58,142 bases of DNA from Boothiomyces macroporosus (lineage: Eukaryota > Chytridiomycota > Chytridiomycetes > Rhizophydiales > Terramycetaceae), in contig JADGKB010000092.1 of the NCBI GenBank assembly GCA_027604185.1, forward strand, positions 1 through 58,142. The letters are read 5' to 3'. Below the pieces are notes generated by a model. The model made no database searches and had not been told where the DNA came from. It saw only the letters and a list, made by a program, of their open reading frames with translations. Positions 1-58,142 of the stretch are shown here, piece after piece (position 1 is the first letter of the stretch; every line of letters begins with the position of its first letter). A program made the position numbers and the translations under genes.

Positions 1-951
1 TAATCAATTTCTGTGTTACTTTGGGACAAGTATAAAAGTAAATGTTTTGTTTGTAATAACATGTTCAACTTAAATTACTTACTGCAACACAAATCTATAA
101 AAACAATTGTGAATATAGTTTAACTAGTTTTCTTTAGTTTTAAGTAAGGATGTTGCCCTAAAAGAATTGATGGTGGGCATTAACCATTTTAAATGGCTGA
201 ATAAATAAAATACTTTAATTCGTTTATAGGAGATATCTCTGACTAGTGTGGCTACAAATTTTATAATTCACTTGTTCTAATGACAATCATACATCAAAAG
301 CTATTGGATCTAATTGCTGTACTTTACTATACGATCCCGTGAATCCTCTCTTCAAGAGCAATTTCTGTAAATACAAGAGAATATCAGTGATGGTTCAATA
401 TTAACTGGTAAACGGATTGCTGTCTTTGTTTCAGTTGAGTGTACTGCTTACTCAAAGTTTGTGTGACTAGAAACTTATGCCCATCTAATATACAGTATTT
501 CCTTTGTATATTGCTATTTTCCAAAAAAAGAAATTGTGGCGCAGTAGCGCCGACCGAATTCAACTAAAAATAGTAAAGAGGGAACTATTAATATGTGGAA
601 CTTGACAAATACCTTCTTTTACTTGCAACACAATTTCTCACAAGTGGGACCGTAAAAATAGCTCGAGTAAGTACTTTAAGTTGAACACGTTGCTCATTAC
701 GATCAAAACATTTTCCTTTATAGGTAACAGAAATTGATTACAAGTAATTTAACACCACCAAACCTGTGGTTAAGTGATTGTTCTTTAATGGGCGAGGTTT
801 CTTTGACTCCAACTTGCAATACTAAGGCCAAGCTTCAAGCTCCATTTTTACTCGGTAAAAACGATTACACAACTTAAAAACAAAATCCAAAATTGGTTAC
901 AAAAAAGCCACATCAGCGTTTTAGAACACAAACAATTTAGAAAAAAAGTTC
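1..951. other. gene-poor upstream region
   Basis: I see no convincing gene here on either strand: open frames are short and AT-rich, and no domain motif appears in any frame. A small perfect inverted repeat (GGCGC, loop AGTA, GCGCC) lies at 539-552; it resembles a tRNA D-arm but no matching anticodon or T-arm follows. The last ~200 bases are A-rich and presumably hold the promoter of the glycosyltransferase starting at 952. Confidence 0.5.
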
Positions 952-3518
952 ATGTCAATTCTTGGTGGTATAAAATTTCGGCTGCTGGTGGTATCCTCCA
1001 TCATATTCATGGTGTTTCTGTACGCATTCATCGTCAGTTATGAAATTGACACCACCACTGTGCATTTACAGGAAACCACTGAATTGCCCTCTGAAAACGT
1101 TACGCGATTAAAAGAAAAAGTGACCTTTATTTCTGAAGCAGAACAGACTAAATTTGATCAGCAAGTCTCCATCCTGCAGCAAAAATTAGAAGAGATTGCA
1201 AAAAAGCTGGAAAACACTGGAATAGTAAATTTTGAAAGCTTGAATGTGGGGCATAAAAATGGTGTAGATGGAAATGAAAAATCTTTTAAAATTCTGGCAA
1301 AGCAAGTTTTGGATTTGAAAGAGCAGCTAAAGCTAACTAGTGCAGATGGTAATCCAGAAGATTTCGCTTCTCTAGCAAACAAGGTCCATAAGTTGGCAAA
1401 TTACCAAGCAGTACACACCTTTCAAGAAATAGTTGAAAAAGCAAACGCTGAATATCGCAAAGGCAACCCCCACTACAAGTCATACTATGAATGTTTGGGC
1501 AAGAGTAATTACTACGAGCAAGAAGATAGAAGAGGTAGAAGCTGCATGTTTAAAAATGTCTGCTACAACACTTCCTCTCAAGACTTTTATTACTATCAGC
1601 CTGTAAAAGAACCAGTATTCTATGATCGCAAGAAGGGTCCGGTATATTCATTCAATGATGGGATCCCTGAATTTATAAATGTCTCACCTTTTTCTCATCT
1701 AAATACTGGTCGAAAATACTCATTTACTCCAAAAGTTGTAATTGGAGAGCCAAACAAAGAAGATGCAATTCATCTCAAAGATTTTCATGCGCTATGGGCT
1801 ATTTTTGCGTACGAGCACAACATGGGACATTTTGTGTATGAAGAAATGTTTTCGGTGTACATGGCACTCAGGCGATTTGGAATCACCACTAAAGATTTCC
1901 AGTTGCTGAATATGCACATATCTGAAGACCCTGACAATGCTCTCTATACAAAATTCTTGAACGCATTTTCTCCAATTGTTACAAATTCAAAATCACTTCA
2001 CTTGGACACTTATGCGAAATCAAAAGGCAAGCCTCTAGTCTGCTTCAATAATTTATTGGTTGCTAGTGGCTCTAGTGCGTTTAACCAAATGTATGATGAT
2101 TTCAGCGAAGGAAAAGAAGCTTTATTTTGGGATTACAGAGCAGAATTATTCAAACAATTTAACATGGATCCATATGTTCGTGCACCTAACCCGCGAAAGA
2201 TTGTTCTTTTGAAAAAAACAGAGAGTCTGAACAACGGCCAACAACGAACCCATTTCCGAGATATATACAATTTGGATCAGGTACTTGAACGGTTAAAGTT
2301 GCGTTTCCCAGATGCGCCAGTTGAAGTGTATAGTCCCTCTACAAAGACAACAATTGAAGAACAGGTAAAATACTTTTCAACAATTTCTGTTATCATCTCC
2401 CCAGCTGGTGGTATTTCTATGGCGCTTCCGTTTTTACCAGTTGGAAGTCATGCAATCATTCTAGATTACTATGGGAGTGAAAATGACGAAATGGGATACT
2501 ACCACCAATCTGTTTCAATGGAAAGCTCATTTTGGAACCTTTGGCCGCATTTCCATAAACGATATTATCAAGTGCTGACCCCGGAAGAAATGATTCCTGA
2601 TATCGATGACAACAAGAATTATCGATGGCTGTATAGTGTAAAGATGGATTTAGAACGAGTCGAGTATATGGTTCGCGAAGCTCTGGAAGAAATGGAAATT
2701 GATCAAGGTAACCTAGAGTTAAATTAGATTCTGTGATCCGAAGCCCGCCAATAAAAGATGAAAGCAAAACTAAAGGAAACAATAATCCAATATCTCCCAC
2801 CAGAGTGGCTATGGTTACCTATTTTGCCGGGCAAAAGAATGAATCTTTCCATATATGGGGAGACAATGAACAATATCGAAAAATATGTCATTTCACACTG
2901 CAAAACATTGCTGCATACACAACACACTTATCAATGCCATTCTTCTTTGAAAATGCCAATATGGTAGATACAGTTACTTCTGCTTACTGGGGCAAGATGG
3001 CTGTGATTGAAAAATACTTGGTTGCAGGCTTTGAATGGGTAATTTGGACCGACATTGACGTTATTTTCTTGACTGAAGAATCTCTGGTAACTAAATGGCT
3101 TGATCCTGCACAGGCAAATGGAAAGCATGTCGCTTTACTTTCTGAATGCATAGACTCCAGCCCAGCCAATTTTGGAGCAGTTCGTAGTGGTTTCTTGGCA
3201 TTTAGATCTACTCCAGAAGGACTAAAATTTTTGCATGATTGGAAAACCCATTCTGAAAAACATTTACTTGAACAAAGTGCTTTGGAAGAAATGGTAACTC
3301 TTGAACCGTGGAAGTCGTTGATTTATATAGCACCTCCAGACGGGCTTCATACCTCTCCTAAATGTACTCATTATGAAAAGTCTCCAATAAGCATCCATTT
3401 TGCTGGTTTCTCGGACAAAGTTTCAGTAGTGGAAGAGTATTATCGCAAGTCTATATTTTCACAGGGCGATCAGGACTTGCTAATAGAAGCAGCTGTTCCA
3501 AATTCAAATGGTGTGTAA
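952..3518 (+). CDS. Bifunctional GT61-GT34 glycosyltransferase fusion (one 20-nt intron)
   Basis: The exons are 952-2707 and 2728-3518, split by a 20-nt GT..AG intron at 2708-2727. Splicing gives 848 residues in one frame. The N-terminus has a short cytosolic stretch and one hydrophobic anchor (about residues 10-28), so this should be a type II Golgi/ER membrane protein, followed by a coiled-coil-like stem. Residues of about 270-570 look like a DUF563/GT61 domain (DFHALWA, then SPAGGISMALPF, the usual GT61 C-terminal motif). The second exon carries a Gma12/Mnn10 (GT34) domain with the DxD metal/sugar-nucleotide motif in WTDIDVIF and the late HFAGF motif. The GT34 exon has no ATG before its conserved core and no signal of its own, which supports the fusion. 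Reading through the intron ends the protein at the TAG inside it, giving GT61 alone. Donor and acceptor sugars are not predictable. Confidence 0.85.
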
Positions 3519-3762
3519 GACCAGCTTTTCAGTAAAGCTCAATAAATTGACTATTTCAAATAACTTCATTTTAATTGGGTATTTTTTGGACTATACTTTT
3601 CAATATTTTGCCGACATTTGTGTGATCAAATACCGGTCCCAGTTTATCTGCGTCTATCAATCGGAGCTACTTTACAAAAGGCCATATATTGGGTTTAAAG
3701 TTGAACAAATTTAGAATTGTACAGTAAAAGATATGTTAAAACTCAATAAAAAATAGACTATA

Positions 3763-4764
3763 TTACTTTATCCAACCGCCTTTGTGTTTTACAACTATAC
3801 CTAATCGCTTGGAAACACTATCAGCAAGCCTTTCAAACATTTCCATATCAATTTCTTCCCAGATTTGAGTGACACGGGCTACTAAATCATTTTTGCTGCT
3901 TGGAATGTTTTCCTGAGTATACAGCTTTCGCTTAATATATCCCCAAATATTTTCGATAGGGTTTAAATCTGGCGATTGTGGTGGCCATTCAAGGTATTCT
4001 ATTCCATTTTGATCAAAATAGTTTAAAATGGATTTTGCTTTGTGGGAAGGAGCATTATCCTGCATGAAGATCAAATCTTCGTCTGACCCATCTAACAAAG
4101 GTTTTACTTTCTTTTTTACCAATTCCAAGAACTTTTTAGCATTCATACTTTCAACTACGATTAATGGTCCTTTCACGTGACGCGAAAAACAACCCCAAAA
4201 CATTACACTAAACCCACCATTCTGATCCTTTGGTAAAAATGGCAATTCTGCACTTCTACAAGTCTGGTGGACTCTTACAGTGATTTTTCGGTGTTGAGGA
4301 ATCACTGTAATTGATGTTTCATCGGACCACAATACGCGTTCCAAGATATCTGAACCCCCCTGGTATATTTTCGCAAACTCCACCCTTTTCATTTTATTCT
4401 CTAGTGTTAATGGAATTCTATATGCCATTTCTGTAACAATCCATGCTTGTTTTTCAAAGTATTTCCGTATTGCTTCTGCAGACAGAGATACTCTACATTT
4501 CTCATTGATTACACCAGACAACTTTCTTAAACTAATTTTTGGATTCTCGGTTTGTGTCTTCTTCAATTCAAGTCCAACACGAGCTGTAATCTTTTGATTT
4601 TTTGAATGCACCACTTTTGTTGGCAGATCCTTTTTATTGCATTCTCTTGTATAAAACTTCCTGCATGTCTCCGGATTCAGCTCAACAATCGCACCAATAT
4701 CATCCCAAGAGATATCTGTGAAATTTTTGGCTTTTAGTACTACCATTTTTTGCCAATCCTCCAT
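3763..4764 (-). mobile_element. Tc1/mariner-family transposase, intact ORF
   Basis: The 333-residue ORF has an N-terminal helix-turn-helix region and a complete DDE catalytic core: LWSDET (first Asp), FMQDNAPSH (second Asp) and PDLNPIENIW (Glu), with 34 residues between the second Asp and the Glu, i.e. the D34E pattern of Tc1 elements. It catalyses cut-and-paste transposition at TA sites. No frameshift or stop is seen and there is no intron, so it may be active or recently inserted. I could not define convincing terminal inverted repeats: the flanks 3700-3762 and 4765-4830 share only short imperfect matches around GCGGTTG and TATAGT words. It sits between the glycosyltransferase and a small membrane-protein gene. 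Confidence 0.88.
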
Positions 4765-5011
4765 TTAATCGTTTTTTTTCGGAAAAAATTTTTGCGGTTC
4801 AAGTGCGGTTGACAGACTATAGTTTGTTTGGCTTATTCCTAGTTTCGCCAAGTCTAGGTCGTGTAACAGTTTTAGTCTCTTTGGATGCATCCGTTGGCAT
4901 TCCATCAATTATTCTGTTATCTTTAGAAGTTGTAAAAGAATGGTCAAGTTTAATGTCTCTAATCATAGAGTCATTGTCTGTTCTGCCATTGCAATAGGAG
5001 ATTTAGGTTCA

Positions 5012-5377
5012 TCATTTTCCTTTTCTTTCAAATTTAGAGAGTGTACATCTGAAGAGACCAAATGCCCATGCTGCTGTACAAAGACCAAAAAATACAGATA
5101 GAACCGCGACAACTAGAGATGCTAGAGTGTAGACTATATTTAGATGCAATGGAGCATAACTGGGATTGTTGAAATATCCTTGATTTATGATTTCCTGTTC
5201 GTTTCCTGCTTGACCATCTGGAATAATAAAAAACGACAGAGAGTAAATCCCAAAGGCTACCGCTGCAATAAACATGTTGAACAGAATCAAATTCGTGTCA
5301 GACATTTCTTCTGCAAATGTTTTACTTGTAGGTACTACTGATTCTCCAACAACAGAAGATTGCTGCTGTTTTTCCAT
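5012..5377 (-). CDS. Small two-pass membrane protein, unknown
   Basis: The 121-residue ORF starts at an ATG with a hydrophilic 30-residue N-terminus, followed by two hydrophobic segments (about 32-51 and 82-110) separated by a polar loop, and a short basic tail. I do not recognise a family. Just downstream, between about 5000 and 4817 on the same strand, two further open frames in other phases encode strongly hydrophilic sequence up to a TAG at 4817. They read like the displaced cytosolic tail of a longer protein, so this gene may be truncated by frameshift or be spliced in a way I could not resolve. The Tc1 element lies immediately beyond. Confidence 0.55.
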   Translation of the reverse strand: MEKQQQSSVVGESVVPTSKTFAEEMSDTNLILFNMFIAAVAFGIYSLSFFIIPDGQAGNEQEIINQGYFNNPSYAPLHLNIVYTLASLVVAVLSVFFGLCTAAWAFGLFRCTLSKFERKGK

Positions 5378-5756
5378 TCACATTCTTTGTCAATACGTTT
5401 TTTCTTATTTGAAGTTTTCGTTGCACTACTATTTGTAATAGATGAGAAATGACCTCTATGGAAGCAAAACTGCTGCCCAGAATGACATTAACACAGTAAG
5501 CCAATCCCAACTGACAACTACAAACATTTGCGAAACAAGATTTAAAATCGAATAATTATCCAATGTGATGATATCATTCTTTTTGGTAGCCCTAACCCCA
5601 GTGTGGTAATTGTCTTGGATTTTGTGATTATTTTTACTGTTCGATTATTATTGGATATACCACCTATTCCATAGAGATTGAAATTATACAGTAATGTAAT
5701 ATCTTTGGTTCCAGCACAAATTAAAAGATTATTGAACCAGACAGTGATATTTGATT

Positions 5757-5806
5757 ATTTGGCATCAAACCCAAGTGATATATTTGGCATCAAACCCAAG
5801 TGATAT
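5757..5806. repeat. 25-bp direct tandem repeat, two copies
   Basis: The unit beginning ATTTGGCATCAAACCC occurs at 5757-5781 and again, identical, at 5782-5806. It lies in non-coding sequence between divergently oriented genes. Confidence 0.9.
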
Positions 5807-6122
5807 AATTGCGTGGGAGACTCGTGTATTTCAAACTATACTCTCTCCAATAGTAACTTTTTCTCAAAATGGAACTTAGAGTCAAGAAAAGGTTTGGGCT
5901 GTAACAATCTGCTTCAACACTTTTTTAGTCTTCTTTAGTCCAAATGCAATAATTACAATTTCCTTTGTGGACACTTGTAAAATATTTAGAGTAGGTGGGA
6001 TTGCTTAGCTAAGCGATATGTAAAAGCAAATCCTATTGACTTTAAAGCAACCTGCACAATTGAAAAATTGCGGTAAGCCGCAGCCCATTTCTAATTGCAG
6101 CGAGACAAAAGACGAAAATTAA

Positions 6123-6130
6123 TATAAATA
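6123..6130 (+). promoter_or_regulatory. TATA box, MFS transporter gene
   Basis: TATAAATA lies 24 bp before the ATG at 6155. With normal TATA-to-start spacing, transcription would begin at or next to the start codon. Confidence 0.5.
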
Positions 6131-6154
6131 CTTGGGCTGCTGGCCAGTGCTTTA

Positions 6155-7573
6155 ATGTCTCAATACTCAAAGACCTTCATTGCTGTGATTTGCGGCGCTG
6201 CTTTGCTGTCAGATGGTTACGTAAACAACTCCATTTCAGTGGTAATCAGCTTGTTGAAAAAACAATATCCTGAAGCAGCAGCCAACAACCAAGAACTGTT
6301 TTCTAGTATTGTTCCTTTTACCTACTTGGGCACTATTATTGGTATGCTAACATTTGGATGGATTGCAGACAAATATGGAAGAAAAGCTGGTATGATTTCT
6401 GCCAACTTGCTATTAATCTTTTTTACTCTCTGCTGTGCTGCTTCTTTTGAAATTGGTGGGACTGCGGATTCATTGTTTTGGATGCTGCTGGTATTCAGAA
6501 CCTTTTTAGGGATTGGTATTGGTGCTGAATATCCAACGGGTTCAGTTGCTGCTGCTGAATCTACTGGAGAAGAAGATAGCGGTGGTCACTCTTTATTTGT
6601 CCTGGTAACTGATTTGGCAATTAATATTGGGTTCATCTTGTCTCAATTCACTGCCTTTTTGCTTGCTCTGATTTTCCAAACTTCAGTAAACGGGCTGCCA
6701 AACTACGATGCTATCTGGAGAACCTTAATAGCGCTTGGTGTAGCAATCCCAATCATCATCTTTTTCTACAGAGTTCAATTGGCAGAACCTAAAGCATATG
6801 CTGAAAACTGTCTCAAGAAAAAAGTACCGATTAGTCTAGTATTGAAAAAATACTGGTTCAGGCTGGCTGGATGTGGGTTGATCTGGATGATTTACAATTT
6901 GGTTGCATTTCCATTCGGAAACTTTATTTCCATCATTACTGACAACATCTATGGGTATGGAAGCAGCTCTCTTTCTACCAATTATTGGTGGGACACTGTT
7001 ACATTGTTGTTTTACATTCCAGGATCCCTTGCTAGTGCTTTCTTTGTGAAAAGAATTGGGCCTAAAAAAACTCTGATGCTTGGCTTGTTCTTGCAAGCAG
7101 TTACAGCAGTAATTCTATATATCGGATGGAACAGTATTCAACCAAGTGTGGTGTGGTTCTCTGTAGTATATGGATGTTTCTTGGCATTTGGTGAATTGGG
7201 ACCTGGTGGGTGTATTGGACTAATTGCTGCCAACTCTTGCCCATCAGCAGTTCGTGGTCAATTCTATGGTGTAGCCGCTGCCTTGGGTAAAGTAGGTGCA
7301 TTTATTGGAACGAAATACTTTTTCCTCCTCCAAAAACAATTTGGTCCTTCCACCTCTGTTGATTACAATAGAGGACCATTTATAGTTGCGGCTGCGCTGA
7401 ATCTTTTTGCAATCATTTTAGTATTTATCTTTGTTGGGGTGATTGGTGAAGATGCAGTTGAAAGAGACAATGCTGATTTCAGAGAATACTTGATTGATAA
7501 CGGATACGATTCCTCCGTCTTTGGGATCGAGTCCAGTCCTAAATCACTAGAAGACGATAAAATTAATAAATAG
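6155..7573 (+). CDS. MFS transporter, Git1/phosphate-type
   Basis: The 472-residue single-exon gene encodes a 12-helix major facilitator. The loop 2-3 signature is clear (GWIADKYGRKAG), and GIGIGAEYPTGS in helix 4 is the motif shared by fungal glycerophosphodiester (Git1-like) and Pho84-like permeases; a further GELGPGGCIG motif lies in the second half. A proton-coupled plasma-membrane uptake system for glycerophosphodiesters or phosphate is the likeliest role, but substrate choice cannot be read from sequence. The start ATG is 24 bp after a TATA box. The gene ends only 9 bp from the end of the convergent gene at 7583. Confidence 0.85.
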   Translation: MSQYSKTFIAVICGAALLSDGYVNNSISVVISLLKKQYPEAAANNQELFSSIVPFTYLGTIIGMLTFGWIADKYGRKAGMISANLLLIFFTLCCAASFEIGGTADSLFWMLLVFRTFLGIGIGAEYPTGSVAAAESTGEEDSGGHSLFVLVTDLAINIGFILSQFTAFLLALIFQTSVNGLPNYDAIWRTLIALGVAIPIIIFFYRVQLAEPKAYAENCLKKKVPISLVLKKYWFRLAGCGLIWMIYNLVAFPFGNFISIITDNIYGYGSSSLSTNYWWDTVTLLFYIPGSLASAFFVKRIGPKKTLMLGLFLQAVTAVILYIGWNSIQPSVVWFSVVYGCFLAFGELGPGGCIGLIAANSCPSAVRGQFYGVAAALGKVGAFIGTKYFFLLQKQFGPSTSVDYNRGPFIVAAALNLFAIILVFIFVGVIGEDAVERDNADFREYLIDNGYDSSVFGIESSPKSLEDDKINK

Positions 7574-7582
7574 ATTTTTTAA

Positions 7583-8236
7583 TTACGAATACAAGCACGA
7601 TTCCAACTCTCTAGCCTCTAAAAGTTCTTTATAGCGGTCTCCCTTTTCCATCAGCTGGTCCATGGTCATTGCTTTCAATTCTTTTGTAATCAAATCAACT
7701 TGATTGTTTGGTTTTTTAACACTATTAAATTTGATTCCAGTTCCATAGTGCCGTTTGGTTTCAATTTCAGGATCTGGTATCACCTCAATTGTATACGATT
7801 TCCCATCCTCTAATCCAGAATAAATGAATCTCGAAGGCTGTTTCATTTCTTCACTTTGCTCGTTTCTTAGAATTAGCTGAAAGTTTCCTTTGTGTACAAA
7901 AGAAAATGCATACTTGTCATCTACCAAGTTTCCATCTAGAATACCATCCTTGATTGGAAATGGCTGATTATAATGATTGAATCGAACGTGTATTCTCCCT
8001 AAAACAGCTTCTACTGCTACATCTTCCACTGCTACATCTTCCACTGCTACATCTATTGTTACACCTTCCTTGGGGTTTTCATCGAGTTGAGCAACTGGTG
8101 GTGTTTCGGAAACTGTTTCTTTTTCAGCAATAATTGCAGGTTGCTCTTTTTTCTTGCGTTGTTTAACAGACTTTGCTTTCGGCTTAGGTTTGTCCTTATC
8201 GGTGGATACAGCAGGTGCTTTGGCCTTTTTCAACAT
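7583..8236 (-). CDS. Unknown protein with basic N-terminus and DVAVE repeats
   Basis: I chose the ATG at 8236, giving 217 residues that begin MLKKAKAP; an in-frame extension to 8275 exists but looks unnatural. The first 50 residues are Lys/Ala/Pro-rich (KPKPKAKSVKQRKKK), nuclear-targeting or disordered in type. Three copies of DVAVE are encoded by 15-bp direct repeats near 8009-8055. The remaining 130 residues could form a small beta-rich domain (GRIHVRF, YAFSFVHKGNFQLILRNE, SYTIEVIPD) ending in a helical acidic tail. I do not recognise the family. Confidence 0.6.
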   Translation of the reverse strand: MLKKAKAPAVSTDKDKPKPKAKSVKQRKKKEQPAIIAEKETVSETPPVAQLDENPKEGVTIDVAVEDVAVEDVAVEAVLGRIHVRFNHYNQPFPIKDGILDGNLVDDKYAFSFVHKGNFQLILRNEQSEEMKQPSRFIYSGLEDGKSYTIEVIPDPEIETKRHYGTGIKFNSVKKPNNQVDLITKELKAMTMDQLMEKGDRYKELLEARELESCLYS

Positions 8237-8402
8237 TGGTTGACAGCTCCACGTAAAAATTAAACAATCACGCATGATCCTAGTTTGGGAGACCCGTGCA
8301 CTGAGTGTTATCAGTTATCTTATTCTATTTAAATTTAATCATACTTATTGCGGAAATCTTGCCACTGGTTGCTTGATTTACTAATCATACTACAAGAAAA
8401 AC

Positions 8403-9676
8403 TTAAACTTTTATATTCCAAACACCTTTAGAAGCAGACATACGAACAATTATTTGAAGCACAGTGCCAATCACAAATGACCCACCACACACCATAATTG
8501 CAGGAATGAAATCAATGGTATTGTCTGGTCTTGTGAACTCTTGAATCATAAAAGCACCAAGAATTGGTCCAAACAGACTTCCAAATGAATTTCCAAACAT
8601 TACAGACGCGGTTTTCGTGCTAATGTTTTCCTTTCCAAATAAACTCGCGGTGGCCGAGGGTATAACTGATATATAGCCACCAACTCCAATTCCATACATA
8701 ATTGAAAAGATAGTTATTGAGGCCATATCGTGAGCGACAGTCCAAATCCCAAATATTGAAAACACAGATAGCAATAAGCAAGCAACGAGCATGTTCATAC
8801 AACCAAACCAGTCCGCGGCTAATCCCAGTCCAAATCTACCGACTGCACTTGCACCGTTCATTAGTCCAAGAACAAGCGCGCCATCAGCTCCTGATAAACC
8901 GTTAGAAACAGAATAAACCGTGATAAAGAAAAATGGGATAAAATAACCAAACGAGTTAAATACACTAGCGACTGCCATCCAAATAAACTTTGGATCAGCG
9001 AAAAAGTGAGCCATTACATGATCACTCTTTTTTGTTGGACCGATTCGCTCTCTCAAGAAACACGCGCAGATAAAAGTAATTGAACAGCCTCCAATAGCGA
9101 GATACCTTAATGAACTCTGCCAGTCGTAACTCACCAACATTGCGCGTATCAACGGCCCTAGTAACAATCCTCCTACTCCGGTTCCTGAATTAGTAAAAGT
9201 TAACCTGACGCTGCCAGTCCAGCAGCAAATCCTCTCCTTTTTTGAAACCAACGCGAAAGAATAGAAATAGCGGGATTGTAGGAAAGCGCCGAACCTAATC
9301 CAAATAATACCCCTTGTGCCATCAATAATTGCAAATATGAAGTGCTATAAGACGCTATAAAAAGGCCAGCAAACATAATCAATGATCCAGCGGCAGAGAC
9401 TTTTGCATATCCGATTTTGTCTGCCAACTCCCCAGCAAGGATACCAAACAACGTCAATCCAGATGCAGCTGAAGCCCCGATCAATGAAACTTCAATTGTG
9501 GATACGTTTTGGAAAAATGGCAGTGTTTTGTAGTACTGCTGAAATACTCCAAATGAAGTTATTTGGCCAACTGAAATAAAGTGAATTGTGAATGACAGAC
9601 ATATTTGAACGTATCCGTAGCCTCCCTCTGGGAACTCTACAATTGGAACAAGATCTTTTTCATCTTTTTTGTTCAT
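8403..9676 (-). CDS. Monocarboxylate-transporter-like MFS permease (20-nt intron)
   Basis: The exons are 9676-9205 and 9184-8403, joined across a 20-nt intron (9185-9204), for a protein of 417 residues. I chose the ATG at 9676 because it places a short hydrophilic N-terminus before EFPEGGYGYVQI, the fungal equivalent of the MCT signature PDGGWGWVV. Twelve hydrophobic segments follow, with FQKRRGFAAGLAASGTGVGG spanning the splice junction exactly as in MCH/MCT proteins. It is likely a plasma-membrane proton-linked transporter of monocarboxylates or similar organic acids; fungal Mch homologues also carry riboflavin, so the substrate is open. Confidence 0.88.
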
Positions 9677-9852
9677 CTTAAAAAAGTGACGTTTTTGACA
9701 TGTCGTAGATGGAAAATTGTTAGTCAAAAACCAACGTAATTTCCACGACACGATAATGAGAGTGGGAGTATCTGCAGTTCAACTACACAGTATCTAACGC
9801 AAAGAGTTACATTTATGGGTATTTTTATTGATTTCTAATTGATATACACAGG

Positions 9853-10371
9853 TTAAAAGTTGCAAACGGACGAGAATTCCGAGACATCAGCAAGTCTCCA
9901 GACAAGATCGCTTCCGGCGCAGGCATACAATTCAATAGAATCGGTAGCAGATACAGCTTGGAAAACTCCAGTGAACTGTGACGCCATTTGTTGAATCGAG
10001 TACCCTTGAGAGCGTAAAGTTGCCATCTTTTGGAGTGGACCGGCCGACAATGCGCACACTTGATTAAAGAATGTAGTTGGGTCTGTACCACCGCAAATAC
10101 CGTGCTTTTGCCATTCGTTAGTTTGGAAAGACAAGTCATTGTAGCAGCTTGCAGGGGACACAGGGGCATTGATATCTCCTCCAGCACATTGAGAGTTTCC
10201 AAAAGAACCGGTTTCTGCCCATAGACCATGAACCATTGGAGTTGGCTGACGATAGTTGCCACTTCCTCTACCAGCTTCCAAAGCGAGAATACCACAGTAT
10301 GGTGCTCCTTGACAGTCAATACCACGTTTGTAGAGAGATACGGCAGATACAGCGGAAACCAAGAACAACAT
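9853..10371 (-). CDS. Secreted RNase T2-like protein
   Basis: The protein is 172 residues. A short hydrophobic signal (MLFLVSAVSAVS) is followed by a KR site, which suggests Kex2 processing. Both RNase T2 active-site blocks are present: PMVHGLWAE (CAS I, catalytic His) and NEWQKHGICGG (CAS II, catalytic His with Glu/Lys). Cysteines fit disulphides. At 172 residues it is shorter than typical fungal T2 enzymes (about 230 or more), with less sequence at both ends. Expected role: extracellular or vacuolar cleavage of single-stranded RNA, possibly for nutrient scavenging. A TATA-like element lies 29 bp upstream of the ATG. Confidence 0.82.
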   Translation of the reverse strand: MLFLVSAVSAVSLYKRGIDCQGAPYCGILALEAGRGSGNYRQPTPMVHGLWAETGSFGNSQCAGGDINAPVSPASCYNDLSFQTNEWQKHGICGGTDPTTFFNQVCALSAGPLQKMATLRSQGYSIQQMASQFTGVFQAVSATDSIELYACAGSDLVWRLADVSEFSSVCNF

Positions 10372-11069
10372 TCAATGTGTATTTCGCCAGTACAGTGTCG
10401 TTATTTATAGATTTTTTCAATACCACGTTTCTTTTTCTGTCCCTGACCACACAGTGACCCACATGAAGAGTCAAGAACAACCAACTGCAAGCAAGATAAA
10501 TTACATCAACCCTTATATTCGTTTCTTTTTAACGGTTAGGCAATCCAAGCAGCCTGTAGCAGTCCTTTAATCCTGTTTCTTTTCTACATTTTTGCGTTTA
10601 ACCGCCTTGTCCTTTGCTTTCCAAAAAAAGAAACGCGGAAAAGAAAAAAACTACAGTCGTGGATATAAAGATTCGAGCCAAGTTGGACACCATTGCTTAT
10701 TGTCCCAGTCGCCAGGATATTTATATTCCGTATAGGTGAGTTACAGTTTGCTTTTAAATTACGTTCGATAATCCCCTTGTGTCACAGAATGTACCTCATG
10801 GTGCACACGTTTCTTATTACATGGGTTCTAAGAATGAACAATAAGGAAATTTTCTTTTTCTCTGAATCCTTTGAGTGATAAATACTGCAACACAAGGAAT
10901 CAAAGGAATGCTTGTCAATTCGCTCTATTAAAAAGATTAGGAACGCAATGTGAACGAGATAAATGCCATGCCTCCTTTATCAATCTTAACCCAAGCAGGT
11001 CTACAGGGTTACAGCCTCTAGTTGATAGAACATCACTTAATTCTATGATTAGGAAAGGAACAAGATGCT
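10372..11069. other. intergenic region, no gene seen
   Basis: Between the divergent RNase T2 start and the end of the DNAJC9-like gene I find only short frames with no coding character. An A-rich tract lies near 10621-10650. Confidence 0.5.
10401..10409 (-). promoter_or_regulatory. TATA box, RNase T2-like gene
   Basis: TATAAATAA on the minus strand, 29 bp before the ATG at 10371. Confidence 0.45.
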
Positions 11070-11826
11070 TTATTCATTCTTCTTTTTTCTTCTCTTTGGT
11101 TTACTCTCTTCAAACTCTTCCTTGTGCTTCTTTTCATCTTTACAATATTTATCCTCAATATTGGAAATCAATGCCGCTAACCGAGACTCGTTTCGTTTTT
11201 GAATTTCCATTTTCAATGCCAATTCATTTTCCTTTTCATTCTCCGTTGTTACTTGTTTTTTTTCTTTTTCTAATTTTGCCTTTCGTTTTTTCAACTCTTT
11301 CTGATTGATTTTTGGGAATTGTCTGTAAATAGAGAGTTCGCCTATTTAAATCATAATTACCTTGGTCGATTGCTAGTTGGCAAATGTCTTTGTATCTGCC
11401 CAGATCATCATAAGTGGAGAGAGGAATGTGATCAATCATATCCAGCAAGTTGCCTTTGGTTTTGACATACGCCAAAAACACATCGTTTCTTTCCTGTTCC
11501 GAATATCTGTAAATCTTTTCATACTCCACTAAAATCAAACCAATGACTACCTATGATTAATACTGTTTACCAATATCATTCTCATTAATCTTTTTAAAGT
11601 AAAAATCATATTCCTTTTCATCAATCTCTTTTGTCCGGTCATAAACCTCTCTTCGTTTCGGATCAATCAAGCACGAATAAGCCAAGTTCAATTCTTGAAA
11701 TTTCTCGTTATCCACTTCTTTGTTTTTATCTGGATGATAGAGCAATGCCAGTTTCTTGTATTTTTGTTTAATTTCTAAAGTCGTAGCTGTTTCCGGCAAT
11801 TCCAAGATCTCGTACAGATTTCTCAT
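11070..11826 (-). CDS. DNAJC9-like J-domain histone co-chaperone
   Basis: The exons are 11826-11571, 11528-11361 and 11341-11070 (231 residues). The N-terminus is a J domain (NLYEILELPETAT, then YHPDKNK with the HPD triad). The second exon has EYEKIYRYSEQERNDVFLAYVKTKGNLLDMIDHI, the diagnostic DNAJC9 block, and the third opens with GELSIYRQFPKINQKELKKRKA, followed by a charged helix and a basic nuclear-type C-terminus. DNAJC9 is a histone H3-H4 chaperone that recruits Hsp70. The second intron is 19 nt. The first is 42 nt and equals two abutting intron-like units of 20 and 22 nt; both must be removed to keep frame. Confidence 0.88.
11529..11570 (-). other. Tandem pair of abutting mini-introns (20 + 22 nt)
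   Basis: On the minus strand the unit at 11570-11551 starts GTAAAC and ends TTAATCATAG; it abuts the unit at 11550-11529, which starts GTAGTC and ends TTGATTTTAG. Each has its own donor, branch-like motif and acceptor, and the boundary is AG|GT with no exon between. Removing the first unit only leads to a stop after eleven sense codons; removing both restores the conserved EYEKIYR frame. Confidence 0.65.
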
Positions 11827-11963
11827 TTTCTAGTAAAAATCCAACTCTAAAATATCTTTAACGTTGGCTGTATTTTTATTTTGTATCACATAAACCTTAT
11901 ACTGCATATGTAGAGCTTTATAAACTTTAAATCGCATGATACTTGAAAAGCATGTATTAGGTA

Positions 11964-12279
11964 TTAATCAAAATCAGAATCCTCTTGCTCCTGTTCCTCT
12001 TGTGGTTTGTGGTTCTTGTTTACTTCCTCACACACATCCAACCAATCAGAGTATACATCCACAGGTTCAGTCAATGCTAAATTAACAATAGGTACCTGTG
12101 ATCGTGGTTTGCCAATCTACTGAACAAGCTGAGCACTTTAAGGTAGCTATTTTTTGCTGCTGATTGAATTTGACTGTTACGGTATCTTCATGGGAACAAA
12201 AGAAACATGGAAATGACTTGTCCAGGACTGTCTTTAACTTTTTCTGAGGCTTTCTCGTCGTGGATTTGCGTTTTCCCAT
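11964..12279 (-). CDS. ELF1: Transcription elongation factor ELF1
   Basis: The exons are 12279-12096 and 12076-11964, with a 19-nt intron, giving 98 residues. The protein begins MGKRKSTTRKPQKK, the invariant basic start of Elf1/Elof1, followed by a four-cysteine zinc ribbon (FPCFFCSHE and LKCSACSVDW). The second exon supplies ALTEPVDVYSDWLDVCEEVN, the conserved end of the domain, plus a short acidic tail. Elf1 binds elongating RNA polymerase II and helps it pass nucleosomes. The spliced product matches the family from end to end, which makes this one of the best tests of the mini-intron model. Confidence 0.95.
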
Positions 12280-12807
12280 TTCAAAAAAAAGTGTAGATTT
12301 TCAATCCTCAAACTTGACTACTATTGTTTACTAGTAGATATCTGTAGAAATAATCTTGTGCATATTAGTAGTACACTTGTTAGAAAGATGGTTCAAGGAT
12401 TGAATTTGGAATAACCTTGATTTACATAGAGTATTTTGAAAAGAACTGATAACATTCAATACCGTTTGTTTAATTATTAATACTAAACTATTTTCCAATT
12501 CCTACACGTCTTCCGTTAGTCTAGTTAGTTTTGTACTTGTGCAGTTAGTTTTATTCGGATTTGTCCGTCTACTATTGACTCTACATTGATATTCGGTATC
12601 TACTCAGCTACTATTGATATTCGGTATCTACTCAGCTACTATTGATATTCCTTAAATCAACTCTCTCGAGTATAAAAGTTCAATTGACCGACTGTAAAGC
12701 AATCAACGATAGCTTTCAATTCGTAATTCTAATGCATCAGTTGCGGTGTAATTTTGATGTTTCAGGGTGGCACAAAACAATTTCCACGATTCGAACCTCA
12801 TCTCCAA
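12280..12807. other. divergent intergenic region with 28-bp repeats
   Basis: No gene is supported. It contains two and a third copies of a 28-bp repeat (12585-12650) and a TATAAAAG element at 12671-12678, about 130 bp before the GPAT start. Confidence 0.55.
12585..12650. repeat. 28-bp tandem repeat, 2.4 copies
   Basis: Identical copies at 12585-12612 and 12613-12640 begin ATTGATATTCGGTATC; a third breaks off after ten bases. Confidence 0.9.
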
Positions 12808-14682
12808 ATGAACATTCTAGGTAAGCATTGAATAACAAGGTTACATTCTAACGCAGTTCTTTCAAATGGTCTTGTCCCTCTTTTTCAAAGAAATAAGAGT
12901 CCGAGGTGATTCAAATATTCCCTCTGGTCCAGTACTTTTCGCTGTAGCACCTCATGCGAACCAATTCATTGATCCTGTAATGCTCTTCACTACTTGCGGT
13001 AGACAAGTAGGGTTCCTTGCTGCAAAGAAATCAATGGATTTGTTTTGGATTGGGTTGTTTGCCAGAGCATTTAATTCCATTCCAGTTGAAAGACCACAGG
13101 ACTTAATCAAGAAACAAAAAGGAAAGATTTACATGCAGGACGATGAATTGAAACTGTTTGGAGAAGAAACTACTTTTACTACCATTAAACCAAGAAGCGT
13201 TATTACAGTTAACGGTGATGAAGCTACCGTTGCTGAAGTTATTTCTGATTCAGTATTGCTATTGCAAAAACCTTTCAAACCAGACACTTTTGCTGAATTA
13301 AAGAAAAGTAAAATGGAATTCAAAATGACACCTCATGTTGATCAAGGAAAGATGTTTGATGAAGTTGTAAAGAGACTCTCCAAAGACGGTGCTGTTGGTA
13401 TTTTCCCTGAAGGAGGTAGTCATGATAGACCTGAAATGCTGCCATTAAAAGCTGGTGTTGCAATTGTAAATTATACTAATTTAGATGGCTCTTGAAACTC
13501 TTGTCAAATTCCCAGGTACCAAATTAAAGATTGTCCCTGTTGGGTTGCACTATTTTCATGCAGACAAATTCAGATCTCGAGCTGTTATTGAATACGGCGA
13601 GCAAATTGAAATTCCATTGGAGTTGGTTGATCAATACAAAAATGGAGGACACGAAAAGAGACAAGCCATTGGATTGCTCATGGATACCATTCAAGTTCAT
13701 TTGAAATCACTCACTGTTCAAGCTGCCGATTATGATTCATTGATGGTAGTTATTTCTAATTAGATTGCTCAAGCCGCTAGACGACTGTACCAACCAGAAA
13801 AAATTGATATCGATTCCTCTCTTATTATGTCTAGAAGATTTGCTCAAGGTATTTTTAGCTAATTCAGCATTTGAAAAGGAAAAGCACAATCCTCTTGTCC
13901 AACAACTGAAGCAAGAAGTCTCTGAATACAACAGAATGCTAAAGTTTTACGGAGTCAAAGATCATCAAGTGAAAAACACTAGTATCAAAGTGTCTAGAGC
14001 TATTTATTTGGTAGTATTAAGATTGCTGCAGTTTATCGCTTTAATAGTCTTGTCTGCACCAATGCTGATCTTGGCTTGGCCATTAATCTTTTTGACCCGC
14101 AAAGTATCCCATGAACGGGCTGCTACTGCTCTTGCCGGTTCAAAGGTTAAAATTAGTGGTAGAGATGTAGTTTCTACCTGGAAATTGTTGACTGGATTAG
14201 TCGTGACGCCGTTATTATGGTTTACTTACTCATTCTTGGCATTCTTGTACTACTATATCACCGTTTCATACAGCTCTGGCTTAACAGCCGGCTTTACCGT
14301 ATTTATTGCTTTGCCAGTCCTGTCTATGATCACCATCAGATCTAGTGAAAATGCTTACAACCTGTTGGCATCTATCCGGCCCCTGATTGTTTCAATTGGA
14401 AACACAATGTCATCCAGCGAGCCACTTCGTGCATCCAGACAGAAACTTCAACAAAAGATCAGAGATCTAGTGAATCAGCTCGGTCCTGAAGTATTTCCAA
14501 ATTTTGAAGAGATTAGAGTAGTTGCGCCAGATGGTCATGTAAAAGGATTTAGCAATGTAGCTGCCAACAAGATGGGAAGAGGTAATGTTGATGCCACTGT
14601 TGTTACAAAGCTTGGACAAGATGAAACCTATGCTTTGAATACAGTGTTTGGAGAAGAGTTGGATAAAGTCAAATTGCAATAA
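12808..14682 (+). CDS. Glycerol-3-phosphate acyltransferase (Sct1/Gpt2 family), four mini-introns
   Basis: The exons are 12808-12820, 12840-13465, 13485-13745, 13764-13848 and 13868-14682 (599 residues; introns of 19, 19, 18 and 19 nt). The first exon encodes only MNIL, then GYILTQFFQMVLSLFFKEIRVRG. Motifs follow in family order: APHANQFIDP (the HX4D equivalent), [47 protein letters not shown], and DYDSLMIAQAARRLYQP, the last assembled only by splicing. A membrane-rich C-terminal half follows. The enzyme acylates glycerol-3-phosphate (and possibly dihydroxyacetone phosphate) at the ER in the first step of phospholipid and triacylglycerol synthesis. The 18-nt intron at 13746-13763 is the shortest I infer in this window. 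Confidence 0.95.
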
Positions 14683-14733
14683 AGAGTGAGTTTTCGCGTA
14701 TTAAGTTGGTGGCTCATTTATCCGCCCTTTCAA

Positions 14734-14741
14734 TATAAATT
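14734..14741 (+). promoter_or_regulatory. TATA box, DUF427 gene
   Basis: TATAAATT lies 22 bp before the ATG at 14764 and about 50 bp after the end of the GPAT gene. Confidence 0.5.
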
Positions 14742-14763
14742 CACCCAAACTTTTACTTTTCAA

Positions 14764-15048
14764 ATGCCAACTGCCGAGTGGAACGGAAAGATCCTTGCAT
14801 CAACAACAAAATTCGAAAAAGTCGAAGGAAATATTTACTTTCCGATCGAGTCTGTAGACATGCAGTACTTTAAACCATCGAGCACTCATTCCACTTGTCC
14901 GTGGAAAGGTATCGCCTCCTACTATACTCTGTCTGTTGATGGAAAGGAGAATGTCGATGCTGCGTGGTACTATCCTTCGCCAAAACCAGCTGCGGACAAC
15001 ATCAAGGGGTACGTTGCGTTCTGGAAGGGAGTTAAAGTAACTGCTTAA
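14764..15048 (+). CDS. DUF427-domain protein
   Basis: I chose the ATG at 14764 (94 residues), which follows a TATA box; the longer frame from 14686 starts upstream of that box. The whole protein is one DUF427 domain: NGKILASTTKFEKVEGNIYFP, then HSTCPWKGIASYYTL, DAAWYYPSPKPAADNIKGYVAFW. The family is a small beta-tent fold common in bacteria and fungi, with no settled biochemical role. There is no signal peptide, so it is probably cytosolic. Confidence 0.9.
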   Translation: MPTAEWNGKILASTTKFEKVEGNIYFPIESVDMQYFKPSSTHSTCPWKGIASYYTLSVDGKENVDAAWYYPSPKPAADNIKGYVAFWKGVKVTA

Positions 15049-15257
15049 TAAACACTTTGACAAGTATCTCTTTTAATGACCAACCCCCAAAATCTTTTAT
15101 GAGATGGACTGTAACAAGCGTGCGATGCCCAACGACGCCAGATCAGCTGCTTTCCTATATGGCTGGTAATGGTTGATCTATTGCTCCAAGGTTAATAAGA
15201 GTAGGTCTGAGTACTAAGGATGTTTCGGACATTAATTTTTTCATAAAAATCTTTTTA

Positions 15258-18200
15258 ATGGAAGAAGAGGACTTTTCAAAATCAGAGCTGCAAGACCGAT
15301 TAGCACACAAGGTATCCATAGTTTAACAAGTCATGGAAAGCCAGAGTGTCTGGTTACGAGGAAATTCAAAAACTGTTGAAACAAGGTGAAACGGTAGACT
15401 CTGGATTCATTTTGAAGGCGATTTCTGATTCTAATCAAATCGCTCTAGAGCAGGTACTTTATTGCTGATCCTAGGTATGCGGATTTAATGGTAGGGTATT
15501 TTGGCCACATTGGAATATTCGAGGATCGCAACTCTCTCGCAAAAACAACTTAATCAGGTGGTTATATGCTTGGCATCGACCAGGCAAACTACAAAGCAAA
15601 GTGCGCAAGAGATTTTAATGTTGAATATCGAAAAATCTGACCCAATTTTGGTATTGGAAATTTTGGTTGAAACATTTAGCCACAAAACACCAAAGAATGT
15701 TGCCAGTGCAGTCAACTGTCTCGCTTTGATTATAAACAACTTTGGTATACCGAGTATTCAAGTGAAGCCGGTGTTGGCAAAGCTTTCGTTCCTGTTTGAT
15801 CACAAAGATAAAAACGTCAGAGCTGAAGCTACTGGATTGACTGTGGAAATATTCAAATGGATTAAAAATGCGATTATGCCATCTTTGCAGGAGTTGAAGC
15901 CTGTGCAATTAAAAGATCTGGAGGCTTTGTTTGAGCAAAACAGAGATCAAGTTGGAGTGAAGCAAAGGTAATTGGAAATAACGTAGATATCTACCAAATG
16001 AAAAGCCAAAGCCTGTTTCTGGATCGGTTAAAGACGCTGAAGTTGAAGAACCTGTGGAACAAGCAGTTCCGGATGCTTTTGACTTTGCAGATCCAGTTGC
16101 ATTCATTGACAAGATTCCAAAGTCTTTTTACGCTGATATTCAAAGTACAAAGTGGAAAGAAAGAAAAGAGGCACTAGAGTTGTTATTGGGTCTATTGTCT
16201 TTTCCGAAATTGGAAGATGGGAGATATCATGAACTAGTAAATATTTTGAGCAAAAAGTTGGCAGATCCAAATGTAGTTGTCCTAATCCTGGCCAGCAATT
16301 GTTTGGAAAAGATGGCTTCTGGATTACGGGGGTCTTTCAAGGAATACAGAAATATTGTGGTTGCACCTACTTTGGATCGTCTAAAGGAGAAAAAGACAAA
16401 TATTATCGAATCTTTAAGAGCATTATTAGATTCAACTTTTCGAAGCGTGAGTAGTTAACTGACTTAGATAAACAAAATTTCAGATATTCTTGAAGATGTA
16501 CTTGCAGGAATGAATCACTCCAACCCTGGTGTAAAGAATGAATCTATTCAGTGGTTGATTAGATGCATGACCAGCAAAACTAAAACAGATTTAGCTAAGC
16601 CAGAACTAAAGCAATTGATTGAAAAGCTGCTTAAATTGATGGACGACAGTTCTGCCGATATTAGAGATTCTGCAGCGCAATGCTTGGGTGTGATGATGAA
16701 AGTGTATGGTGACAAAGCAGTTGTTCCATTCTTGGATAGATTAGACAAAGTAAAGATGCAAAAAGTTACAGACCATTATGAAAAATCAAAAGGAGCAAAC
16801 AGTAAACCAGCAGAAAAGAAAGCCCTTCCTATCCAAAAGGCTCCTTCTCCAAAAGCTATGCCTCCAAGGCAATCTAATCCTTCTACCACATCAATCTCTC
16901 CAGTTTCCAGCCCAAAGCCGGTAAAAACTCTGAAAAAGAAGGCTGTTGGATCTTCCTCGGTTTCAACACTTGGATCAAAGTCAAATTCAGTTAGTTCACT
17001 TCCAGAAGAAGTGAAATATCGTTATTCGGATGATAGCGCAATAGAGTATATTGAAAGCACTTTTCAAGATGAAGCATTCACGCAAATTGGGGATTCGTCA
17101 TGGAAGATCCGTTTGGAAGGAATTCATAAGCTTCTCGAAATATTTAAAGACACAGAATTTGATACAGAAGCATTGATACGATATTTATTGAAAAAGCTCA
17201 CGTGGAAAGAGTCAAACTTTCAAGTAATGATTGGCATGGTCAATATATTCACCCTTACTACAACAAAGGCTAGTTTTGATAAAGGATCCGGCTTATTGCT
17301 TGTCTCAGGATTAGTTGAAAAGCTAGGGGATATGAAAATTAAAAAGTTGGCTGGTAACTGTTTGGATGAAATTTCAGCAAAGATTTCACTAAACGCAGTA
17401 TTAGATGAAGCATACCCTACCATCAAGCAAATGAAAGCACCTAAAATTATTGCAGACACTTTGTTGTGGATTAACCAAAGTATCAAAGAATTTGGCACTG
17501 CAGGTCTCAGCGTTAAAAACCTGGTTGGTTTATGCAAAGAAATGTTGAATAGTCCTTCCGCTCCTGTGAAAACACAAGCGTTAGGTATCCTGGCCACTCT
17601 TCGGCAGTTTGTTGGACCTAGTAAGACTTTGATTAATCATAGCTATTAGAGACTTGTTGGTAGATCTACCTCCAAATGTACTGTCTAATATCGATGCAGA
17701 ATTCCAAAAAGTGGAGAAATTGGCTGCGCCAGTCCCAACTAGAGTTCAGGAGACAAAACCGTTAGTTAAAGAAGTGTTGGTGACAAAGTCTGATTTAAAT
17801 GTATCTCAAGATCTACTCAACAAAATGAATGACAGTAACTGGAAAGAGCGAAAAGAAGGAATGGAAGAATTTGCCAAAGTGCTTTCAATGACTTCTGCTT
17901 TGACTCCAAATTTGTCTTCCGAAGTTGTAAACACTTTAAAAGCGAGATTGAATGACAACAACAAAATAATATCTACTTTTAGCGTCGAAATTTGTACAAC
18001 ATTAATCAAATTAATTGGGAAAGGTTTTGACAAGTACATCAAAATTCTTATTGCCCCAATTTTGGCCCAGTTATCAGATCAGAAACAGCAAATCAGGGAC
18101 AAAGTTATCTTGCTTTTGGATCAAACAAATTCGTTGATTGGAATTGGATCAGTACTGATTAATATTTCGCAATCTCTTCAACAAGACCAGCCGCAAATAA

Positions 18201-21110
18201 GGAAAGATTTGCTAAAGTGGTTGGTTGATAATAATGGAGCTCTCAAGAACGAGCAAGATACAATTTCACTTGTTCAACCGCTACTTGCGTGTTTGCAAGA
18301 TCGCAATGCTGAAGTTCGTAAACTTGCCCAAACTGTAATTACAAATATTTCTGAATTTGTGGATATTGCATATATTAGACAAAAAGCAGGTGATTTGTAC
18401 CGTGGGGCACAGCTGGCTACCATAACTCCAGTCTTGGATGCTTTAGGAGGAAGTAATGAAAGCATTTCATCAAAGCCATCCACCACAAGTTCAGCAAAAT
18501 CAGTTCCTGAAAAGAAAAAGGTGGTTGCAAAATCTACCAAGCCAGTTAGCGTACCAAAGAAAGAACCAGTGGTAGAAGTATTAAACGATGGAAATCTTTT
18601 GACTGGGGGAGATTTAAAACAAAAAGAGCAGAGAGCGTCAATGGACCGAGGGGTATACAAGTGGGCATTTGAATCTCCAAGGAAAGATTTACAAGATTTA
18701 CTTGCGGATCAATTCCAACCAAATGTTACTCCTGAATTATATGCGTTGCTGTTCAGTACTGATCATTATAAGGAAAAAGACTATCTTAGTGCGTTAAAAA
18801 TGTTGGATGGCTACATAACAGATCCACAAACAGACAAGCAAATCTTGATTGATCGGTGCGTAGCAAATTGCGATCTTGTCCTCAAGTATGCTACTATTAG
18901 ATTTTTTGACACTAATACCTCCATATTCATCAAGTGTTTGGATCTACTAGAGCATTTTTTGCTGATTTTAGACGAAGCTGGATACTATTTCAACGAGTAC
19001 GAAGCCTCTAGTTTCCTTCCATTTTTTATCAACAAAATGGGAGATCCAAAGGAAACCATGAGAGTAAAGCTTCGTGCAATTATGAAGCAAATTGGACGAT
19101 TGTATCCAGTGTCTAAATTACTGGTATATCTATTAAAAGGCTTGGACTCAAAGAATTCCAGAACTAGGACTGAATGTCTGGATGAAGTTGCATACCTCAT
19201 CCAAAGAAATGGATCCAGTGTGTTTGTTCCTTCAAAAACTATACCAGTAATTGCGCTTCAGGTTGCGGATAGAGATGCCTCTGTTAGGAATGCTGCGTTG
19301 AATGCTATATGTCAGGCTTATAGTGGATTGGGAGACGACTTGTTCAAACATTTACAAAAGATATCAGACAAAGATCGCGATATGATAAACGAAAAAATCA
19401 AAAGAATGGGACAAAGACCGACATCCGCTGGTGTTCCTGGAGTTCTACCTTCTCCTCAAGGCTCGCCTTTAATATCTCGTAAAATACCAGTGCCTTCAAG
19501 AAGCCCTACTCCAGTTAATAACCATGTTCAACTGGAAGAAAAAAGTCCATTAACAGCCAATATGCCAATAACTGTAAAGAAGGAGTTTTCGTTGGATATA
19601 GACGAAATATTTGAGAGTAAACCTGCTCCACCAGTGCAGCCAAAACCAAGCAGATTGGAGCAGCTTGAAAATTTGGAAGATCGTCTTGAAGTTCGCTTGG
19701 AATTAGTGACTACGCAGTTATTTAGTAGCGATAACGAGGTTGTTCTTGAAGCTGTGCGACATTTGGAGAAACTTATTAATGCAAATTCAAACAGCGATAT
19801 TATCCATTCTCGTAATCTGGTAGGATTGATTACACCTTTGATGAACAATTCCTTTGCAAATCTGGGCACAGAAAATGTTGTCAGTAGAATTTGTAAACAT
19901 TTTATTTCAGCACTAATCAGTATCTTTTCCAGCAAAGAGCAAGCCGTGTTTGTGGAATATGATGCTTTGGAAGGATGTATTAGAAGTGTGTTGATTAGGC
20001 TAGTTGACCCTGCATTAAACTCCTTTGATCCGTCAAAAACACTTTCAAGGGCTTTGAATATGTTGATGGTCCGAATCATTGAAAACTGCCCGCCAAACGT
20101 TACTTTTAGGTATAGCTGATTTAATTATTAGAGCGCTATTGCAAATATTAAAAGAGGCTTCTTTGGAACCAGAACCATTCGATGAAGCTACTGCCATTGT
20201 TCAGAAAAAGTATACCGAGTTAGTAATGAAATGTCTATGGAAAATTACCAAAGTGTTATCAACCTTTATTGAAGCTGGGCAACTGCAAGTCGATTCTTTA
20301 CTTTTGGACATTCATCTGTTCCTTTCTGCTGCTTCTCCCCAATTTTGGAAAGCAAAAGTTGCAGAAGGCAAGAGCTCTCAGCCAGATATGCCATTGCGCA
20401 CCGTGAAAACAATTATGCACGAATTGGTCAATATTATGGGAGATAACGTACTCTTGCACACTTCAGCCATCCCAAGTAACACTCAAAACCATGTTTATAA
20501 TTACCTCACCCAAATGATATCAAATTTAAACAAAAAAAAGAATGGCGAGAGTCCAGGAAAGCTTGCTTCCCCAAAATCCTACAGGGGACCAACAGACACT
20601 GAATTGGTAAATCTTTTAGATGAAATATTCAAGCAGATATCTGATAAAGAGTCTAGCAAAGCAGGACTTCGAAGATTATCTGACTTGCAAAAGCAACATC
20701 CAAATGTATTGCCCCTTCTTGAAGTTCGACTGTCAAAGGAAGGCTCATTCTTGCAGTCGTATATTAGACGTGGTCTAGCAGCAATTTCACAGGAGGAAGT
20801 AGCAAAGAATACTGGTAAATTGGCATCATTCGCAAAGCCAACTGCAGACACTACAGCAACGGTGTATGATCAAAAACTCCAAACCTTACAGAAAATGTTC
20901 AAGAGCAATCAGATATCGGTATTTTCTTGATTAACATAGAACATTACTACCCCTAGCTTTAGCACTGCTACTTCCACTGCAAGCTTGACTGGCATCCCCG
21001 TCAATTCGGAAAGAGATGTGCAAAGGGAGAAGGCTGTGATGGACCTTAAAGAAAGATTAGCAAAGATGAAGAAATTGGCCAGCAATTCGACTGAAAATCT
21101 CGATCAATAA
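15258..21110 (+). CDS. XMAP215/Dis1/Stu2-family microtubule polymerase (TOG protein)
   Basis: The exons are 15258-15311, 15331-15453, 15495-15967, 15987-16446, 16468-17620, 17643-20109, 20132-20918 and 20940-21110. The product of 1,895 residues is close to the five-TOG size of animal XMAP215/ch-TOG rather than the two-TOG yeast Stu2. TOG hallmarks recur: HKSWKARVSGYEEI, STKWKERKEALELL, DSSWKIRLEGIHKL and DSNWKERKEGMEEF open successive TOG arrays, and basic Ser/Pro-rich linkers separate them. The end has helix-forming RLAKMKKLAS. The protein binds tubulin and speeds plus-end growth in the spindle and cytoplasm. Introns are 19-22 nt, except 15454-15494 (41 nt), which is two abutting units. The DNAJC17-like gene starts 24 bp downstream. 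Confidence 0.94.
15454..15494 (+). other. Tandem pair of abutting mini-introns (21 + 20 nt)
   Basis: The first unit, 15454-15474, runs from GTACTT to GCTGATCCTAG. The second, 15475-15494, runs from GTATGC to TTTAATGGTAG. They meet at AG|GT with no exon. Only removal of all 41 nt joins ALEQ to GILATLEYSRIATL in the TOG frame; removing the first alone shifts out of the TOG frame. Confidence 0.65.
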
Positions 21111-21134
21111 ATCTTTTTTACTTTTTTTGATCAA

Positions 21135-21839
21135 ATGAATCACTATGAAATACTAGGAATAGAATTCACAGCGACAGACAAGGAGATTCGAAAAGCAGTC
21201 CGTGAAAAGTCGTTATTATACCATCCGGATAAAGTCGGCGATGACCAGAAAGCAGCAGAATTATTCCACCAAATTCAAATAGCAAAAGAGACGCTTTTGG
21301 ATCCAGTCCTTAAACCGACTTATGACTCTAAAATAAAGGCAGAGCAGCTGCGGGATTTGAGATTTAAAGAAATGAATCAGCAAAGACAGCAGGAAAAGAT
21401 TAATTTGGAAAAGCGAGAGGAGGAAGCAAGGAAACGTAAATATCAAGAAATGAATGAAAAGGAGCAAATGCAGATTAAAAAACAGCAGCTTAGAGAAAAG
21501 AATCTGCAGCGTACATTGGCAATGAAGCAACAGAAACAACAAGAGCGAATTAAAATTCAACCTGTTAGTACAGATGATTTATCGATAATTGTAAAATTTA
21601 AAGACACGGATTCGATAGCATTACGAAACTATTTCTCTAAATATGGCGAAATTAGTGAACTGATTTACAAGCCAAAATCAGCAATTATAATATTCAAGGA
21701 AATCAAGAGTGTTTCTGCGGCAATCAAATCAAAAGATTTTAGTGTGAAACCCTTGACGGATAGATATAAGGGTGTGCATTTTAGTAGCGAAGGCAAAGGT
21801 AAAGAATATGAGGAAATCACACTCAATAAACTAAAGTAA
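21135..21839 (+). CDS. DNAJC17/Cwf23-like spliceosomal J protein
   Basis: The 234-residue single-exon gene has an N-terminal J domain (MNHYEILGIEFTATDKEI, with HPD in LLYHPDKVG), a long highly charged coiled coil (about 75-145) and a C-terminal RRM-like fold (LSIIVKFK, YGEISELIYKPKSAIIIFKE). This order is that of DNAJC17 and yeast Cwf23, which bind the Prp43/Ntr1 machinery for spliceosome disassembly. Only 24 bp separate it from the stop of the TOG gene. Its presence is pertinent to a genome full of very short introns, though the family is widely conserved. Confidence 0.88.
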   Translation: MNHYEILGIEFTATDKEIRKAVREKSLLYHPDKVGDDQKAAELFHQIQIAKETLLDPVLKPTYDSKIKAEQLRDLRFKEMNQQRQQEKINLEKREEEARKRKYQEMNEKEQMQIKKQQLREKNLQRTLAMKQQKQQERIKIQPVSTDDLSIIVKFKDTDSIALRNYFSKYGEISELIYKPKSAIIIFKEIKSVSAAIKSKDFSVKPLTDRYKGVHFSSEGKGKEYEEITLNKLK

Positions 21840-21864
21840 TTTATTGACGATATACTCTAAATGA

Positions 21865-23022
21865 TTAAGACTTGTGAGAAGCAACAAAACTAAATCCTTC
21901 AAATGGATTGGTATCTACAAGAGCTAATTGATCATTCAACAAGCTATTGCTGGACATTTCAGTAAACTCTGACGCAAAATTACTAGTATCCAGGGAATCG
22001 TTAAGTACCGGTTTAAATGGCGGTTCGTATTGCTTTTCCAGTACTTTTTTCCAATCTAATTTTTCAAAAAACTGGTGGGATTTGATTTGGTCAATGCCTT
22101 GGCTGCCTAATCTTACTCCAGGATGCTTCTTTAATAGCTAGGTTAGGATTAAAAGTACTTTTGTAAGTAAATCTCTGCTTGTGGTGGTCAGGTATTTGGG
22201 AAACATTGGTTTCTTTTTGACAACGTTTTCCATAATCTTTTTTCTATTACTGCCTGTAAATGGAGGTGATCCAGTCAGCATATCATACAGCATTATCCCC
22301 AAACTCCAGTAATCCACTACCTTTCCATATGGCTGTTCTTGCAGGATTTCCGGTGCCATAAATTCTATAGTTCCGCAGATTGTGTGGGCATCTATAGCTA
22401 CTTTGGATAGTCCAAAATCAGTCAATTTGATGTGTCCGTCATTATCCAGCATTACATTTTCTGGCTTTAAATCTCTGTAAATTATTCCCAAGCTATGCAA
22501 ATGTTCGATTCCTAGTAATAATTCGGAAATATAAAATCTACTGGCGTCTTGTGTAAACATTCGTTCTCTATTCAGGAGGGTAAACAGCTCTCCCCCAGCG
22601 CAATATGTAAGGATTAAATACAATCTAAAAGGGCTTTGGAAGGCGTAATACAGCTTGACAATAAACGGAGAATCAATGTCTTTTAAAATACTCCGTTCAT
22701 TTCTGGTTTGCTGTTCATGTAATACGATACTAGCTTTTTTTAATACTTTCATTGCAAATATTTGCTTGGTTTCTATTTCCCTCACCAAGTAAACTTTCCC
22801 GTAAGCACCCTTTCCAATGACTGAAAGCACGTTGAAATCTTCCAGCTGCATTCTCTTGCCAAGAGAGAAGCTCTTGATTGGCAAGACAATGTCATCCTTT
22901 TGTATCTTTGAAAACGAATTCTTGATTGGCTCTGATTCGAGAGCTGTATTCATATCATCAAACTGAAATATTTCTTGTTTTTCAGAATTGTTGGAATGGA
23001 CCGATTCATTGTCGTCTTCCAT
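21865..23022 (-). CDS. AGC protein kinase, S6K/Ypk-like
   Basis: The exons are 23022-22159 and 22137-21865, with a 21-nt intron, giving 378 residues. I chose the second ATG (MEDDNESV) as start. The kinase domain has GKGAYGKV, FAMKVLKK (catalytic Lys), YRDLKPENV, DFGLSK and an activation loop with TICGTIEFMAPE, whose Thr is the expected PDK1 target. The second exon completes the domain and adds the AGC tail: DWKKV, PPFKP, a turn-motif-like LVDTNP and the hydrophobic motif FEGFSF with Ser at the TORC-target position. No C2 or PH domain precedes the kinase. It is likely a TOR/PDK1-controlled kinase of the S6K/Sch9/Ypk group; the exact subfamily is unsure. Confidence 0.9.
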
Positions 23023-23095
23023 TTTCAAAAAAACGTGCACTTTTGAGTTTTGAAAAAAAAAGTAAAAAGCTTATCGTCAGGTGATTTTTAAAATG

Positions 23096-23103
23096 TATAA
23101 ATA
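23096..23103 (+). promoter_or_regulatory. TATA box, HFM1/MER3 gene
   Basis: TATAAATA lies 21 bp before the ATG at 23125, within the 102-bp gap shared with the divergent kinase gene. Confidence 0.5.
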
Positions 23104-23124
23104 CAAGCTGATGAATTAATTACT

Positions 23125-26100
23125 ATGGACGATTACAATCATTTGGACGGTATTGGATCACAAGAGTGGGCTGAATTATTCAATGACGACTCTACCCAAG
23201 ATTTAAATCATGCAATTTCTAAAAGGCAATCAATAAATACGCAAGGATCTGCAAGGCAATCGTTTAATCCTCATCATTCGATAAAAGAAAAAGCTAAAAG
23301 GAATTCAGAAGCTGTCACAATTTCCAGAATCAAGACAAGCGCGATTCCAGGAGGATCAATCTTTAATTTCGAGTACCTTAACGAAATTCAGTCAAAATCT
23401 TTTGATATAGTGTACAACAGCAACTCTAATTTCTTACTTGTTGCTCCAACGGGTTCAGGAAAGACAGTTATATTTGAATTAGCAATATTATCATTATTAC
23501 AGAGAAAGAAATCACCAAAGATTGTTTACATTGCTCCCACTAAAGCGTTATGTCAAGAAAAATACCAAGATTGGAATCGTAGATTTGACTTTCAAGTTTC
23601 AATCATTACTGGCGATACTACAAGTTCTCTTAATTATAACCTGCTTATAACAACTCCAGAAAAGTTTGATTCTATTACCAGAACCAACAAGACTTTTTTT
23701 GAACTTGTTCTAGTTGATGAAATTCATTTCGTCAAGGATTCTTCCAGGGGTAGTTGTCTCGAAGTTTTGCTGACTAATATCAAATCTAGAATAGTAGCTG
23801 TATCTGCAACCATTTCTAATATTAATGACATGGCCAACTGGCTCAAAGCAAAATTGTTGTATTTTGGCCAAGAATATAGACCAGTTCAGTTGGAAAAGCA
23901 TGTTTACGGCTATCCTGTTAACCAATCCCTATTTGCATTTGAAGATGGCTTAAAGTACAAGTTGATGGGGCTCATTAATTCTTTTTGGAAAGGTAAACCT
24001 GTGCTTGTATTTTGTTGTACTCGCAAATCTGTTGTTTCTACCGCCGAGTTTATTGGTGAACAAACAGAAATGTTTAAGCCATGTTCAAATGTGGGAGTAG
24101 CTGATAAAAAGCTTGGCATCCTCTTGCAAAAAGGAATTGGATTTCACCATGCAGGTAAATCTATACTAATAAGGCCTTTGTATTCAAGATAGAAAGATTA
24201 TCGAACAATTGTTTTTGGAAGGGAAATTGTTATGTTTGTTTACAACTTCAACTTTGGCCGTAGGAGTTAACCTACCTGCACACTTGGTAATTATCAAAGG
24301 AACACTTCAGTACAATTTTAATACTGGAAAGTTGGACGAATATTCAGATTTGGATCTATTGCAAATGATCGGAAGGGCTGGCAGACCGCAATTTGATAAA
24401 TCGGGAACAGTTGTCATCATGACTACACCAGGAAGGAAACAGTACATTGAAAATATTGTTGATGGCAAAGATATAATCGAAAGCAGTCTGCACCTCAACC
24501 TGATTGAATACTTAAATACTCAGATATTCAAACGTAACAGTAACTAATCTAGAATCAATCAAGGACTATGATTCCGCAATGGATTGGTTAAAATCTACAT
24601 TTTTGTACTTAAGAATTCAAAAGAATCCTGGATACTACCAATTTAGAAAAGTAGATAAACAGGATGGGATGAAGAACGCCGAAAACAGGCTGGAAGCAAT
24701 CTTTCAAAATGAATTAAATAAGCTTGTAGATGCTGGTCTAGTAAAGACTATCGCTGATCGGTCAATAATGTCGGTCACAAGTAACCTTAACTAATGAAGA
24801 ATACGGTGAAATAATGTCCAGAAACTACTTGAAATTCCAAACAGTAGTCAATTTCAAAAATCTCTGTAATTTCACCCAAATTGACGCATTTCATTGTTTG
24901 TGCAAAGCTCAAGAATTTGACGAAATACGGTTCTATTCAGACAAAACAATTCTAAATCAGATCAACAAACTTGCAGGGATTAAATATCCAATCAAAGGAA
25001 GAGTGATTGATTTGTGGCAAAAAGTAAGTTTATGCTTGCAAGTAGCAATTGGAAATATTTCACTAGCAGATATGAAGTCTGGAACGATTAATTCTGATAT
25101 CACCAGTATCGTCTCTATTGCTAAGCGGCTATCAAGAGGCATGAAGTGTATTCTGATTGAAAAGGGTGTTGTTGAAGGAATTGTTACAGCTTGCAAACTT
25201 TCTCAAGCAATCAGCTGCCAATTATGGCCAACAGGTCAAATTTTAAAACAAGTAGAAGGTTTGTATCATTAATACAGGTATTGGAATGCAATTCAGTCGA
25301 AAGTTGGAGCATTCACGTATAAATACCTTTGGTCAACTCAGGCTTCAGTCCACTCAAGATATCGAAAGAATATTAGGCCGCAATCCACCTTTAGGTAATC
25401 TGTTTTCATTCAGGTGTAAAAATACTAGCTGCGGTGCATAAAATTCCAAAGCCAATTGTGGAAATAAGATCTGTAGACGGTTATCAAATCAAGCTGAGTC
25501 TTGAAAATCCAGAAAGGGCAATGAAATCAATCAAATCTCAACCTATTACATTCTATTTACTTATTTATAGTGCAAATCGTATACTCAAACAGGCAAACGT
25601 GAATATTGACAATTTGGTTGCAGGATACAATGTCAATGTAAAGGGTGAATCTATTACTGTTGAGTTGATATGCAATGAAATAGCTGGCATTGATTTGTAC
25701 AAGCAGTTATCTAAACCTGAAACCAGCAAGTTTTTCAAAAGTAAATCGATTGAATTTGACGGAGATGATATTTGGAACAGTGTAAATGTTGAAGAGCTGA
25801 TGGATTTCAATCATAAAAGTAATGATTGTAACCACAAATGTGCAGATAAATCACAATGTCTTCACAAATGCTGCAAGAATGGTGTCTCTCAGAAAACACT
25901 AAAGAAAAGACAGTTGTCGAAAGAGTTGGAAAGCTTAATTGACATTGATGGTTCTAACTCTGGTAATCAGGCAATGGCAACAAAAAACAATCAAGTTGAA
26001 TGTAACAATTCTAATAAGTATTCCTGGGATAAGCGGATGGAAAACGCTGGAAAGCGAAAGGAATCTGCTCTTGATTCCAGTAAACCAGCAACCGTTGAAT

Positions 26101-26525
26101 TCTCAACTAACCAACAAAAACCATTCACTGAAAATACCAAAAAGCCAAAGCGAGAAATACTTTCATTTGACCATTACATTGACGAGGATATTGATATGAC
26201 TCTAGTAGATATCGATCTCGCTCAACCACTAAACGATGCTGTTAGTCTTGCATCGGACCAAGGTTGTGCATTTGATATGAATGATTTTGGGGATGTGTAC
26301 GATATGGAACTTCCACAAATTGAGCTCTCTGCAAGCGTTGAAGAAACTTACAACAAGCTTCACGGAATTAAACCAGTACCAAGAAGCGAATCCACCGATC
26401 CAAAAACGATTCCATTACTTCCCTCGAAAGAAATTGGATTAAAAATTCTTAAAGACGAATGGAACGGACACATCGACGAACTAAGCGAAGATGATAACCT
26501 TGAAGCCATCATGAATTTGTTTTGA
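23125..26525 (+). CDS. HFM1/MER3 meiotic DNA helicase
   Basis: The exons are 23125-24154, 24174-24534, 24554-24780, 24800-25258, 25278-25394 and 25414-26525. Five 19-nt introns yield 1,101 residues. Ski2-like SF2 motifs are present: Walker A APTGSGKT, motif II DEIH, motif III SATI, then FHHAGL, TSTLAVGVNLPAHLV and QMIGRAGRPQFD. A winged-helix and Sec63 region with NPPLGVK follows. A Cys/His cluster near residues 560-600 from the C-terminal exon (CNHKCADKSQCLHKCC) is characteristic of HFM1/Mer3. This 3'-5' helicase unwinds recombination intermediates and promotes crossovers, so meiosis is probably retained. SMG9 begins 24 bp after the stop. Confidence 0.95.
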
Positions 26526-26549
26526 AAAATAAAAAACTTTGCAAATTTA

Positions 26550-27821
26550 ATGTCAAGGGATGGTGATCGTCGAACAGACTCTGGAACACCTAGAAAATTA
26601 TGGGTAGATGAATCTAGAGAATCAGAGAGGAGACCTAGAGAAATCAAGCGAAGAGAAGATGGAGAAAGAAAGAGAGACGAGCTGCGATTTCAAGAAACTG
26701 AAACCAGAGAGCAAGCTGAACGGAAATTATGGGTCGATGATAAAAAAGATTCGCTTAAAAAGGATAGAACAAAGACTCTTTGGAATGGTGATATGGAAGG
26801 CCGCAAGAGAGAACGTACAAATACAAAGGAAGAGAAGGATTGGGATATCCTTTTGTTCAACATGTTTCCAACGAATGCCCACAAGCGGCCGCCTCCTATC
26901 AAATTATTCGACTCTAAGCTAAAGATTATTGACGTTAATCCAAAGAATCTATCTGAAAATACTGGGTCGTTTGTAATTGGAGTACTGGGAAGAAAAGGAG
27001 TGGGGAAGTCTGGGATTACTTCTAGTCTATTAAGCATGAAAAAACCAAAGGGTACTGGCATTGGAGTAGATTTACATGTTTTACCAGAAGGGCTTATGGT
27101 AATTGAAGCACCGCCAATATTAAATGAACAGGACAATATCCAACATACCAAAATGGCGCTATTCTTGCTATCTGTATGTCATATTATAGTTTTGGTTGCT
27201 GACAAGCACGACTTGGAATTACTGAATTACATTAAACGCGTGGATGAACTTAAATCAGCAATTGACCAGCGAGATTCAAAAAAAGACAACCTATTTTCAA
27301 ATACACAGTATCGCCCCCACCTAGTATATGTATTAAACAAACAGGAGGCCTCTCTGAATCTTTACAACTCTGTAAAGACTGATTTTCATCAGATATTAGA
27401 CCATTCAAACATGGTAATCAAAAACAGTCTTCCAAAACAATCTTTAATTATTACACTAGAGCAAGATGAAACTTATGATTTCAATCAAGAGCAGATATTG
27501 TTCCACAACGTAGAATCATCGAGCAATATCTCTGATATCCCATTAGAAGAAACTAAAGAGGAGGAAATTAACGATTTACCCAACATAATTCTGCTTCCTG
27601 ATAAAAACGACGAAGGTTGGGTTTGTGAAAGGTTTGAAACTGCACTGCAAAACTTTACAAACCAACTCAAAGGATTTCCAAGAATGACTACTTTTGGTGG
27701 CAAGACAAGTTTCAGTACCAGTGAAAAAGAGTGGTTTGCAATTGCGAAAGCAGCTAATGAAAAGATTAATTTGTTTGAAATGACTTGGCCCAAAGCATTT
27801 GAATTTGACTACCAGATTTAG
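26550..27821 (+). CDS. SMG9-like nonsense-mediated decay factor
   Basis: The 423-residue single-exon gene has an N-terminal ~90 residues that are very rich in Arg/Glu/Lys (disordered). It is followed by a degenerate G-domain: PIKLFD, VIGVLGRKGVGKS (P-loop, about 143-155), then MVIEAPPILNE in place of a normal switch II, and LFLLSVCHIIVLVAD. This matches the SMG8/SMG9 family, in which SMG9 partners SMG8 to control the SMG1 kinase that phosphorylates UPF1. The family is absent from many yeasts. There are no introns, unlike its upstream neighbour HFM1, which ends 24 bp away. Confidence 0.85.
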   Translation: MSRDGDRRTDSGTPRKLWVDESRESERRPREIKRREDGERKRDELRFQETETREQAERKLWVDDKKDSLKKDRTKTLWNGDMEGRKRERTNTKEEKDWDILLFNMFPTNAHKRPPPIKLFDSKLKIIDVNPKNLSENTGSFVIGVLGRKGVGKSGITSSLLSMKKPKGTGIGVDLHVLPEGLMVIEAPPILNEQDNIQHTKMALFLLSVCHIIVLVADKHDLELLNYIKRVDELKSAIDQRDSKKDNLFSNTQYRPHLVYVLNKQEASLNLYNSVKTDFHQILDHSNMVIKNSLPKQSLIITLEQDETYDFNQEQILFHNVESSSNISDIPLEETKEEEINDLPNIILLPDKNDEGWVCERFETALQNFTNQLKGFPRMTTFGGKTSFSTSEKEWFAIAKAANEKINLFEMTWPKAFEFDYQI

Positions 27822-28034
27822 CTTGATTGATACCCAATACAATTGAATACTTTTTGTTGATGACAATCGTATCTACGTATATACTCTTTGATCTGTCGTA
27901 CTCTTTGCAGTCCAGGAACTAAGGTTGGCGTTCAAATAAAGGCGTTTGTGATAAATGTAATCAATTCACATGTAGTCGAGTCTGGTATTAACTTTAATCG
28001 GCAAGTTGACAATATAAAAGATATATATTTGTAT

Positions 28035-28380
28035 TCAAGTAAGAGTAACCACAGTCGCTTTCTCATTCATAGTGCTCTTATCACCAACACCCTGTCCCAT
28101 AACAGGCTGATCAACAAGTTTAGATAAAACACGTTGTTTATCCAGCTCACTTTGCAAATCAGACTTTCCCCGATTCTTTACAGCTTGATTGAGTGTAGTC
28201 TTAAAGTAATCATAGTTGAAACTATTGATTAGCATTCCCAAAGTGATTAGAAAGATGCTTTTTCGCTTAAACCAGATTGAGTGCGATCATCCAATGACGA
28301 TGTGTAATATGCCGTCCAAAGAAAGGAATAATCGCCAGTACTAAACACAGTTGTTTTACCACTGAAATTACCATCTCCAT
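28035..28380 (-). CDS. Small membrane protein, splicing uncertain
   Basis: Exon 1 (28380-28360) encodes MEMVISV, followed by a typical 19-nt intron (28341-28359). The frame then runs YWRLFLSLDGILHI, meets a TGA at 28287-28289, and continues KRKSIFLITLGMLINSFNYDYFKTTLNQ with a polar tail to 28035. A 33-nt GT..AG segment (28266-28298) contains the TGA and is removable in frame, giving 97 residues; otherwise the gene is broken. There is one strong membrane segment. No family recognised. It starts 15 bp from the divergent gene at 28396. Confidence 0.5.
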
Positions 28381-28395
28381 TTTTAGTTTTCAAGA

Positions 28396-29334
28396 ATGAA
28401 AAAAACAGATCCGAAAGAATATCTTCAAGACTATGATTCATCGATACCATCAATAGAATATAAACAAGTAGTCCTGAAATTCCGATATTTCCTGTTTGAA
28501 TTATTTGAAAAATTGGTTCAACCCCAAGATGACGATAAAGAAATTATAACACAACAATTTACTCAGTTTCTGGATCAAATTATTGCGGAAATGCCATTTA
28601 CTTATTCATTTTTTGGCTATATTTTTCATTCATATTATATTTGGTGGTCCTGGACTAGAGTACTTTATTGTCAAGAATCAATATTTTGGGGAATGAATTT
28701 CCCTTGCCCTTCAAGAGCAAATACTTTGGTTCATACCAGCGGGTTTATTCAAGCGATATTCTACACTCTCACTATATTCCCTAATCCAAAATTAAGGCAG
28801 TTTATGTTTTACCATGGAATCCTTTTGATGAATGGGATAATATTTATGACTTGGTGGTTGGTGGACTATAATGGAAGCTGGGTATTGACCAAAGGTATTT
28901 ATGGGACATGGAATGCTGTATGGGTTCCTAGTTTATACTATTTATTTTTCAATTGGGTATTCAGATCCGAAATTGGATTGGTTGATTGGATGGTTCACAA
29001 TGATAAAGATGCAGGAGAAGAAAAGGGACTAAACAAGGCATTGCGGACGATATATTTTTGGACTTGGAGGATAAGTATTTTCTTTGAACCACTAATTCCG
29101 CTAATCGTGCACTGGATGTTTATCAAGCAAAAGCATTTCCAAGATATTGATGATGTCTTTACTTGGCCCGGATATTTTTTCGTCACTTGGAGTTTAATTT
29201 ATCTATATTTGATTAATGTTTTGTGGACGTCGTTTCTATCTTTTCAATACAGAATGGTCGTGTGGGATGTGCCATATAAAACTGGTTTGGCAATCATGAT
29301 GTATGAAAATGATTTGTCCATTGGAATAATATAC
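28396..29334 (+). CDS. Polytopic membrane protein, unknown family
   Basis: The single-exon protein of 313 residues has a hydrophilic N-terminus of about 60 residues followed by seven or eight hydrophobic segments rich in Trp, Tyr and Phe (for example WWSWTRVLYCQESIFWG and MTWWLVDYNGSWVL). There is no signal peptide and no catalytic motif I can name. It is probably an integral ER or plasma-membrane protein. The start ATG is 15 bp from that of the divergent small gene. The stop codon TGA is itself the first three bases of a downstream 32-bp tandem repeat. Confidence 0.7.
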
Positions 29335-29478
29335 TGAATGTTCTATTACATGAAACCTCAATCTATTGAATGTTGTATTACATGAAACCTCAATCTATTG
29401 AATGTTCTATTACATGAAACCTCAATCTATTGAATGTTGTATTACATGAAACCTCAATCTATTGAGTGTTCTATTACA
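29335..29478 (+). repeat. 32-bp tandem repeat, 4.5 copies, overlapping a stop codon
   Basis: Copies start at 29335, 29367, 29399 and 29431, with a partial fifth from 29463. They alternate TTCTA/TTGTA at the same internal base, so the real duplication step was probably 64 bp. The first repeat starts with the TGA stop of the upstream gene. Confidence 0.92.
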
Positions 29479-29605
29479 CGTCTTTATCTTGCCCAGTCTT
29501 TACCACCAAGGTCGGGTTTAGGAACAATGCGGCCCTTCAAGAGTCCATTAGATACCTTCTATATGGACATTGGACCCTAATGCAAGAAATATTTTTCACT
29601 TTTTA

Positions 29606-30918
29606 ATGAGCATAATCACATTTCAAGTACCTCGAATTAAATTAGTGTTCCTGCAGAGTTAATGATGATTATTTTAATTTGTATTACTGTCAGGACTGCA
29701 ACAAAATCAAATGCAATGCTTGTGTAAAGGTTGAATTCGCCGCTTCTTATTGCCCACTGTGTCTGTTTGAAGTCCCCTCCACTTCAGTTAAAGCTGAAAA
29801 AGCCTTGTAACCAATGACTAATCCAGCTGCGGAAGGAACTGTTTTAGATGCCCCATTTGCACAACATCATTACAAGTGAATTCTGATCATGGACACTATC
29901 TAAGTTGCGGAAACTGTGGATGGGAATCACTCTCTGTAGGGTTGACGTTCGATCGACCAACAGGATTGAATGGTAACTCACTAGTAATTCAGCCCAAATT
30001 CAAAAGATGGACATTGAACGAAAAGACATTACGGAGTATGAAAAATTAAAGGAATATTACGAGAAATTACTGCAGTATAATCGACCTAGAGCAACGAAAT
30101 TCGAAAAACAATTCTTTTCAAGTTCGTTTGGTAATTTTGGATACTATACTGGGCAAAGGATAAAAGCAGATAAAGACGCTCCTTCGTTTCTCTTGAAATC
30201 TGTTGAACTAATCAAGAGTGAGCCTCAAAAAGTGCAAGTAGAATTGGAACACAGCGAAAAGATTCCAATTACGCTTTATGATGAAATTGATCTGGACCTA
30301 GATGGTATCCTGTATTTAACAAGACACTACTACTCTAAAGCAGAGACTTGAACAGATTACCACTGGACTAAATATCGTTGATGTGCGTGATTTGAAACCA
30401 CTTCGAGTTCAATTACGAACCAAAAATACCAAAAAGTGTGACTGCAACAAAGTACTAGTAAAGCCAGATACCAAAGCACAATCCCTAGTGTTTTTATCCA
30501 AATCAATGCTAAGCGGAATCGTTCCAAAAGTTAGTGTTTTGGATTTCAAGCCGTACTCCAGTAATCAATTTCAAATGACTCTTAAATATGTAAATACTTC
30601 AAAAATGACAATGCAAATAGAAGTGGCTCAGTTTGAAGATCCAAATATCAAAGTAATCCACGTTAATCTAGTTGGAGCTAAATTCATCTTTTACCTTGCA
30701 GAAATACACTCCAGAATGGCCAAAAGCAAACAAGAGTTTTACTGCAAATGTAGTTATTAATGCTTCTGCAGAGCTGACTGTAGAATTAGTAAACAGTACT
30801 AATGTAGATTACAATCAGGAATAAAGTGAGTTTCATTACCCCAGATGAGTACGAGGAAGAAGTTACTTTGGAATATCAGTATGTAGTCAATTTGGATAAA
30901 GTAAAGGCAGGGATTTAA
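29606..30918 (+). CDS. DCTN4: Dynactin subunit 4 (p62)
   Basis: Exons are 29606-29626, 29646-29806, 29827-29972, 29993-30304, 30324-30652, 30672-30788 and 30808-30918. Six introns of 19-20 nt yield 398 residues. The spliced N-terminus reads CSCRVNDDYFNLYYCQDCNKIKCNACV, then YCPLCLFEVPSTSVKAE and NCFRCPICTTSLQV, the zinc-binding cysteine array that defines dynactin p62. Later blocks are DLKPLRVQLRTKNTKKC and a beta-rich C-terminus (SFITPDEYEEEVTLEYQYVV). p62 sits at the pointed end of dynactin and helps couple dynein to cargo. No exon is open beyond its neighbours, so the gene is invisible without the short introns. Confidence 0.92.
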
Positions 30919-30991
30919 TAAAAATATTAGGAATACTGGTGTAGAACCTTTCAATCAAGGAATTCATTTTATTAAAACTAAATAATTAAAA

Positions 30992-33900
30992 CTAGTTTTC
31001 GAACTGAACGAAAATGTCTGAGAATTGCCATTGGGATTGTGTGACTCCGCTGGAAGCAGAGTTATCCCTGTTTGCAGACCAGAATGATAACATACCAACC
31101 CATGGATTGTTGTTGGCAAACAAAAGAATATTTTTGGCGTCTGCAACACTGAATGTTTCTGAGCCAACGTCATTCTTTCCAATCATTGGCACAATACCCA
31201 ACTTTGTATTCAATCCTAGCGACTGGGTTTGTTTGAAGCAGTTTGTTGCTGCTTGGATAACGTAGCCGCCTTCAGCAGTGGCACCGTTTGGAGCAGCTGA
31301 GCTTCCAAAGTTCATGGTCAATAACAATACAAAGTCTACACGAACACCGTAGTTAATTGCAGACTGCAGTACATAGGTAGAAGTAGCAGTATATCCAGAT
31401 GGTGTAACGGGAAGTGTATAACTGATTCTCAAGTTTGGATCAATCACTTGCATAGTTCTCAATACTTGGTTTCTGTAGTCAATCACAGCATTCGAATCAG
31501 TGCTGATGTCAAAGTTGATCCATTCTACTGAATATGCATCAATCACATTCTGGTAGTACATTTGAAGCGTGTTTGGATCAGATACTACATTTGCAATTTC
31601 CTTTCCGGTTGGTCCACCAAAAGTAATAATTGGCTCACCACCAAATTGTCTTATTGTCTGAATAGCATCAAAGAACCAGTTTTCAGAAAGTGGAATGCTT
31701 CCACCCCAAGCTGGGGAGTTGTCAGATCCAGCCGTCAAGTAACCAAGAATATAGTGTCCAGATCCAACTTGGTATTTCATATTGACCAAATCGAATGTTG
31801 GGGAAGCAGAAACATCCACAAATGGCGCAAAGATTTTGCTTGGCCAAATGTAACGACCGAGAAATTCTGTATCTGGCTGAACCGGCTTGGGTGGGGTTGG
31901 AGCAGTTGGAAGTTGGGTAGATTGTGCAGGTGGAGGGGTAACAACTGGCTGCCCAGGTAAAGTTTGTTGTACTGGCGAAGGAACTTGAGCATTTGTTGAA
32001 AATTTGAAAAAGATTTTGGCGAAATCAAAGTCATTCTGAGTGATTCCTGACGAAGCATACAAAGCACCGCTCTTTGAAGTATCTCTATTGATTGACCAAA
32101 ATGCCAACAAGCCAACCCAATTGGTTGTTTGAGCAAAAGTAAGTACTTGCTGAGCATTTGCTAGAGTGAATACTTCACCAGCGACATCATTATTTCCAAT
32201 CATAGGTGTTAACCCAATCTTTGCGTTTTTCATTCCAGCTTGTTGGGCTTGCTTGTAAGTATTTTGGGCTGCTTGGATAGAATATGTACCCATTCCGTTT
32301 GCACCATCTGGAGCAACCCCAGATCCGTAATCCATAGTCATGATGTTGATTACTAGATTAGTTTGCTGTTACCATCATACTGTAGATTATTTGAGACTGC
32401 ATTATTGAGGATATTAATTCCTTGTGACACTAGACCACTTGGTAACACAGGAAGAGTTACAGATATAATTAGGCCAGGGTTTGCTGCTTTCAATGCTGCC
32501 AATGCTTTGTGTCTTCGATCAATAGCAGCAGTGTCATCCCCAGCAGCTCCTTCGATATCGAAATCAATGTAATTCACTTTGTATAGATTCAACACTGATT
32601 GATATTGGCTCTGAAGAGTAGCTACATTAGTTGTGACATGGGCAAGCTCGGTACCTATTGTTAAAAATTGACATACCAGAAGCACCTCCAAAGGAAATAA
32701 TGACATCTCCACCGTTGTTTCTTAGAGTAGTAATCTTGTCAAGGTAGAAGAGTTGTTTGACATCAACAATTCCACCCCAAGCTGGATTTCCAGATGTGCC
32801 AGCTTGAATAAAAGCAAGTGTGAAGAACCGAGTTCCTGTGGCGACGTTAGCCGCGTTAATGTCAAAGGTAGGGTACAAAAGAATGTCGCAGTAAGGAGCA
32901 AAGTTTTTGTTTGCAACTGATAGTTTTCCAGTTTGTGTTGTAGGTGGATTTGTTGATGGGTTGTTGTCAGGTGGAATTACAACTGGAGGATTGGTAACAG
33001 CTGGAGGATTGGTAACAACTGGTGGGACAGCCCTGGTAGTAGCTGGAGCAGGACCGACAGCTGCTTGAACTCCAAGTGGGAAAGTGGCTCCACAGTTGCT
33101 CAATCCAAAGTATTGACATACGACAGAAGAAATTGCGTTAGGGTCAGGATAAGCTGCGTATTGTGGTTCTGGCTGTTTCTGGATGGCCCAGATCATGATA
33201 CCACCACCTTTATGGGCCGAAATAAATCCTAAAAGATATTGTAATTCTGCAATAGTGAGGCAATGTCCCAATTTACAAGGAGTGGTTGCAGTGTCCTTAG
33301 GATATCCTTCCATAGGTGGTTCAACTCCTAAAATAATTGGTCCGGTGAAATACTTTTGATATGCAAGTAACGCCAATGTAGGATCGTAAAAGCCAACGTT
33401 TACATTGTTGTTGTTTGGATTAACAATATAAGTTTTAGAGGCAGGGCTCCAGTAAGTGTTGGAATCGTACGACATGACATTCAAAAAGTCTAATTTGGTT
33501 CCAGAAGCTTTAAGCATTCCAATCGCCATACCACCATTCCACCAACAACCGCACCAACCCGCCGCCATGTGTACATTATCATATGCACCTTCTCCAAATG
33601 CACCATACCCATGAACAGCACTGGACATCAAGTAAGGGCGAGGGAAAGCTGCTCTAAACTGATTTACAATGTTGATGTACTGAGTATCAGCCTTGCAAGT
33701 TTGAGTTAATGTAGTTCCAGGAGTAACATAAGAGCCGCCTCCGTTTGAAGGTTGGCAATTTGCTTGCGAATTCATATTTGAAGGATACCCGTTAGTTTCA
33801 AAGTCTACATCAACACCATCAAGTCCAAAATCGTCAACAAAGTCTCTCATTGCTTGCAAGCTCTGAGCAACTTTGGCAGCACTATATCTAGAGTCTTTAG

Positions 33901-36900
33901 GATCATAAACAGCCCATCGAGTTTGAGAAGGAGTCATTCCACCGGCGTTACATGTTGCGTCGCCATCAACAGAGAAGCACCAACCACCAGCAGAAACCAA
34001 AACTCTGGCACCTCTAGATCGAAGAACTGCAATACCGTTTTTAAGGTTACCAGCGGAACCTGGAACAAAGTCTAAACCAGTTTTCGAAATGTCATAGGAA
34101 CCTTTAGTATACTGCATCATAGGATCAACAAACGAGAGAATAACGACATTGTAGTATGAAGGTACTTGGCAGAGATACAGAGCACCAGGATCTGCCCAAG
34201 TCTCATAATATCCAACATAAAGATTACCGCTTGGTAAAGAACTTGGTGATTGAGGGACGGTTTTCATGGCTGGACAAGACCCAGCAGAAGGAACAACTGT
34301 TGGATTGGTAACGGCAGTTGGTTTCGTAGGAGGATTAACAACTGGTGCGGTCTTTGCTGGGACAGTGGGAATATTTGGATTCACTGGAGCCATAGTGACT
34401 GGGACACTAGTAGGTTGTACTCCAAGAGGGATGGTAGCTCCACAGTTGCTCAATCCAAAGTATTGACATACGACAGAAGAAATTGCATTTGGATCAGGAT
34501 AAGCGGCATACTGTGGTTCTGGCTGTTTCTGGATGGCCCAGATCATGATACCACCACCATTATGAGCCGAAATAAATCCTAAAAGATATTGTAATTCTGC
34601 AATAGTTAGACAATGCCCTAGTTTACAAGGAGTGGTTGCAGTGTCCTTAGGATATCCTTCCATAGGTGGTTCAACTCCTAAAATAATTGGTCCGGTGAAA
34701 TACTTTTGATATGCAAGTAACGCCAATGTAGGATCGTAAAAGCCAACGTTTACATTGTTGTTGTTTGGATTAACAATATAAGTTTTAGAGGCAGGGCTCC
34801 AGTAAGTGTTGGAATCGTACGACATGACATTCAAAAAGTCTAATTTAGTGCCTGATGCTTTAAGCATTCCAATCGCCATACCACCATTCCACCAACAACC
34901 GCACCAACCCGCCGCCATGTGTACATTATCATATGCACCTTCTCCAAATGCACCATACCCATGAACAGCACTGGACATCAAATAAGGGCGAGGGAAAGCT
35001 GCTCTAAACTGATTTACAATGTTGATGTACTGAGTATCAGCCTTGCAAGTTTGAGTTAATGTAGTTCCAGGAGTAACATAAGAGCCGCCTCCGTTTGAAG
35101 GTTGGCAATTTGCTTGCGAATTCATATTTGAAGGATACCCGTTAGTTTCAAAGTCTACATCAACACCATCAAGTCCAAAATCGTCAACAAAGTCTCTCAT
35201 TGCTTGCAAGCTCTGAGCAACTTTGGCAGCACTATATCTAGAGTCTTTAGGATCATAAACAGCCCATCGAGTTTGAGAAGGAGTCATTCCACCGGCGTTA
35301 CATGTTGCGTCGCCATCCACAGAGAAGCACCAACCACCAGCGGATACTAGTACCCTTGCTCCTTGAGATCTGAGAACAGCAATTGCTGATTTTACATTCA
35401 TTGCGGCAGATGGAAGGAAATCCAAACCGGTTTTCGAAATGTCATAGGAACCTTTAGTATACTGCATCATAGGATCAACAAACGAGAGAATAACGACATT
35501 GTAGTATGAAGGTACTTGGCAGAGATACAGAGCACCAGGATCTGCCCAAGTCTCATAATATCCAACATAAAGATTACCGCTTGGTAAAGAACTTGGTGAT
35601 TGAGGGACGGTTTTCATGGCTGGACAAGACCCAGCAGAAGGAACAACTGTTGGATTGGTAACGGCAGTTGGTTTCGTAGGAGGATTAACAACTGGTGCGG
35701 TCTTTGCTGGGACAGTGGGAATATTTGGATTCACTGGAGCCATAGTGACTGGGACACTAGTAGGTTGTACTCCAAGAGGGATGGTAGCTCCACAGTTGCT
35801 CAATCCAAAGTATTGACATACGACAGAAGAAATTGCATTTGGATCAGGATAAGCGGCATACTGTGGTTCTGGCTGTTTCTGGATGGCCCAGATCATGATA
35901 CCACCACCATTATGAGCCGAAATAAATCCTAAAAGATATTGTAATTCTGCAATAGTTAGACAATGCCCTAGTTTACAAGGAGTGGTTGCAGTGTCCTTAG
36001 GATATCCTTCCATAGGTGGTTCAACTCCTAAAATAATTGGTCCGGTGAAATACTTTTGATATGCAAGTAACGCCAATGTAGGATCGTAAAAGCCAACGTT
36101 TACATTGTTGTTGTTTGGATTAACAATATAAGTTTTAGAGGCAGGGCTCCAGTAAGTGTTGGAATCGTACGACATGACATTCAAAAAGTCTAATTTAGTG
36201 CCTGATGCTTTAAGCATTCCAATCGCCATACCACCATTCCACCAACAACCGCACCAACCCGCCGCCATGTGTACATTATCATATGCACCTTCTCCAAATG
36301 CACCATACCCATGAACAGCACTGGACATCAAGTAAGGGCGAGGGAAAGCTGCTCTAAACTGATTTACAATGTTGATGTACTGAGTATCAGCCTTGCAAGT
36401 TTGAGTTAATGTAGTTCCAGGGGGAACCCAGGAACCACCTCCGTTTGATGGAGCACAGTTTGCTTGCGAATTCATATTTGAAGGATACCCGTTAGTTTCA
36501 AAATCTACATCAACACCATCAAGTCCGAAATCATCAACAAAGTCTCTCATTGCTTGCAAACTCTGGGTAACTTTGGCAGCACTATATCTAGAGTCTTTAG
36601 GATCATAAACAGCCCATCGAGTTTGAGAAGGAGTCATTCCACCGGCGTTACATGTTGCGTCGCCATCCACAGAGAAGCACCAACCACCAGCAGAAACCAA
36701 AACTCTGGCACCTCTAGATCGAAGAACTGCAATACCATTTTTAAGGTTACCAGCGGAACCTGGAACAAAGTCTAAACCAGTTTTCGAAATGTCATAGGAA
36801 CCTTTAGTATACTGCATCATAGGATCAACAAACGAGAGAATAACGACATTGTAGTATGAAGGTACTTGACAAAGCAAAGAAGCTGTTGGATCTGCCCATG

Positions 36901-39390
36901 ATTCGTAATAACCGACATACAAACTGCATCCAGGTAGCGCACTTGGAGACTGAGGCAAAGCCAGGATGCTTGGACAGGATCCAGTTGGTGTAACTGATGG
37001 ATTAGTAACCACAGGCTTTGGTGCTGCAGTAGGGATTACTACAACAGGAGCGGCAGTTGTTTTTGCGACAACTGGTGGAGGATTAGCTTGCCCTCCGGAA
37101 GAGCTGGACCCACTAAGCTTGTTGAAAATATTTGAAAAGGCATAGTCAGCTTGAGAAATTTGGGATGACTGGTAGAGTGGTCCATTAACAGAGTTATCTC
37201 TTTGGATAGACCAGAAGGACAAGTATTGAACCCAGCTAGTAGATTGAGCAAAATTGAATACCTCTTGGGCATTTGGCAACGTAAATGTTTCTCCTGCAAC
37301 ATCGTTCACACCAATCATTGGAGTAATTCCTATTTTGATATTTGGGAATCCTAGTGCAACTACTTGTGTGTAAGTATTCTGAGCAGCTTGAATAGCATAC
37401 TGTCCCATGCCAGTAGCACCATTAGGAGCCTCAGATGCGCCATAGTCCATAGCCATAATATTTACTACATCAATAGCAAGCCCGTAATTGATTGCTGACT
37501 GGATAACATAGATTCCAGAAGAGGTCAAACCACTTGGGAAAACAGGTAAGGTCAAAGAAATCATCAATCCAGGATTAGCAGCTTTCAACTTGGCCAATGC
37601 TTGTGAACGTCTGTCAATAGCCGCAGTATTAGACAACCCACTTCCTTCAATATCAAAATCTAACCAGCGAACATTGTATCTATCAATAACACTTTGGTAC
37701 TTTTGCTGCAACTGATTAATATCGTTAGTAACTGTAGCAATTTCGGCGCCGTTGTATCCACCAAACGAAATGCAAATATCACCACCCATGTTTCGTAAAT
37801 ACTGGATATTGATTAAATAGAAGGAGGAAGTGATTGCAGTTTGGCCTCCCCATGAAGGGTTTCCGTTTCCATCGGCAATCAAGAATGCAAGGACGAACCA
37901 TTTGGTTCCAGCATTTTGAGCAAACTTGAATATTTCAGGGGTTGGGAAAGCCATAATATCGACGTATGGGATAAAGAACTTTGATGGAATAGCTGGAGCG
38001 TTTGGTGGCGGACCCGATGGTGGTGGTGTCCCGGTACAAGTTCCATAACTCCATTGACATCCAGCACCACAGAATGCAGCAGATGTACCACAGTATCCGT
38101 ACTGCGAGCAGCAATAGTTTCCACCGCAAGCATAGTTTCCTCCGGTAGCACCGCAACTACTTGGTACCACTCCATTCGCCGGTTGGATAACAGTTGGTTT
38201 ATATTGCGGAATAGGCGCATTGGTAGTAGCCAAGAACCCTGGTTTCTTTTTCTGGTCGCCAAATTGACTAAACAGCTTGGTAAACGCATAGTTGTCTTGC
38301 TTTATCATTGAAGAAGTTCCTAACCCGTTCATAGCACCGTTATCTCTATTCAAACTCCAGAATCCAATATAGCCAATATAGTCGGTTTTAGCGCTGAAAT
38401 CAAGCACCTTTTTAGCATCGTTCAATGTAAATACTTCGGAAGGATAGTCGTTTTGTCCAATCATTGGTGTAATTCCAAGTGTGAAATTGTAGTATATTTT
38501 AGTCACTTGGGCATACACATTAGCAGCTGATTGAATAGCAAAGTCACCCATATTACCATTAACCCCATAATCCATTGTCATCAAATTAATCACGTCAGGC
38601 TTAAAGTACATTTTAGTAGCTTGCAATAAAGCAATAACATTTGGTTCAAAACCAGCAGTATCAACAGGCAGAGTGTATGATATTTTCAATTTTGGGAAAG
38701 ATTGTTTAAGTAAATAGATTGCTTTGGCGCGAATGATTGATTGCGGCAGATCAGAAAGAGCTTGACCTTCAATATCAAAGTCAATCCAGTTCAAAGAGTA
38801 TTTTTCAACGACTCTAGCGTATTTGTACATCAATTCAGTTTCATTTGTGTATAGAGCAGCAATAGGAGTGCCTTCAGCCCCACCAAAAGATACAATAACA
38901 TCACCACCAGCGTTGCGCAAGTTTCTAATATTTTTCATGTAAAGATTCGAGTCTAGTGAAATTCTTCCTCCCCATGCAGGCTGATTGTACGAGTCAGCAG
39001 TAATGAAAGCAAGGTTAAAGTACTTTGCATTCGTCATATTGAATATATAAGCTAAATCAAAGTCAGCCATAGTAACATCGACATAAGGCGCAAAAAATTT
39101 ACTTGAAGTTGGAGAATTTGGTGGTTTTGGGCTAGCTGGAGGCACAGGACCGCCCAATGCAGGTGGCCCATCTTTTAAGATACTGTTGAGATTACAGGAC
39201 CCGTATTCAGGTTGACATCCAACACCACAGTGGTCAGGAGTTACACCACACCTAAATTAAAGGAATATTACCATCCATACTGCGAACAGCAACTGTTTTG
39301 GCATACTTGAGGGTTGCATTGAAACCCATTTTCAGCGTTTGAATAATTGCCTGGTTGAGCTAATGCTAAACCAATAAGCAGCAGATTCAT
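30992..39390 (-). CDS. Giant secreted multimodular chitinase (7 GH18 + 2 CBM18)
   Basis: The exons are 39390-39272, 39251-32677, 32654-32373 and 32352-30992 (introns 20, 22 and 20 nt), giving 2,778 residues. Order: signal peptide; CBM18; GH18 module A with WIDFDIEG; CBM18 (about 404-447); GH18 B with WLDFDIEG; three near-identical GH18 modules C1-C3, each with DGVDVDFE (DxxDxDxE catalytic motif); GH18 D with YIDFDIEG; and a final GH18 E in which the motif is WINFDIST, so the catalytic Glu is lost. Pro/Thr/Val-rich linkers separate the modules. No membrane anchor follows. The A, B, D, E type and the C type are different GH18 subfamilies. It is likely released or wall-bound and degrades or remodels chitin processively on one chain. 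Confidence 0.93.
33070..36950 (-). repeat. Three tandem 1,350-bp in-frame repeats inside the chitinase
   Basis: Equivalent bases recur at exactly 1,350-bp steps (for example 33091, 34441 and 35791), i.e. 450 codons each of GH18 module plus linker. Long stretches are identical. The differences are clustered rather than scattered, which implies recent unequal exchange or gene conversion. Confidence 0.95.
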
Positions 39391-39759
39391 AATTGTGAAA
39401 AAGTTGTGACGCGACTCTTATTGATATAAACAAATATGATCAATCAGGGGGGTGACATAATGATATAATATAACCATTGATGGTTTCTATTCAAGTTGAT
39501 AATGCATTCACTCTCTTTGTAATTTAGATTTGAATTGGCTTAAAAAGAAAATTCAAGTCATGCTAGTCAATAACCGACCATAAAATTAGTCAAGCCAGCC
39601 ATTCATCCAACTATCGCTTGATAGCTTGTTCTATTGCATTCTAGCCACGACTGCAGATAATTACATTCATCTGCAACTCTGAAAGAGTAATTGCAAGTTA
39701 TTATATAGCATATGCCTGTTTATTATAGAATATTAATACGAGAAAGAGTAGCAGGGTGC
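39391..39759. other. intergenic region between two minus-strand genes
   Basis: No gene is seen. A TATA-like TTTATATC (minus strand, 39421-39428) about 30 bp before the chitinase start is a plausible promoter element. Confidence 0.5.
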
Positions 39760-40458
39760 TTAATTAGTACATATTACCACGTTCTTTACGGTCAATTCCT
39801 CCACTTCTTTTTCCGCCTTTTGAATCAGAATATCTTGTTTATCAATCAGCTTTTGTAGCTCGAGCTTAATCTTTTGCCTGGCTTTGATTTCAGAGTTTAG
39901 TATCGATACCAGATTATCCTTTTCTTCTGTCGTTAATGGTTTTATTGATACCTGGTTTAGCTTGCAGTTTCTGCTTTGTTACCATAAGGGCTTTGAGTGA
40001 ATTGATTGAGTTTGAAATGATTCCAAGTTCGTCTTCTTGGTCGTTCAATACCGCATTCAAGTCTTCTATAAACTGAGGCGGATAAATATTTCTCTCTTTC
40101 CATACTTGCAGTATCCTCTGTATCTTTTGCTTTGTTTCTTTTTTTGTGTGCCTGAGTTAGTTTCTTTAACCTTAGACAGTCCTTGAATACGGCGGGTAAT
40201 ACTTGCTTGAATAAAGGAATAAATTCTTTTTTCTGTGTTAATAAAAGATACTTTGGATTGGACAAGGTCGTTGCATAAATATAGTAGAAATAGGCGTTTA
40301 TCTCCTACTTGCTGGCTGATCTGCTCTACCCAAGTGTCTACAGACTCTTTCCTCTGGGAGTGAAACTGGATCCACATGCTAGTGATTTGAATTGATTCCT
40401 GGCTAGCAGAGAGCTTTTCTAATTTTTGTATCAGTATCTCTTTAGTGTAAGCAGCCAT
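39760..40458 (-). CDS. RPRD/Rtt103-like CTD-interacting (CID) protein
   Basis: The exons are 40458-40252, 40232-40171, 40151-39983 and 39951-39760 (209 residues). The first two and a half exons form a CID: KLEKLSASQESIQITSMWI, LFLLYLCNDLVQSKKKEF, then KIQRILQVWKERNIYPPQFIEDL, the canonical last helix, which only appears after splicing. A coiled coil completes the protein, as in RPRD1/Rtt103, which bind the phosphorylated RNA polymerase II CTD during termination. Introns are 19, 19 and 31 nt; in the last, an earlier acceptor (22 nt) would also keep frame and add three residues. The start is 14 bp from the divergent ING gene. Confidence 0.9.
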
Positions 40459-40472
40459 TTTTTGTTGAAAAA

Positions 40473-41228
40473 ATGCCAGACAGTGTGGATTATTACAGTC
40501 TGTTGGAAGAGTTTGTTCCTACCATTGACAACTTGCCAAACGAACTTGGGCATGTCTTTACCGAGCTCATAAAGTGATTTCCACTAACCATAGGTAATTG
40601 TTATTGACATAGGTACCCAATAGGTTAATATAGGTAACTACTAGGTTAATATAGGTAACTAATAGGTTAATCAGTTCCTCAAATGACTTGCTAGCGATAG
40701 AACAACGAGTAAAGAGCCAAGACAACATTTTCAAAAAGCAACTAAAGACAGGAATAAACGAGGAATGGGGAGACGATCTAAAGATATACCAGAGTATACT
40801 AGGAGAATATGAAAAGAACAACACAATCCAAAAAGAGAGAATTGACCTAGTAGAAAGAATCCGAGATCTAGTATTTGCGACTAACAAGGTGGATAAACAT
40901 TTAAAGAAGCTGTCTACAGAGTTGGACAAGCTGTACGATCAGGATCCTAACCAGATTAAATTAGAGACTCAAACACCAATACCAAAGCGAAGGATTCAAC
41001 CACCAGTAAGGAGTTTACCAATGAAGAAAAAGAAGAGAGAAACAGAGGATGAACAATTGTACTGTACTTGTCATCAAGTTAGTTATGGAGAAATGATTGC
41101 GTGTGATGGAAAGAATTGTATGTATGAATGGTATACCTTGGTTAATTAGGTTTCATTTGGATTGCTTGGGAATGGTTGAACCGCCAACTGGCATCTGGTA
41201 TTGCGATTCTTGTAGAAAGAATAAATAA
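40473..41228 (+). CDS. ING-family PHD-finger chromatin protein
   Basis: The exons are 40473-40573, 40675-41130 and 41150-41228 (211 residues). Exon 1 gives [27 protein letters not shown], the ING N-terminal helix start. Exon 2 continues the helical region and a basic linker. The PHD finger is [43 protein letters not shown], completed by the 19-nt second intron (41131-41149). ING proteins read H3K4me3 within HAT or HDAC complexes. The first intron is 101 nt, five times the local norm, and divides exactly into five abutting mini-intron units. Confidence 0.93.
40574..40674 (+). other. Five-unit intron concatemer in the ING gene
   Basis: The 101-nt intron consists of 40574-40593 (20 nt), 40594-40612 (19), 40613-40633 (21), 40634-40654 (21) and 40655-40674 (20). 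Every unit starts GT (GTGATT, GTAATT, GTACCC, GTAACT, GTAACT), carries a branch-like motif (ACTAAC, ATTGAC, GTTAAT three times) and ends AG; each boundary is AG|GT. Units 3-5 share TAGGTTAAT and are near-identical, which points to tandem duplication. Removal of the whole array joins ELI to [12 protein letters not shown] in phase 2. Confidence 0.8.
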
Positions 41229-41443
41229 GAGTCTTTTTGTGGTTGAGTGTAGTACTAGATGCTCTTTAATAGGATTATAATGCTAATGTGCCAAGATCAT
41301 GGTAACAGTAATTACTTGCTGATATCGTGCTCCAAGATTGTGGTAAATGATCCACAGTAATAACATAGTCCATATCTACCACCAAGACATTAAAAGCTGC
41401 ACCAATTAATTGCCACCAACAAGCAAAAAAATTCTCACTACAA

Positions 41444-42289
<846 letters not shown>

Positions 42290-42348
42290 TAAAAGAGTTG
42301 AGCATACTTGATTTATTCATAGCTTGGAACTCGGATTAGGATGAATTA

Positions 42349-43431
42349 CTATGGATGCTTCTTGAACCATTGCTCAATAGCGTCTACTTCTTCAGCAGTT
42401 CCTAAAAAGATTGGTGAACGGTCGTGAATAGATTTAGGAGTCAAATCCAAGATACGCTGTTTGCCGTTACTTGCTTTGCCTCCACATGCCTCTACCAACA
42501 TGGCCATTGGGAAACATTCATACAACTGCAATTAGAAATAATTACCATACGCAACTTTGCTCCAGGGTACAAAAAGATTCCTCCATATAACAAAGTGCGG
42601 TGCATCTAAATTAAATACAAAGTACATCTGCTACCATACTACCAACATATCTGGCACTATAAGGAGTAAATTTGCCTTGGAAGCCCTCTGGTGGGAATTT
42701 AAGGGTATCCAAGTACCCTTTGACAGCGGGATGGAACGAATGTGCATATCCTTCGTTCAACGAATAGATTTTCTTTTTACCCAATTTCATCTACATTAAT
42801 GACACTTACTTTAGGATGAGTAAGCAAGAACTCTCCCAAGTTAGGATCAAGGGTGTATCCGTTTGCTTCTCCTCCAAAAGACATTACAAGTACACTTGAA
42901 CTTCCGTACATGCAATAACCTGAATTAACTATAATTACCTCCGCATACCATCTTTGATCCAGGAACAAGCACTTGTTCAGTTAATGGTTTATCAGTCAAG
43001 ACATCAAGTCTATAAATACCGAAAATCGTACCAACAGATACACCACAGTCAATGTTGGATGAACCATCAAGCGGATCAAAAACAACGCAGTAATGACCGC
43101 TCTTTTCTTTAGGCACACTGATGGCCTCCTCAACTTCTTCAGAAATCAACATGGCAGTCTTTTTACTTCCAATCAACATATTGACCATAATTTCGTTTGA
43201 TAATATATCAAGCTTTTGTACATTTTCAGCTTGGACGTTGGTAGTACCTGTTTGACCAAGTACATGTAGCAATTCTGCTTTACGGACAACGTTGGTAATC
43301 CACTTGCAGGCTGTTGCGACGGAAGATAGGAGGACTGACAAGTCACCAGTTGCTTCTGGGTGTTGCTTTTGGAACGAGAGAATGTGGTTGGTTAAAGTGA
43401 TGATATCGGTCTTCAAGTCTCCTTCGCCCAT
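42349..43431 (-). CDS. FBP1: Fructose-1,6-bisphosphatase, class I
   Basis: The exons are 43431-42939, 42919-42810, 42790-42626, 42605-42546 and 42525-42349; four introns of 19-20 nt give 334 residues. Catalytic and metal-binding motifs are present: [64 protein letters not shown], and the C-terminal [19 protein letters not shown]. Exon 4 is only 60 nt. The enzyme hydrolyses fructose-1,6-bisphosphate in the committed step of gluconeogenesis, in the cytosol. In yeasts it is repressed by glucose; I see nothing here that decides regulation. Confidence 0.97.
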
Positions 43432-43565
43432 TTTCTGATTAGCAAGTTAATTCCGCGTGATTTTTCAGTGGAAGCCAAAACCAAGACCGCAATCATATGC
43501 GGTGCATGTGATTAGCAAAATGAAAAAAATCAATGATTATAAAAGAGATTGCATTAGAGTGAATG

Positions 43566-45638
43566 CTATTTATTGAAAAGGCCCTTCAAATCTCCCTTTT
43601 CAAACAATTGCACTCCGTGTTGGAACTCCTTGACAATGGTCCCAAGGTTCCCTCCAACCATACTGGTACAATTGCGATCCACTTCAAATGGATCCAACAC
43701 ATATAGGCAGTCTGCAGTATCAACCATTCCTCCCTTGACAGAAATAATTTTGTCATAGGTAAACTTGTATCCAAAGTAAATCAAAAACTCGTAGAATAAT
43801 TCATCAACTGATTTCGAAATTGGTTTGTAACTCTGAATTTTTGGATGATTACAGTCGGATATAAACGTAACATCAACTGTCCTGAATTTGCTTTTTTCTC
43901 TATTGATTTCAGGCACTCTGATAGTTGTCCTTTCTCCTCCGTCTTCTTGCAAGGTAATCAAGCCCTCTACTTCCTGCAAATATGCGATAACCATTAACGA
44001 ATAAGCATAAGAGGAAATAGAATCTAGTTTAGCACTAGTATACTTGAAGTTGGATCATTAATATTTCTTTTTTTCGCAAAATCTTTAACTAATAGGATTA
44101 GTTTTCGACATTTAGGTTCAATTATGGTGTAGGTACGGATTAGTTGAGAGTTGTAGACTCCCAAACAGTGCCCAACATTTACATCACAGTCAATATTCAA
44201 TCGAGGATCTCTGAATTTGCAAATTGGCACTCGAGCTCCTCTTATTGGATTAACATCTATCATTCCTCCATTTCCAAGAACACTTGCTAATTTAAACATG
44301 TTTTGAAACGGATGCTTGTCAGTTTCAGTCACTAGTGTAATATCAATATCTGAATCTTTAAACCCAAGATTATTCACAGATGACCCAAATAATTGAACTT
44401 GAACTTTTTGACGGCCTCCTTTGTTCAATATTTGCTGTAATCTCTTTACAAATCCTTGTCTATTATCTTTCAGTAAATGCGGTTTGATAAAAGACTAAAT
44501 TAGTACATTTTACAGCGTAATATTCTCGAACTATTTTCGATTTCAAATCTTTCTTTTGGTAATTTGGATCCAGTTGAAAACTCACTTGCTTGGTTTTCTT
44601 GTAGTGCACATTGGCAAGGTATTCTGGGTCTAGAACGATAGTATCCTCGTCAATAGCTCCATCTTCAAGCTCAACAAGAGTAAATCTTCCATCTCCATTT
44701 GTAGTCTTTTGATAATTCAAACAAAACACGGAACCATTAATTGAAATATTTTGATTCCTGCCTTCAACGAAATAAACAAATGGCTTTGAAGGTAATTTTT
44801 CCAATTTAAATCCCTTGTCTTCTAGATTTTCCTTCAGTTGTCTAATTTCGCTACCCAGTGCAGATGTGTTTGCTGACAATTCCTCTTTTGAATAAATAAT
44901 AGCAGCAATTAAAGCAACGACTGGTGATTGAGGGGTAAATAAATGTTTGGATGCAACAGTGATATATTCCTGTTCACAAGGAATATCAGTGTCAAGTATC
45001 TCTGTTGTTGGCTCCAAGTAAAAGGTAAAATTGCTTGAATCATATTGAACAGAGGTTCTTTCCAAGCCATTCACAACAACAAATCCCTCCTTCATATTCT
45101 TTAGCAGCCCTCTAGTTGGTAGAGGGGGTAGATCCTTGCCGCTCTCCACTAATTTAGAGTGAATCAACGCAACATCCCCAGAAAGTTTTCCAGATTCTCT
45201 TTTCCCATGATGGCACAAGGCTGCGTACATTATTTGCGCCAGAGTTTTAAACAAATCTTCAACTGTTTGATTGTCTTGAATATTTTTTGGAATGGTAACT
45301 TTCCTATTCTTGCTAATCACAACATGTTCCTCTTGAACCAATGTATTTGCAGTTATAATTGTATCCTGGCTCTGAAGAGACGAGACGAGATCCAGCAATT
45401 CCGGCTTGACGTAAAGAACATTAGAAAGCGGTTCAGTATCCATTATTGTTAATTTTGAATTGATGAACTGGTAGAATCTTCCGTTGATTAAAATCAGGTC
45501 TTCACTGAATTTTGGTATTCTTGAAATTGCCCAGTTACACTTTAAGCTCTTTAGCAATTGATTAAAGCTTTGAACGGTAAGGTTGCTGGAAATCGACAGG
45601 GCGGCTGCTAATAAAGTCATTTCCTGGACATGGTTCAT
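43566..45638 (-). CDS. Cid1/TUT-like terminal nucleotidyltransferase with novel N-terminal region
   Basis: The exons are 45638-44514, 44494-44044 and 44023-43566 (introns 19 and 20 nt), giving 677 residues. The second exon holds the polymerase-beta-like core: LFGSSVNNLGFKDSDIDITL with the two metal-binding Asp residues, and the third Asp in LNIDCDVNVGH. The third exon supplies SNSISSYAYSLMVIAYLQ and the PAP-associated region (ELFYEFLIYFGYKF, YVLDPFEVDRNC). This is a non-canonical poly(A)/poly(U) polymerase that tails RNA. The first ~370 residues, encoded by exon 1, are a large region I do not recognise, mixed alpha/beta with no zinc finger. Nucleotide preference (U or A) is not decidable. Confidence 0.85.
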
Positions 45639-45810
45639 TTGGAGATCAAATTTGGAAAGTTTTCAGATACAGAACTGGAAAATAAATGCTGTGAGGATTT
45701 TATCAGTGTCTTTGTTAAAAATGTTGCTCAAGTTTATGATATTTGCTTGTTGACAGATCCTACAGGATTCTAATACTAAAGAAAATCAGTTTATTTTTTT
45801 CCCAAAAATA

Positions 45811-47142
45811 ATGAAGCAAGGAGGATTAGAAAGATTCATGACAATGCACGATGACCGTTCAACCAAAATAGCTCATGTATTTCTCATTAAAGGAAACAGC
45901 AGGGACTTGCTGGAAAAGTTGCCGAGGGCTTTTATGAATGTAGTCAACCGTCATCCTAAAATGCGAACGACAAGCATTTCGGGTTCATTTGAATTAAAAG
46001 CACTACCAAAATTGGATTTAACGAAAGCCCAAAAATTAGTGACAGTCGTCAAGGATGATTGGAGAGAACTGATCAGAACAGAGTGTGATGTTGCGTTCAA
46101 CAGACTAGATGAAATTCCATACAAGATCAATATTATAGTAGAAAATGAATCGGAAAGTAGATTAATTTTATGGTCCGATCACTATATGGCTGACGGCCAT
46201 TCCGGTTTAATCATTATGAATGATTTACTTACCAATATCAGAGATGAATGCATAGAAATGCCAGAGTTGCCAATTAAAAGATCAATATTTGATCATGTAG
46301 TGAAAAAGAATTGGTTCGTTTACAATATCAACAAATTGCTCTGCACAATATTGGAGAAACCAGTCTTGGCTGAAATGAAGGGCTACAAGAACAATTTGAA
46401 AATCAGCAGCAAATTACCGTCTGATCCACTAAAAGAATATGGAACAACGTATTCACATTTTGGTGAGGGAAAACCAGAAAATCTGCAAAAATCTATAGCG
46501 AAATGCAGAGAGGAAAAGACTACGTTGAATGCAGCAGCGATGGTGCTGGTATGTGCGACTATAGCAAAGACTGTTGGCAAGCAGGACAAAATCAAGCTAC
46601 AAATGGATATCGATTACAATATGCGCAATAAAGTAAAAGGATTGGATGAAAAAGACGTTGGATTCAATATTACAATTGGCTCATTAGAATCACTTAAAAA
46701 AGGATTAGATTTAAATCAAAATTTCTGGAAAGCAGCAAAGAAATTAAAAAAGGAATCCCTAACTGCAAACACATCGTTTTTAGCAAAGACGATCCAGACA
46801 TTTGTACATTTAAAATTCAACAAGTTGTCGAATATTACAATTCCACATGATCATGGCTGTATCAATGATGTCAATTTGTCCAATATTGGCAGGTATCCAT
46901 TTGAAAGAAAAGTGGGTGATTATTATCTAGACTCTTTCCATGTATTCAATACTATCCCTGGCTTAGGACCCTCGGTTATCCTTTATCTTTGCACGACTGA
47001 CCGTATTGCTTATTCAATGGCTTCAAAAGTGGAAGAATCCCAAGCGAAAATAGTTTTTGATACTTTTGTACTCCTTTTGGAAAGAATACATGAGATTGAA
47101 TCTCACTTTACTATTGCACAAGTGATTCAATTAATAAATTGA
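45811..47142 (+). CDS. AATase/condensation-like acyltransferase, copy 1
   Basis: The single-exon gene encodes 443 residues. The acyl-transfer active site HxxxDG is present in SDHYMADGHSG at about residue 128, and a second-half DVGFNITIGS block follows a central bridge. The pattern fits the CoA-dependent acyltransferase superfamily, closest in style to fungal alcohol acetyltransferases and PapA-type enzymes. The start GGLERFMTMHDDRSTKIAHVFLI is shared with the gene at 48164. No signal peptide. It probably esterifies an alcohol or small metabolite; donor and acceptor are unknown. Confidence 0.8.
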   Translation: MKQGGLERFMTMHDDRSTKIAHVFLIKGNSRDLLEKLPRAFMNVVNRHPKMRTTSISGSFELKALPKLDLTKAQKLVTVVKDDWRELIRTECDVAFNRLDEIPYKINIIVENESESRLILWSDHYMADGHSGLIIMNDLLTNIRDECIEMPELPIKRSIFDHVVKKNWFVYNINKLLCTILEKPVLAEMKGYKNNLKISSKLPSDPLKEYGTTYSHFGEGKPENLQKSIAKCREEKTTLNAAAMVLVCATIAKTVGKQDKIKLQMDIDYNMRNKVKGLDEKDVGFNITIGSLESLKKGLDLNQNFWKAAKKLKKESLTANTSFLAKTIQTFVHLKFNKLSNITIPHDHGCINDVNLSNIGRYPFERKVGDYYLDSFHVFNTIPGLGPSVILYLCTTDRIAYSMASKVEESQAKIVFDTFVLLLERIHEIESHFTIAQVIQLIN

Positions 47143-47234
47143 ATTTTTTTGATACGTGTCCCTCTAAAAAAAGCAATATTTTGATGGCTACCCAAAACAC
47201 ATTACTGGACCTAAACGAAATTAAAGCCTCTTTA

Positions 47235-47674
47235 TTAGTTGTGTTTGGCGGTAAAAGAGTTTTCAATATTTGCCATGAGTGCTTGAGCCATTTCAGCACC
47301 ACGAACAAAAGTATAATGTGGGAAATGCAATCCTGAAGCAGTAGTTGCAATCCAAACGGTGTGCTTGTTAACACAGCATAATCTACATTAGTATTATTTA
47401 CGTTTGCAAGCATCCACCATAGCCTGTTCCAATGGATTGAACTGAAGAGTATGGAATGATTCTCTTTTGTTGTCTGGTACAGCAACCGATGCAGCAGTGA
47501 CCTTTATTAATAAAACGTACCAGATTCACTGTCAATGCCAATTGACTGTGGTCTTACTTTAGTAGTGTAACGAGCAGTTACACAACAGCAACCAAGAAAT
47601 TTATCCTCAGCTACAAAATCTAGACTTTCTGCAGTAGTCATTTGTGGTTGAACTTTGATTTGATTAGTATTCAT
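47235..47674 (-). CDS. Small spliced gene, unknown product
   Basis: The likeliest model is 47674-47521, 47501-47402 and 47382-47235, with two 19-nt introns that have good ends (GTACGT..ATTAATAAAG and GTAAAT..CTAATGTAG). It gives 133 residues ending ENSFTAKHN. Exon 1 reads MTTAESLDFVAEDKFLGCCCVTARYTT and exon 3 HTVWIATTASGLHFPHYTFVRGAEMAQALM. The exon 2 frame is oddly Cys-rich, and another frame there looks more protein-like, so a frame error or different splicing is possible. I recognise no family. It lies between two acyltransferase paralogues. Confidence 0.45.
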
Positions 47675-48163
47675 TGGACTGAATAATTTCTGCAAACTTG
47701 GACGCGTTTTTATGCGACAATGTTTGTTTATATGCAATAGCAAGACGAAATAGAATACATCACCATCATGTGCTAGACTATAGAGATGTTCCGAGTGGCA
47801 TTTTATCGAGGTTAATCACCAATAATATTCGGTATATTTTCATTCGGCTCTGTACTGGATTAGTATTTACTTTTGCCGCCAGAGTTTATCTCCACTTGTT
47901 CGCGATTCAATTTCAAGTTTTGCTTTGGCAGAGGAATGTTCAAGTTAATATCATGATAAGGGGGAATCTGAGCCTATTCGGAATGATAGCGTAATTCCCT
48001 TGGTTCGAAATAGAGGCATAATGATACCTGCCTCTTTTTATTACACTTGAAATTAGCTTTGTCGGTACAACTCCGGTAATACTGTTCCGAGAAAAGCAAT
48101 TGGTAATTTCAAGGGTGTCACAGCCCCAGCACACATAAAAAAGCTTTGTACAATTTAAAAAGC
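47675..48163. other. intergenic region upstream of acyltransferase copy 2
   Basis: No gene is supported. A 98-codon plus-strand frame (47698-47994) lacks an ATG start and any domain sign. Confidence 0.5.
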
Positions 48164-49513
48164 ATGAAGGAAAACGAATTCAGATTAGAAGGCCTTGAAA
48201 GATTTGTTACTATCAATGATGACCGCTCGGTGAAAATTGCACATATATCTGTCCTATATGGCAATCCTTATCATCTTGCTCAACTACTGCCAAAGGCATT
48301 CATGAATGTAATTAACAAGCATCCAAAAATGCGTACTATCGCTTATCCTCATTCCACCAAGGTGTACACTCGAGACTGCCTGGACTATGCAGAGGCTGGA
48401 AAGTTGGTTGCGACAGTCGATATGGACGATTGGCAAGACTATGTCTTGCAAGAATGCGAAGCTCCGTTTCAAAGAACTCGGGAAATCCCATTCAAACTAT
48501 CCTTAGTTATTCAGAGTGAAAAGCAGTCCACTTTGATTTTGTTTTCGGATCATTACATGTCTGATGGCCACTCTGGGTTGATTATCTTGAACGATATACT
48601 TGAAAATATTAGGGACGAGTGTATTCCATTATATGAATTGAAGCGAACAAGATCATTCTTTTCGTCAGCATTCAGTAACTTTACTAGCAAGCTGTTGGAC
48701 AACAAACTCGTTGATTACGCAATCTCTGGTCTCGCAATGAAAACTTTTACTAGTTTCAAGTCCTGTCTGCCATTAATTAGCGAAAATGATGTCAATGTGG
48801 ATAAAGTTGTTCCAAAATCGTTTGGATATTTTGAATCAGGATCATTTGAAAATCTTCAGCAAGCGTTAAATAGATGCAGGCAAGAAGAAACCACATTGAA
48901 TGCGGCCGTAATGATCCTTTTGGCAATTGCTGCTGGTAAGATATCAAATCAAAAGGAAGTAATTCAATTGGCTTTTGATATTGATTACAACATGAGAGGC
49001 AAGGTAGAAGGTATTACAAAAGAGGATGTCGGATTCAATGTGGCTATTGGTAGTCTGGAATCGTTTTTAAAAGGGCTGGATGTGAACGAAAAGTTCTGGG
49101 ATGCTGCCAAGCGATTACGAAAAGAATCACTGATTGCAGACAAGAGTCTATCACAAAAACTAAATCAAGTCTATTCTCACCGCAACCTTCACTCTCTCAA
49201 GACTGTACCTACACCAAACGATAGATGCTGCATCAATGACTTGAACCTGTCAAACATTGGACGGTATCCTTTTGAAACTGTAGTAGGAAACTACAAAATC
49301 AAGAATATCTGGGTGTATAATAACATGCCTTACCTTGGACCAGCATTCACATTTTTCCTTACATCTACCGAGAACATCAACTATTCATGTGTCTCAAGGG
49401 TAGAAAATACAAGTGGCAAAAAGTTGTTTGATTATGCAGTCAGTCTGGTTGAAAATATTCATACGCTTGATTCGGAAATAACTGTAAAGCAAGTCTTGGG
49501 GCGACTAGAATAA
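48164..49513 (+). CDS. AATase/condensation-like acyltransferase, copy 2
   Basis: I chose the ATG at 48164 (449 residues, MKENEFRLEGLERF) because the frame before it starts at a non-ATG codon. The architecture equals that of copy 1: SDHYMSDGHSGLIILND carries HxxxDG, followed by FDIDYNMRGKVEG, DVGFNVAIGSLES and INDLNLSNIGRYPFE, all closely matched in copy 1. The pair therefore arose by local duplication and has since diverged widely. Role as for copy 1: a cytosolic acyl-CoA-dependent transferase of unknown substrate. Confidence 0.8.
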   Translation: MKENEFRLEGLERFVTINDDRSVKIAHISVLYGNPYHLAQLLPKAFMNVINKHPKMRTIAYPHSTKVYTRDCLDYAEAGKLVATVDMDDWQDYVLQECEAPFQRTREIPFKLSLVIQSEKQSTLILFSDHYMSDGHSGLIILNDILENIRDECIPLYELKRTRSFFSSAFSNFTSKLLDNKLVDYAISGLAMKTFTSFKSCLPLISENDVNVDKVVPKSFGYFESGSFENLQQALNRCRQEETTLNAAVMILLAIAAGKISNQKEVIQLAFDIDYNMRGKVEGITKEDVGFNVAIGSLESFLKGLDVNEKFWDAAKRLRKESLIADKSLSQKLNQVYSHRNLHSLKTVPTPNDRCCINDLNLSNIGRYPFETVVGNYKIKNIWVYNNMPYLGPAFTFFLTSTENINYSCVSRVENTSGKKLFDYAVSLVENIHTLDSEITVKQVLGRLE

Positions 49514-49756
49514 AATGAGTTGTACTTTCTAATTGAATTAGCCTGTAAGTATGAAAGTTGTTGAAAATCAGACAAAATCAGAATATTTCATTGAAGCGTT
49601 AATCACCAAGGCAATTTGAAGCAAATCTTACACCCAACTAGTATTCCATCCTAATCTCATAATTGGAATCTTCGATAACACATTCAAATGATTAAGCATT
49701 CGATTATTCAAACACTCAAGATGTTGGTACAATGTATTCACCTTATCTTCATTTAT

Positions 49757-50308
49757 TTAGTCGAAAGATTGAACCAGATTCAACAGCTGAACAGTTTCTC
49801 CCGTACACTGATCCACAGCAACATGCACCTGATCATTACCTTTTTCTAATTTAAAAGATAGTGTTGGGACGAGACCTTTACCTGTGTCAACATACGATTC
49901 TTTCGTATCTCCTACTAATCTCATTCCAAGTTGCGATTCTAATTCTGATACCAATCCATTCTGGAATTTCAAACAAGAAGTCACATTCTGCTTCCCTTGG
50001 AAATTGTATGAATAAGCTATAACGTTTTTTGATTTTGTGAGTTGGATATTTGCTGAATGGTTTTCAACAGTGCGTCCGTCCACTACATGCGAATAATAAA
50101 TATGCTTGATTTTGTCTTCATAGGATGAAGATTCTACTAATTCCGATTTCGGTACCTGGAGTTCAGTAGCCATGAATGATATTGGGTCTGATGTGATCGC
50201 ATTTGTATCTGTGATAAAAGTGGTTGGAGGCGAATATATTTTTTGGTGGTATTTCTTTGGTTGATCAATCAGTCCATCAACAGTTGTCATCAAGAATAGC
50301 AGTTGCAT
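49757..50308 (-). CDS. Secreted FTP-domain protein without a peptidase domain
   Basis: I chose the ATG at 50308 (MQLLFLMTTVDG), which gives a plausible but short signal peptide and 183 residues. The central part is a fungalysin/thermolysin propeptide (FTP) domain: HIYYSHVVDGRTVENHSANIQLTKSKNVIAYSYNFQG. A PepSY-like second half follows (LSFKLEKGNDQVHVAVDQCTGETVQLLNLV). In M36 fungalysins these regions chaperone and inhibit a downstream metallopeptidase with HEXXH, but here the frame stops and no HEXXH is found between 49514 and 49757. It could be a truncated gene or a free-standing peptidase inhibitor. Confidence 0.7.
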   Translation of the reverse strand: MQLLFLMTTVDGLIDQPKKYHQKIYSPPTTFITDTNAITSDPISFMATELQVPKSELVESSSYEDKIKHIYYSHVVDGRTVENHSANIQLTKSKNVIAYSYNFQGKQNVTSCLKFQNGLVSELESQLGMRLVGDTKESYVDTGKGLVPTLSFKLEKGNDQVHVAVDQCTGETVQLLNLVQSFD

Positions 50309-50999
50309 GGATTTTGTTAAACTTTCCTGCGCCACTTTCGAACAAGTGGATTAAAATTTAGCTATCCATGTATATGAAAGAGTACAGTATTGTGATAGTA
50401 CACGGTACAACTGCTGGCACTATTTGATAAAGTGATTGTTTTCACCAGACATCATAAGCAAGAACACTCATAATCAAAATACTCATAGGCAAGAATACTC
50501 ATAGGCAAGTATATTTCGTTTTCTTAATGAAAAAATTTCCCATTGTGGATTTGGGCTGACTTCATTGTGCACGTCCATTTACTCAGGGTCTTGTCATTAT
50601 GACCGAGTCCTCATTGGTCATTATTACCTTGAAAGTCTATACTAGAAGCCCCAATCATTCACATTAGCTTAATAGTTCTAAATTATTGTTATTCAACGTT
50701 CCCTCTTTAATATTAGAATTTTGTCTACCGCAAAGTGTAAGTTGGGCACCAACATGAAAATTTTTTGTTGTGATGGTTGTGAATGAATGTACAGACAATC
50801 AATTTGGAGCCCAGGCATACATAGAAAGTAAGGACGAAATACCATTGTTTTCCAACATGTAATTGTATTGCCATTACCAATATTGAATATGTCATTTTTG
50901 CGCCATCATGGTGGCGAGTGTTTTTGGGGGTATGAGCCAATACCTTACGAAATGTAGCCCGACAGGTTAAAAGCCATCAACGTCTGAAACTAGTTGAAG
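50309..50999. other. intergenic region with short direct repeats
   Basis: No gene is supported. Around 50460-50510 a short unit containing ACTCATAGGCAAG and close variants occurs three times. The region separates two divergently transcribed secretory genes. Confidence 0.5.
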
Positions 51000-52373
51000 A
51001 TGAAAGTTTCTAGTATATCCACTTTCATACTAATTGCAGCTACAGTAGCGAATAATACCAAAGTAAACAAACGTCAAACTGGATTACGAATTGATACAAA
51101 CTCTAAAAATCCTTTGCTGAAAAGACAAGACGGACCTCCTTCTCCTGGAGGGCCTCCTTCTCCTGGAGGACCTCCTTCTCCTGGAGCTAATGGCAATGGA
51201 CCAGATGGAAATGGTCCTCCAGGTCAGCAAGATGATCAAGACCCTCCCTCTCCAGGTGGTCCACCATCTCCTGGGGCGAATGGCAATGGTCCAGATGGAA
51301 ACGGTCCTCCTGGTCAACTAAAAAAGAACCCTCCACCACCTCCACCTCCTCCACCGAAATCGCAACCTGTTCAGAAATCTCAACCTCCTCCGCCGCCAAA
51401 GGTGAACAAACCCCCACCACCACCAAAGGTGAACAAACCTCCTCCAAAAGCAAATGATCCTCCTCCACCACTGGTAACCACCACCCTTGATATTGCCACG
51501 GTGAACACACTCCCAACTGTTGTGCCAATCATCAACACCGTCTCTACAGACAATGTACCAATCATCAATACTTCTACCGACAACACACCTGTGGTTATAA
51601 AGACAGACAATACAAACAGCACTCCAGATAATCAAACTGGAAATGTAAATAATCAAAATGCAAATACTATTCCTCAACCTGCCAACCAAGGACCGTCGAT
51701 AAACACACCTGCAAGTAATCAAAATACTCCAAGCAAACAACCATCTGCTGCAGGAACTCCTGCGGCCACTTCAATTCCAGATAGTGCTAGTAGCACAAAA
51801 GCCAATTTCGCTAATCCCTTTGTTATTGTTGGCGCTACATTCGGCGCGCTAGCCTTGATTATCGTTGGTCTATACTTTGGAAGACCAAAACAAAAAGCAA
51901 AAAGCTCTATATACGATGTAACCGACAGCCATACCGAGATATTCTCCAAGCATGACTCTTTTGTTGAAGATCTTCCACCTTTGCAAGAGCTGGTGGTTGA
52001 AGAGCCAGTGATACCTGAAGAAATATCAAATGTGCTTGGCAGCAACATCAGAATTCCTGATCAAGCCTGTCCAAGATTTGGGTATGCTGGTTCTGTTCAT
52101 CTCAGCGAAATGATGGATAGTAATAGAGGGAGTCTTGGCACAATGTCTGCTGTCAGTGACCTACCGTTCCCTGCATATATCAATGTAGATGATGTTGGAC
52201 AGCGTCTAAGTAGTGTTGCTACCAGCAAATCAGGTGTACCAAGCTCACTTCCATTCACAGCATACATTGATTTGGATCAGGTCGGTCAAGTCCCAGATAC
52301 TCCTTCCACTGACTATGGAAAACGAGCCACCACCCTCTCAGTCATTCCCGAGACTATTCCAGAAGAACTTTAA
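51000..52373 (+). CDS. Proline-rich single-pass surface protein 1
   Basis: I start at the ATG at 51000 (457 residues). A signal peptide (MKVSSISTFILIAATVA) is followed by KR sites fitting Kex2 cleavage. The ectodomain has GGPPSPG and GANGNGPDGNGPPGQ repeats, then a PPPPPP tract, then a Thr/Asn/Ser-rich stalk suited to O-glycosylation. One membrane segment (VIVGATFGALALIIVGLYFG) and a ~170-residue cytosolic tail follow; the tail contains KHDSFVEDLPPL and duplicated PF(P/T)AYI(N/D)-type motifs. Layout resembles wall-stress sensors or mucins. It has a neighbouring paralogue with the same KHDSFVE motif. Confidence 0.75.
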   Translation: MKVSSISTFILIAATVANNTKVNKRQTGLRIDTNSKNPLLKRQDGPPSPGGPPSPGGPPSPGANGNGPDGNGPPGQQDDQDPPSPGGPPSPGANGNGPDGNGPPGQLKKNPPPPPPPPPKSQPVQKSQPPPPPKVNKPPPPPKVNKPPPKANDPPPPLVTTTLDIATVNTLPTVVPIINTVSTDNVPIINTSTDNTPVVIKTDNTNSTPDNQTGNVNNQNANTIPQPANQGPSINTPASNQNTPSKQPSAAGTPAATSIPDSASSTKANFANPFVIVGATFGALALIIVGLYFGRPKQKAKSSIYDVTDSHTEIFSKHDSFVEDLPPLQELVVEEPVIPEEISNVLGSNIRIPDQACPRFGYAGSVHLSEMMDSNRGSLGTMSAVSDLPFPAYINVDDVGQRLSSVATSKSGVPSSLPFTAYIDLDQVGQVPDTPSTDYGKRATTLSVIPETIPEEL

Positions 52374-52650
52374 AGAATAAAGCAAAACCTCTAATTTTAA
52401 ACTTTATCGATGGTAATTAGTTTCTGCATTGTTTTGGAAATCTTGATTGAGCGCAGGCACTTTTTTCCAGATGGCTTAATAAAGTGATGACCAAGAATGA
52501 ATAACCATAATCAATTAATCTGGTTTGCGGAAGACCATTTCCGGTTTCATGGGGGTAAACCAGTGCATAGAGGGGATCGAGATGTTGAGCCATCAAGCTC
52601 TTTCAAGCCTGTTCCATACTTAAATCAAGGAAAATTAAAGCCGCCAAATT

Positions 52651-53529
52651 ATGAAAATAGCAAATGTGTCAACAGCATTATTAATTGCTTCTGGGTTATC
52701 TAAAACACCTAATAAAAGGAGCGTGGGGCTAAGTATTCGAACAGACACGATTCAGCCTTCTTTACCTTTGAAAGATTCGCCAAAGACAAATTTGGATTTA
52801 TTGCAATCAACCGCTGGAAATGAGGTTGATGACCATCATGATCTGCATTCATTTGAAATTCCAAATCCACAGTTGGAGGAGTCAAACTCTGATGACATTG
52901 AAGAACACGGAAATGGAGCTGTTCCACAAATTCCAAGGGCTATACCTAATTTACCACCAATTTCAACCCCGACTGCCAAAGTAATATTCGTCCCTGCAAA
53001 TATTCCAATAGTGACTACATTGCTTACTCCAACTTCATCCCCACTGCCTTCATTGCTCCCGCCACCAATGAATTCACAAAATGCTATAAAAGAAACTCCT
53101 ACAAAAGCTGTTCCTATTGCAGTACCACAAGTCACGACAGTCAAAGAAAAGCCAGCACCAAGCAGACTCCCAGAAGGCAGAATCACTGTGCCCTCGAATG
53201 GTCAAGCCAAACCACCAGCACAAAATGATGAAGAAGGTTTACACGATGAAAGGGAGGAAAAGATCCAAACTACACCATCAGGAACTCAAGTAATTTCTAA
53301 ATCTGAAGAAAATGAAGCTGCACATAGTTCCAGCCAATCCAACTCAACCAGTCATAGCGTAAGCCCACTTTTAATTGTTGGGTGTTCAATCGGTGCTTTA
53401 TTTGTAGTAGTTGGTGCTCTAGTCGCAAGAAACAAAGTAAAACGTACTGAAATAATACCGGTAGAACCTCCAGTGTCTAAACATGATTCTTTTGTTGAAG
53501 TTGTATCAGAAAATGGTGATGTAATGTGA
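52651..53529 (+). CDS. Proline-rich single-pass surface protein 2
   Basis: The protein is 292 residues. A short N-terminal signal (MKIANVSTALLIASGLS) is followed by KR, a Pro/Ser/Thr-rich ectodomain of about 230 residues, one membrane helix (LLIVGCSIGALFVVVGALVA) and a short cytosolic tail containing SKHDSFVEVV. Tail motif, signal type and KR site match the upstream gene, so the two are diverged paralogues in tandem, but this one lacks the poly-Pro tract and the long tail. The gene ends 10 bp from the convergent LrgB-like gene. Confidence 0.72.
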   Translation: MKIANVSTALLIASGLSKTPNKRSVGLSIRTDTIQPSLPLKDSPKTNLDLLQSTAGNEVDDHHDLHSFEIPNPQLEESNSDDIEEHGNGAVPQIPRAIPNLPPISTPTAKVIFVPANIPIVTTLLTPTSSPLPSLLPPPMNSQNAIKETPTKAVPIAVPQVTTVKEKPAPSRLPEGRITVPSNGQAKPPAQNDEEGLHDEREEKIQTTPSGTQVISKSEENEAAHSSSQSNSTSHSVSPLLIVGCSIGALFVVVGALVARNKVKRTEIIPVEPPVSKHDSFVEVVSENGDVM

Positions 53530-53539
53530 ATAAACGTTT

Positions 53540-55024
53540 TCAATTCCCGAGTATAGTAGTTATTAGTGTTTGTATTGGCGGTATTGCAATTAAACAACTT
53601 GAAAACACTGCCATAAGAATTAAACTGATTGAACTAAACGGTGCGCTATCAGGATCTAAACTGAGCAAACTAGCAGTCCCAATTACATGCGAGCTACACG
53701 CTAATGAAAGCCCTAACTCTAACCCACTTTTCAATCTAAATAACTTCCAAATCATTGACCCAACTATTCCTGCAAATATACTAGCCGCACCAGCAATTCC
53801 AAGGTTCCCATCAATAACTTTAGTATTTAGAATGGCTATCGGTGTAGTCACGGCTCTAAATACTAATCCTGATGATACAAGGAAGGGTAGGCTGACTGCT
53901 TTACACACTAAACTGGTAATAACCATTGAAAAGAATGAAATTGACAAACACGTGAATAGTATTTGAACTGGATTCTTTACAATTATATCCATCCTGGACA
54001 ATACTGGAAATACAAGACAGATTACAGTTACATTTAGCAAGTAGCCATAAAAATCACCAACTTTTCCTGATGGATTTGTAAATGTAAATGCAGTTCCAGA
54101 ATTCAACAAACCAATTGAATCATAAAAAGCCTTGTTTGTCATTAATCCAATTAGATATATCCATAGCATTTCCAGCAGCGTACCAACAAGGATAGGATTA
54201 ATTGCGAGTGATATATGGATTCCATACATAGTATTGATTTTATACTGAAGCAATCTACTAATGTAAAACATCAGAACTAGACTAAAAAACAAGTTAATTT
54301 GGATTGATATTGATTTGTAGTTCTCGTTTTGTACTGGGATAGATATCAACACTGAAATGAATGAAATGATAAAGATTGTTAGAGATATTATTTCGTAGAT
54401 TGTAAATGGGACTCCAACCGTTGTTTCTTTTCCTTCCTCAATAGCCACCTGAACTTGCGTTTCTTGATTGGAACCGTTTTCAACTAATAAAACCCTTGTA
54501 TCGGTATCTTTTGCCGGCTCTTCCGTATCCATAATACTCTGTGTCTGATCATTGCTTTGTGATTGATACTGCAAATCGACAAGCTCCACGCTTTCCCCTC
54601 TTGGTAATCTTTTACCAAACAAATAGTCCGTAATCCGAAATAAAAGCGCTGCAGTTAATGTATTTACAGGCACTCCAATAATCAAAACCAGCAAAGTCTT
54701 TAAAGTTTCCATTCCAGTCATTACGGAAATTGTCTTGATTATTGGCACTATTTGTGGGATAAAGAACATTGCAAAGTAAGACAGCAAAATATCAGTGCAC
54801 GGCTCCATTATTGTTTTTATCAGTTCAAATTGTTTTGGTTTGTGTATTTTGATGGGGTACAATATTCCCACCAGGATAATTACGTTGAGGATTGAGCTGG
54901 ATAATTTGATGCTTGATATCAGTAGAACATATCTGAATAGTTCATATAGTCCACAGTATATTAGAAATCCCACTGGTAAATGCCATTTCATCCGGCCGAG
55001 GTAAAAATTTAAAATCAAAATCAT
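53540..55024 (-). CDS. LrgA/LrgB-type membrane protein (PLGG1-like)
   Basis: The protein is 494 residues and intronless. Its N-terminal half has four to five membrane helices (LrgA-like), a central acidic cytosolic loop follows, and the C-terminal half is LrgB-like: FRAVTTPIAI, GIAGAASIFAGIVGSMIW, ACSSHVIGTASLL. The LrgA-LrgB fusion layout is that of plant PLGG1, a plastid glycolate/glycerate transporter, and of related fungal proteins of unclear role; bacterial LrgA/LrgB are holin-like. A small organic-acid transporter is the most plausible role. It starts 13 bp after the Fcf2 stop on the same strand. Confidence 0.82.
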   Translation of the reverse strand: MILILNFYLGRMKWHLPVGFLIYCGLYELFRYVLLISSIKLSSSILNVIILVGILYPIKIHKPKQFELIKTIMEPCTDILLSYFAMFFIPQIVPIIKTISVMTGMETLKTLLVLIIGVPVNTLTAALLFRITDYLFGKRLPRGESVELVDLQYQSQSNDQTQSIMDTEEPAKDTDTRVLLVENGSNQETQVQVAIEEGKETTVGVPFTIYEIISLTIFIISFISVLISIPVQNENYKSISIQINLFFSLVLMFYISRLLQYKINTMYGIHISLAINPILVGTLLEMLWIYLIGLMTNKAFYDSIGLLNSGTAFTFTNPSGKVGDFYGYLLNVTVICLVFPVLSRMDIIVKNPVQILFTCLSISFFSMVITSLVCKAVSLPFLVSSGLVFRAVTTPIAILNTKVIDGNLGIAGAASIFAGIVGSMIWKLFRLKSGLELGLSLACSSHVIGTASLLSLDPDSAPFSSISLILMAVFSSCLIAIPPIQTLITTILGN

Positions 55025-55037
55025 GTGAAAATTTAGT

Positions 55038-55625
55038 TTATTTCCTCTTCTTTTTCCATCCTTTTCTGGTTACAAAGTTACGCTTGGCTTCTACTTCCAT
55101 CACTTTGCGCTTCATGTAGTCTCTAGTCTTTGTGTCGCTGAGCAATTCTTCAACAATGGTTTGCTTGCGCTCTTTTCTGGTTAGCCTGTCGCGGTAATCA
55201 GTAGAGTCTCCTACAATAGTTCCCATTTGAAAGAATTTCGGTATTGTTTTGACTGTATCTCTTTTGTAATGTCTCTTTGGGTCTAGCGCGGCTCTGTTTT
55301 TGATTATATGCAAATCCCTTTTCACTTCGTCTGTCAATGGAGTGCTAGTCATATCAAACCATCCTTTTCCAGCAGTTTCCTTCTTTATTTCTTTAGGCTG
55401 CAGCTCTTGCGGAATGTATACTTGCTTGGTTTCTGGGGGTAACTCAATGCTATTCACCAATTTTACTGGCTGGAATTTCTTTGCTGGATCATTAGGAAAC
55501 AGCTTTGTCTTTTCCGCTTGTAGTGTGGGTAAAACAGTTTCCCTTCTTTCATTGAATTTCAATTCCTTTCTTTCCTTCAAATTGGCAATTGATTTTTCCA
55601 ATAACTGTTGCAGCTCGTCTTGCAT
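55038..55625 (-). CDS. Fcf2-like pre-rRNA processing factor
   Basis: I start at the ATG at 55625 (MQDELQQLLEK), giving 195 residues. After an N-terminal coiled coil comes the Fcf2 domain: GKGWFDMTSTPLTDEVKRDLHIIKNRAALDPKRHYKRD, then IPKFFQMGTIVGDSTDYRDRLTRKERKQTIVEELL. It ends in a basic KGWKKKRK tail. Fcf2 is a nucleolar protein needed for early 18S rRNA processing in the small-subunit processome. The LrgB-like gene starts only 13 bp downstream. Confidence 0.93.
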   Translation of the reverse strand: MQDELQQLLEKSIANLKERKELKFNERRETVLPTLQAEKTKLFPNDPAKKFQPVKLVNSIELPPETKQVYIPQELQPKEIKKETAGKGWFDMTSTPLTDEVKRDLHIIKNRAALDPKRHYKRDTVKTIPKFFQMGTIVGDSTDYRDRLTRKERKQTIVEELLSDTKTRDYMKRKVMEVEAKRNFVTRKGWKKKRK

Positions 55626-55862
55626 TTGAAAAAAAAATAAAAAAAGATGGAGCTTAATTTGCAGACAGAATGACATTTAGTTTGAACGAGCAACAGCACA
55701 AGGGGTTGTTTAACCTAATGAGCTAGATTTGCCCGTGCGCTTACTTTTCCCACGGTAGTTGGCACTGGTACCTAACTAACCAACAACTATAATTCTCCCT
55801 ACCACATAGAAGCTGCTCATTAAAGCAATCAAAATTTTCCGCTGTCTTTTCGCAATCTCAAA

Positions 55863-56804
55863 ATGATTTTTGCAGTGGTGGGGATGTTACTGGGAGCTTG
55901 GATTACAAAACATCTGCATTCATTTAGCGATCCGCATACTCAGCAAGTTGTAGCTGAATGCATTTCAAGTTCGTACAAATCAGTATCTTTTCAATCATTT
56001 GGAATAGAGTATCTGGACAAGTTCACATGTGTAATGACTGTATTTTTCATGGAAACAAAAAAGACTCCAATTGGGCAATTGATACTAGGAGCCGTACTCC
56101 TCTGTGCCATTTCCGGTTGGTTTGTCGTTGCTATTGAATCTTTTTGCACTTCCAGTAGGTACTTTGCAAGATCATTCTTTTTGATCGTCTTGATTTCTCA
56201 ATGTGTAGGTGGGTACTTGGCAATGACGGTATTTTGGCTGCCTTCTATTTCACTAACTGTTGTTTCTGCTCCAATATCTGATGGCGCGGTGAAAAAAGTA
56301 TATTGGCTCTTCTTACCATTATTGCTTAGTTTGTTGGCAATGTCATTTCAGCCATTCAGTTCCAATATCCATATATTCAACTTATCTACAGTGATCTTCT
56401 TGTTCTTTCCTCTATTCATTCCATTATTGTGGAGATTAACAAGCACTTCACAATTGAATGGCACTCAAACACTCAGATCCACTTACAACCAATTGTGCTA
56501 TCTTTCAGCTTTGGTTTGGTTCTATATGGTTTACAATTATGCAAAGAACATCAATTTCTCGTTTGAAGCCTATCAATCTGATATTCGCAAATTGAAGAAT
56601 CCTTCTCCGAACCAGCTGTACCCAGCGTACTTTTTAGCTTATGATGCTCTATTAATATGGACTGCAATCCTCTGCTATGCCTTTGAAAAGGTTGGATTTT
56701 TTAAATCCCTGATATTTATCTTTGAAGGAATAGTATTTGGACCTGGTTATTCAATCTTTAGCGTAGCATATAATGTTCGCAATGTAATGAAAATAAAGTA
56801 CTAG
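55863..56804 (+). CDS. Polytopic membrane protein, unknown family
   Basis: The intronless 313-residue protein has about eight hydrophobic segments throughout (for example AVVGMLLGAWI, LILGAVLLCAISGWFVVAI, VIFLFFPLFIPLL) with short loops. There is no catalytic motif I can identify. It has the same length as the unknown membrane protein at 28396 but I see no clear sequence similarity. It is convergent with the GPI-anchored protein gene, 36 bp apart. Confidence 0.65.
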   Translation: MIFAVVGMLLGAWITKHLHSFSDPHTQQVVAECISSSYKSVSFQSFGIEYLDKFTCVMTVFFMETKKTPIGQLILGAVLLCAISGWFVVAIESFCTSSRYFARSFFLIVLISQCVGGYLAMTVFWLPSISLTVVSAPISDGAVKKVYWLFLPLLLSLLAMSFQPFSSNIHIFNLSTVIFLFFPLFIPLLWRLTSTSQLNGTQTLRSTYNQLCYLSALVWFYMVYNYAKNINFSFEAYQSDIRKLKNPSPNQLYPAYFLAYDALLIWTAILCYAFEKVGFFKSLIFIFEGIVFGPGYSIFSVAYNVRNVMKIKY

Positions 56805-56840
56805 CCAAAGATCTTTATTGTTGTCGTAACTATTATCCTT

Positions 56841-57965
56841 TTAGAGCAAGAACATGGCAGTTACCAAGACAACAGCCATAGAAGTCAAAGAGTATCCAGC
56901 CTTCTTGAAAGCGCTGCTGGAGACGATAGAGCTGTAGGCGCTGATAGCTTGGTTTTCGTCAACGCTGACACTTGGGTCCCAGTAAACGGACTGGGTAAAG
57001 TATGGGATGGTTTGGACGAGCACCATCTTGGAGCACATGTTGTCAATCATTTCATCTCTGCCAGAGACTTCGCCAGTGCCCCAGGCAAACTTTGATGGGA
57101 TAGGCATGACGCCGTTGACAGTCATGTTGGCTGGCTGCCCGTCGACAGTGAGGTTTCTGATCCACTGGAATTTCGCAGCGTTGTATGGGTCGGAAATGCT
57201 GGTGTTGGAGAACGTTGGGTTGGCGCTGGAGGTGAAGACTCTGCTGGCCAACTGCCACGACGAGGATGTTGCTGGAGAGAGGGTATAGTTCATTTGGCCG
57301 ATAACGTCAAAGTCGTATTTCAGGCCGGTTGGGCTGACGTTGAACCCGCTGGAAGAGCTGTAGCTGTCAGAAGGAATCTCAACAGTCAAGTTGACTTTAG
57401 GACTGGTCTGGCCACGTGGAGACCCAACAGAGTTCAGGTAGAGAGTAGGGATGTTCCTGGAGTTGTTGGTCCAAGTGACAGAGATGTCGCTCCAGTTCCA
57501 GTCCCCAAACATGTACTGGGTGCCGGTGGTGTTCCAGAAGGTGCTCGAGTTGGCGTTGGTCTCGAACAGACCCATCATACGGGTCGCGAACGCAATGGCT
57601 GGAGTCTTTGTGCTGTTGAGTCTGCTTCCGTCGTGGTTCCACTCCAGACCCAATCTTGGCTCGTGCTTGACGTTGAAGCGGAGGGCTGTGGTTGCATTGT
57701 TGGTTGGGTTGAACGAGAACACAATGACCCTCTTGTCATCGACCTTGACCCTGAGCGGTCTTCCGCTGGTGGAGTTGTAGATGGTGACGTCTTCGTTCAA
57801 GTCTTCATTGTCGGCTTCTGGGATTTCAAAGTTGCGGTATGTTGAAGCGCTGAAGGAGCTGTCCATGTCGGCAGACTCGGTATCGTTTCTTGGATAGTCA
57901 GTTCCGTTGGTATCTTGGGCAGCAGCAGCAGCAACCAATAGCGCAGCAAGAGTTGCGAGCTTCAT
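56841..57965 (-). CDS. GPI-anchored secreted glycoprotein, unknown
   Basis: The start at 57965 gives MKLATLAALLVAAAAAQD, a classic signal peptide with a likely cut after AAAA; total 374 residues. Many N-glycosylation sequons (NGT, NDT, NST, NAT, NSS, NTT, NNS, NMT) are present. The C-terminus SSAFKKAGYSLTSMAVVLVTAMFLL lacks a cytosolic tail, which fits a GPI signal. The middle is rich in W, N, S and T and probably beta-structured (GDWNWSDISVTWTNNS). Codons are visibly GC-richer than in every neighbour, suggesting very high expression or a distinct origin. Likely an abundant wall or surface protein; no family recognised. Confidence 0.75.
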   Translation of the reverse strand: MKLATLAALLVAAAAAQDTNGTDYPRNDTESADMDSSFSASTYRNFEIPEADNEDLNEDVTIYNSTSGRPLRVKVDDKRVIVFSFNPTNNATTALRFNVKHEPRLGLEWNHDGSRLNSTKTPAIAFATRMMGLFETNANSSTFWNTTGTQYMFGDWNWSDISVTWTNNSRNIPTLYLNSVGSPRGQTSPKVNLTVEIPSDSYSSSSGFNVSPTGLKYDFDVIGQMNYTLSPATSSSWQLASRVFTSSANPTFSNTSISDPYNAAKFQWIRNLTVDGQPANMTVNGVMPIPSKFAWGTGEVSGRDEMIDNMCSKMVLVQTIPYFTQSVYWDPSVSVDENQAISAYSSIVSSSAFKKAGYSLTSMAVVLVTAMFLL

Positions 57966-58142
57966 TGCAAGTGAGTGTTTGCACTTTTGTCCGCCTTTTA
58001 AGCTATTGACTCCTATTGTTCTCAAAGTCATCTTTTTCCATTGTTCCCAAAATGACTTTTCTGGGTGAGCTCACAATAGGTTCCTAAACATTTTTTGCGC
58101 AAAAGCCTCAATTATTAATGATTGCATAATATAGATGGCAGG

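Follow-up and report, generated by a model that had tools for sequence, protein, structure and literature searches.

Classical recursive splicing concerns large introns, which are cut out piecewise from the 5' end (PMC2773006, PMC5126111), and a further report extends recursive splicing over a broader range of intron sizes (PMC10156609). The stwintrons of ascomycetes are single intervening sequences that require consecutive splicing reactions, with an internal intron interrupting a signal of the external one (PMC8469720). Introns may also be gained by tandem duplication of AGGT-bearing sequence or by expansion of repeats (PMC3443670), Cryptococcus being one case (PMC2395259), and introners are intron sequences that have multiplied recently, their copies being spread over many genes (PMC9860276). 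Very short introns of narrow size range are described from ciliates (PMC9505925), those of Paramecium being about 25 bp (PMC5014332) and those of Stentor 15 nt (PMC12862383). In the open-access text consulted no report was found of chytrid introns of about 20 nt or of chains of complete introns, which is not proof that none exists.

The ING gene and its 101-nt intron chain

The window, by which is meant the whole stretch of 58,142 nt of Boothiomyces macroporosus DNA that was analysed, carries a gene for an ING protein on its forward strand. Exon 1 (40473-40573) starts ATGCCAGAC and stops two bases into a codon, and is followed at 40574-40674 by 101 nt that divide without remainder into units of 20, 19, 21, 21 and 20 nt, which are in order GTGATTTCCACTAACCATAG, GTAATTGTTATTGACATAG, GTACCCAATAGGTTAATATAG, GTAACTACTAGGTTAATATAG and GTAACTAATAGGTTAATCAG. 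All four borders between these units read AG/GT, with zero exon bases between them. Unit 1 (40574-40593) has the branch-like motif ACTAAC, unit 2 (40594-40612) has ATTGAC, and units 3 (40613-40633), 4 (40634-40654) and 5 (40655-40674) each have GTTAAT; under the trained intron model the five units score 5.4, 6.6, 5.8, 7.5 and 5.4, with the median of all units being 5.5. Units 3 and 5 are both 86% identical to unit 4, where the 99th percentile of single-intron pairs is 81%, so that units 3-5 are near-copies and hence dependent as evidence, whereas units 1 and 2 are no such copies. TRF reports a 21-mer of 3.0 copies at 40609-40671 and also a period of 10/11 nt.

When units are limited to 15-26 nt only a single segmentation of the 101 nt is possible, and when the limit is widened to 10-45 nt further segmentations arise by way of an inner 11/10-nt AG/GT border in units 3 and 4. 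None of 20,000 dinucleotide shuffles of the 101 nt, with the first four and last three letters kept fixed, decomposed into units at any of four thresholds, and the 258-kb sample described below contains 1,512 GT..AG spans of this exact length, of which the ING chain alone decomposed. Together with the chains described below that have no near-copies, these results rule out chance, or a repeat origin, as a sufficient account.

Exon 2 (40675-41130) and exon 3 with the stop codon (41150-41228) are placed by the spliced translation, and between them lies a single mini-intron of 19 nt, GTATACCTTGGTTAATTAG (41131-41149, score 3.3), and only with this removed is the PHD finger continuous. Excision of this intron and the 101 nt gives an ING protein of 211 aa, in which the N-terminal domain PF12998 covers residues 11-119, with the chain junction at residue 34 inside it, and the PHD finger matches the YNG2, png2 and ING4 chains. 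The closest of 61 protein matches is from Boothiomyces sp. JEL0838 (Rhizophydiales), with 97% identity over 90%, and this public protein (P0001) runs unbroken through the chain junction (FTELINSSND). It ends YEWYTLVN, as read-through of such a 19-nt second intron would give, and the end of the PHD finger is missing; the JEL0838 annotation thus appears to have missed an intron that its protein seems to keep, an instance of how the annotation of such genomes can fail.

All 31 of the 31 combinations in which an ING transcript keeps at least one unit run into a stop after 34 or 38 codons. Such retained-unit transcripts are likely to carry a signal for NMD and so to be open to a quality check, which is the function given to the stops of retained introns in Paramecium in work on ciliates (PMC5014332, PMC12862383, PMC9505925).

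The first-pass annotation of this DNA had described the ING intron as five complete mini-introns, which is borne out by the exact 20/19/21/21/20 split, the AG/GT borders and unit scores like those of single introns. It had also placed zero-length exons at the borders, and these are found at all four, where they would permit stepwise removal. The further proposal that a new donor is created at each junction needs correction: no donor depends on an earlier splicing step, as every unit already owns a donor, a branch-like motif and an acceptor; each unit having its own signals, any order of removal would be possible and a strict 5'-to-3' recursion is not required. The earlier reading is largely right but too narrow, the pattern recurring in other genes.

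With recursive splicing (PMC2773006, PMC5126111) the ING chain has in common acceptors and donors that abut as AG/GT, seen at the four ING borders and at nine of 181 gaps between neighbouring introns, and the possible stepwise removal of segments. The location, however, is not a large intron: every segment has the look of an entire intron, about 20 nt long, that may be removed in any order, and the modelled chains total only 38-179 nt. Stwintrons are likewise fungal, and one intervening sequence that would be removed by consecutive reactions is common to both, but in a stwintron the donor, branch site or acceptor of the outer intron is split by the inner one (PMC8469720), whereas the sole segmentation at 15-26 nt places the units side by side, un-nested and independent, each with its own signals. 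Tandem duplication bordered by AG/GT, where the chains point to it, would recall the AGGT route of intron gain (PMC3443670, PMC2395259); here, in contrast, an entire intron would be copied with zero exon bases between the copies, and an existing intron position grows with no new one being made. The elevated neighbour identity with AGGT borders that such a route would leave is seen in three of 18 chains and is invisible in 15. The predicted introns are, as in ciliates, confined to a narrow and very short size, although the lineage here is fungal and chains of touching introns are not mentioned for ciliates in the accessible parts of PMC5014332, PMC12862383 and PMC9505925. A recent multiplication of intron sequence would be shared with introners, whose copies are spread over many genes (PMC9860276), whereas near-copies in the chains lie side by side.

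Mini-introns and chains across the genome

The genome comprises 15.2 Mb in 216 contigs, the whole of which was covered by pattern searches, and a sample of 258 kb (about 2% of the genome) was made up of the window and 200 kb in twenty 10-kb stretches from ten contigs. Introns throughout are predictions of a gene finder trained on the genome itself. In a first pass without a length prior, in which 15-120 nt were allowed, 98 introns were called and 68 of these measured 19-22 nt, and after training the sample and 11 pattern loci gave 311 units of 18-25 nt, with 309 of them at 18-22 nt, which agrees with the earlier statement that introns are mostly 18-22 nt. The distinct single introns predicted are 20.07 +/- 0.95 nt (standard deviation; n = 295, counted after the removal of sites double-counted in the overlapping loci L040/L042 and L022/L044). 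Of 291 units from a previous round of training, 257 had A as the third base of the donor and 262 had the branch-like A at a distance of 5 or 6 nt from the 3' end.

The 258 kb hold 248 intron sites, of which 243 are single, three double, one triple and one the ING quintuple. Only four of the 243 single sites were called longer than 26 nt, and by eye one of these belongs to the coding sequence of a cyclase-like gene, two conceal introns of 20-22 nt, some weakly signalled, and one fuses two genes; the signals are weak in two of the short introns, both in C7, that were invoked by eye in dismissing long candidates. A search for long introns, in which chains were forbidden (touching phase-0 singles being still allowed) and long introns made cheaper, gave six candidates in the 258 kb, namely the four long singles, a 43-nt chain and a 109-nt mismodel of ING. 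Thus gene finder and inspection by eye gave no convincing non-chain intron above 26 nt in 258 kb. The loss of a spliceosome factor was considered as a sign of a size limit and rejected: the genes for Slu7, Prp18, SF1 and Mago are all found in the genome, so no missing factor amongst these accounts for such a limit.

Within the window the gene finder places two further chains, both double. One, of 21 + 20 nt, lies at 15454-15494 on the forward strand in an XMAP215/TOG gene, with the TOG domain in the downstream frame of the gene, and the other, of 20 + 22 nt, lies at 11529-11570 on the minus strand (minus-strand 46573-46614) in a gene that by eye is J-domain-like. The triple chain of the sample, of 57 nt, is on contig C6. 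Three of the five sample chains thus fall within the window, which is a non-random pick, and outside it there are two chains in 205 sites. Apart from the nine zero gaps amongst the 181 between neighbouring introns, none is 1-56 nt, the shortest of the others being 57 nt. Matches that resemble a unit and score at least 3 number 0.157 per strand-kb outside the predicted introns, and from this decoy density about 0.04 touching decoys are calculated for 248 sites.

Three chain patterns searched genome-wide gave 12 matches against 0 for the control, 20 against 1 (two of the 20 being ING) and 18 against 2, with the reversed pattern as control and several matches falling in one chain; a looser pattern that required no branch motif gave 19 against 9. 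With random single-intron pairs as calibration, the first three patterns suggest 319, 166 and 203 touching pairs genome-wide, set against the roughly 14,600 intron sites to which the sample extrapolates; all of these are rough figures. The pattern with 12 matches marks 11 distinct places, eight of which were modelled by the gene finder and two (L022 and L026) read by eye, with L030 in neither group. The looser pattern marks 10 distinct places, of which C1, C8:114395, C90 and C92 were modelled, C14 and C8:113734 were read by eye, and C5, C68, C89 and C164 are outside both sets. Of the places marked by the patterns with 20 and 18 matches, only those already amongst the loci taken up were modelled. 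Identical chain matches occur in pairs at C20:66653 and C20:111720 and at C49:16730 and C100:18325, perhaps in duplicated genes.

Altogether 18 chains were modelled, 13 from pattern-selected loci and five from the sample, with the chain modelled in L045 differing from the pattern match that selected this locus. Their totals cluster at 38-44, 57-64, 80-82, 101 and 179 nt. Units in chains have a mean score of 5.05 and singles of 5.11, a likeness that is partly built in as the gene finder rewards good units. Modelled chains of four units are found in a MATH-domain gene and in one whose match to TFIIH p62 is sub-threshold; an SPX gene has one chain of four units and another of two, a BRE-domain gene has two chains of three, a PEX-1N gene one of three and a ubiquitin-conjugating-like gene one of two. 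Read by eye only are chains in the KDEL receptor (19 + 19 nt) and a Sel1-like gene (three units), and in a WD40 gene (L040) seven units over 149 nt, three of them weak (-2.4, -5.9 and -4.0). Eight of 10 array proteins have the junction within their Pfam match, one of the eight, the KDEL receptor, only at the edge; the matched stretch misses the junction in the methyltransferase-like protein on C6, and the best stretch of SPX covers the second junction only. On these predictions the ING chain is one of many, with two to nine units.

The longest chain found, of nine units and 179 nt, is in the homologue of MGM101 on contig C1 (L033), where a run of five 20-nt units has neighbours that are 90-100% identical. 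The spliced protein aligns through the junction FGPGGWALVPRG with the solved MGM101 chain (PDB 9yi6, E 1e-54), and also with the protein of Boothiomyces sp. JEL0838. The public MGM101 of Boothiomyces sp. JEL0866 (P0063) has twelve extra residues, VSLFNVSFNVIK, exactly at the chain junction, and these look like unspliced intron sequence, although the insertion is known from the protein alone and the AG/GT division into units cannot be read from it. In Terramyces sp. JEL0728 (P0064) 31 residues are missing around the chain junction. Both oddities are probably errors in the gene models.

Removal and origin of the chains

Stepwise removal of the chains is inferred from the narrow size range of the introns and, judged from the genomic sequence, is likely, being the best-supported mechanism. 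The ING chain is probably excised as five small splicing events across zero-length exons, and not as one lariat of 101 nt. The spliceosome would accept a donor and a branch/acceptor only when they lie about 18-23 nt apart, and a longer intron would survive only if it is built of whole units, because the removal of each unit leaves the flanking AG and GT sites intact; every order of removal would lead to the same mRNA. It seems on balance reasonable to extend this to a spliceosome that is a fixed-length cutter of pieces of about 20 nt, with introns that in this lineage can lengthen only by whole units and a size that is quantised genome-wide. If true, nature would here offer a case where two to nine small splicing reactions clear one intron position and where introns grow in countable whole units, and it would make testable both a hard upper limit on the intron size of a spliceosome and the manner in which introns lengthen under one.

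A single excision of all 101 nt, in which the first donor is paired with the last acceptor and the inner units are leftovers of an AGGT-bearing 21-nt minisatellite, is unlikely. The 21-mer and the 10/11-nt period reported by TRF would be expected of such a repeat, units 3 and 4 do contain another inner AG/GT border, and the public JEL0838 protein, known from the protein alone, joins the same exons; yet units 1 and 2, which lie outside the repeat, still score 5.4 and 6.6, fifteen other chains divide into units with no near-copy neighbours, and an excision of 101 nt would be an exception in 258 kb that gave no convincing non-chain intron above 26 nt. It is more doubtful still that any donor pairs with any downstream acceptor of the chain, giving excisions of 19-101 nt that converge on one mRNA. 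All of the possible ING excisions (19, 20, 21, 39-42, 60-62, 81 and 101 nt) can indeed converge, but the singles elsewhere are only 18-25 nt, which argues against efficient pairings of at least 39 nt. That the chain is an artefact of the gene model, with the region being no intron or the ING gene decayed, is scarcely credible: the models were made without transcripts and the gene finder's own score for ING is a modest 34, but the protein is full-length with ING and PHD domains and its 97% identical public homologue is continuous through the junction.

The duplication of whole units would be one route of intron growth. Amongst 39 neighbour pairs in the 18 distinct modelled chains, eight exceed the 99th percentile of single-intron pairs, and all eight are in three chains, those of ING, MGM101 and the BRE-domain gene (L042), the last having two adjacent 19-nt units that are identical. 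These near-copies support tandem duplication of whole introns in the three chains, as judged from unit identity, and tandem duplication as previously proposed for ING therefore stands for its units 3-5, with neighbours at 86%. It does not stand as a general explanation: near-copy neighbours are absent from 15 of the 18 modelled chains, so that for most chains an origin by duplication is not demonstrated. The 25 pairs in those 15 have a mean identity of 0.643 against 0.623 for random pairs (P about 0.12), a difference at which old duplication and independent insertion are indistinguishable.

Chains of unrelated units might instead have arisen when a different mini-intron was inserted at an existing exon junction, by reverse splicing or template switching and not by duplication, which is a lesser possibility. 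It concerns origin and not removal, and is compatible with unit-by-unit excision. The 15 of 18 chains without near-copy neighbours are what it would produce, and it is suggested in PMC3443670 that sites which already hold an intron may be preferred by reverse splicing. However, 20-nt introns that had drifted neutrally since an old duplication would have the same appearance, and with no exact repeat amongst the 295 distinct single introns nothing in the sequence examined points to dispersed identical copies; nor do dispersed intron families find support on this count. Single-intron pairs at least 90% identical number 22 of 43,365 in about 2% of the genome, a raw figure, uncorrected for the consensus that introns share. 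Just after a three-unit chain in L042 (1503-1570) the exon opens with GTAATAGG, which resembles GTAATAG, the seven bases with which the 19-nt units start, and this is possibly a trace of how the first intron arose.

Other features of the window

A minus-strand open frame of 2209 codons at 32630-39256 has an 8-mer tandem motif at 33526, 34876 and 36226, and the exact 1350-base spacing of the motif suggests long internal tandem repeats. Two adjacent open frames on the forward strand, at 45754-47139 and 48107-49510, have weak matches to alcohol acetyltransferase and are perhaps tandem paralogues. A 32-nt tandem repeat of 4.7 copies with 94% matches lies at 29328-29478, and an open frame on the minus strand at 53543-55069 has an LrgB-like domain (E 1.9e-25).
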